A stretch of DNA of 36,792 nt from Candidatus Methylomirabilota bacterium. Its GTDB lineage: Bacteria > Methylomirabilota > Methylomirabilia > Rokubacteriales > DASRDR01. This document shows positions 1 through 36,792 of the stretch, in pieces. A program made the translations under genes and the position numbers. Below the pieces are notes generated by a model that worked only from the letters and a program-made list of their open reading frames with translations, searched no databases and was not told the origin of the DNA. The stretch lies in the NCBI GenBank assembly GCA_036005065.1, contig DASYQW010000300.1, positions 1 through 36,792 on the forward strand, in the 5' to 3' direction. Positions within the stretch are counted from its first letter, which is position 1, and every line of letters begins with the position of its first letter.

Positions 1-185
1 CCCGCCACAGTTTCACGCGCTATATCTCCTGCGCTCGATTGCATCGCCCTCCTTTCGCGATCTCGCGAGGCCAACGCCGCACCGATGGCTATTGCACCGG
101 CGGGTGGGATGCCCGATATGACGCAGTGCGGTGGGCAGCAAGAGCGACAAGGGGTCACGGCGCGCGCCGTAACCCCCCGTCCGGA

Positions 186-260
<75 letters not shown>

Positions 261-298
261 GTCCCGGACCCGATTCTAGTGGGGGCCGGGAGCCCCTG

Positions 299-1783
299 TC
301 AACCGCGCGGTGATCCCTCCTGGCGCGCGAGCCAGTCGAGCGCCTCCTCGCGCGTCCGGACGAGTCCCAGGGCCTGAGCCTCGCGGACGCGGGCCAGGAG
401 CCGCCCGACCTCGGGGCCGGCGGCCAGGCCGAAGGCCGCCATCACGTCTCCGCCCCGCACCAGCGGGGGCTCGGCGGCCTCTTCGGCGGCTTCGACCTGC
501 CCGGTGAGGAGCGAGTCCAGCAGCGCCCGGGTGGCGCCCCGGTACACGGCGGCCGGCGGGCGGTCATCGGTCGCGGCCGCGTCGGCGATGGTGAGGCAGA
601 CGAGATCGGAAACCTCGTCGCCGAGGTCGCGGAAGAAGCGGTACCGCGCGCGCCGGCTGATCTCGGCGAGCATCCCGAGGTGCATCGGGCGGAGGTGCTG
701 GCGCACCAGGCGCTCGAGCACGCGGGCGGCCGGCCCCGGCCAGCGCCACCGGGCCGCAATCGCCGCCGCGCGCTCCGCTCCCAGCCGGTCATGTCCGCTG
801 AAGCGGACGCGGCCGTCGGGGTCGACGCTCCGCGTCTCGGGCTTGGCCACGTCGTGCAGCAGCACGGCGAGCTTCAGCACTTCCCGGCGCGTGAGCCCGC
901 TTCCCAGGGACTCGCCGAAATGCGCCGCGACGCGGGAGTGGTGCGGGACGAGCAGGGCGAGGTCCGCCAGCAACGCCTCGAGGGCGCCGAGGGCGCGCAC
1001 CGAGTGCTCCCACACGGTGAAGCGGTGCGGCGCCGACTGGGTCGTGGCGCGCATGGGGACCGCCTCGGGAAGCAAGGTGAAGAGGACCGACCACGCCTCG
1101 GCGTCCCGGAGCACCGCCGTGGTATCCGGGAGTCGCAGCCAGCGCGTCACCTCGTCCCGGACGCGCTCGGCGGCGACGGCCGCCAGTCCCGCCACCGCCG
1201 CCCGGGCCAGGCGCTCGGTCTCCGGCTCCACCGCGAAGCCGAGGGCATGGGCCAGCCGGAGCAGCCGCAGGACACGCACCGGGTCGTCGGCGAACGCGGT
1301 GGGCCCGCACGCCCGCAGCCGCCGCGCCGCGAGATCGCCGAGCCCGCCGGTCGGGTCGATCACGGGCGCGCGGCCGCCCAGGAGCGCGTCGAGCGGCACG
1401 GCCAGCGCATCGACGGTAACGTCGCGGCCGGTGAGGTCGGCCTCGAGCGACGGCCCGCGAAAGTCGGCGAGGTCGATCAGCGCGGGGGTCGGAGTGCGCA
1501 CGACGACCCGCGCCATCCCATGAGGCTCGCCGAGCGGGACGAAGGCCGCCCCGAGCCGATCCGCGAGTCGCCGCGCGGCGGCGAGGCTCCCGGCCGGCAG
1601 CGCGATGTCCAGGTCCTCGACCGGCGCGGGCGCGCCGCGCAAGGCGTCCCGCACCGCGCCGCCGACCAGCCAGGCCGGGCCCTCGACGACCTCGGCCACG
1701 ACGGCGAGCAGCCCGCGGGCCAGCCCGAGGGCTTCGAGGGCGAGGATCGCGGGCTGGCCGCCCATCGCCCGTTCATCGCGCAT
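299..1783 (-). CDS. cca: CCA-adding enzyme / poly(A) polymerase family tRNA nucleotidyltransferase with HD domain
   Basis: This 494-aa cytoplasmic enzyme should add or repair the 3' CCA of tRNAs, or act as the related poly(A) polymerase. The N-terminal nucleotidyltransferase head shows the GG-x-VRD signature (LVGGAVRDAL, about residues 39-48), then the metal-binding pair DLDIAL. After the RNA-binding neck there is an HD-type phosphohydrolase motif (LLHDVAK) followed by a helical C-terminus. Class II nucleotidyltransferases of this architecture are typically 400-500 aa, so the length fits. The ATG at 1783 is used; a second ATG at 1765 is possible. The gene ends 38 nt before a tRNA-Gly gene and is divergent from the EamA transporter gene. 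The family also includes CC-adding, A-adding and poly(A) enzymes, so the exact specificity is not fixed by sequence alone. Confidence 0.9.
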   Translation of the reverse strand: MRDERAMGGQPAILALEALGLARGLLAVVAEVVEGPAWLVGGAVRDALRGAPAPVEDLDIALPAGSLAAARRLADRLGAAFVPLGEPHGMARVVVRTPTPALIDLADFRGPSLEADLTGRDVTVDALAVPLDALLGGRAPVIDPTGGLGDLAARRLRACGPTAFADDPVRVLRLLRLAHALGFAVEPETERLARAAVAGLAAVAAERVRDEVTRWLRLPDTTAVLRDAEAWSVLFTLLPEAVPMRATTQSAPHRFTVWEHSVRALGALEALLADLALLVPHHSRVAAHFGESLGSGLTRREVLKLAVLLHDVAKPETRSVDPDGRVRFSGHDRLGAERAAAIAARWRWPGPAARVLERLVRQHLRPMHLGMLAEISRRARYRFFRDLGDEVSDLVCLTIADAAATDDRPPAAVYRGATRALLDSLLTGQVEAAEEAAEPPLVRGGDVMAAFGLAAGPEVGRLLARVREAQALGLVRTREEALDWLARQEGSPRG

Positions 1784-1843
1784 CGGTGTGCATCCCCATC
1801 CCGAGATTGACGATCATTCGGGCGGCTTGCTACGGTGGGGGCC

Positions 1844-2734
1844 GTGTCCGAGAAGAAGGCGCCGCGACCCAGCGCGCTGGCCGGTTACGCGCTCGTCGCC
1901 GCCGCCGCGACCTCCTGGGGCGCCCAGAGCATCGTGGCGAAGGTGCTTCTGACGTCCGGTCTTCCCCCCAGCTGGCTGATCAGCACGCGCACCGCCCTCG
2001 CCTCTGTCATCGTGGCGGGCACGCTGGCCGCCGTCAAGCCGGGCCTCCTGCGGGTGAGCGCACGAGATCTGTGTGAGCTGGGGCTGCTCGGCATCGTGAT
2101 GGCGCTGTCGCAGTACACCTACTACTTCGCGCTGACCCGGATTCCGGTGGCGACCACCCTGCTCGTCATCTACACCTCCCCGCTCCTCGTGCTGGCGGCC
2201 TCGGTCTTGATCCACGGCGAGCCTCTCGAGCGCCGCGACCTGATCGCCGCCGCGGCCACGCTGGTCGGCGCCGCCTTCGTCGTGCGCGCGTACGAGCCCG
2301 AGGTGCTCCGCCTGAACGCGCTGGGCCTGACGGCCAGCGTGTTCTGCGCAGCCGCGTTCGCCTTCTACAGCCTGTGGGGAAAGCGGGCGGCGCCGGCCGC
2401 ATCTCCGTGGACGCGGGTGACGTACTCGCTGGGGACGGCGGCCGCCTTCTGGCTCCCCCTGGCCCCGCCGTGGACGCTGCTGCAGTCGGCGCACCCCCCG
2501 GCCATCTGGCTCGGCCTCGCCGTCGTCGTGGTGTTCGGCACGCTCCTGCCGTTCGGGCTCTTCCTGTCCGGTCTGGCGCGCATCAGCGCCGCCCACGCCA
2601 GCCTCACGGCCACCCTGGAGCCGATCGTGGCCGCCGTCGTCGCCTACTTCGTCCTGGGCGAGCGCCTGGAACCGCTCCAGCTCGTGGGCGGCGCTCTGGT
2701 GCTGGGCGGGATCGCCCTCCTCCACATCCGCTAG
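1844..2734 (+). CDS. EamA/DMT-superfamily transporter
   Basis: This hydrophobic protein of about 296 aa has the repeat layout of two five-helix EamA halves (drug/metabolite transporter superfamily) and sits in the inner membrane. The first half opens with ALVAAAATSWGAQSIVAKVL; the second begins near residue 150 with a helix containing ASVFCAAAFAFYSLWG. The C-terminal helix has the common family pattern LEPIVAAVVAYFVLGERL followed by VGGALVLGGIALL. The GTG at 1844 is preferred over an in-frame GTG at 1835 because GGTGGGGG lies just upstream of it. The substrate cannot be read from sequence; relatives export amino acids or other small metabolites. The gene is divergent from cca and ends just before a GC-rich hairpin. 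Confidence 0.85.
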   Translation: MSEKKAPRPSALAGYALVAAAATSWGAQSIVAKVLLTSGLPPSWLISTRTALASVIVAGTLAAVKPGLLRVSARDLCELGLLGIVMALSQYTYYFALTRIPVATTLLVIYTSPLLVLAASVLIHGEPLERRDLIAAAATLVGAAFVVRAYEPEVLRLNALGLTASVFCAAAFAFYSLWGKRAAPAASPWTRVTYSLGTAAAFWLPLAPPWTLLQSAHPPAIWLGLAVVVVFGTLLPFGLFLSGLARISAAHASLTATLEPIVAAVVAYFVLGERLEPLQLVGGALVLGGIALLHIR

Positions 2735-2740
2735 TCGATC

Positions 2741-2764
2741 GGAGGGGGCCTCAACGGCCCCTCC
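2741..2764 (+). terminator. GC-rich hairpin after the EamA transporter gene
   Basis: The arms GGAGGGGGCC and GGCCCCTCC flank a TCAAC loop (one G bulge), 6 nt after the transporter stop. There is no T-tract, so it may be a bidirectional structural terminator between convergent genes. An almost identical hairpin with loop TCGAC lies at 22653-22679. Confidence 0.5.
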
Positions 2765-2911
2765 GAAACCTTCCCCAGGAAAAGTTGCGCGGGCGAAGCC
2801 CGCGCTCGGAGCGCTGCTCGACGCATGGCCTGCTCGGGGCGAGCTGCCGGGATACTCCGACACACTCCGAGAGGATTTCAGGAGGGAGGCTCCACGGCCC
2901 CCGGCGAAATC

Positions 2912-3751
2912 CTAGAGGCGGAAGACGGCCCGGGCGTTCTCGTAGAAGATCCGCTGGTAGACGGCGAGCGGCAGGTCGCGCCCCCACAGGTGGCGCCGCT
3001 CCTCCTCGTACGGGTATGGCAGGTTGGGGAAATCGCTACCGAACAGGATGCGCTCGGCGTACCGGACGAGGTCGGTGTCGCGCACCGTCTCCGGGTCGAT
3101 CCGCGTGAACGGGAACGAGGCCGGCGTCATCGCCATGGTGGTGTCGAGGTAAAGGCTCGGGAAGCGATCGAGCAGCCGGAGGCAGGCCCGGGTCTCGAAG
3201 GCGCCCATGTGACAGACGACGGCCCGCAGTCCCGGGAGGCGCTCGAGCACCCGGGTGAACCGGGCGATGCCCGTGAACTCGTTGGTGTGCGGCCCGGTCC
3301 CGACGTGGATCACGAGCGCGCGGTCGAGCTCGACCAATCGCTCGTAGACCGGGAGCATCCGCGGATCGTCCGGGTAGAAGCGCTGCACCTGGATGTGGAC
3401 CTTGATCCCGGCGAAGCCGAAGGCCCCGCAGGCCTCCTCGACGATCGCCACGGGCTCCTCGTCCGCCGCGTGGACGGTGCCGAGGGGGATCCCGTCGGGC
3501 AGGGTCCGGGCGGTATCCCGGAGCCAGCGGTTCAACTCGCGGGCCATGCCCGATCGGTGGGCATACGAGAAGAAAACGAAGCGCTCGACACCGGCGGCCC
3601 GGAGGTCCGCGGCCACGGCGGCGGGCTCGGTCGGGCCTCGCAGGTTCCAGTCGGTGTGCTCGTCGAACCAGCGGCGGATCGCCGCGGCGAGCCGCGCCGG
3701 GTGGAGGTGGGTGTGGGCGTCGATGTAACGAAACGCGGGGGGGGCCTCCAC
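2912..3751 (-). CDS. Amidohydrolase family (TIM-barrel metal-dependent hydrolase)
   Basis: This 279-aa protein has the amidohydrolase-2 layout. It opens with the metal-binding DAHTHLHP motif (residues 11-18). Next come GIKVH (near 137), a strand-end histidine in VIHVGTG, the histidine in VVCHMG, and a late aspartate in FGSDFPNLPYP. These are the positions expected for a mono- or binuclear metal site at the C-terminal face of a TIM barrel. The family includes decarboxylases, lactonases and deaminases; the substrate here is unknown. The GTG start shares one base with the TAG stop of the upstream AlkZ-like gene (TAGTG), so translation is probably coupled. It is the last gene of the leftward ligase/ATPase/AlkZ-like run, which may be accidental or may hint at a base or nucleoside substrate; that link is inference only. 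Confidence 0.85.
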   Translation of the reverse strand: MEAPPAFRYIDAHTHLHPARLAAAIRRWFDEHTDWNLRGPTEPAAVAADLRAAGVERFVFFSYAHRSGMARELNRWLRDTARTLPDGIPLGTVHAADEEPVAIVEEACGAFGFAGIKVHIQVQRFYPDDPRMLPVYERLVELDRALVIHVGTGPHTNEFTGIARFTRVLERLPGLRAVVCHMGAFETRACLRLLDRFPSLYLDTTMAMTPASFPFTRIDPETVRDTDLVRYAERILFGSDFPNLPYPYEEERRHLWGRDLPLAVYQRIFYENARAVFRL

Positions 3752-4683
3752 TACGAGCCCGCACCCAGGCGCTCGAGCAGCGCGCGATGGACCACGAGGT
3801 CAACCGGCAGGCCGGGCACCGCAACGTCCGTCCGGGCGGCGCCGGCCCGCACCAGGGCGCCCAGGGCGTCGGCCACCTCGGAACGTCCGAGCCCGAACAG
3901 GCGGGCCAGCTGCCGCACCGTGGTCCACCCGACGGCCCCCAGGTAGCGTGCGACGAGGTGGTGGACGGCCGCCCGGCGGCTGAGCCGGCGCCCCGCCCGC
4001 ACCTTTTCGGGCAGCCAGGCTTCGAGGAGGTCCCAGCGGTAGGAGAACGTCGGATCGTAGCGCTCCTCGACCTTGGCCACGAACAGTCCTTGCTGAAGCT
4101 CGGCCACGGCGCGCTCGAATTCGCGGGTCCGCCCCGGGTCGAGCATGAAGCACTCGGCGCGCCATTCGCGCGTATAGAGCGGGTGCCGGCGGATCAGGAC
4201 ATCCATCAGCCGCTTGGCGGCGAGGGAGAGGCGTCCAGCCTCGTACTCGAGCCGGTAATCGCGCGCGCGCTGGCGGCCCCGGACGAGCGCATAGAACGCC
4301 GGGAACAGATCGAGCGCCACCAGGACGGGGCGGCCCTTGAGCAGCTTGCCGTAGTAGACCGCCCGGCGGGCGGGCAGCGTGTCCTTGAGCTCCCAGGTCA
4401 GCCCGATGCCCGCATCGTGGTGAGAGCGGCGGGGCCAGCGGGGATCGCGCCGGCCCGCCACCGCCTCCCACAGACAGCCGAGCCCTTCCGGGAAGCGGTA
4501 GAAGGTGGAACAGATGCCGACCGCCTCGACGAAGGCGAGCGCCTCCCGTGCGCTGCGGACCCGCCGCCCGGGGAGCCGGCGGAAGGCCTCGTCACGGTAG
4601 CGCTCGAGCCGCTCGCGGGTGAGGTTCGGGAGGAGGCCGTCGAGGCTCCCTCCGGGCAAGCTCAGCTGGGAGCGGGAGCCCAA
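3751..4683 (-). CDS. AlkZ-related winged-helix protein (HTH_42-like), putative DNA-repair factor
   Basis: This 310-aa protein resembles the AlkZ/YcaQ-type winged-helix family. Features seen are a helical N-terminus, the stretch AVYYGKLLKGRPVLVALDLF near the middle, a YRWDLLEAWLPE segment around residue 218, and a C-terminal helix-turn-helix-like unit (VRQLARLFGLGRSEVADALG). True AlkZ glycosylases excise crosslinked or alkylated bases using a QxQ motif near the N-terminus; I see no QxQ here, so catalysis is doubtful and an AlkZ-related non-canonical role is more likely. The start is a TTG at 4683, 7 nt after the stop of the RecA/KaiC-like gene. Position downstream of a DNA ligase and a RecA-fold ATPase supports a role in DNA repair. 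Family assignment is from remembered sequence pattern, not from a search. Confidence 0.55.
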   Translation of the reverse strand: MGSRSQLSLPGGSLDGLLPNLTRERLERYRDEAFRRLPGRRVRSAREALAFVEAVGICSTFYRFPEGLGCLWEAVAGRRDPRWPRRSHHDAGIGLTWELKDTLPARRAVYYGKLLKGRPVLVALDLFPAFYALVRGRQRARDYRLEYEAGRLSLAAKRLMDVLIRRHPLYTREWRAECFMLDPGRTREFERAVAELQQGLFVAKVEERYDPTFSYRWDLLEAWLPEKVRAGRRLSRRAAVHHLVARYLGAVGWTTVRQLARLFGLGRSEVADALGALVRAGAARTDVAVPGLPVDLVVHRALLERLGAGS

Positions 4684-4690
4684 CGGCCGG

Positions 4691-5587
4691 TCACTCGAAG
4701 GTGAGGCCCCGCTCGTCGATCCGGTACTCGACGATCTCGTCGGTCATCGCACTGCCCCGGTGCTTGGCGACGCCCACGAACCGCCCCACCCGGGTGCCCA
4801 CCTTCTCGCGGCCCATCAGCAGCACCGTGTTGGCGACAGCCCCGGGGTCCCCCGCCAGCATCTTCCGCGCCACCAGGTCCTCGAGCCGCGTTTCCTCGGT
4901 CGTGAACAGGAGCAGCGTCGTGATCGCCCCGTGGTCGTACCGATGGGCGTCGATGAATGCCCGGTGCCGCCAGACCGGGAGGCAGATCTCCATGCCGAGC
5001 GTCTCGGCATCGCGGTGGATCACCTTCCGGTAGAGCTCGTCGACCAGGTAGAGCTGGATCGCGTCGTCCGGCTGGCAAGGCTCGATCCCGTCGATGGCCA
5101 CCCGGTGAGCCCCGTGGGCAAAGTGGAAGTAGAAGAACGGCCGGGCCGTGTAGAGCGCGCGGGCGTAGGCCGCCTTCCAGCCCCAGTCGAACTCACGGCC
5201 CTCGGGCGTGGCCAGCTCGTAGTCGCTCCGCCGGCCGACCCACGAGAAGACGTCGAGGTAGTGGGCCTCGAGCTCGTCGGGCGGGGGGTAGGGATCGGCC
5301 ATGGGCATGACGGTATGTGTCCAGCGCGTGAGGGGCCAGCCGTGGAGGCGCGCCGCATAGGGGACGTGCTGCTGGGAGTCGCCGCGGGCGTTCATGTCGA
5401 CGACCAGGCCGCGGCGCCCGTCCGCCTGGCGCCCCTGCGCCGCGAAGGCGAGGCCCAGGTGGGTCTTGCCGATCCCGGTGGCCCCGTAGACGACGGTGAG
5501 CGTCCCGGGCAGGAGGCCGCCGTCGAGCATGGCGTCCAGGCGCGCGAGTCCGGTGGAGACGCGGTCGCCAGTGGTCACGAGGAGCAA
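4691..5587 (-). CDS. RecA/KaiC-like P-loop ATPase
   Basis: This 298-aa protein has a RecA-superfamily fold of the KaiC-domain kind. It opens with the typical TGLARLDAMLDGGLLPGTL lead-in and Walker A GATGIGKT (residues 35-42). A Walker-B-like strand ends in VAIDGI (D166). The C-terminal VGVAKHRGSAMTDEI segment and YRIDERGL ending are characteristic of KaiC/RadA-type ATPases. It is longer than a bare KaiC domain because of an insert around residues 95-160 rich in aromatic residues. The start is TTG at 5587; a GTG at 5578 is an alternative. It lies between an ATP-dependent DNA ligase gene (about 50 nt upstream) and an AlkZ-like gene (7 nt downstream), which points to DNA repair or recombination rather than circadian timing. 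The partner and substrate are unknown. Confidence 0.75.
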   Translation of the reverse strand: MLLVTTGDRVSTGLARLDAMLDGGLLPGTLTVVYGATGIGKTHLGLAFAAQGRQADGRRGLVVDMNARGDSQQHVPYAARLHGWPLTRWTHTVMPMADPYPPPDELEAHYLDVFSWVGRRSDYELATPEGREFDWGWKAAYARALYTARPFFYFHFAHGAHRVAIDGIEPCQPDDAIQLYLVDELYRKVIHRDAETLGMEICLPVWRHRAFIDAHRYDHGAITTLLLFTTEETRLEDLVARKMLAGDPGAVANTVLLMGREKVGTRVGRFVGVAKHRGSAMTDEIVEYRIDERGLTFE

Positions 5588-5639
5588 GGATACGGGGTCG
5601 GCCGGCCGCCGTCAATTCGCCGTATCGCGCCATCGGTCC

Positions 5640-7217
5640 TCACCAGGCGGCTCGCCCCTTCGCCTCGAACTGCCGCGCGTAGCGCGCCCGCAGCCCGGCG
5701 AGCGTGTCGGCGTCTTCCGGCCTCTTGTCGTCGCGAATGCGCGTGATGCGGGCGAAGCGGAGCGCGAGTCCCGAGACGTACTGCGGGCTCCCCTGGATCT
5801 CGTTGTAGGCGACCTCCACCACCACCTCCGGCCGCACCCGGACGGTGTACCCGTCGTCGGCCACAGCTCGGGCCCGCAGCCGCTCCGTCATCTCGGCGAA
5901 TTCCCGGTCGGTGAGGCCCTTGAAGGTCTTGCCGACCTCGGCAAACCCGCCCGCCTCGTCGCGCACCGCGAGATGGTAGTTCGAGAGCCATCCCCGCCGG
6001 CGACCCGAACCGCGGTCGGCGGCGACGATGACGCAGTCGAGGCGATCGGCCAGCTTCACCTTGAACCAGCGGCTGCCGCGGACACCGGGCGTGTACGGGC
6101 TGTCGAGCGCCTTGGCCATGAGCCCCTCGTGCCCGGCCGCCACCGCCTCGCGCAGGAAGAGCTCGGCGGCCTCGTGGTCGTCCGTGAGACGGCGCTCGGC
6201 CAGATGGCGGCCGCCCGTGGTCTCGGCGAGCGCCGCCCAGCGCTCGGCGTAGGGCCGATCGACCAGCGTCACCCCCTCCAGGGAAAGACAGTCGAAGAGG
6301 TAGAGGCGCACGGGGATCTGGCGGGCGAGGGCGTCGACCTCGTGCACGCGGCGGAAGCGACGCATGAGGTCCTGGAACGGCAGGGGGCGGCCGTCGGCGG
6401 CGACCGCCACCACCTCGCCCTCCAGGATGAGCCGATCCGCCAGGAGCTCGCGGCGCCCGATCGCCGCCACTTCGGGCAGGCTCGCGGTGACCTCGGTGAG
6501 ACGCCGGCTCCAGATCCGCACCGCATCGCCCTGCCGGTGGAGCTGGATGCGCGCGCCGTCGTACTTCACCTCGACGGCCGTGCGGCCGCCATGGGCGGCC
6601 AGGACCTCGGCCAGGTCCTCGGCCGGCTCGGCCAGCATGGGGAGCAGGGGCACGAATAGCCGGACGGACACCGCCTGGAGACCCGCGACGCCCTCGAGGA
6701 GCGCGATGCGCGCCACCTCTGAGGGGTCGGAGACGAGCAGGCTGGCCCGCCGCACCAGGGCGAGTGGGACCGACGCGGCCACCGCCAGGGCCTCCTGGAT
6801 CAGCCCGTCGTGGACCCCCGTTCGCATCTCCCCCGCAAGGATCGCCAGCAGCACGGATCGCTCCTCGAGCCCGGCGGCGGCGACGAGGTCCCGCAGCAGA
6901 CCAGCCTTGGCCGCTCGGGACCCGGCACCCGCCGCGTCGGCGATGGCGGAGAACGCCCGGGCCACCTCGAGCAGCGTCAGCGAGTGCGGGCCGGCGGGCG
7001 GGGGTGCGTCCGGGAGGCGGCCAAGGGTCGCCCAGCTCAGATTCAGCACGCGGGGGTCCGCGGCCGGTAGCGGCCGACCGGCCAGGAACGCCACCGCCCA
7101 GGCAATCTCCCCGGGGGTGAGCGCGCGGAGGAACTCCGCGACGAGCGCGACCTTCTCGAGCCGGCGGGGAGTGGCGGCCAGACGCCGGTGGAGACGCGTG
7201 AGATCCCCCAGGGTCAC
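5640..7217 (-). CDS. lig: ATP-dependent DNA ligase
   Basis: This 525-aa enzyme seals nicked DNA through a lysyl-AMP intermediate. The helical DNA-binding domain spans about residues 1-200. The nucleotidyltransferase core carries motif I VKYDGAR with catalytic Lys218, then LILEGEVV (263-270), YLFDCL (306-311), motif IV EGLMAK (364-369) and motif V WFKVK (384-388). An OB-fold domain with the late motif LRFARITRIRDDK completes it. Length and domain order match archaeal-type and bacterial ligases that carry the N-terminal DNA-binding domain, rather than the short LigD or phage types. Bacteria normally replicate with an NAD-dependent ligase, so this one is likely an accessory repair enzyme. The start is GTG at 7217. 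It leads the run with the RecA/KaiC-like ATPase and the AlkZ-like gene. Other ligases outside the window cannot be assessed. Confidence 0.93.
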   Translation of the reverse strand: MTLGDLTRLHRRLAATPRRLEKVALVAEFLRALTPGEIAWAVAFLAGRPLPAADPRVLNLSWATLGRLPDAPPPAGPHSLTLLEVARAFSAIADAAGAGSRAAKAGLLRDLVAAAGLEERSVLLAILAGEMRTGVHDGLIQEALAVAASVPLALVRRASLLVSDPSEVARIALLEGVAGLQAVSVRLFVPLLPMLAEPAEDLAEVLAAHGGRTAVEVKYDGARIQLHRQGDAVRIWSRRLTEVTASLPEVAAIGRRELLADRLILEGEVVAVAADGRPLPFQDLMRRFRRVHEVDALARQIPVRLYLFDCLSLEGVTLVDRPYAERWAALAETTGGRHLAERRLTDDHEAAELFLREAVAAGHEGLMAKALDSPYTPGVRGSRWFKVKLADRLDCVIVAADRGSGRRRGWLSNYHLAVRDEAGGFAEVGKTFKGLTDREFAEMTERLRARAVADDGYTVRVRPEVVVEVAYNEIQGSPQYVSGLALRFARITRIRDDKRPEDADTLAGLRARYARQFEAKGRAAW

Positions 7218-7550
7218 ACGTCCATTCTAGCGAAGCTCGTCCCCGGCGGCCTCCGCGCCCGAGACCCGTCGAGTCCTCTGGCAGGGGCCTCGAAGGAAGG
7301 CGAGGATCCCGGCATGGGCGATCCCTCCGTCTCCAGTTCTCCGGGAAGGTGGTCCCGTCACCCTCGATGAGCCCGGCGTATCTTTCCGCTGACTCCGTTG
7401 CCGGCGACTGGGATCACGCTCGAGCGTACCCACTCGTCCCTGGCGACCGAGCCGGGCCGCTTCGTGATCCTCGGTGGCGCGAGGCGGCTGTTGTCGAACC
7501 CGGCCGGATGGAGTATCGTCATGAGCTATCCCGGGGGCAAGGAGATTGTC
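7218..7550. other. Intergenic region between ligase and beta-helix genes
   Basis: These 333 nt keep the high GC content of the flanking genome, and no coding region is convincing. An in-frame open stretch continues upstream of the beta-helix start (from 7398), but it lacks a ribosome binding site and its composition differs from the low-GC gene that follows. A weak promoter candidate lies at its right end. Confidence 0.5.
7491..7519 (+). promoter_or_regulatory. Candidate sigma70-type promoter for the beta-helix gene
   Basis: TTGTCG (7491-7496) and TATCGT (7514-7519) are separated by 17 nt and lie 31 nt ahead of the ATG at 7551. The match to TTGACA/TATAAT is partial (TTG kept; T, A, T and final T kept), so this is only a candidate. 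Confidence 0.3.
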
Positions 7551-9119
7551 ATGAAGATACTACTCAGTCTCGCTTTCCTTTGCATCGTTCTCCTATTCTT
7601 CAGCATTGTGGAGAGCTATGCCCAGAATACCTTCTACATCTCACCTACTGGATCAGACTCAAATCCAGGAACAAACGCTTTACCTTGGAAACGGTGGGCT
7701 TTTGCTTTAGGACGATTAGCTCCTGGGGACACATTGATAGCTAAGGATGGGACCTATACCCGATCAACCACGGGAATTCCGAGCATTATCTGCGGCTCGA
7801 ATGCTCAACACGGAACCGCAACAGAGCCGATAACGATCAAGGCCCAGAACGAGAGGCGGCCGATGCTGAAGGCCGGAGGAACAAGCGGCCCAACCGGGCT
7901 GACCTGGACCGCTTTCACAATGCAGAACTGTTCGTGGTGGAATATCAGAGGGTTGAGATTTGAAGGTTCCGACGCCGACAACAGCCAGAGCCAGTATAAT
8001 AACTTTGGAGGGTTGCTGCATATTTATCAGAGTTCCAACATCAAGCTATTCAGGCTCTTCTCGAGAAGAAATAACAGGTATGCGAACCATCATTTGATCC
8101 TACTGCAGAGCTCTTCCAATATTCTATTGGAAGAGTCAGAAGTATATGATTTCTGCCGACACGGGATCTCGGTGGCCGGTGGAATCAAGATCACTCTCAG
8201 AAGAAATTATGCCAATGCACACTTCTATCCCACAATCCCTGGGCAATGGCCACCCGATGATCCCCCGCCAGGTCCTGACTGTACTGCGAATGGGCATAGT
8301 ATTGCCATGGTGCTCTATCCGGCTAAGCAATCAGGGATGGAAAACAATATTACGGAGCACAACGGTTATGGTTTCCTTTCCATAGAGCCAGGAGATGTGC
8401 CGGGAGCTGGCTCCAGCAACAGGTTTTTAGGGAATATGGGAATCGACAACCACCGAGATGTCACAATTGACAACAGGAGCGCGGCCCAAGCGAACATTGT
8501 CTTTGAGAACCATGTGTCGGTCAATTCGAGAACGGTTGGTCTCTGGAACAATAATAACGGTGTCAAGGGACTTGTGTGTAAGAACTGCTCTTTTATTGAC
8601 GGAAGCCCTATCGGTGGCAGTCCTCGAGCCTCGGTGTTGCAAGACCTTGGTCACGTTTCTGATGATACTGTGCTTTATCGGAATGTCCTGGTAATCAACT
8701 ATCCTATGGAGGGTTTCTCTATTCCTGGAACTTGGTCTAGTTGTAGGATCGAGTATACGACTTCATACCACAACAACCCAAACTTCCCACCGCATTCAAG
8801 TTGCACTTTCGCTAATATTTCAGCAGCAAATCCAAACTTCGGCGAACCGGCAGGAGACCGGGTGGGAATTGGCTATGGACACTGCATGGTGTACATCCCT
8901 TCAGGCAACGCTGCCTTGAAAGGAACAGGTAAAGGAGGGGCGGATAGAGGAGCGAACGTCATTTACAGATATCAGAATGGGGTTCTGACAGGAACTAAGC
9001 TGTGGCGTCCATTTAGCGGGGCATTTCCGTGCGGTGTGGATGTGCTTGGTTCGGGGCATCGATGTCGGAATGTGCATCAGAGGTTGAATGTGGGAGTGAA
9101 CGGGTGCCCAGTGCCGTAG
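7551..9119 (+). CDS. Exported right-handed parallel beta-helix protein, low GC, probably acquired
   Basis: This 522-aa protein starts at the ATG at 7551 because AAGGAG (7539-7544) sits at ideal spacing; the frame is open further upstream but without such a site. A signal peptide is clear: MKIL, a hydrophobic core, then a cut after SYAQ. The mature part opens with TFYISPTGSDSNPGT, common at the start of beta-helix proteins such as alginate lyase/chondroitinase-B relatives. It continues as short repeats rich in Asn, Ser and Gly (for example SSNILLEESEVYDF and NIVFENHVSV) typical of stacked coils. It likely acts on or binds extracellular polysaccharide; no catalytic residues can be named. The coding sequence is near 50 % GC with A/T-ending codons, unlike its neighbours at about 70 %, which indicates transfer. 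Its TAG stop is followed at once, in the same frame, by the decayed start of a zinc-ribbon cyclase gene. Confidence 0.82.
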   Translation: MKILLSLAFLCIVLLFFSIVESYAQNTFYISPTGSDSNPGTNALPWKRWAFALGRLAPGDTLIAKDGTYTRSTTGIPSIICGSNAQHGTATEPITIKAQNERRPMLKAGGTSGPTGLTWTAFTMQNCSWWNIRGLRFEGSDADNSQSQYNNFGGLLHIYQSSNIKLFRLFSRRNNRYANHHLILLQSSSNILLEESEVYDFCRHGISVAGGIKITLRRNYANAHFYPTIPGQWPPDDPPPGPDCTANGHSIAMVLYPAKQSGMENNITEHNGYGFLSIEPGDVPGAGSSNRFLGNMGIDNHRDVTIDNRSAAQANIVFENHVSVNSRTVGLWNNNNGVKGLVCKNCSFIDGSPIGGSPRASVLQDLGHVSDDTVLYRNVLVINYPMEGFSIPGTWSSCRIEYTTSYHNNPNFPPHSSCTFANISAANPNFGEPAGDRVGIGYGHCMVYIPSGNAALKGTGKGGADRGANVIYRYQNGVLTGTKLWRPFSGAFPCGVDVLGSGHRCRNVHQRLNVGVNGCPVP

Positions 9120-9360
9120 AACGAGAACGAGGCGGTCACCAAGTTCTGCGAGGGAGTGCGCCACGCCCTCGCGCGGACCTGTGTAAACTGCGGCCGTCAG
9201 CTCGCCCCAGCGGCCAAGTTCTGCCGTGAGTGCGCCCACCCGACCTGATTGGCGCCGGGTGCAGGCACCGCCCCGCGCTGCACCTCCCCGAGACTCACAT
9301 CCCGACGCACCTTGCCGAGCGCATCATCGTTACGTCGAAGCGCGCGGTGGAGGGCGAGCA
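9120..9360 (+). pseudogene. Decayed N-terminal fragment of a zinc-ribbon nucleotide cyclase (cyclase-AAA-TPR type)
   Basis: Right after the TAG of the beta-helix gene, the same frame encodes a double zinc ribbon: KFCEGVRHALARTCVNCGRQ followed by LAPAAKFCRECAHPT. It ends at a TGA (9246-9248) where related proteins have Gly. The linker continues readably as LAPGAGTAPRCTSP, then the frame shifts near 9285 into THLAERIIVTSKRAVEGE (to about 9358). From memory, large adenylate/guanylate cyclase-ATPase-TPR proteins begin with just this zinc ribbon, a proline-rich linker, a HLAEKIL..ALEGE segment and then the cyclase domain. Here the first CxxC is lost at the junction with the low-GC gene and nothing cyclase-like follows. 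It is therefore a remnant with a nonsense change, a frameshift and both ends missing. Confidence 0.65.
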
Positions 9361-9497
9361 CAGTTCCCCGGAAGCTGTCCGAGTGACCGCGCGCAGTGGG
9401 ATGGCCGACCGCCAACGGTTGGCGTTCCGCCCGCGCAACCGCGTCCTGGGGGGTGGGTCGGGGAGTGGGTCCCTCGAGGTCCCCCTCCCCATGACTC

Positions 9498-9875
9498 CTA
9501 GGCGGCCTGAGTCGCGACGCCCTCGATCCGCTCGTGGTCCCGGACCCGCCCTTCCTGCTCCTGCTCCCAAGCCCGGCCCTTACACTCGAGCGCGTAGTCC
9601 TCGATCCTCTCGTGCAGCTGGGCGGCCCGGTCCACCCGGTTCCAGAGGACGGCCCGATAGAACTTCACGCCGAGAATCCCGAGGGCCCGGTCCATCTTGA
9701 CGCCGTATCGAAGCCGGGCTTCGCCCACCGCGCACGTCGTCCACCGCGACGCCAGCTCGCGGTCCTCACCCGTGAACCGCGGGCACGAAAGCATGCCCAA
9801 GAGCTTGCGCTGGCGGGCCTCGTCGATCCGCTGCTCCCATCGCTTCATGGCTCTTTCGTCCCTTCCATTCTTCAC
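9498..9875 (-). CDS. Hypothetical protein, 125 aa
   Basis: I do not recognise this protein. It is a soluble, charged, mostly helical sequence rich in Arg, Glu and Ala, with segments such as KRWEQRIDEARQRKLLGML and RAAQLHERIEDYALECKGR. There is no signal peptide, membrane segment or clear metal motif; its three cysteines are isolated. The GTG at 9875 overlaps the TGA of the upstream secreted-protein gene (GTGA), suggesting translational coupling; an internal ATG at 9848 is a plausible alternative. It stands in a leftward group with two other small proteins of unknown role. Coding status rests on the coupling and on plausible amino acid composition. Confidence 0.5.
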   Translation of the reverse strand: MKNGRDERAMKRWEQRIDEARQRKLLGMLSCPRFTGEDRELASRWTTCAVGEARLRYGVKMDRALGILGVKFYRAVLWNRVDRAAQLHERIEDYALECKGRAWEQEQEGRVRDHERIEGVATQAA

Positions 9876-10204
9876 AGGCTAATCCCGCCGGTGGGTATGG
9901 CCTTCTCGTCGGGGCTCTGCTCCGCGTCCTCGTCCTCGGCGGGCTCGGAGTCACTCGCGAGAATCTGGACCGACACCATGTCGGTGAACACCAGGGCCTG
10001 CCGAACGCGCACCCAGGGAAGGCCCATGGCCATCGCCCCTCGCACGGCCGTCCTCAGGGCCTGCGTGACCGCCTCCTCGATCGAGGTCTTCGAATGGTCG
10101 TCGAGAGGGGCCGTGGTCTCGATGGCAGCGACCCGCGCGATGGCCGGGGAGGCCACCACGAAGATCAGCCCGAGGACGACTGCAAACCGAATCAGCGAGG
10201 ACAT
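9872..10204 (-). CDS. Small secreted protein of unknown function, 110 aa
   Basis: The ATG at 10204 is chosen because GGAGG precedes it by 5 nt; the frame is open to 10237 but without a better site. The protein begins with a signal peptide (MSSLIRFAVVLGLIFVVASP, cut near AIA). A mature domain of about 55 residues follows, containing EEAVTQALRTAVRGAMAMG and VRVRQALVFTDMVSVQILA. The C-terminus is acidic and disordered (DSEPAEDEDAEQSPDE). The alternating hydrophobic pattern suggests a small alpha/beta periplasmic domain. No family was recognised. It overlaps the next gene by 4 nt and lies downstream of a BON-like membrane protein gene. Confidence 0.65.
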   Translation of the reverse strand: MSSLIRFAVVLGLIFVVASPAIARVAAIETTAPLDDHSKTSIEEAVTQALRTAVRGAMAMGLPWVRVRQALVFTDMVSVQILASDSEPAEDEDAEQSPDEKAIPTGGISL

Positions 10205-10287
10205 GACCGCCTCCATGGCGTGTTTATGTAGCACCACCGCGTCGCAAATGCACGTGCCGTGCCGGAGACGGGCAGATGCGGGGGAGA

Positions 10288-10327
10288 CCGGGCCGATCGG
10301 CCCGGCCGGCGGAAGACCACCGGCCGG
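10288..10327. repeat. Palindrome and hairpin between the BON-like and secreted-protein genes
   Basis: An 18-bp perfect palindrome CCGGGCCGATCGGCCCGG (10288-10305) runs into a second inverted repeat whose arms CCGGCCGG and CCGGCCGG close around a loop ending near 10327. It may terminate the upstream BON-like gene (stop at 10346, minus strand) or serve as a binding site. There is no T-tract. Confidence 0.4.
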
Positions 10328-10345
10328 GCGATGCGCGAACGGGCG

Positions 10346-10867
10346 TCAGGCGACGCGCGCGACTCGGGACGGGATGACCGAGAGTTTGTCCTCGATGCGG
10401 ACGTCGGGACGGATCCTCATCGCCTCGTGCTCGGCGAGGCGCAGGATGGCATCCCGGATCTCCGGCGTGGGAACCTCACCAGAGATCTCGAGCGTAGCCG
10501 GCGAGCCGCGCCACGTCGGCACATGCGCCGTCGGAGTGACGGGAAGGCCGAACAAGGCCTGCTCGCGCAAGAGCGCGTCGGAGACTTGGGCCTGCAGGTG
10601 CACGGCCTCCGCTTGCCGCTTGCGCCGGAGGTCGAGGAGCTTGCCGGCGCCGCCGACGAGCACGAGGAGTCCCACGACCATGCCGATGGTGAGCCATGCA
10701 CCGGCGCCCTCGCCGGCTGGTGTCACCGGTGACATCGTCGGCGGGGTGACAGGCGGCGGTGCCGTGCCGGGCTGGGTCTGGGCCAGGGCCAGACCGGCTA
10801 ACAGACCGACCACCAGGGTCGTCGTCAACAGTCCGAGGGCCACGACGGGTCTCGAGGCTGGTCGCAT
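10346..10867 (-). CDS. Membrane-anchored protein with BON-like C-terminal domain
   Basis: This 173-aa protein starts at the ATG at 10867, which has an excellent site, GGAGGTGG, 5 nt upstream; the longer frame from 10966 would overlap the FAD oxidoreductase gene. It has an N-terminal signal or first membrane helix (ALGLLTTTLVVGLLAGLALA), a Pro/Thr-rich stretch, and a second membrane helix (WLTIGMVVGLLVLVGGAG). A basic juxtamembrane region RRKRQAE follows. The C-terminal domain, about residues 125-173, contains TLEISGEVPTPEIRDAILRL and a final IEDKLSVIP strand. That pattern resembles a BON-type fold (bacterial OsmY and nodulation), which is associated with envelope or membrane attachment. Function unknown; BON assignment is by pattern only. 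Confidence 0.65.
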   Translation of the reverse strand: MRPASRPVVALGLLTTTLVVGLLAGLALAQTQPGTAPPPVTPPTMSPVTPAGEGAGAWLTIGMVVGLLVLVGGAGKLLDLRRKRQAEAVHLQAQVSDALLREQALFGLPVTPTAHVPTWRGSPATLEISGEVPTPEIRDAILRLAEHEAMRIRPDVRIEDKLSVIPSRVARVA

Positions 10868-10940
10868 AGTAACCACCTCCAGACCCAGATTCCGAGCAAG
10901 CCCGATACCACCAGCGCGTCTCGGCGACAGGGGTGTCTCG

Positions 10941-12359
10941 TTACGCGACGCCTCGGATGTCCGCACCCTGGCGCGCCAGCTCGCGCTGGATATCCGCCAC
11001 CGGCATCTCGCGCGGGGCCTTTCCAGCCGCCGCCGCCAGCGCCGCGCAGACCCCCGCGGCCTGGCCGGTGGCCATCGCGGTCGGCATGACGCGATACGAA
11101 GAATGGGCTTCGTGGGTGCCCGAGATGCAGCGGCCGGCCACGACGAGATGCTCGACGCGCTGGGGCAACAGGCAGCGAAGGGGGATGTCGTAGGCCTCGC
11201 CGGGCGGGACCCGCTTGAGGATCGTCCCGCTGCCCTCGGGGTTGTGGATGTCGATGGGATACGTGCCGCGGGCGATGACGTCGGCGAACCGCCGTGCTCC
11301 GAGGATGTCGTCCGCCGTCATCCGGTACTCGCCAACGACGCGCCGGGTCTCCCGTACGCCGATCTGCACGCCGCTCTGAGCCAGGTAGGACTGCTCGAAG
11401 CCCGGAACGTAGCGCCGGAGAAAGGCGACGATCTGCCGCATCTGGCGGCGGCTCTCCCACTCGGCCCGTGTGAGATCGAACACGTTGGTGCCCAGCACGT
11501 TGGTCACCCGCGTACTGTTCACGCTGACCTCGCGCTCGTGCGGCGTGCCGAAGAAGAGGATGTCCTCCCGTGGCAGCTCGAGCACGCCGGCCCGCGTGGC
11601 CTCCCGGATGAGGTCGTAGAGCCCGTGCACCCCCCGCCACTGGGTGGGATGGGCCTTTACGTAGGCGGAGAATGCCCGGCGCTCGAACTCCACCATCCGA
11701 AACATGAGGGTCATCGGCTGCACCCGCTCGTCGAAATCCCGCCCGAGCTCGTACGGCGCACCGGCCAGCGCCGCGACATCACCGTCCCCCGTGCCATCGA
11801 CGACCACTCGCGCCCGGACCGCCAGTGGACCCGACTTGGTGGCGAAGACGACGCCCTCGAGCCGCGGTGTCCCCAGGACGTCGCTGGCGAAGGCGTGGAA
11901 CAGATAGGTGACCCCGGCCTCGTCGAGCAGGTCGAGGGCGACGAGCTTGAACACCTCGGGATCGAAGGGCACCGTGAAGCCGGTCTCGAGCGAGGGGCGC
12001 AGGGCGCCGCCGGCAGCGACCAGCCGCTCGACCAGCGTTCGGACGGCACCGGCGATGACCGGCTCGCCCGGTCCGTGATCGGTGGGGAGCAGGGCATCGA
12101 CGGGCGCGGGGGCGGGCGCGGCGCGCCGGGTGTGGAAGGACATGAGCGGCATCACGAGCGCGGCCGTCGCGTTCCCACCCAGGAAGCCATACCGCTCGGC
12201 GAGCACCACCCGGGCGCCGGCTTGGGCGGCCCCCAGCGCGGCGCCGAGCCCCGCCGGGCCGCCGCCGACCACCAGCACGTCGGCGTCGGCCGCTAGCGTG
12301 GCGGCGCGCGCCGGCAGCGTGATCTGGCGAGAATCCCGCGGAGGCGGGAGCGGCGGCAT
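10941..12359 (-). CDS. FAD-dependent oxidoreductase (FAD_oxidored family)
   Basis: This 472-aa flavoprotein has an N-terminal Rossmann dinucleotide-binding motif VLVVGGGPAGLGAALGAAQA followed by an acidic strand end (VLAERYGFLGG). A GGNATAA segment after it is typical of the FAD_oxidored/succinate-dehydrogenase-like family. A second FAD contact appears as VVVDGTGDGDVAALAG, and the C-terminal flavin-binding motif is HLVVAGRCISGTHEAH ending in MPTAMATGQAAGVCAALA. The substrate is unknown; many members sit in catabolic or anaerobic redox clusters. The ATG at 12359 follows a GAGGGG site. The gene starts 19 nt after the stop of the pyruvyl transferase gene, so the two are likely co-transcribed. 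Its stop overlaps the region just upstream of the BON-like gene start. Confidence 0.88.
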   Translation of the reverse strand: MPPLPPPRDSRQITLPARAATLAADADVLVVGGGPAGLGAALGAAQAGARVVLAERYGFLGGNATAALVMPLMSFHTRRAAPAPAPVDALLPTDHGPGEPVIAGAVRTLVERLVAAGGALRPSLETGFTVPFDPEVFKLVALDLLDEAGVTYLFHAFASDVLGTPRLEGVVFATKSGPLAVRARVVVDGTGDGDVAALAGAPYELGRDFDERVQPMTLMFRMVEFERRAFSAYVKAHPTQWRGVHGLYDLIREATRAGVLELPREDILFFGTPHEREVSVNSTRVTNVLGTNVFDLTRAEWESRRQMRQIVAFLRRYVPGFEQSYLAQSGVQIGVRETRRVVGEYRMTADDILGARRFADVIARGTYPIDIHNPEGSGTILKRVPPGEAYDIPLRCLLPQRVEHLVVAGRCISGTHEAHSSYRVMPTAMATGQAAGVCAALAAAAGKAPREMPVADIQRELARQGADIRGVA

Positions 12360-12378
12360 GGGTGAGTCCCCTCGGGGT

Positions 12379-13515
12379 TCACCCCATTGCCGGCTGGGCG
12401 GCTTCGCTCGGCGCCGACTTCCCGTCGAGGAGCCGCGCGGTCAGACCCGCCGTCTCTCGCGCGCGCCCCTGGAGGGCCGGCATGCGCCGCTCGAGCGTCT
12501 CCCGGAGCTCGCGCCTGAGGTCCCAGCACCGGTCGATCGAGGCCAGGAGGGGTCCCGCGTGTTGCTCCTGGAGCGTGCGCGCGGGCAGCCCGAGATCCTC
12601 CAGGAACCCGGCGACCTTGGCGGCGTAGGGGAGCGGGATGAAGGGCACCCGGGCGATTGCGGCGAAGATCAGGAAGTGGAGTCGCATGCCGATGACCATG
12701 TCTAGGTGCTCCATCAGCCCGAGGATCTGCCCGGGCCGATACTCGCCCTTCAGCACGAAGGCTCGCTCGGCCTCGGCCATCCGCCCGATCACGGCGTGCG
12801 ACTCCCGAATGTCGCCGCGCTCCATCGGCACGAAGACGATGTCGGCATCGAGCCGGTCGGCGACGAAGTCGGCCGCGTTGGCGAGCAGCGTGTGGTAGCC
12901 CACTTCCCCGAGATCCGGCGCCGCCGGCCCCACCTCGCGCACCGACACCCCCACCAGGTGCCGCGTCATCGGGACGCCCTCCTTTTTCAGCATCTCGACG
13001 CTGAAGGGCTCCGGAGCGAGTAACAGCGCTGGATCGGCGGTCACCGCGATCTCGCGCGTCACACCGATCTCCTCGAGGAGCCGTTTGGCGCGCATCTCGC
13101 GGACCGTCAAGAGATCCATCTGGTTCAGCGCGCTCGACACGGCCTGGCGGCCCTCGGGGCTCTCCAGGGGGCCGGCGCCGATGGCGTAGGTCACGGTGGG
13201 CACACCGAGATCACGGGCGATCTGGACCTCTCGGAGATAGGTATGAGCCTCCCGGTCGTAGAGGAGACCCCCACCGCCGAGCACGAAGAGGTCGAGCCCC
13301 CGGATCTCGGGGATGATCTCGTCGCGGCTCACCTCGCGGACGGCGACGACCCGCTCCACGGCGTGGTGCGTCTCCGTGTGCTGGGCATTCCGCGAGAACA
13401 CGACGATCTCGGCGCCGCTCACCGCCTTGCGGAGGGTGTCGATGACGCAGCTGAGAATCGCCTCGTCGCCGAGGTTCAGTCCGCCGTAAGAGCCCGAGAC
13501 CCCGATCACCGGCAT
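12379..13515 (-). CDS. csaB: Polysaccharide pyruvyl transferase (CsaB-like)
   Basis: This 378-aa protein is expected to attach pyruvate ketals to cell-surface polysaccharide, as CsaB does for S-layer anchoring. It opens with SGSYGGLNLGDEAILSCVID (GNxGDEAI-type start), then GLDLFVLGGGGLLYDREAH. It then has a two-domain GT-B-like layout with VTADPALLL at the domain boundary, and ends with the signature VIGMRLHFLIFAAIARVPFI plus PLPYAAKV. Length is normal for the family. The ATG at 13515 is preceded by GGAG at 10 nt. No S-layer protein or glycosyltransferase gene is seen nearby, and the downstream partner is an FAD oxidoreductase, so a surface role is inferred from family only. Confidence 0.85.
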   Translation of the reverse strand: MPVIGVSGSYGGLNLGDEAILSCVIDTLRKAVSGAEIVVFSRNAQHTETHHAVERVVAVREVSRDEIIPEIRGLDLFVLGGGGLLYDREAHTYLREVQIARDLGVPTVTYAIGAGPLESPEGRQAVSSALNQMDLLTVREMRAKRLLEEIGVTREIAVTADPALLLAPEPFSVEMLKKEGVPMTRHLVGVSVREVGPAAPDLGEVGYHTLLANAADFVADRLDADIVFVPMERGDIRESHAVIGRMAEAERAFVLKGEYRPGQILGLMEHLDMVIGMRLHFLIFAAIARVPFIPLPYAAKVAGFLEDLGLPARTLQEQHAGPLLASIDRCWDLRRELRETLERRMPALQGRARETAGLTARLLDGKSAPSEAAQPAMG

Positions 13516-13596
13516 GGCGTCGTGACTCCACAGGGGGTCCTGTGCAGACGCGATACCAAGACCGCCGCGGGGGGCCCCGTCACCCGGGAGCCCGGG

Positions 13597-13707
13597 TCAG
13601 CCGGCGAGGAGGTGCAGGGCCAGCCCCCAGAGGGCGAACGTGCTCAGCATCACCAGGGCGCCCAGGAGGTCTCCGAGTGGCACCCGGCGAGCCGTGAATG
13701 CCGCCAT
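13597..13707 (-). CDS. Possible 36-aa single-pass membrane peptide
   Basis: From the ATG at 13707 the frame encodes MAAFTARRVPLGDLLGALVM and then one hydrophobic helix to a stop. The shape (short basic N-terminus, one membrane segment) is that of many small membrane proteins, but no good ribosome binding site is visible and the high GC makes chance open frames common. The surrounding 13516-13882 holds no other gene candidate; a run of seven A lies at about 13728-13735. Confidence 0.25.
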   Translation of the reverse strand: MAAFTARRVPLGDLLGALVMLSTFALWGLALHLLAG

Positions 13708-13882
13708 ATGTTGAGTGGGCGCCGCCCAAAAAAATTGACCGCGGCGAGGAAGGCGTGGGCCAGCCGCGCGGACCCGACCCGGCCGGGGCGACCTGGGCGC
13801 CCGCTGACCCGCCCGGCGCCGGACGGCCGGGGAGCCGGCGAAGGGCGCGATACCTTGGCTGACGCTCGGTTCGCGCATGGGA

Positions 13883-14503
13883 CTAGACCTGACGGACGAG
13901 CCCGACCACTTTCCCGAGAACCCGGAAATCGTGCTCATCCTGACGGACGACGATCGGGGACAGCGTCGGGTGCTCGGGCTTCAACACCACGCCCTGCGCA
14001 TCTCGCGCGAAGCGTTTGACGGTCGCCTCACCGTCGACGAGGGCCACCACGATGTCGCCGGGCTCGGCGTGGTCCTGCCGGCGAACAACTACCACGTCAC
14101 CCTCGACGATATGGGCCCCGACCATGCTCTCGCCGCGCACGCGGAGGCCGAACACCTCCTCGTTCTTGCCCCCGAACCAGTCGGCTGCGAGCTGGAGTGT
14201 CCCCTCGCGGTTTTCTTCGGACTGCAGCGGCGCTCCGGCGGCGATCCGGCCCAGAATGGGAATCTCTCGCGCGGCGGGAACGCGATCGGCCAGCGTGAGA
14301 GCCCGGGAGGTCCGGCCGGCCGCGCTCCGGCGGCGCAGGAATCCCTTGCGCTCGAGGGCGCGGAGGTGATCGAAGGCCGCCCGCGGTGTCACCCGGAAGC
14401 GTTCCCCGATCTCGCGTACCGTGGGCGGGACGCCGTGGCGCTGGGAGAACATCCGGATGAACCCGAGCACTTCCTGCTGACGTCGGGTCAGTCGCAGCTC
14501 CAT
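13883..14503 (-). CDS. lexA: LexA repressor, SOS response regulator
   Basis: This 206-aa protein is a full LexA. The N-terminal winged helix-turn-helix (about residues 1-65) contains LTRRQQEVLGFIRMFSQRHG and the recognition-helix region TPRAAFDHLRALERKG. The self-cleavage site is Ala89-Gly90 in GRIAAGAP. The catalytic pair is Ser126 (RGESMVGAHI) and Lys163 (EATVKRF). Upon RecA-ssDNA activation it should cleave itself and release SOS genes. The recognition helix differs from that of E. coli LexA, so a different operator is expected; a perfect 16-bp palindrome in its own promoter is the likely autoregulatory site. The ATG at 14503 begins the ORF (MELRLTRRQQ). It is divergent from a small zinc-binding protein gene. 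Confidence 0.95.
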   Translation of the reverse strand: MELRLTRRQQEVLGFIRMFSQRHGVPPTVREIGERFRVTPRAAFDHLRALERKGFLRRRSAAGRTSRALTLADRVPAAREIPILGRIAAGAPLQSEENREGTLQLAADWFGGKNEEVFGLRVRGESMVGAHIVEGDVVVVRRQDHAEPGDIVVALVDGEATVKRFARDAQGVVLKPEHPTLSPIVVRQDEHDFRVLGKVVGLVRQV

Positions 14504-14557
14504 GCGCCCTCCCTCAAATACGGCTCTCGGCTCACCGCCATGCTCTCACTGCCCTGC

Positions 14558-14587
14558 AGCTTACTCAACAGAAGTTGAGCCCGTCAA
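14558..14587 (-). promoter_or_regulatory. Predicted lexA promoter
   Basis: On the minus strand TTGACG (14587-14582) lies 18 nt from TAAGCT (14563-14558). The -35 matches TTGACA at five of six positions; the -10 is weak. The palindromic operator occupies the spacer, as expected for a repressor-blocked promoter. Confidence 0.5.
14564..14579. promoter_or_regulatory. Predicted LexA operator (SOS box)
   Basis: CTCAACAGAAGTTGAG has perfect 6-bp inverted arms (CTCAAC / GTTGAG) around a 4-bp centre. It lies 60 nt upstream of the lexA start within the predicted promoter, and 72 nt upstream of the divergent zinc-protein start. It differs from the E. coli CTGT-N8-ACAG and the Gram-positive GAAC-N4-GTTC boxes, although the central geometry is similar to the latter. 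Confidence 0.7.
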
Positions 14588-14651
14588 CAAAAAAGTGCAG
14601 GGGCCGCCGGTGGCCGGTATGTGGAATGCACAGGCACGGGAGGGGCTCTTC

Positions 14652-14810
14652 ATGGGCGTCGAGCATCGCAAGGGTGAGTGGACGTACTTGACCTACGACC
14701 TGGACAAGAATTGCGCCGAATGCGGCGGACCGCTGCGAGCCGGGCAGGCGGTCGGGTACGTCCGGGGCGAGGTCGTCCACGCCAAGTGTCACCAGAAGCG
14801 CGCGGCCTGA
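14652..14810 (+). CDS. Small zinc-binding protein, 52 aa
   Basis: The ATG at 14652 follows GGGAGGGG with 6 nt spacing, which makes it a strong start. The protein has one putative treble-clef or zinc-ribbon site: CAEC (knuckle) and a later H-A-K-C, with a short strand GQAVGYVRGEVVHAK between. The N-terminus (EHRKGEWTYLTYDLD) is hydrophilic. I know no function for it. It is transcribed divergently from lexA, with the predicted LexA operator in the shared intergenic region, so it could be SOS-controlled; a protein of this size could act as a DNA- or protein-binding accessory. A GC hairpin-rich region follows. Confidence 0.7.
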   Translation: MGVEHRKGEWTYLTYDLDKNCAECGGPLRAGQAVGYVRGEVVHAKCHQKRAA

Positions 14811-14961
14811 CGGCATCACCTCCCCCGCTTCGCCCCGCCTGAACGGGGCTCGAGACCCGATCCCTCAGTTCTCCCATGCCTCGGCACCGACCGCCGAGCG
14901 CGTGGTGCATCGAGGAGTGCTCCGAGCGGCGGCTTCGCCGCCGCCGCGACGGGGGGGCATC

Positions 14962-14983
14962 GGGGGGTCTTCCGAGACCCCCC
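14962..14983 (-). terminator. GC-rich hairpin downstream of the tatA-like gene
   Basis: Nine-bp perfect arms (GGGGGGTCT / AGACCCCCC) close a 4-nt loop, 9 nt beyond the stop of the tatA-like gene on the minus strand. No T-tract follows. A smaller GC hairpin (GGCGGC-TTC-GCCGCC) lies further on near 14930-14945. Confidence 0.55.
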
Positions 14984-14992
14984 CGAAATGAC

Positions 14993-15478
14993 CTAGAGCG
15001 GAGCGGCCTCGTCCCGCGGCGTGCACACGGGACACGCGGCGAGCCCGAGCTCCAAGGCTTCGGCGGCCGTCTTGTACACGGATCGCTCCGGCTCGGGAAT
15101 GCGAGCGACCCAGGCGCAGCTGCTCCGGTGGAGGAGCCGCCCCCCGCGCCGGCCGCAGAACGGCTCGGCGGGCGCCGGAGGAATTCCGTCCAGACCCGGG
15201 GGGGCCGCCTCGGGCTCAGCCGGGGTCGTCGGGGTCGCCGGCGGAGTCTCGGGCTCCGTCGCGCTCACCGACGAGGAGGCGGACGGCGGAAGAATCGACG
15301 AATCGTCGTTGAGGTTGAGGTTCGTCTCGACGGTCTGGCGAAATTCGTCGCTGGCGCGACGGAACTCGCGCATCGCCCGTCCGAGGGCCCGCCCCAGTTC
15401 CGGGAGCTTGTGCGGCCCGAAGACCACGAGGGCGATCACCAGCAGGACGAGCAGTTCCTGAAACCCGATGTCGAGCAT
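14993..15478 (-). CDS. tatA: TatA/TatB-like translocase subunit fused to an Ada-type metal-binding domain
   Basis: This 161-aa protein starts at the ATG at 15478. Residues 5-21 form the single membrane helix, followed by the FGPHKLPELGRALGRAMREF hinge and amphipathic helix that define TatA/B/E subunits of the twin-arginine export channel. A Pro/Thr/Ala-rich linker covers about residues 60-105. The C-terminus is unusual: Cys108, His117, Cys121 and CPVC (Cys149, Cys152) sit in a pattern like the Ada-type zinc domain (C..RLLHRSSCAWVARI, then YKTAAEALELGLAACPVC). Standard TatA is 60-100 aa without such cysteines. The extra part could bind metal in the cytoplasm and sense or tether substrates. No tatC is seen in the window. 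Confidence 0.8.
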   Translation of the reverse strand: MLDIGFQELLVLLVIALVVFGPHKLPELGRALGRAMREFRRASDEFRQTVETNLNLNDDSSILPPSASSSVSATEPETPPATPTTPAEPEAAPPGLDGIPPAPAEPFCGRRGGRLLHRSSCAWVARIPEPERSVYKTAAEALELGLAACPVCTPRDEAAPL

Positions 15479-15594
15479 GGCCGATCTGGGCCAAATCGTA
15501 CACGATGGCGCAGGACCCCGCACGCCCTTTTGGGCTCAGCGGGGCCGGCGATGCGCTGCCGTCTCAGTGCGGGGCGAAGGGCGATCGACGGGCG

Positions 15595-15948
15595 TCAGCC
15601 GATGAGGGCCGCGACCGCGTTCATCAGGGTCTTCGGCACGAAGGGCTTGGAGACCCGAGCGTCGACCTTGAGGGTGCCGAGGTCCGCGCTCTCGGCCCCG
15701 GTGGCGAGGACCAGGATGGGGATCTTCGAGTACGTGGCGTCCTTCTGGAGGAACGTGATGAGCTCCGGACCGCTCATCTCCGGCATCCGGAGGTCCGTGA
15801 TCACGAGATCGAAGCTGTCCACCTCGATCCGGCGAACCGCCTCGACGCCGTTCGGGACGACCGTCACGGTGTAGCCCGACTTCGACAGGATGTCCTTGAT
15901 GACGGCCAGGATCGAGGGGTCATCGTCGACGGCGAGCACGCGTCGCAT
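15595..15948 (-). CDS. Single-domain response regulator (CheY-like receiver)
   Basis: This 117-aa protein is a bare receiver domain. It has the acidic pocket VDDD (residues 7-10), phospho-acceptor Asp52 in LVITDLRMP, Thr83 in LATGAE and the conserved Lys101 in VSKPF. There is no output domain, so it probably acts by protein-protein contact or in a phosphorelay. The ATG at 15948 is preceded by GGGGAGGG at short spacing. No cognate kinase is adjacent; neighbours are the tatA-like gene and a YjzC-like gene on the same strand. Confidence 0.9.
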   Translation of the reverse strand: MRRVLAVDDDPSILAVIKDILSKSGYTVTVVPNGVEAVRRIEVDSFDLVITDLRMPEMSGPELITFLQKDATYSKIPILVLATGAESADLGTLKVDARVSKPFVPKTLMNAVAALIG

Positions 15949-16082
15949 AACCCTCCCCGCAAGGTGCCGGCGGACTCCGGGCGTCCGTCTCTCGATGTCG
16001 GTACCCGTCGCGCCCGCTCATGGTAGTCCGCCGGGGGCAACCCGTCAATAGGCCCGGACGGGCCGGCCAAGCGAGCAGGATT

Positions 16083-16331
16083 CTACAGGGCGTGGAGCTG
16101 GGCCGTGGAGCGCGGGCCGGCCGGCCGGTCTCGACGCCGCGAGCGGAGGACCTCCACGTAGATGACGGCACTCCCGCACTGCGGACAGGGCGGGAAATCC
16201 TCTCCCCCGAAGAGGTGCATCATCTGAAAGGGCAGGTAGTGCCCCTCGTGGATCGCCGCGTACTTCGCCGACCGCGGGACGATCTCTCCCGCCGGATACG
16301 GAGGTCGGCTCGGTCCGTCGTTGCCGGTCAT
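16083..16331 (-). CDS. Small YjzC-like CxxC protein, 82 aa
   Basis: The ATG at 16331 has a GGGAGG site 7 nt upstream, which decides the start. The sequence PAGEIVPRSAKYAAIHEGHY, followed by a GGEDFPPCPQCGSAVIYVEV segment, resembles YjzC-type small proteins (pattern G.xxP.SG.Y ... GE.FPPC..C). The CPQC pair (Cys49, Cys52) is a rubredoxin-like knuckle that could bind zinc with a partner or another subunit. The C-terminal 20 residues are basic and look disordered. Function is unknown. Confidence 0.6.
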   Translation of the reverse strand: MTGNDGPSRPPYPAGEIVPRSAKYAAIHEGHYLPFQMMHLFGGEDFPPCPQCGSAVIYVEVLRSRRRDRPAGPRSTAQLHAL

Positions 16332-16489
16332 CGTCGTGCCTCCCGCGTTCCTCGGTCGAGTGTTCGGAGAACGCGTGCACCGGTAGGCCGTGCAAGGACC
16401 ATACCGAACGGAGCCGCCGCGAGGACCTGCCATCCGCGCCAGGCCCGGCAGAGGGGCCCGGCGCCGGGGCCGCGAGATCGTCGCCCCTC

Positions 16490-17407
16490 TCACACTTCGA
16501 TCTGATAGACGGGATGGGTCCCCGGGAACCCTCGGAGGGCGACGTTGCCCAGGAGCTTGGCGGACGCCCCTTTTGGCCCGAGGGCGCTCAGGGCATCGTG
16601 GGAGATCACCAGGGAGTTCCGCCCGGCGCCCCGGCCGTAGAGGCTTTCCATGACGGCCCCGAGCCGCACCGTCTTCAGGACGGCGAGCCCGGTTCGGTTG
16701 CCGCGCGTGTCGGTGAAGGTCGGACCCACGTGGAGACTGGCCCGGAACGCGACCTCGACGCCGGGAGGCATCAACTGGTTGACCCCCGGCAGCCGGGCGT
16801 ACATCCCCTGCACGGCTTCCAGCGCCTGGTCTACCCGCTCGAAGCAGAACAGGAACCCGTCGCCGTGCCCGTCGACACACCGCGTCCCGTACTCACGGGC
16901 CACCGGGATGAAGGCCGTCTCGATCCGCCGGAGCAGATCACGGAAGAACTCGTCCCCGCGCTCCCGGATGAGCTCCGTCGACTGGATCAAGTCGAGCACC
17001 AGGACGGCCTCGGTACCGCCGATCCGCTCGGCCTCCACGCGGGCCGCCGCCGCCGCCTGCTCCCGCTGGGCCTCCTGTCGCTCGCGGGCCCAGGCCTTGT
17101 ACCGGGCTTCGCGGGCGCGGGCGATCCGGGCCTCCCAGCGACGCAGCCCCGCCAGCACCACCATCCCTGCCAGCAAGGCGCCCAGCAGGATGATGAGCTC
17201 GACGACCAGGCCGACGCCGGTATAGGGGTGCGTCCAGGCGCCGGCCGGCAGCCAGTCCGGAAAGAGCCGCAGGGCGACCCACACGAGCCCCCCGAGGCTC
17301 AGGAGGACGGTGGCGAGGACGGCCACCCACCGGATGACGACGACCAGAACGGTCGGGGGGAGACGCGGGGCCGAATGCTCCTGGGATGCGTCGGAGGGAC
17401 CGGCCAT
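16490..17407 (-). CDS. Membrane protein with class III adenylate/guanylate cyclase-like domain
   Basis: This 305-aa protein has two membrane helices (about residues 18-48 and 64-88), a charged coiled-coil linker rich in Arg, Glu and Ala (90-130), and a cyclase homology domain (131-305). Metal-binding aspartates are seen at Asp139 (VLVLDLIQSTEL) and Asp183 (GHGDGFLFCF). The lysine that usually selects ATP or GTP four residues before the second Asp is Asp179 here, so it may have altered nucleotide use or be inactive. The later part contains a normal ASLHVGPTF segment. It is downstream of a GAF/HD-GYP gene on the same strand with a gap of about 150 nt, which suggests linked cyclic-nucleotide signalling, though shared transcription is unproven. 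Confidence 0.75.
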   Translation of the reverse strand: MAGPSDASQEHSAPRLPPTVLVVVIRWVAVLATVLLSLGGLVWVALRLFPDWLPAGAWTHPYTGVGLVVELIILLGALLAGMVVLAGLRRWEARIARAREARYKAWARERQEAQREQAAAAARVEAERIGGTEAVLVLDLIQSTELIRERGDEFFRDLLRRIETAFIPVAREYGTRCVDGHGDGFLFCFERVDQALEAVQGMYARLPGVNQLMPPGVEVAFRASLHVGPTFTDTRGNRTGLAVLKTVRLGAVMESLYGRGAGRNSLVISHDALSALGPKGASAKLLGNVALRGFPGTHPVYQIEV

Positions 17408-17557
17408 GACGTTCCGGGAGTGGTCTATCGGCTCAGCTCGGAGTGGCGGCGCCCGCTGCCCGCCCGCCTCGGGGGGAGCGGTCCACCCCGTCTCGGCAGG
17501 CCGCTGCGTTCCGTCGTTCCCGCCCGACGACGTCCCGCATCAGCTCGCCCAGGACCG

Positions 17558-19567
17558 TCAGTCGGGGTTGCGGGGGCGGCCGGCCCTTCGTGGGTCGAAC
17601 ACCTGGGCCTCGACGAAGAGATCGAGCAAGACCGGGTCGACACGCCCCGACCGCGCTTCGGTTCGCAAGATGTCCAGCGCCCGCTCGGCAGGCACCGCGC
17701 GCTTGTAGGGGCGGTCGGAGGCCGCCAGCGCATCGAAGATGTCCGAGATGGTCATCATGCGGGCCTGGATGGGGACCTCGACATCCCGCACCCGCCGCGG
17801 ATAACCGGAGCCGTCGAGCCGCTCATGGTGGCTGTAGGCGATGAGGGGCACGCGCCGGAGCTCCTTGGTCCACGGGATCTGCATGAGGAAGCGGAAGCTG
17901 TGCGTCACGTGCGATTCGATCTCGAGCCGCTCCTGCTCGTTCAGGCTGCCCTTCGGAATGGCGAGGTTCGAGATCTCGTAGTCGGTGAGGTAGGGGCGCA
18001 GGGTGCCGTCGAAATAGGGATACCGGAGGTCGGTCAGGAGCCCGAGGTTCGTCGTGACCTCCGACCTGGTCACCGTGGGCTCGTTGAGCCGCAGGATCAG
18101 CTCGAGCTGCCGATCCGCTTCCGCGAGCCTGACCTCCAGCTCCTCCTCGAGCTGCTTGATGTGCGGGCGCGCCCGCTCCGATCCCAGCCGTGTGATGAGG
18201 TCGATGATCCGGCGCGTGTACTCGTACTGAAGAGAGCGCTTGATGAAGTCGAAGCGCGTGCGGATCACGCCCATCTCGGGCTCGTAGAGCTTCTTGGCCT
18301 TGACGAGGACGTGCTCCCGGACCCCGACCTTCCCGATGTCGTGGAGGATCGAGGCGTACTCGAGCTCCTTCAGCTCTTCGCGCGTGAAGTGCACGTCCCG
18401 GAACGGGCCCGCGGTGACCCGATCGACCACCTGCGCCAGCCCCACCGTCAGCCGGGCCACCCGATCCGAGTGACCGGCGGTGGCGGGGTCTCGTTGCTCG
18501 ATCGCGGTCACCGAGGCCCTCACGATGCCCTCGAGGAGGCCCTCGATCCGGGTCAGGAGGAGCGCCTTGTTCAGGCTGACCGCGGCCAGGCTCGCCAGCG
18601 AGCTGACCATCTCCTGGTCGTGGGACCCGAACGGCAGCACCTCCGCCTCGGCCGCCTCGGGCGTGTCGAGGCGGATGCGGGGGGAGCGCTTCTTGTTGAT
18701 GACCTGGATGACCCCGATGATCTCGTCGGTGTGGTCCACCATCGGGATGACCAGCATGGAGACCGTGCGGTAGGCGAGCGCCTGGTCCATCCGCGGGTTG
18801 TGGGAGAACTCGACGTCGGCCGGGAGGCGGTAGACGTCCGGGAGGTTCAGCGGCGCTCGCGTCAGGGCGACGCATCCCGCGATGCTGGCACGCGTCAACG
18901 GGAGGCGCGCGCTCTTGAGGTCCAGGCTCTTCGAGTCGTTCTGGGCCACGACGAACCGGAGCGTCCGCTCGCCCTGGGCCTCCCACTGTCCGGGGTCGGT
19001 GTCCTTCTCCTCCACGAGGTAGAGGCTTCCGGCGTCCGCGGTGGTGACCTCCCGGCATTTGGTCAGGATCAGCTCCATCAGCCGGTTGACGTCACGCTCG
19101 GCCGACAGGGCGAGGGCGACCCGGTTGAACTCGGTGAAGTCGGTGGCCTGGCGGAGGAGCTCCGTCCGAAGCCCCTGGGCCGCCTGCTGGTCGGCCAGGT
19201 AGCGGAGGGTCGTCCGAAGCTTCCGGTTGAGGTGCCCGGGGTGGCAGGGTCGCTCGAGGAAGTCGTCGACCTGGGCGCCCAGTGCCCGGACGGCCGCGTC
19301 CAGCTCGTCCCGCTCGGCCAGCACGAGAATGGACACCGGGGCCGGGGTCAGGGTACGCCGCCAGCGCTCGATGGCCGTCGGCTCCGAGCGGAGCCTGGCC
19401 CAGTCGGCCACCACGATGACCTGGTCGAAGGACGGCAGCCGCGGCGGGATCTCGCCCCCCGCCCCCAGGGGCACCATGACGAGCTCGGGGTCTTCGGTGA
19501 GAAGCCCCCGCACGGCCGTCGCTTCCTCGCCCGCCGTCCAGAGAAGGAGGCCCTTCAGCCCTCCCAT
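17558..19567 (-). CDS. GAF and HD-GYP domain protein, putative cyclic-di-GMP phosphodiesterase
   Basis: The ATG at 19567 has an AGGAG site 7 nt upstream, giving 669 aa. Residues 1-125 look like a receiver-fold domain lacking the phospho-acceptor Asp. Residues about 150-340 are a GAF domain (LSAERDVNRLMELILTK, DEIIGVIQVINKK). The HD-GYP domain begins near 345, with His366 (AGHSDRV), HDIGKVGV (409-416), His553 (ESHVTHSF) and HHERLDGSGYP (580-590). These are the metal and substrate motifs of c-di-GMP phosphodiesterases. Between HDIGK and the later motifs lies an insert of about 100 residues with coiled-coil character (QLEEELEVRLAEADRQLELI). It probably acts in the cytoplasm on a second messenger in response to a GAF ligand. 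A promoter is predicted just upstream. Confidence 0.9.
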   Translation of the reverse strand: MGGLKGLLLWTAGEEATAVRGLLTEDPELVMVPLGAGGEIPPRLPSFDQVIVVADWARLRSEPTAIERWRRTLTPAPVSILVLAERDELDAAVRALGAQVDDFLERPCHPGHLNRKLRTTLRYLADQQAAQGLRTELLRQATDFTEFNRVALALSAERDVNRLMELILTKCREVTTADAGSLYLVEEKDTDPGQWEAQGERTLRFVVAQNDSKSLDLKSARLPLTRASIAGCVALTRAPLNLPDVYRLPADVEFSHNPRMDQALAYRTVSMLVIPMVDHTDEIIGVIQVINKKRSPRIRLDTPEAAEAEVLPFGSHDQEMVSSLASLAAVSLNKALLLTRIEGLLEGIVRASVTAIEQRDPATAGHSDRVARLTVGLAQVVDRVTAGPFRDVHFTREELKELEYASILHDIGKVGVREHVLVKAKKLYEPEMGVIRTRFDFIKRSLQYEYTRRIIDLITRLGSERARPHIKQLEEELEVRLAEADRQLELILRLNEPTVTRSEVTTNLGLLTDLRYPYFDGTLRPYLTDYEISNLAIPKGSLNEQERLEIESHVTHSFRFLMQIPWTKELRRVPLIAYSHHERLDGSGYPRRVRDVEVPIQARMMTISDIFDALAASDRPYKRAVPAERALDILRTEARSGRVDPVLLDLFVEAQVFDPRRAGRPRNPD

Positions 19568-19624
19568 CCGGATTCTCCTCCTCAGCTCCGACCCCGAGTT
19601 CCGACCGCAGGGAGCCAGTAGAGT

Positions 19625-19654
19625 ATAATGCGAGGCCGCGCCGAGGCCTGTCAA
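19625..19654 (-). promoter_or_regulatory. Predicted promoter of the HD-GYP gene
   Basis: On the minus strand a perfect -35 TTGACA (19654-19649) is followed after 18 nt by CATTAT (19630-19625), with TATACT overlapping slightly downstream. It lies about 60 nt ahead of the gene start. Confidence 0.5.
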
Positions 19655-19780
19655 GATTCGAGTTTACTTACGCGGGCTCCCCTGGACGGGGAGCAGGGCC
19701 TTGTAGGACGGGAGGTTGGGCCGCGCGGGAGCCTACTCTGGCGAAGCCTCCCTCACCCGCGGGGTCGGCGTCGGAGTCGC

Positions 19781-20107
19781 TTACTCCGGGCGGGCTGGCG
19801 TGGACGGTCCCGTCCGTCGGAGGCCGGGGCGCATCACGGCGGCCACGACCACGAGGAACACCAGGACGTTGATGGGAAGGAGGAGCGGGAGCCGACTCCG
19901 AGAGGCGTCCAGGAACGTCTTCGAGGCGCGCTCACCCGTGACGGTCTGGGCGCTCAGGGTCGCGGCGGCCGCGACGAGACAGTAGAGGGCGAGAATGAGA
20001 CACAGGGCGCCAGCGGCCCGGCGCAATGTCCGCCGGTTTCGCCGGGCGCTCCCGATCCCGAAGGCTCGACGTCGCCGGGTCCGAAGCATTGCCGGAGGAG
20101 GCTGCAA
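19781..20107 (-). CDS. Hypothetical two-helix membrane protein, 108 aa or shorter
   Basis: The frame encodes a basic N-terminus (LRTRRRRAFGIGSARRNRRT), a membrane helix (AAGALCLILALYCLVAAAA), a polar loop and a second helix (LLLPINVLVFLVVVAAVM) before a TAA stop. An inner start at the ATG at 20089 is possible. It follows the ctaG gene by about 50 nt on the same strand, so it could belong to the tlpA-ctaG unit. I do not recognise a family. Membrane-like composition arises easily in GC-rich shadow frames, but the two clean helices with basic flanks favour a real gene. Confidence 0.45.
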   Translation of the reverse strand: MQPPPAMLRTRRRRAFGIGSARRNRRTLRRAAGALCLILALYCLVAAAATLSAQTVTGERASKTFLDASRSRLPLLLPINVLVFLVVVAAVMRPGLRRTGPSTPARPE

Positions 20108-20160
20108 GGAGAATGCCGGCTCGCGGCCCTATCCCCGGAGAGGCAGCGCCTTCGCCGGCC

Positions 20161-21033
20161 TCACGACCCGGCCCGGTCGCGGGGCAGGGCCGGCTCCGGC
20201 TGCTCGCGCTCGCCGGCATTCATCGCCTGGGCGACGAGCGCGAGGATGGCGATCAGGTACATGTGACCTCCTGACCACATGATCCCGCCCCCGAGCGCCT
20301 GGTCGTCGAGCGGGGTGAGGCCGAACAGCCCCGAGGCCCGAGCGTAAGAGGGATACAGCACGCGCTCGGTGAGGCCGATGACGGCTCCCAGGAGGGTGTT
20401 CTGCGCCGTCGCCAGGACCAGGTACGCGATCCGCAGGCCATAGTAGAGCCCGCCGGGCCGCGGCCACCGGCAGCGCGGTGCCGGGTTGACGATCGGCCAC
20501 CAGAAGAGGATGGCGGTGCCGAAGAAGGCCAGGTGCTCCACGTCGTGAAGGACGGGAGAGCCCAGGGCGGCCTCGTACGCCGCGGGGAGATGCCAGGCCC
20601 ACAGGTTCACCGCGTAGAGGAGCCCGGCGACCGGGAGCCAGGTGAGCCGGCGCAGGGCCTGACGAAGCGGACTCGCCTGGGTCAGCGCCCCCTGGAGGGC
20701 GCGGCGGACCCCCCGGGGCAGCGCCCAGATGACGAGGGGGAACGGATTGCCGAGGAGGAGACACGGCGGGGCGACCATCAGGAGAAGCTGGTGCTGCACC
20801 ATGTGCGCGCTGAAGAGGACATGGGCGAGCTGCTCGATCGGCGACATGAGCGCCAGGACCACGCTGGCCAGGCCCGCGAGGTACGCGCCGACCCGCCACA
20901 GCGACGCGATCTGCCGGTAACCCTGGCGCCGAAGGCGGCACCAGCCATGGACGTAGGCGCCTCCGGCCGCGAGCACGACGAGGGCGGGGCCGGGGCGCCA
21001 GGGCCAGTCGAACCAGGCGGAACCGAAGTCCAC
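20161..21033 (-). CDS. ctaG: CtaG-family cytochrome c oxidase assembly membrane protein (caa3-type)
   Basis: This 290-aa polytopic protein (about seven helices) matches the caa3_CtaG family, which is required for assembly of the copper-containing cytochrome oxidase. Key family features are HMVQHQLLL near residue 77, HDVEHLAFFG with conserved histidines mid-protein, and DDQALGGGIMWSGGHMYLIA near the C-terminus. The histidines and Met-rich helices suit copper handling. The start is GTG at 21033, only 2 nt after the tlpA stop, so translation is likely coupled. Together with TlpA this points to cytochrome oxidase or cytochrome c maturation. No oxidase structural gene is present in the window. Confidence 0.88.
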   Translation of the reverse strand: MDFGSAWFDWPWRPGPALVVLAAGGAYVHGWCRLRRQGYRQIASLWRVGAYLAGLASVVLALMSPIEQLAHVLFSAHMVQHQLLLMVAPPCLLLGNPFPLVIWALPRGVRRALQGALTQASPLRQALRRLTWLPVAGLLYAVNLWAWHLPAAYEAALGSPVLHDVEHLAFFGTAILFWWPIVNPAPRCRWPRPGGLYYGLRIAYLVLATAQNTLLGAVIGLTERVLYPSYARASGLFGLTPLDDQALGGGIMWSGGHMYLIAILALVAQAMNAGEREQPEPALPRDRAGS

Positions 21034-21035
21034 GA

Positions 21036-21641
21036 TCAGCGGGCCGCGACTCCGCGAGGCGGCGCCGCCAGGAGCTCGCTGATGAAGGCGCGCGCCTCGG
21101 GCGCGTTCCAGTCTCGGTACCCGAGCGCGGTGCCGATCACCGCGCCGTCCCGGCCGATGAGGAACGTGGCCGGCAGTCCGGGCACGTGAAGCTCCCGGGC
21201 GACCTGGCCCTCCGCGTCACGGAGGATCGGAAAGGTCACGCCGAGCTCGCGGACGTAGGCCTGCACGGCCCGGACCGGCTCCTGGTAGTTGACGGCGACC
21301 ACCGTGAGGCCGCGATCGGTGAGGTCACGCGAGAGCGCTTCCATGGCGGGCATCTCGGCCCGGCAGGGCTCGCACCAGGTGGCCCAGAAGTTCAGGAGGA
21401 TCACGCGGCCGCGGAAGTCCTCGAGGTGGACCCGCCGACCCGCCAGGTCGGACAGCGCGATCCGCGGCACGGGGGCCGGCGTCGCCGGTCGCACGATCTG
21501 AAACGCCCGGGAGCCCCCACCGAGAGGATGCTCCCGCGCGCGAACCCACACGGCGGCCACGCCCAGCGTCGCGGCGAGAATGCCCACCGCGAGCGCCAGC
21601 TCGATCCACGGCCCCCGGCCACGTCCCCCGAGGTCGGTCAT
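21036..21641 (-). CDS. TlpA/ResA-like thiol-disulfide oxidoreductase
   Basis: This 201-aa protein is anchored by an N-terminal membrane helix (WIELALAVGILAATLGVAAV). The ATG at 21641 is chosen since it places that helix near the N-terminus; a longer frame to 21716 would overlap the divergent gene. The periplasmic thioredoxin fold of the AhpC-TSA/Redoxin type opens with IALSDLAGRRVHLEDFRGRV. The active site is WCEPC (Cys90, Cys93), and the cis-proline loop is GLPATFLIGRDG. Such proteins reduce apo-cytochrome c or copper-site cysteines of cytochrome oxidase. The next gene, ctaG, begins 2 nt after its stop, which supports a role in oxidase assembly. Confidence 0.88.
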   Translation of the reverse strand: MTDLGGRGRGPWIELALAVGILAATLGVAAVWVRAREHPLGGGSRAFQIVRPATPAPVPRIALSDLAGRRVHLEDFRGRVILLNFWATWCEPCRAEMPAMEALSRDLTDRGLTVVAVNYQEPVRAVQAYVRELGVTFPILRDAEGQVARELHVPGLPATFLIGRDGAVIGTALGYRDWNAPEARAFISELLAAPPRGVAAR

Positions 21642-21709
21642 GCGCGAGCCTCGAGTCCCACGAGCCAGATCATACAGGAAGGGATGATACACTGCCCCGG
21701 GGAAGGCCC

Positions 21710-22648
21710 ATGGCAACTGCCTCCTCCCGACCGATGCGGATCTGCTCGCTCCTCCCCAGCGCCACCGAGATCGTCTTCACGCTCGGCCTCGGCGACCGGC
21801 TGGTCGGCATCACCCACGAGTGCGACCATCCCCCGGAAGCGCGCCGCCTCCCGGTCGTCACCCGGAGCGTCGTCGACCATGCCGCGAGCGGGAGCCGCGA
21901 GATCCACCGCCACGTGACCCGCGCCGTCCACGAGGGCTCGAGCCTCTACGCGCTCGACCACACGCGACTCCGGGAGCTCGACCCGGATCTGATCCTGACC
22001 CAGGAGCTCTGCGCCGTGTGCGCGGTCGCCTACGGCGACGTCGAGAAAGCGGTCCGTCGGCTCCCCGGCGAGCGCACGGTCGTGTCGCTCGAGCCCACGA
22101 CGCTCCGGGGCATCCTCGAGACCATCGAGCGGGTCGGCGAGCTCGCCGGCGTGCCCGAGCGCGCGGCGGCGGCAGTCCGGGCGCTCCAGCAGCGGATCGA
22201 CCAGGTGACCGAGCGGGCGGGGGCGGCGCCGACGCGACCGCGGGTGTTCGCCGCCGAATGGCTCGATCCGCCGTTTATCGGCGGGCACTGGGTTCCCGAG
22301 ATGGTGCGCCGGGCCGGGGGGCGCGATGGGCTGGGTCGCGAGGGGCGGCCGTCGACCGAGATCGCCTGGCCGGAGGTCGCGGCCTACGACCCCGAGGTCG
22401 TGGTCCTCATGCCGTGCGGCTTCGATCTCTCGCGCACGATCGCCGAACTGGACGGCGCGGCGCGGCCGCCCGAGTGGCAGCGGCTGAGCGCGGTCCGCGC
22501 CGGGCAGGTCTACGCGGTGAACGGCTCGGCCTACTTCAACCGCCCCGGCCCGCGCATCGTCGAGGGGCTCGAGATCCTGGCCGAGATCCTCCACCCCGAC
22601 CGCTTCCCGCGGACCGCGCCGCATGATGCCTGGCGCCGACTCGGCTGA
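21710..22648 (+). CDS. Cobalamin-binding periplasmic-fold protein (BtuF-like) without signal peptide
   Basis: This 312-aa protein has the BtuF/FhuD-like fold: RICSLLPSATEIVFTLGLGD at the start, VGITHECDHPPEA, and a helix bridge followed by PRVFAAEWLDPPFIGGHWVP and LSAVRAGQVYAVNGSAYFNR. The family is used for vitamin B12 or siderophore uptake. No signal peptide or lipobox precedes the domain, so it is probably cytoplasmic, as are many short cobalamin-binding protein homologues. The ATG at 21710 has a GGGGAAGG site 3 nt upstream; an ATG at 21734 is an alternative. The two cysteines of ELCAVCAVAYGDV are notable. No permease or ATPase gene is adjacent. It is divergent from tlpA. Confidence 0.8.
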   Translation: MATASSRPMRICSLLPSATEIVFTLGLGDRLVGITHECDHPPEARRLPVVTRSVVDHAASGSREIHRHVTRAVHEGSSLYALDHTRLRELDPDLILTQELCAVCAVAYGDVEKAVRRLPGERTVVSLEPTTLRGILETIERVGELAGVPERAAAAVRALQQRIDQVTERAGAAPTRPRVFAAEWLDPPFIGGHWVPEMVRRAGGRDGLGREGRPSTEIAWPEVAAYDPEVVVLMPCGFDLSRTIAELDGAARPPEWQRLSAVRAGQVYAVNGSAYFNRPGPRIVEGLEILAEILHPDRFPRTAPHDAWRRLG

Positions 22649-22652
22649 ACGA

Positions 22653-22679
22653 CCGGAGGGGCCTCGACGGCCCCTCCGG
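22653..22679 (+). terminator. GC-rich hairpin after the BtuF-like gene
   Basis: CCGGAGGGGCC and GGCCCCTCCGG form an 11-bp perfect stem with loop TCGAC, 5 nt after the BtuF-like stop. It nearly repeats the hairpin at 2741-2764. No T-tract follows. Confidence 0.55.
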
Positions 22680-22704
22680 ACGACACCCTGTGCCCGAACA
22701 CACC

Positions 22705-22730
22705 GCGAGCGCCGGCGCCCCGGCGCTCGC
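22705..22730 (-). terminator. GC-rich hairpin after the DUF1059 gene
   Basis: GCGAGCGCCGG and CCGGCGCTCGC form an 11-bp perfect stem with a 4-nt loop, 20 nt beyond the stop of the DUF1059 gene on the minus strand, between two convergent genes. Confidence 0.5.
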
Positions 22731-22750
22731 CAGTCGTTCGGCGAACGCGG

Positions 22751-22924
22751 CTACTTGTCCTTGATCGCCGCGCGGACCTTGGCGGCCACGTCGGGCGGGA
22801 TGGTCGTCATCCCGTGGTCCTTCTTCGCGTGCTCGGTCGCCTTGGCCATCACGTCCTCGGTGTCCATCCCCTCGACCACGGCCTTGCAGCCGGGCATGAG
22901 GTCACTGCAGCGCAGGATCTTCAT
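22751..22924 (-). CDS. DUF1059 family small protein, 57 aa
   Basis: Translation from the ATG at 22924 (GGAGG 4 nt upstream) gives MKILRCSDLMPGCKAVVEGM and then ATEHAKKDHGMTTIPPDVAA to a lysine-rich end. This is the DUF1059 pattern: a Cys near the start, PGC, then an acidic helix and a HA..DHGM motif. The conserved cysteines and histidines suggest metal or redox sensitivity, but the family function is unknown. It lies 15 nt after the DUF3309 gene on the same strand, so the two are probably co-transcribed. Confidence 0.85.
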   Translation of the reverse strand: MKILRCSDLMPGCKAVVEGMDTEDVMAKATEHAKKDHGMTTIPPDVAAKVRAAIKDK

Positions 22925-22939
22925 GTCGCCTCCAACCTG

Positions 22940-23092
22940 TCAGATCCGCCCCATCAAGAGCAGGATGATCAGGATCAGTAGCACGAGCCCCAGCCCACCG
23001 CTCGGGTAGTACCCCCACCCGGAGCTGTAGGGCCAGGTGGGCAGCGCGCCGATGAGCACCAGAATCAGGATAATCAGCAGGATCGTTCCCAT
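22940..23092 (-). CDS. DUF3309 family small membrane protein, 50 aa
   Basis: From the ATG at 23092 the product starts MGTILLIILILVLIGALPTW, then has a PYSSGWGYYPSGGLG loop and a second hydrophobic helix ending in MGRI. This matches DUF3309 almost end to end: two short membrane segments joined by an aromatic, Gly-rich turn. The role is unknown; such genes recur in environmental and plant-associated bacteria and often lie near stress genes. It precedes the DUF1059 gene by 15 nt. Confidence 0.85.
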   Translation of the reverse strand: MGTILLIILILVLIGALPTWPYSSGWGYYPSGGLGLVLLILIILLLMGRI

Positions 23093-23416
23093 GTCGCCCG
23101 CCTCTCATGACTCAGTGTGGACGCGACGGTCCCATGAATGGTCGGGGCGAGCAAATCCGATGCCGAGTTCGCCTGACCGGCTATGGAATCGCCCCGGGGT
23201 CGAGCCGTCACTCACTCTCGAAGGTGCCGCTCCTTGAGCTGCTCCCGGATGACCCTCTTGGCGAACGTCCCGACGCTGCCGACACGCTTGACGCCTGCGG
23301 ACGGTCGGCGTACGGTGGACATGGCTCGCGACGCCCCGGCCGTGGCCTCGAGCGCGTCCCCGTCGGAGTGCGTCGGATCCGTTTCACTTCCCTTTGGGGT
23401 GCGGAGGCTGGCCGGG
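23093..23416. other. Intergenic region upstream of the receiver gene
   Basis: These 324 nt between the divergent DUF3309 and receiver genes have no convincing gene. One minus-strand frame from an ATG at 23321 to a stop at 23212 encodes a 36-aa basic peptide ending KRVIREQLKERHLRE, which looks protein-like but has no good ribosome binding site. Confidence 0.4.
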
Positions 23417-23806
23417 ATGACGGCAGGATCGCGCGGCAAGATCCTCGTGGTCGACGACGATGCCGGGATCACGGCGACCTTCGAGAAGATCCTCCGGGGC
23501 GAGGGCTATGAGGTGGCCACGGCCACCGACGGGGTCGAGGCCATCGAGCGGGCTCGCGAGGAGTCCTTCGACTTCGTCCTGCTCGATCTCGTGATGCCGC
23601 GGATGGACGGCTTGACCGCCCTCCAGTACCTCAACACCGTCGCCCCGAACGCTCGGGTCGTGATCCTCTCGGCGTATCTGGGGCGCAACTGGGAAGCCGA
23701 AGCCCTGCGCCTGGGGGCCGCGGCCGTCATGCCCAAGCCGCCCGACATCTCCAAGCTCCTCCGGCTGTGCGAGGAGCTCGTCCGTCGGCCCGCCGCTAGC
23801 CAGTAG
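23417..23806 (+). CDS. Single-domain response regulator (CheY-like receiver)
   Basis: This 129-aa protein starts at the ATG at 23417, with GGAGG 9 nt upstream. It is a bare receiver: acidic pocket Asp13-Asp14 in VVDDDAG, phospho-acceptor Asp57 in VLLDLVMPRMDG, Ser85 in VVILSAY and Lys107 in VMPKPPD. No output domain is present. It ends close to and convergent with the hydantoinase gene. The kinase partner is unknown. Confidence 0.9.
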   Translation: MTAGSRGKILVVDDDAGITATFEKILRGEGYEVATATDGVEAIERAREESFDFVLLDLVMPRMDGLTALQYLNTVAPNARVVILSAYLGRNWEAEALRLGAAAVMPKPPDISKLLRLCEELVRRPAASQ

Positions 23807-23841
23807 CGCCGCCGCGGCTGCCTCCTCCGGGCCCGCGCCCG

Positions 23842-25404
23842 TCACTCCGCGGCTTCGGCGGCGGGACCTCGGCTGATGTCGCCGACCGCGCGGACACGCA
23901 CGCGGAGCGAATTCCCCGGCAGATAGGCCAGCGGCAGGTCCTCCACGTCCACCACCTCGAGCGTCCGCGGGTCGGCCCCGGCCTGGACAGCCCGCGCTTC
24001 CGCCAGCCGGCGCGCCTCCGCGAGCGCCTCCTCGCGCGAGAGACCCTGGAAGATCTGATCGACCTCCCCGCTGACCTGAGCGATGGCCGCGCCCACCGCG
24101 TTCGCGACCGCCCGATGCGGCACCTGGACGACCTCCGAGATGCCGGGCAGCGTCTCCGGCACCAGAAAGGCCGCGCCGCCCACCGCCACCAGCGGGGTCG
24201 GGCCGGCGTCGGTCCTCACGCGGTCGACACCGTCCTCGAGGATGTCGTGGATGCGGGCGAGGCAGGCCTCGACGAGCTGGGCGGAGAGCCCGGCCACCCG
24301 GCCCCGGTCGCCGAGGTCCACGAGTCCGGCCGCCACCGCGATGTCGGTCGAGGTCAGCGTGGGCCCGCCGAAGACGCGGCCCAGCTCCGTGAGGCGATAG
24401 CTCACGCTCCGCGGCCCGACTCGGACGGCGGGCTCGGTCGACACCAGCGAGCCCCCGCCGAGGCCGAGTGACAGGAGGTCGGGCATCCGGAAGAGCGTCC
24501 GGACGCCGCCGACCTCGACGACCGCGTTGGCCTCGCGCGGGAAGCCGCGGCGCAGGCAGCCGATGTCGGTCGTGGTCCCGCCGACGTCGATGACCACCGC
24601 GTCGGCCAGCTTCGAGAGGAACGCGGCGCCCCGCATGCTGTTGGTCGGGCCCGACGCGAAGCTGTAGACGGGAAAGCCTTCGGCCGCTTCGGCGCGCATC
24701 ACCGTGCCGTCGTTCTGGGTGAGGTAGAGCGGCGCCGACAGCCCGCTGACCCGGAGCGCCGCGACGAAGGCGCGCGTGGTGCGGCGGGCGAGATCCACGA
24801 GGCAGGCGTTCAGCAGCGTGGCGTTCTCGCGCTCCAGGAGGCCGATCCGGCCGAGCTGATGGGAGAGAGTGAGGGCGACGTCCGGACACTCCTCCTGCAG
24901 GATCGCGGCCGCCTCGACCTCGCAGGCCGGGTTGAGCGGCGAGAACACGGAGGCGATCCCGACCGAGCGGAGGCCCGACTCGCGGATCCGACGGGCGACC
25001 TGCCGCATCCCGCCGGTGTCGAAGGGCACCAGGGGGCGCCCGTCGACCTCGTGGCCGCCCTCCAGCATGAAGACCTCCCCCCGCACGAGCCCGGCCAGGT
25101 CGGCCGGCCAGTCGACGAAGGGCCCGAGCGAGGCGCTGGCCGGAAGTCCGATGCGGATCGCCGCCACCGGCGTGAGGTCTCGGCGCTGCACGATCGCGTT
25201 GGTGAAATGAGTGGTGCCGATCATCACGGCGTCCACCCGATCCCGGTCGGCCCCGGACTCGTCGACCAGGGCAGCGAGCGCACGCGTGATCCCGCTCGTC
25301 ACGTCCCCGGTCGTCGGGGTCTTGACCGCGTGGACGACGCGCTCACCTTCGAGCAGGACGGCGTCGGTATTGGTGCCGCCCACGTCGATGCCGATCCGCC
25401 TCAT
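23842..25404 (-). CDS. Hydantoinase/oxoprolinase A-type protein (short form)
   Basis: The ATG at 25404 begins MRRIGIDVGGTNTDAVLLEG, the ATP-binding opening of the hydantoinase A/acetone carboxylase beta family; the frame extends upstream but without family sequence. A second sugar-kinase-like loop is VVIDVGGTTTDIGCLRRG, and IGTTHFTNAIVQRR and SLGLGGGS are other landmarks. The 520-aa length fits the short class that pairs with DUF917 proteins rather than the 680-aa HyuA. It likely takes part in ATP-dependent opening of a hydantoin-like or related cyclic amide. The DUF917 gene is about 1.4 kb upstream on the same strand, with an opposite-strand SGNH gene between them. Confidence 0.85.
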   Translation of the reverse strand: MRRIGIDVGGTNTDAVLLEGERVVHAVKTPTTGDVTSGITRALAALVDESGADRDRVDAVMIGTTHFTNAIVQRRDLTPVAAIRIGLPASASLGPFVDWPADLAGLVRGEVFMLEGGHEVDGRPLVPFDTGGMRQVARRIRESGLRSVGIASVFSPLNPACEVEAAAILQEECPDVALTLSHQLGRIGLLERENATLLNACLVDLARRTTRAFVAALRVSGLSAPLYLTQNDGTVMRAEAAEGFPVYSFASGPTNSMRGAAFLSKLADAVVIDVGGTTTDIGCLRRGFPREANAVVEVGGVRTLFRMPDLLSLGLGGGSLVSTEPAVRVGPRSVSYRLTELGRVFGGPTLTSTDIAVAAGLVDLGDRGRVAGLSAQLVEACLARIHDILEDGVDRVRTDAGPTPLVAVGGAAFLVPETLPGISEVVQVPHRAVANAVGAAIAQVSGEVDQIFQGLSREEALAEARRLAEARAVQAGADPRTLEVVDVEDLPLAYLPGNSLRVRVRAVGDISRGPAAEAAE

Positions 25405-25471
25405 GTCCGGCTCGGCTCCCGTTGTTCCTTGCCGACAGCCGGGCCGTCGCCTATCATCGTAGCCACCCGGG

Positions 25472-26851
25472 ATGAAGCGCCAACCGCTGGCAGTCATCGC
25501 CGACGCCGCTTTCCTGATCGCCGGTCTGTTCGTCTTGTACACCGTCTTCGGCGGTGCAGTCCGATGGAAGACCGCGCTGTTCCGGATCACCCTGACCGAG
25601 CCGACCCGCCCGCTCCAGATCTGCCTCCTCGCGCTCGTGATCAAGATGCTGTTCGGCCTGGAAAGGGGACTGTTCGCATCTCTCTCGACCCGGCGGCTCC
25701 CCGCGGTGAGTCCGCTGGCGGCCCGACTCCACCAGCTGGATCGGTATCTCCACGCGCTCTTCGTTGCCCACTGGGCGAACCTGGTCCTCGTGGTCGCGGT
25801 CGTGATGGGCTCGCTGGGTCTCTTCGAGCTTTACTCCCGGCAGTTCCCTCAGACCCTGCCCCAGGCGCTGGGGAACCACCTGGCCACCGGGTACCATACC
25901 GGCCCCTCCGGAATCTACCGGTATTCGTCCGAGCTTCGGATGAACCTGATGCGGCCCAGCTACGAGCGACGCATGTACTTCAATGGGTACACCTGGCATC
26001 ACAAGACCGACTCGCTCGGGTTCCGCAATCCGGTCGAGCGCGCGACCGCATCGGTCGTGCTCCTGGGCGACTCCATGGTCTACGGGCACGGTCTGGAGGA
26101 AACGTCGACCGTCCGTCATCACCTGGAGGCCTTACTGGGACAGCCGGTGGCCAACCTCGGCATCCAGGGGAACGCGATCCACCAGGAATACCAGGTGCTG
26201 AAGACCTACGGCCTCAGGCTTCGCCCCCGGTACGTCTTCCTGTTCTTTCTGGCCAACGACGTCGACGACCTGGGCGCCGCGCTGACAGACAGCGAGCTCA
26301 TCGCCTTTCTCAAGACGTCCGTGACCGACCATACGACGCCGTACTTCGAGATCGACCGCCGGCCGGCCCGGCCGTTCGATCTCGAAGCATACCTGGCCGA
26401 GCTCTACGTCGTGAAGGCCTTCGATTTTCTCTGGCAGTCTCTGCGCGCCCACGGGCTGCGACGGGCCGAGGCCGCCGAGGCGCACTGGCGGACGCTGCCG
26501 CCGTTCCAGGACAGGCCGCGGATGGCCCTGGCGATGGAGTTTCACCTGCACGCCCTGCGGAAGATCCAAGACCTCGCCGACCGGCATCGCTTCGCCTTCG
26601 TGAACGTCTTCACCTATACGGGTACGGGTGTATTCCCTCAGGAGCCGATCTACGAGGGCCTGCTGGAGTCGTTCTGCCATACCCACGGCATCGCGTTCCT
26701 GAGCCTGAGATCGCCGGTCGAGCAGGCGATCGAGAGCGGCCAGGACGTGTTCCTGAAAAGGGACGGGCACTTCTCGGACCGCGGGGCGAGCCTGGCGGCC
26801 GAGGTGCTGGCCCGGTACGTCGACGATCACCCGCCCCCGGCACGCCCCTGA
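25472..26851 (+). CDS. Membrane-anchored SGNH/GDSL-type hydrolase
   Basis: This 459-aa protein begins with several membrane helices (about residues 7-30, 46-65 and 98-120). A large extracytoplasmic domain follows. The SGNH block I is VVLLGDSMVYGHG with Ser201; a NLGIQGNAIHQEYQ segment supplies the block II/III Gly and Asn; FFLANDVDDL follows. The C-terminal block V is DGHFSDRG, with Asp and His of the triad. Such enzymes add or remove acyl groups on polysaccharides or cell-wall glycans. The ATG at 25472 is used. Its 3' end overlaps the 3' end of the DUF917 gene by 25 nt on the opposite strand. The intrusion between two otherwise paired genes is unusual. Confidence 0.8.
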   Translation: MKRQPLAVIADAAFLIAGLFVLYTVFGGAVRWKTALFRITLTEPTRPLQICLLALVIKMLFGLERGLFASLSTRRLPAVSPLAARLHQLDRYLHALFVAHWANLVLVVAVVMGSLGLFELYSRQFPQTLPQALGNHLATGYHTGPSGIYRYSSELRMNLMRPSYERRMYFNGYTWHHKTDSLGFRNPVERATASVVLLGDSMVYGHGLEETSTVRHHLEALLGQPVANLGIQGNAIHQEYQVLKTYGLRLRPRYVFLFFLANDVDDLGAALTDSELIAFLKTSVTDHTTPYFEIDRRPARPFDLEAYLAELYVVKAFDFLWQSLRAHGLRRAEAAEAHWRTLPPFQDRPRMALAMEFHLHALRKIQDLADRHRFAFVNVFTYTGTGVFPQEPIYEGLLESFCHTHGIAFLSLRSPVEQAIESGQDVFLKRDGHFSDRGASLAAEVLARYVDDHPPPARP

Positions 26852-27936
26852 CGCGGGCCTGGCTGCCGAAAAACCGACCGGAAATCCAGGTCGTAGCCGA
26901 AGGCGCGCGGCCCCACGTGCTCGAGGCCCTTGGGCGTCAACAGGATCGGCGGCGCCGGCAGGGCGGCCACGGTGACCCGCTGGCCGTACCGCAGGGTCTC
27001 CGTCCCGATGGCCTCCCCGGAGACGGGGTCCAGGACGCAGATCAGATCGGGCGTCATCACCCGCGGCTCGCCGTCGAGCCACCCGGCGGCGAACTCGTTC
27101 TGGAACGCAAGCGTGAAGAACCGCCCCTTGTACTCGTCGAGCCCGTCGATCGCCGTCGTCCCGCGCAGGAACCCCTCCGTCGTACGCCGGCTGACGTCCT
27201 GCACCTTGCCCTTGAAGAGGAGGAGGCCGCCCTCCGCCTCCAGCACGGCCTGCACCGGATCGCGGTGGCCGCGTCGGGCCGCCTGCACGATCTCGCCGAT
27301 CCGGATCGCCTTCGTCACGGTGTAGAGGATGCCGCACTCCTTCACTTCTCGGCCGGTCCGGGGCGCCTTGCAGGTGGCGGCGGTCGAGCCGACCTCGGTG
27401 GTCACCCTCCGCGAGAGCCGCTCCATCCACTTCCAGCTCGCCGCCCGGGCGACGATCACCACGTTGTCCCGCACGTCGGCCAGCGTCAGCGGGTACATCG
27501 GGAGATCCTCGATGGCGAAGCTCGTCATCTGGGCCTCCGGGAAGGCCCGGCCCATGGCGTCCGCATCCACCACCGGGATGTCGAGCAAGGCCGCCGCCAT
27601 GAATGGCACGAGCGCGTTGCCGCCCCCGATCTCGACCGCCATCACCGCCTGGAAGCGACGGCCGAGGTACGCCTCCATCAGGCGGACGGCGCGGGTGATG
27701 ACCTGGGGGTCCTGGAGGCGCTCCTGCCCGACCAGCGGCGCCCCCATGTAAGAGACCACCGCCACCAAATCCTGGTCGGCCAGGGCGACGGGATCCATGA
27801 GCTTGACGATCGTGCCCTGGCGGTAGAGCGTGCGCAAGTTGAGCAGGCCGTGATACGGGCTGCCGCCCCCGCCGGTGCCGAGGATCCAGGCGCCGATGGC
27901 GAGCGATTCGATCTCCGCTGACGACACCGCTCTCAC
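26827..27936 (-). CDS. DUF917 protein (S-methyl thiohydantoin desulfurase-like)
   Basis: This 369-aa protein opens with IGAWILGTGGGGSPYHGLLN, the Gly-rich hallmark of DUF917 (Pfam PF06032, now named for S-methyl-thiohydantoin desulfurase). Further landmarks are VAVVSYMGAPLVGQERL, EIGGGNALVPFMAAAL, PVVDADAMGRAFPEAQMTSF and a C-terminal TPKGLEHVGPRAFGYDLDF. The family partners with hydantoinase A proteins in degrading hydantoin-type heterocycles. The start is GTG at 27936; GTG at 27927 is possible. Its 3' end overlaps the SGNH gene, and the hydantoinase gene follows beyond it on the same strand. Confidence 0.85.
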   Translation of the reverse strand: MRAVSSAEIESLAIGAWILGTGGGGSPYHGLLNLRTLYRQGTIVKLMDPVALADQDLVAVVSYMGAPLVGQERLQDPQVITRAVRLMEAYLGRRFQAVMAVEIGGGNALVPFMAAALLDIPVVDADAMGRAFPEAQMTSFAIEDLPMYPLTLADVRDNVVIVARAASWKWMERLSRRVTTEVGSTAATCKAPRTGREVKECGILYTVTKAIRIGEIVQAARRGHRDPVQAVLEAEGGLLLFKGKVQDVSRRTTEGFLRGTTAIDGLDEYKGRFFTLAFQNEFAAGWLDGEPRVMTPDLICVLDPVSGEAIGTETLRYGQRVTVAALPAPPILLTPKGLEHVGPRAFGYDLDFRSVFRQPGPRQGRAGGG

Positions 27937-28122
27937 AGGCGCCGGCTCTTCGTCCCACGGGTCTGCGACCCCTCGACTCGCGGCATGGAATCGATCTCCA
28001 TCGTCGAGAAACAGCTACAAACAGCGCGCGCCGCTATCGAGATGCAACGATGTGGGCCTTCCCAGCGTCTAAACAGCTGAGGTCTCATACATCTATATCC
28101 CCCAAACACGGGAGGGCATCTC

Positions 28123-28338
28123 ATGGGTCCGTACGACAGCCGGTGCAGCACCCTCGATCCGGGCTTGACCGTCCTGGCACTGCGGGGACTCCAGAACCGT
28201 GATCGGCACTACCCCTTCCTCGAGCGCCACACGCGATGGGCCAAATCGCGAGGCCCCTCGCCCGCGCTCCGAGGTCTCCTGGCGAGCTGGTTCCCGACCG
28301 TCCGCGGCCTCCTCGGCGCACGCCTGTCGGCGGGATAG
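28123..28338 (+). CDS. Small hypothetical protein, 71 aa
   Basis: The ATG at 28123 has GGGAGGG 6 nt upstream, one of the best sites in the area, which is the main reason to call it. The sequence is basic, with RGLQNRDRHYPFLERHTRWA and an amphipathic C-terminal half (LRGLLASWFPTVRGLLGARL). There is no recognised family, metal motif or signal peptide. It lies about 90 nt upstream of the hydroxylase gene on the same strand and could be its leader partner. Short high-GC frames are often spurious, so certainty is moderate. Confidence 0.45.
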   Translation: MGPYDSRCSTLDPGLTVLALRGLQNRDRHYPFLERHTRWAKSRGPSPALRGLLASWFPTVRGLLGARLSAG

Positions 28339-28428
28339 GGACCGCGTTCTCTCCCGGCGGACGCCTCACCGAGGGCCGGAGCGGATGACCACGAGCCCGG
28401 CGTCGGCGCGGGCCGTGCGAGTGCGACG

Positions 28429-29295
28429 GTGACCCGAGGCTCCTCGATCACGCTGGCCGGGCTGGTGGCCGGCGCGCTCCTGGGGCTCCTCTTCGCCGAG
28501 CGCCGGCGCCCGCTCCGGCCCCGGGTGGAGCGGACGCTGCCGCACACCGGGCGCAACGTGGTCATCGCCGCTCTGGGCGCCGTGGCGACCGGCCTCACCG
28601 AGGCGGCCGTAGGACAGCCGGTCGCCCGCTGGGCCGCCGCTCGTCGAGTCGGCCTGCTCCGCGTGCTGCCGGTCCCGCTCCAGGTGGCCAGGGGCGTCGC
28701 CGGCTTCCTGCTGCTGGACTACACGCTCTGGCTCTGGCACCGGTGGAACCACCGCGTTCCCCTCCTCTGGCGCTTCCACGTGGTCCACCATGTCGACCGG
28801 GACCTCGACGCTTCCACCGGAATCCGGTTCCACTTCGGCGAGCTCGCGCTCAGCACCGGATTCCGAGTCGGCCAGCTCCTCCTCCTCGGGATCGAGCGCG
28901 AGACCTTCTTCGCCTATCAGGGCGTCCTCATGCTCTCGGTGTTGTTCCATCACAGCAACCTGCGGCTGCCGCTCGCGCTCGAGCGTCGCCTGGTATCGCT
29001 GGTCGTGACGCCTCGCATGCACGGGATTCACCACTCCGTCGTCGAGCACGAAACGGACAGCAACTTCTCGAGCCTGCTGACCTGCTGGGATCGGCTCCAC
29101 GGCACGCTGCGGCTGAACGTGCCGCACGACGCGATCGCGGTCGGGATCCCCGCCTATCGGAGCCCGGCCGAGGTCCGACTCGCCCGCGTGCTCGCCCTGC
29201 CTTTCGAGCGCCAGCGGCCCAGCTGGCAGTTCCCGGACGGCGAGCGGCCTCGCCCCGGGCGGACCGCAGGCTCGCGCGCCCGCCTGGCGCCCTGA
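28429..29295 (+). CDS. Sterol desaturase/fatty acid hydroxylase family membrane di-iron protein
   Basis: This 288-aa integral membrane protein carries the histidine clusters of the FA_hydroxylase family: HRWNH (104-108), HVVHH (117-121), LFHHSN (174-175) and HGIHH (198-202). These bind two irons for oxygen-dependent hydroxylation or desaturation of a lipid or isoprenoid. Hydrophobic segments near residues 8-22, 43-62 and 85-103 and around 145-172 fit the fold. The start is GTG at 28429. The gene is convergent with the metallophosphoesterase gene. The substrate is unknown; bacterial relatives act on sterols, hopanoids, carotenoids or fatty acyl groups. Confidence 0.88.
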   Translation: MTRGSSITLAGLVAGALLGLLFAERRRPLRPRVERTLPHTGRNVVIAALGAVATGLTEAAVGQPVARWAAARRVGLLRVLPVPLQVARGVAGFLLLDYTLWLWHRWNHRVPLLWRFHVVHHVDRDLDASTGIRFHFGELALSTGFRVGQLLLLGIERETFFAYQGVLMLSVLFHHSNLRLPLALERRLVSLVVTPRMHGIHHSVVEHETDSNFSSLLTCWDRLHGTLRLNVPHDAIAVGIPAYRSPAEVRLARVLALPFERQRPSWQFPDGERPRPGRTAGSRARLAP

Positions 29296-29384
29296 CCTCG
29301 GCCATCCGCGGCTACCCGCGCCCACGTGGCCCGACCGCCCACAGCCTAGCCGGCCTGTTTGACTCCTCTCGTCAGGGTGGGACG

Positions 29385-30185
29385 TCAGAACCGGCCGCGG
29401 GCCCGCTCCTTCACCGGCAGCGACTCGAGACAACAGGTCCACCACCCGGTACGGATGGTCTCGGCGAACTCCGACGGGAGAGCCTCCTGCTCCATCTCGC
29501 GGGCGAGCGCCTCGTGGTCGTAGTGCACCGGCACGAACTCGACCACGAGGTCCGGATCGGCGGTCAGGAGGGCATACCAGACCGCGGAGGTCCCGTCGTT
29601 CTCCGGTCGCCCGATCACCCCGACGTTCACGGCATGCCGGCCGCTCGGCAGGGCGCGCCGCCACTTGATCCCCGTGTGGGTGACGCCGAGCACGTCGGCC
29701 TCGTAGCGTCGGAAGAAGTGCTCCAGGAGGCCGTTCGGTGTCGTGCTCTCCCAGAGGAACTCGTTGATCTGGCGCGGCGAGCCGTGGACCAGGAGCAGGC
29801 GGTAGGGGCCGAGCGCCAGGCGCCGCGCCGGAGGCAGGCTCCCGAGCCATCGCCGGTTCTCGGTCGAGGTATGTCCCAGCGTGTAGGCATACGAGAGGTG
29901 GGCGAAGCGGTTGTCGCGTGGATCGGTGTAGCCGCAGCCGCAATCGGTCCGCCCCTCGGCGATCGACAGGTCGTAGTTGCCCTGCAGGCAGTGGACGCCG
30001 GCGTCCCGGAGGAGCGGGAAGACCCGGTCGGGATGCGGGCCGAAGCCGCCCACATCGCCCAGACAGAAGACGGCTTCCGCGCCCCGGCGGCGAGTGTCGG
30101 CCAGCGTCGCGTCGAGAGCCAGGTAGTTGCTGTAGACTCCGCCGATGAGCGCGATGCGCCGGTACGAGCTCAGAAGTTGGCGCAT
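29385..30185 (-). CDS. Metallophosphoesterase-like protein with altered first metal motif
   Basis: This 266-aa protein starts at the ATG at 30185, inside the 3' end of the radical SAM gene (16-nt overlap). Calcineurin-like motifs are CLGDVGGFGPHPD (Asp44), GNYD (Asn70, Asp72), LLVHGSP (His134) and VLGVTHTG (His170). The first motif, normally SDIHxN, reads IGGVYSN (residues 14-20), so the first Asp and His ligands are absent. The last motif lacks the usual GHTH first His. Other conserved segments are DCGCGYTDPRDN (two cysteines) and EFLWESTTPNG. I believe this marks a distinct subfamily rather than a broken gene, because the rest of the protein is intact. It is translationally coupled to a radical SAM enzyme. 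Confidence 0.78.
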   Translation of the reverse strand: MRQLLSSYRRIALIGGVYSNYLALDATLADTRRRGAEAVFCLGDVGGFGPHPDRVFPLLRDAGVHCLQGNYDLSIAEGRTDCGCGYTDPRDNRFAHLSYAYTLGHTSTENRRWLGSLPPARRLALGPYRLLLVHGSPRQINEFLWESTTPNGLLEHFFRRYEADVLGVTHTGIKWRRALPSGRHAVNVGVIGRPENDGTSAVWYALLTADPDLVVEFVPVHYDHEALAREMEQEALPSEFAETIRTGWWTCCLESLPVKERARGRF

Positions 30186-31066
30186 GACATCCCGGTCTCG
30201 AAACAGGTGTAACACGCCGCGTGATCGAGCGACGCCGGCCCGAGGGCGTCGGCCAGGCGGCCGGTCCCGACCCTGGCCTGCCGCAACCCGGCCAGGATGG
30301 GGCACGCGTAGATGCCCCCGTCCGCGATGGCCCGCGTCTCGGTACACTGCAACCGCGCCGTGTCGTAGCCGTCGAGAAGCTCGGGCGTCAGGCGCCGATC
30401 CGGCTCCCGACCGGCCAGCCGGCCCATCGCGAAGATCGGGATGATCTTGATGCGCGGCCGATCCACGCCGGCCTCCAGGAGGAGGCGTCGCAGCCGGTCG
30501 TAGAGCCCCGGCCCGCGTCCGGCCGCGGCGACTTCCGTCGCCGTCACGATCGGGTAGAGTCGCCGGGCGCTCAACCGGCAAATGGCCGCCAGCGCGCGAT
30601 CGAAGCTCCCGTGACCGCGGACGGCGTCGTTCTCGTCGGCCGTCGCCCCGTCCAGGCTCACGCGGATCTCCAGGGAGTACGCCGCGGCTGCGGCCAGCGC
30701 GGCCAGGCGATCGGCCATCCCGTCGTCGATCAGCGTGCCATTGGTCAGGACGGTGGTCGGAGCCACGGCCAGGGCGTCGGCGAGCAGGTCGAGGAGTTCC
30801 GGATGGAGGAAGGGCTCCCCGCCGGTGAAGTAGAACTCCCGGACACCGAGCTGCTCGGCCTCCTCGATGTAGCGACGGATACCCGTCGCGTCCAGTCCCG
30901 GAAGCCAGGGGTGCCGCGGGCCGCTCGCGTTGAAGCAGTGCCGGCAGGCGAGGTTGCAGAGGGTCCCGGTGAGCTGGAACCAGAGGCTCCGCAACTCGCG
31001 GAATGGCGCGGCCGGCGCCGCCGTCTGCGCGAGTCTCCGGGCTCCCGCTCCTTCGTTGTCGTTCAC
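30170..31066 (-). CDS. Radical SAM protein with SPASM-like C-terminal cysteines
   Basis: This 298-aa enzyme has the cluster motif CNLACRHC (Cys37, Cys41, Cys44), the FTGGEPFLHPE motif that follows, and an RVSLDGA strand. The C-terminal region has cysteines in LQCTETRAI, GGIYACPILAG, and CYTCFETGMSC, the spacing of a SPASM or twitch domain with auxiliary iron-sulfur clusters. Such enzymes modify peptides or small substrates. The ATG at 31066 is used. It overlaps the downstream phosphoesterase gene by 16 nt. No obvious short precursor peptide gene is adjacent. The end of the upstream flavin reductase gene lies about 30 nt away. Confidence 0.88.
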   Translation of the reverse strand: MNDNEGAGARRLAQTAAPAAPFRELRSLWFQLTGTLCNLACRHCFNASGPRHPWLPGLDATGIRRYIEEAEQLGVREFYFTGGEPFLHPELLDLLADALAVAPTTVLTNGTLIDDGMADRLAALAAAAAYSLEIRVSLDGATADENDAVRGHGSFDRALAAICRLSARRLYPIVTATEVAAAGRGPGLYDRLRRLLLEAGVDRPRIKIIPIFAMGRLAGREPDRRLTPELLDGYDTARLQCTETRAIADGGIYACPILAGLRQARVGTGRLADALGPASLDHAACYTCFETGMSCANF

Positions 31067-31095
31067 GACGAGGCTCCAGGCCGCCTGTCTTCAGC

Positions 31096-32532
31096 TTAAA
31101 CCCGACGGGCCGCAGATCGAAGTCGGCGCCACGCCCCCAGCGCGGCCCGCAGGAGCCGGCCGGCGACGCCACCGAAGAACCGGTCTGCGACCACCGTCCC
31201 GATCGCCTGCTGGACCGCGTCCGAATAGGTCGGGTAGACGTGCATGGTGGTGGCGATCCGGCGGGGCCGGAGACCGAGGGTGAGAGCCAGGGCCACCTCC
31301 GTGATCGCCTCCCCGGCGCGCTGCCCGACGATGGTGGCGCCGAGGAGCGCGCCGTCTCCACGATGGATGAGCTTGACGAAGGCCTCGGCATCGTCCTCGC
31401 ACACCGCCCGGTCGATCAGGGCTCCGTCCCGCCGGGTCACCCGCACCCCCTCCCCCAGCCGGCGCCGGGCCTCCGCCTCGGTGAGGCCCACGTGCGCGAC
31501 CTCGGGATCGGTGAAGGTCGTCCACGGCACGACGTCCGTGACGCCGGCGCCGCCGAAGGGCAGGAGCGCGTTGCGGACAGCGTGGAAGGCCTGCCAGCCC
31601 GCAAAGTGGGTGAACTGATAGCCGCCGACACAGTCGCCGGCCGCGTAGATGTGGGAAACCGTCGTGCGCAGCCGGCGATCCACGGCGATCCCGTCGGTGG
31701 CCGAGTACTTCACGCCGATCGTCTCCAGTCCCAGGCCGTCGACGCGAGGCGTCCGCCCGACGGCGACCAGCAGCAGGTCGCCACGGACCTCGCGATCCGC
31801 CACGCGCAGGACAGAGGTCTCCCCGTCGCGCCGCACCGCGCTGACCCGGCCCTGGACGAGATCGATGCCCTCGCGGGCGAACACCCGGCCCAGCGCCTCG
31901 GCCGCCTCCGGCTCGTCCCTCGGCAAGAGCCGCTCGCCGACGAGCGTGACCTCGGCCCCGAGCCGGCGGTAGGCCTGGGCGAGCTCGACGCCGACCGGCC
32001 CGGCCCCGATCACCAGCAGGTGCCCGGGCAGGCGATCGTTGTCGAAGATCGTCTCGTAGGTGTGAAACGGGACCTCGCGCAGCCCCGGGAGATCCGGGAC
32101 CCTCGGCCGCGCCCCGGTCGCAATGACGATCCGGCGGGCGCGGAGCGACTGGTCGCCGACCCGGATCGTGTGGGGATCGGCGAAGCATGCCGGTCCGCGC
32201 ACGACCTCGATGCCTCGCTGGCGAAGCGCGTCCGGCGTCTCGCGCCGGGAGACGCGTTCGATCGCTTCGCGGACGTACGCCCGGACCCGGCCCATGTCGG
32301 TCTCGGCGGGCGGCGCGGAGACGCCGTAGCGGGCCGCCGTACGGACGGTGTGGGCCGCCTTTGCCGCCTTCAGGAGCGCCTTGCTCGGCACGCAGCCGGT
32401 CCAGGTGCAGTCGCCACCGATGTGGTGGCCCTCGACCAGCGCGACCCGGACACCGAAGCGAGTCGCCACCTCCGCTGCCGCCAGGCCGGCGCTGCCGGCA
32501 CCGATGACGACCAGGTCGTGAGTATCCGACAT
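31096..32532 (-). CDS. Pyridine nucleotide-disulfide oxidoreductase (mercuric reductase/dihydrolipoyl dehydrogenase-like)
   Basis: The ATG at 32532 gives MSDTHDLVVIGAGSAGLAAA, the FAD-binding start. The redox-active disulfide is GGDCTWTGCVPSK (Cys42, Cys47). The NAD(P)H-binding motif is LLVIGAGPVGVELAQAYRRL, and the second FAD motif is IYAAGDCVGG. The C-terminal dimerisation domain has MHVYPTYSD, where the usual catalytic His-Pro-Thr is Tyr-Pro-Thr and the paired Glu is Asp. This argues against a classical glutathione or lipoamide reductase and for the mercuric-reductase-like oxidoreductases of unknown substrate. The 478-aa length is standard; no N-terminal HMA domain is present. It lies upstream of the radical SAM gene on the same strand. 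Confidence 0.88.
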   Translation of the reverse strand: MSDTHDLVVIGAGSAGLAAAEVATRFGVRVALVEGHHIGGDCTWTGCVPSKALLKAAKAAHTVRTAARYGVSAPPAETDMGRVRAYVREAIERVSRRETPDALRQRGIEVVRGPACFADPHTIRVGDQSLRARRIVIATGARPRVPDLPGLREVPFHTYETIFDNDRLPGHLLVIGAGPVGVELAQAYRRLGAEVTLVGERLLPRDEPEAAEALGRVFAREGIDLVQGRVSAVRRDGETSVLRVADREVRGDLLLVAVGRTPRVDGLGLETIGVKYSATDGIAVDRRLRTTVSHIYAAGDCVGGYQFTHFAGWQAFHAVRNALLPFGGAGVTDVVPWTTFTDPEVAHVGLTEAEARRRLGEGVRVTRRDGALIDRAVCEDDAEAFVKLIHRGDGALLGATIVGQRAGEAITEVALALTLGLRPRRIATTMHVYPTYSDAVQQAIGTVVADRFFGGVAGRLLRAALGAWRRLRSAARRV

Positions 32533-32641
32533 GCCTCGCCTCCGCGGCGTCTCAGCTGGCGGCCGGTCCGCAAGGCCAGCGGCTCGGCGTGCTCGGGGTG
32601 GCCACACCGGGGCCTGGCGGCGCCCCTGGTATGATAGGGCT

Positions 32642-33472
32642 ATGTGGAGCGGACACGTCGAGGCCCGCGGCGCCGCCGAGTGGCGAAGTCTGCTGGCCGC
32701 CCCGGTTCCCGGTCAGCACATCGCGCAGCTCTACACCGACCCGGAATTCCTCGCGTGCGCCGTCTGCGACTTTGCCGCCGAGGGTCTGCGCGCGGGTGAC
32801 GCCGTCATCATCATCGCCACCCCTCCCCACTGGCGGGAGATCTCGGACCGGCTCGAGAGCCAGCGATTCGATCTCGACGACCTTCAGCGCCGCGCTCAGC
32901 TGACCGTTCTCGATGCCGCCTCGACCCTGGCCAGGCTGCTGGTCGACGGCATGCCGGATCCCGAGCGATTCCAGGCCGTGATCGGGGCCGCGATCGGAGC
33001 GGCCAGATCCGCCGGGTACCGGCGCGTCCGCGCCTTCGGGGAGATGGTCGACCTCCTGCGCCGGACCGACGTGACGGCAACCATCCGTCTCGAAGAGCTC
33101 TGGAATGACCTCCTGGCCACCCACGGCGCTTCGCTCCTGTGCGGCTACTCCATGGACCCATTCGACGCGGGTATCTACCGTGGACTCCTGCAGCGCGTAT
33201 GCGCGGTGCATTCCGATCTCATCCCCGCGGAGGACTACAGCCGGCTCGAGGAGGCGGTCGAGCGCGCGTACGCCGAGGTGTTCGGGTCTGCCGACGACGC
33301 CGGCTTTCTGCGTCGCGTGTTCCTGGCCGAGTATCCCCGCCCATCCGCGATGCCGGATGCGGAGGCCGCCATTCTCGCCGCCCGGGAATTCGTCCCGACG
33401 ACGATTGCCGGACTCCTCGAGAAAGCCCGGGACCATTATCAGGCGTCCGCGGCGCCCCGCTTCGGCGACTGA
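32642..33472 (+). CDS. MEDS-domain sensor protein
   Basis: This 276-aa soluble protein resembles the MEDS family (methanogen/methylotroph DcmR sensory domain). Landmarks are PGQHIAQLYTDPEFLACAVC at the start, FAAEGLRAGDAVIIIATPPH, RVRAFGEMVDLLRR and LLCGYSMDPFD. DcmR relatives sense one-carbon or chlorinated compounds, but the ligand here is unknown. The ATG at 32642 has only a weak AGGGCT site. The gene lies 13 nt before a double-PAS histidine kinase gene, so the pair probably forms one sensory unit. Confidence 0.8.
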   Translation: MWSGHVEARGAAEWRSLLAAPVPGQHIAQLYTDPEFLACAVCDFAAEGLRAGDAVIIIATPPHWREISDRLESQRFDLDDLQRRAQLTVLDAASTLARLLVDGMPDPERFQAVIGAAIGAARSAGYRRVRAFGEMVDLLRRTDVTATIRLEELWNDLLATHGASLLCGYSMDPFDAGIYRGLLQRVCAVHSDLIPAEDYSRLEEAVERAYAEVFGSADDAGFLRRVFLAEYPRPSAMPDAEAAILAAREFVPTTIAGLLEKARDHYQASAAPRFGD

Positions 33473-33485
33473 GCCGGGAGAAGCC

Positions 33486-35057
33486 GTGGAGCCGGCCCGA
33501 GTCGAGCGTCGCCGGAACAGGCCCGAGGACCTCGTCGCGGGCCACCTGGCCGCGATCGTCGACTCCTCGGACGACGCGATCATCAGCAAGAGCCTCGACG
33601 GGATCATCCTGAGCTGGAACACGGGAGCCGAGCGCTTGTTCGGCTACTCCGCGGCCGAGGCGATCGGGCAGCCGATCACCATCCTCATCCCGCCCGAGGA
33701 CAGCGGCGAGGCGTTCGAGATCCTCAGCCGGATCCGGAGAGGCGAGCGTGTCGATCACTACGAGACCGTCCGCCTGCGGAAAGACGGACGTCCCGTCCAC
33801 GTCTCACTGACCGTTTCACCGATCCGCGATCCCGGGGGGGCGATCATCGGCGCGTCGAAGATCGCCCGCGACATCACGGAACGCAAGACCGCCGAACTGA
33901 CGATGCTGCAGCTCGCCGCCATCGTGGCCTCATCCGACGACGCGATCATCGGCAAGAGGCTCGACGGCATCATCGCGAGCTGGAACGCGGGCGCCGAGCG
34001 ACTCTACCAGTACGCCGCCGACGAGGTGGTCGGCCGGCACATCAGCATCCTCGTGCCGTCCGACCAGCCCGATGAATTGCCCGACATCATGGCGCGCCTG
34101 CGGCGGGGTGAGCGGATCGAGCACTACGAGACGCAGCGCATACGAAAGGACGGGACGCGCATCCACGTCTCCGTCACGATCTCCCCGGTCAGGAACGCCG
34201 CCGGCGAGATCATCGGGGCCTCGGCGATAGCCCGCGACATCAGCCAGCGGCGACGGCTGGAAGAGGAACGAGGGCGCCTGCTGGAGGAAGAGCGCGAGCT
34301 TCACGCCGCCACCCAGCGCGCACGGCGGGAGGCGGAAGCCGCCAGTCGGGCCAAGGACGAATTCCTGGCGATGGTCTCGCACGAGCTCCGCAGTCCGCTC
34401 AATGCCATCGCCGGGTGGCTCCACATCTTGCGAGTCAAGCGGGACGATCCCGCGCTCTTCGACCGGGCGCTGACCACGGTGGACCGGAACACGCGGCTGC
34501 TCGCCAAGGTCGTGGACGACTTGCTCGAGGCCTCGCGTATCGTCGCCGGGCAGATCAGGGTGAACCGGCAGCCGGTCGACATCCCACCCATCGTGGAGAC
34601 CGTCCTCGACACGATGCGGCCGGTCGCGGCCGAAAAGGGCGTCGTCCTCGAGTCGACCATGGACCCGTGGGCCGGACCAGCGCTGGGCGAGCCCGAGCGT
34701 CTGCACCAGATCATCGGGAACATCGTCGGCAACGCCATCAAGTTCACGCCGTCCGGGGGTCGCGTGGACGTGCGGGTTCGAAACGATGCCGCGCATGTCG
34801 AGATCGTGATCAGCGACACCGGCCGGGGCATCCCTGCGGAGTTCCTGCCTCACGTCTTCGAGGCCTTCCGGCAGGCGGACGCGGACAGCTCCCGCGCCCA
34901 CGGAGGTCTGGGCCTCGGCCTGGCCATCGTGCATCATCTGGTGAAGCTGCACGAAGGGACGGTGAAGGCGGAAAGTCCCGGCGTCGGGAAGGGCGCACGC
35001 TTTACCGTCCGGCTCCCGCGGTTGAGGGACGAGGGGATCGGCCCGCCCGTCCTCTAG
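33486..35057 (+). CDS. Double-PAS histidine kinase
   Basis: The start is GTG at 33486, preceded by GGGAG 5 nt upstream and no in-frame ATG before the domains. The 523-aa product has two tandem PAS domains (about 20-135 and 142-255) that look like an internal duplication (IVDSSDDAIISKSLDGII versus IVASSDDAIIGKRLDGII). A coiled linker (255-290) follows. The HisKA domain carries His299 (MVSHELRSPLN); the ATP-binding domain has NIVGNAIKFT, DTGRGIP and GGLGLGLAIVHHLV. No membrane helix is present, so it is a soluble kinase. The upstream MEDS gene (gap 13 nt) is the likely sensory partner. No adjacent response regulator is seen. Confidence 0.92.
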   Translation: MEPARVERRRNRPEDLVAGHLAAIVDSSDDAIISKSLDGIILSWNTGAERLFGYSAAEAIGQPITILIPPEDSGEAFEILSRIRRGERVDHYETVRLRKDGRPVHVSLTVSPIRDPGGAIIGASKIARDITERKTAELTMLQLAAIVASSDDAIIGKRLDGIIASWNAGAERLYQYAADEVVGRHISILVPSDQPDELPDIMARLRRGERIEHYETQRIRKDGTRIHVSVTISPVRNAAGEIIGASAIARDISQRRRLEEERGRLLEEERELHAATQRARREAEAASRAKDEFLAMVSHELRSPLNAIAGWLHILRVKRDDPALFDRALTTVDRNTRLLAKVVDDLLEASRIVAGQIRVNRQPVDIPPIVETVLDTMRPVAAEKGVVLESTMDPWAGPALGEPERLHQIIGNIVGNAIKFTPSGGRVDVRVRNDAAHVEIVISDTGRGIPAEFLPHVFEAFRQADADSSRAHGGLGLGLAIVHHLVKLHEGTVKAESPGVGKGARFTVRLPRLRDEGIGPPVL

Positions 35058-35264
35058 CCACGCTTCCGCGGCCCAGAACCCGAGTCGGGCCTGCTTTCTC
35101 GTACCCGCTTTCTCCCTGCTAGGGTCGCCACGAGCAGTCATGGGGTCCCACCGCCGCGTGTCTCGCCGCGAGTACGGTCGCGCGCCACGTAGAGGCGCGC
35201 CCTTCCCGAATGCACCGCGGCGTGGTCGCGTTCGAGATGATCGCCTCGGGACCGGCGTCGACGC

Positions 35265-35690
35265 CTACCGCCCGCGGGACCGGCAGTACGCATACAGGGC
35301 GTCGTACATCGGGAATTGCCGCGCCATGTTGTCGAAGTCATCCCGAGCGATCTCGCGGAATCCGGAGGCGGCGGCATAGAGTCCCGCGGACTCCGGCGTC
35401 AGCTCGCGCGCGTCCGTATCGGCGCCCCGCACGATGGGCGCCAGGGCGTGGAGCGCGGGATCCTCCAGCTTGAATTCGTCGAGGAACGCGTCGAACGAGC
35501 ATCGCTCCCCGTGGTGTCCGAGGCGGACGCCTGGCACATCGAATGCCGTCGCCGCCTCCCGCCCGGCGACCTCGAGGACCTGGTCGGCGGGCACGAACAG
35601 GAAAACGGGCTCGTTGTCGATGAATCGGGTGATCAGCCACGGGCACGCGATCCGATCCACGCGCGCCTTCTCTCGAGTAACCCACTTCAT
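35265..35690 (-). CDS. ChrB-type chromate resistance domain protein, 141 aa
   Basis: This protein contains only the C-terminal domain of ChrB. It opens KWVTREKARVDRIACPWLIT with FIDNEP after it, then HHGERCSFDAFLDEF and a long helical tail. The same signature (VDRLACAWLIKRHID) recurs in the larger gene just upstream. In ChrB, this domain goes with chromate sensing or reduction; the single-domain version may be an accessory. The ATG at 35690 is used. Its upstream neighbour on the same strand is the larger ChrB gene, about 180 nt away. Confidence 0.8.
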   Translation of the reverse strand: MKWVTREKARVDRIACPWLITRFIDNEPVFLFVPADQVLEVAGREAATAFDVPGVRLGHHGERCSFDAFLDEFKLEDPALHALAPIVRGADTDARELTPESAGLYAAASGFREIARDDFDNMARQFPMYDALYAYCRSRGR

Positions 35691-35871
35691 GATGTCGCCT
35701 CCGTTCTATCCCCGCGCCCAGACGCTGAGCAGGCCCGCCGCGGCGCCGCCGGCAATCGGCACGGGCTCCGGCACTGTGAACCGCCACGGGAGCACCGGGG
35801 CAACGCGGAGCAAGTGCCCGATCCTCGGCCGTGGGTGGTTCCCGTCCGCCGCATCTCGCCGAGCTGACGCA

Positions 35872-36792
35872 TCATTCGGCGTCGCTCTCCGCGTACGCAG
35901 CATAGAGAAAGTCGAACAGGATGAGCGCGTGCTTCAGGAGCTGGTCGTCGTCGCGGCTGCGCTGCTTGGCACCCGCGAGGATCGTCGCCACCCCGGGGGC
36001 CTCGCTGACGGGGATCCCGCCCGCGTCGAGATAGTGGACGACGTCGGCAAGCCTCCGTAACGCGCCGTCCGCCTCCAGCCCGAAGCTCCGCAGGAGGACC
36101 TCGAAGGTCACTCGATTCTCGACGTGGGTGAACGGCGCGCCGTCGAAATCGAATCCCACCGCCTTCCTGGGCAGGGCGGTGGGTCGCTCGAGCCACAGGA
36201 ACGCTGCAGCGGGATCGATGTGCCGCTTGATCAGCCAGGCGCAGGCGAGACGGTCGACCCAGGGCGCCTTGCGCGTCGCCCAGACACGCCCCCGGTAGTT
36301 CGCCGGATCGAGCCGAGGGATGGGTCCGCTCCCTCCGTGGGGTTCGCCGGGACTGAGGATCTCCATGGCGGCCGCCTCGGCCTCGGTCAGCGCGGCCTCG
36401 GCTTGCCCCTTGGCTGCACCCGGAAAGAAGTCGATGGCGGCGATCGCGTCGAACTGCCGGCGCAACGCCTTGCTCTGACGCCGGACGGCGCTCGGCCCCT
36501 GGCTGGAAAGGCCCGCCCGGGCTCGGCCGATCTCGTCGGCCAGCGTGGCATAATCCTTCGTCCGATCGAACAGCGCGCGCAACGCCTCGGCCTGGGCCTC
36601 GTCGCGGGGGGCCACGCGCAGCACGTGGGCACTGCCACCCGTCTCCGTGATTTCCCCCGCCAGCCGCGTCAGGACCTCTTCCAGATCCGGCCGCTCGGGC
36701 AGCACGTAGACCCCATCGCGCAACACCGCCGCCCCCGTGGCCTTCAGGGCGCGCCAGACGCGCATGCGCTCCGTGGCGCTCTCCGTCGGGAG
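35872..36792 (-). CDS. chrB: ChrB-like chromate resistance protein, cut by the window edge
   Basis: The reading frame is open to the end of the window. Residues before the first internal ATG (PTESATER, then MRVWRALKATGAAVLRDGVY) match the start of ChrB, so that ATG at 36765 is probably not the real start and the gene continues to the right. The N-terminal domain (to about residue 150) has ALRRQFDAIAAIDFFPGAAK. The C-terminal domain has WATRKAPWVDRLACAWLIKR, FDFDGAPFTHVENRVTFEVL and a helical end. ChrB proteins regulate or assist chromate efflux by ChrA. No ChrA gene is in the window. It is followed by the single-domain ChrB gene. Confidence 0.85.
   Translation of the reverse strand, partial: LPTESATERMRVWRALKATGAAVLRDGVYVLPERPDLEEVLTRLAGEITETGGSAHVLRVAPRDEAQAEALRALFDRTKDYATLADEIGRARAGLSSQGPSAVRRQSKALRRQFDAIAAIDFFPGAAKGQAEAALTEAEAAAMEILSPGEPHGGSGPIPRLDPANYRGRVWATRKAPWVDRLACAWLIKRHIDPAAAFLWLERPTALPRKAVGFDFDGAPFTHVENRVTFEVLLRSFGLEADGALRRLADVVHYLDAGGIPVSEAPGVATILAGAKQRSRDDDQLLKHALILFDFLYAAYAESDAE

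Follow-up and report, generated by a model that had tools for sequence, protein, structure and literature searches.

Two overlapping genes of a Candidatus Methylomirabilota bacterium, one encoding a radical SAM enzyme and the other a protein with a metallophosphoesterase (MPE) fold, are inherited together across several bacterial phyla and probably act in a pathway for making or processing compounds in which arsenic is bonded to carbon. We consider it very likely that the link of the pair to arsenic is real. With moderate confidence, we propose that the two genes form a module of organoarsenical metabolism in which the MPE-fold protein is a reductase and the radical SAM enzyme, in place of ArsS, creates a carbon-arsenic (C-As) bond. 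Taken separately, C-As bond formation by the radical SAM enzyme seems reasonably probable to us, and the assignment of the MPE-fold protein as a reductase is a prediction that could go either way. The genes lie in a stretch of 36,792 nucleotides (the window) from a 5.6-Mb draft genome and follow each other on the minus strand, radical SAM gene first and MPE gene second.

Table 1. Features of the window discussed in the text, with positions counted from its first nucleotide.
Feature	Position	Strand	Remarks
Radical SAM gene, 298 aa, GTG start	30170-31066	minus	CX3CX2C and truncated SPASM/twitch-like region; arsenic-associated family, kin to radical SAM-ArsM fusions
Metallophosphoesterase-fold (MPE) gene, 266 aa	29385-30185	minus	Metallophos_2
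Reading-frame overlap of radical SAM and MPE genes, 16 nt	30170-30185	minus	
MerA-like FAD/NAD disulphide oxidoreductase gene	31096-32607	minus	Directly upstream of the radical SAM gene, 29-nt gap
Fatty-acid-hydroxylase-family gene	28429-29295	plus	Convergent, downstream of the MPE gene

The two genes are inherited as a pair

The initial annotation had described a 16-nt overlap between the two genes and proposed that their products are coupled. Both genes are real, the overlap is exactly as described, and the coupling is borne out by related genomes. Among 148 relatives of the window genome, the MPE gene was present in 21, every one of which also carried the radical SAM gene (21/21), and the same was true of the 18 genomes with an MPE gene among 343 Planctomycetota (18/18). 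A relative of the radical SAM gene was found without the MPE in three of the 148 relatives, and the MPE of one draft genome (G149, L041), in which no radical SAM gene was seen, was the single exception to the pairing. MPE homologues that are approximately 57-75% identical occur in Methylomirabilota, Planctomycetota, Calditrichota, Latescibacterota (one member in 64 genomes) and one unassigned bacterium. The 16-nt overlap was seen again at 8 other Rokubacteria-type loci; at the remaining loci the genes overlap slightly, abut or lie at most about 160 nt apart, except for three loci at which the spacing is 0.4-2.2 kb. Pairwise identities of the radical SAM and MPE proteins are correlated (r = 0.85, a value reached in none of 2000 permutations), and the median identity is 60% for the MPE and 43% for the radical SAM protein. 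One genome (G069) was seen to carry two sets of radical SAM, MPE and PrdB-like genes on separate contigs, C12 (L059) and C21 (L058).

The absence of a precursor peptide gene, also proposed earlier, agrees with what we found: the gap between the radical SAM gene and the gene upstream is a mere 29 nt, and neighborhood clustering of ORFs of at least 60 aa revealed no small gene conserved beside the pair, except for a split selenoprotein in some relatives. A role for the pair in RiPP maturation was dropped on these grounds.

The phosphoesterase fold retains the ligands of one metal site

The MPE protein scored 29.9 bits against Metallophos_2 in Pfam (cut-off 27), and its structure model (pLDDT 85) best matched SapH, an Ap4A hydrolase and phosphodiesterase (3qfm, TM 0.76-0.77, E 1e-16), which together place it in the calcineurin-like metallophosphoesterase fold. 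The metallophosphoesterase 3rqz was another close match among solved structures, and Vps29 structures were also among the fold matches. Motif I reads GGVYSN in the window, a sequence that had been singled out as altered and as the sign of a specialized subfamily. Alignment of the family confirmed both points, as the consensus GG[VIL]Y[SNA]N was conserved in all 44 members, with G15, G16, Y18 and N20 identical in each. Given this conservation, and with the pair present in relatives, neither of the outcomes named in advance as counting against the proposal (a motif confined to one sequence, a pairing absent from related genomes) was observed. The conservation also excludes a sequencing error or a pseudogene as the source of GGVYSN. 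The segment TH[TS]G was likewise found in 44/44 members, and D44, N70, Y71, H134, H170, G172, C82, C84 and C252 were identical in all of them, the last of these lying in a C-terminal tail, GWWT[T/C]CLE.

In this superfamily, of which Mre11 is an example, metal 1 is coordinated by D-x-H in motif I together with the second His of GHxH; the ligands of metal 2 are the GNHD Asn, the His of motif IV and the first GHxH His, and the two metals are bridged by the GD Asp. When relatives that have GHTH (L110 and the ars-operon proteins described below) or GHCG (Roseomonas) were aligned with the MPE without gaps, H170 fell at the first His of GHTH and G172 at the second, which rules out the original reading that the first His had been lost. 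Because the retained His aligns with the first, the ligands that are gone are exactly those that serve metal 1 only (G15 G16 Y18 and G172, that is, D to G, H to Y and H to G), and the metal-2 ligands, assigned by homology as D44, N70, H134 and H170, are kept. The accompanying statement that all other segments were intact is not supported either; the losses add up to exactly one metal site. Judging from the residues present, the full two-metal set (D-x-H, GD, GNH[DE], H, GHxH) appears to be reduced to the metal-2 set alone, and the removal of one site's ligands argues against an ordinary dinuclear phosphoesterase.

MPE relatives in ars operons resemble the arsenate reductase Car1

In a plasmid search, MPE homologues with 33-37% identity turned up in ars operons of the types arsR-MPE-arsM and arsR-MPE-ACR3; they belong to Paraclostridium (arsR-MPE-arsM), Pontibacter, Mucilaginibacter, Rubrobacter and Hymenobacter. 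The relative at L104, which is 38% identical and reads GCVYGN and THTG, follows an ArsM gene that scores above its family cut-off, and ArsM adjoins the MPE gene itself at L107 and L100. The Paraclostridium homologue has the same gene arrangement as orf1, an ars-operon gene of Paraclostridium dentum that is given as approximately 40% identical to Car1 in PMC12124457. There, Car1 (Shen et al. 2024) is cited as a reductase of As(V) from Rufibacter tibetensis with two essential cysteines, Cys74 and Cys76. The cysteines C82 and C84, present in 44/44 MPE members, align with the CxC of the ars-operon homologues, and the family as a whole thus shows the Car1-type placement of CxC after GN[YH]D. In one homologue (G144), which adjoins an ArsR-like gene, the CxC falls at residues 74 and 76 when counted by eye. 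The Car1 study reportedly proposed that Cys74 attacks arsenate and that the resulting Cys74-Cys76 disulphide is recycled by thioredoxin.

The likeness to Car1 therefore lies in the calcineurin-like phosphoesterase fold and in a CxC a few residues past GNYD, as seen in the ars-operon homologues near arsR, arsM or ACR3. These homologues retain SDIH and GHTH, hence both metal sites, and no radical SAM gene is present in the operons examined, whereas the window family lacks metal site 1, carries the C252 tail and is accompanied by a radical SAM enzyme; this contrast is drawn through the ars-operon homologues. No published one-metal-site reductase of this fold was found in the literature examined. 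Two archaeal proteins of this fold that lack an assigned function, PDB 1nnw and the closely related 2gju, are also among the closest solved relatives of the MPE; motif I of 1nnw is degenerate too (ANIAGN), and the CxC is absent from it.

The MPE might instead still be a hydrolase working with one metal, cleaving an organoarsenical, phospho- or nucleotide-like, that arises after the radical SAM step. Its nearest solved structures, SapH and 3rqz, the invariance of every metal-2 ligand and the presence of phosphate and glycosyl steps in arsenosugar pathways would fit such an enzyme. We regard this as unlikely, however, given that half of the usual catalytic centre is gone with the metal-1-only ligands and that both Car1 redox cysteines are present in all 44 members, and we prefer a reductase.

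The radical SAM protein belongs to a family that is fused to ArsM

The radical SAM protein of the window scored 68 bits against Radical_SAM in Pfam (cut-off 29.5), and Radical_SAM and Fer4_12 were the only Pfam domains detected in it. It carries both hallmarks of the superfamily, CX3CX2C and GGE; C37, C41 and C44, together with G82 G83 E84 P85, were invariant in 42/42 comparable sequences. Five further cysteines, C241, C255, C285, C288 and C295, are also invariant in a chain that ends at residue 298, and they supply five of the seven cysteines of the SPASM pattern CX9-15GX4C-CX2CX5CX3C-C. The earlier label of radical SAM/SPASM is therefore sound in its first half and too generous in its second, the C-terminal part being best read, from its cysteine pattern, as a truncated SPASM- or twitch-like region rather than a full SPASM domain.

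In seven genomes, six of them planctomycete and one methylomirabilote (G072), a member of this family is fused in a single frame to ArsM. The fusions (L111:11151-13157, minus strand, and L126-L131) are 609-669 aa long and most have a CC end; L128, in which the ArsM match overruns the stop by 21 nt, was counted with them on the basis of its frame length and content, which are as in the other fusions. In the radical SAM tree, the fusions branch from within the pair family (node support 93%). More distant members (32-38%) adjoin ArsM or share its cluster at L134, L135, L137 and L138, and two of these loci also carry TIGR04282, TIGR04283 and a PiT-type transporter. A different fusion was seen at L112:6774-9312 (plus strand), where a longer radical SAM protein with more cysteines at its end is joined to ArsM in a frame of 846 aa, flanked by DUF547-like and MerA-like genes.

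No MPE partner was found in the genomes with radical SAM-ArsM fusions, so the MPE seems dispensable for the radical SAM step in some settings. This bears on the idea that the MPE is a non-catalytic partner, either an arsenic carrier or an activator of the radical SAM enzyme, in the manner of Vps29, a phosphoesterase fold that serves as a scaffold. The Vps29 structures among the fold matches and the overlapping genes, which suggest a complex, are in keeping with such a role, and the invariant C82, C84 and C252 could, from their conservation, bind As(III). Against it stand the fusions and genome G228, which do without the MPE, and the higher conservation of the MPE than of the radical SAM protein, which extends to the remaining metal site and so suggests catalysis. 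We judge a non-catalytic role improbable and retain the reductase as the preferred reading.

Arsenic pathway genes accompany the pair

TIGR04283, which like TIGR04282 bears the NCBI database name of 'arsenosugar' glycosyltransferase, was present in 21/21 pair genomes and in 28/127 others among the 148 relatives (Fisher P = 2e-12), and in Planctomycetota in 17/18 pair genomes and 110/325 others (P = 3e-7), both tests ignoring shared ancestry. In 15 of the 21 pair genomes, it lies no more than 10 kb from the pair. The association with ArsM was modest (19/21 pair genomes and 70/127 others, P = 0.001; within the class P = 0.04), again with shared ancestry ignored. In the window's own genome, ArsM and TIGR04283 both score above their cut-offs on other contigs; within the window itself no ArsM or glycosyltransferase gene lies beside the pair, and the MerA-like gene is the only neighbor of this kind. 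MerA-like relatives occur at 10/43 pair loci and elsewhere stand beside ArsS or a radical SAM-ArsM fusion. At 24/43 pair loci, none of TIGR04283, TIGR04282, ArsM and ArsS was found in the stretch examined.

An ArsM-ArsS cluster (L119) has a set of accessory genes in common with the pair loci, comprising a PiT-type transporter, a PrdB-like selenoprotein, VTT, TIGR04283, MerA-like and DUF3179 genes, and the pair therefore seems to stand in for ArsS. Across 72,556 plasmids, the sole match to the radical SAM family was on a plasmid of Roseomonas haemaphysalidis, in a cluster with a GGPYSN/GHCG phosphoesterase and TIGR04282, DUF547, VTT and MerA-like genes. This cluster also holds a phosphonate-type ABC transporter and no ArsM, and at many Planctomycetota loci a flavin oxidoreductase alone accompanies the pair. 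Both observations would suit a module that makes a non-arsenic metabolite, such as a glycosylated or peptide product, with arsenic genes as incidental neighbors, as would the weak scores of the radical SAM protein with peptide maturases. We think this very improbable, however, in view of the seven ArsM fusions inside the family, the adjacency of ArsM in several lineages, the MPE homologues in ars operons and the lack of a conserved peptide gene. An arsenic module remains our preferred interpretation.

Relation to ArsS, ArsL and ArsSM

Radical SAM enzymes have precedents for C-As bond formation, by adenosylation in ArsS and by aminocarboxypropyl transfer in ArsL, and in the literature examined these are the two kinds that make bonds of arsenic to larger carbon groups. 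Like ArsS, the radical SAM protein of the pair is encoded in clusters with ArsM, TIGR04282/TIGR04283, MerA-like, VTT/DUF547 and PrdB-like genes. It matches, however, only the N-terminal half of the ArsS profile TIGR04167 (positions 14-144 of 303), with a score of 50.7 bits against a cut-off of 300, and it lacks DUF3641, which is present in the ArsS of L054. Score, domain content and a long branch between the two in the tree rule out simple orthology with ArsS. ArsS scored above its cut-off in 1/21 pair genomes and is absent from the other 20, so the pair is not a mere accessory of ArsS, but neither is there a significant avoidance (P = 0.69).

ArsL of arsinothricin biosynthesis is also a radical SAM enzyme that is encoded beside ArsM and forms a C-As bond (PMC8552651). 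It differs from the pair protein in length and in the positions of its cysteines, having 428 aa, CX3CX2C at residues 194-201 and one predicted cluster, a distinction that rests on its published description (PMC8552651). An ArsSM fusion of a sulfate reducer, judging from the title of its paper (Yang et al. 2024, cited in PMC12124457), joins radical SAM and ArsM parts in a single chain, as do L111 and L126-L131. If its radical SAM domain were of the pair family rather than TIGR04167, a role in arsenic chemistry would already be published for the radical SAM half. Part of the novelty of the pair may already be covered by the papers on Car1, arsenosugars and ArsSM.

A proposed route

The initial annotation had suggested that the pair makes or processes an unknown small molecule. 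A small molecule still fits, and the ArsM fusions and adjacency, together with the ars-operon homologues, narrow it to an organoarsenical. From these associations we infer two reactions, their order and a product. ArsM, encoded elsewhere in the genome, would first methylate trivalent arsenic. The MPE-fold protein would then bind a pentavalent arsenical, either arsenate or a methylated form, at its single remaining metal and reduce it to the trivalent state through C82 and C84 in the manner of Car1, and C252 might contribute a third thiol. Without metal site 1, the protein would no longer have phosphatase chemistry, and a methylated substrate, which has fewer oxygens, could be accommodated. Finally, the radical SAM enzyme would place a group derived from SAM (5'-deoxyadenosyl, the one used by ArsS, or a different one) on the trivalent arsenic, and so replace ArsS in an arsenosugar-type pathway together with glycosyltransferases and flavin oxidoreductases.

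More tentatively, the pair may represent a second route to complex organoarsenicals in Methylomirabilota and Planctomycetota, in which ArsS is replaced by a distinct radical SAM family that makes the C-As bond, served by a cysteine-based redox enzyme that has one metal and arose from a phosphatase fold, and in which the product is a new arsenic compound. If so, arsenic biochemistry would gain a third radical SAM family, spread over several phyla and tied to one redox partner, and would reach into abundant and largely uncultured bacteria; a phosphatase fold would also be seen losing half of its metal centre and turning into a redox protein.

Other genes at the pair loci

A PrdB-like (D-proline reductase) gene lies downstream of the pair, beside the MPE gene, at L053, L054, L056, L058 and L059, and it also occurs at L061, L062 and L021 as well as with the radical SAM-ArsM fusion of L111 and the ArsS of L119. 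An in-frame TGA in the context TP[A/T]-U-GLCxQAVGL was conserved at the 5 loci checked, and the PrdB-like protein is therefore a probable selenoprotein of arsenic gene sets. As a defining part of the pair it was rejected, being found in only some Methylomirabilota (8/43 loci). At L055:3780-4094 (minus strand), a shortened PrdB-like gene without the stretch around the selenocysteine codon adjoins an intact pair.

At five planctomycete loci (L094:11989-13629, minus strand, and L095, L097, L098 and L101), a gamma-glutamyltransferase gene lies directly upstream of an operon of flavin oxidoreductase, radical SAM and MPE genes, possibly indicating a link to glutathione conjugates. In three related planctomycetes (L088:6692-7918, plus strand, L089 and L092), a gene like that of 3-dehydroquinate synthase (PRK06203, above cut-off) lies upstream of the pair. 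Within the window, the minus-strand frames at 23842-25644 and 26827-27936 resemble, by eye, a hydantoinase A-type protein and its partner.
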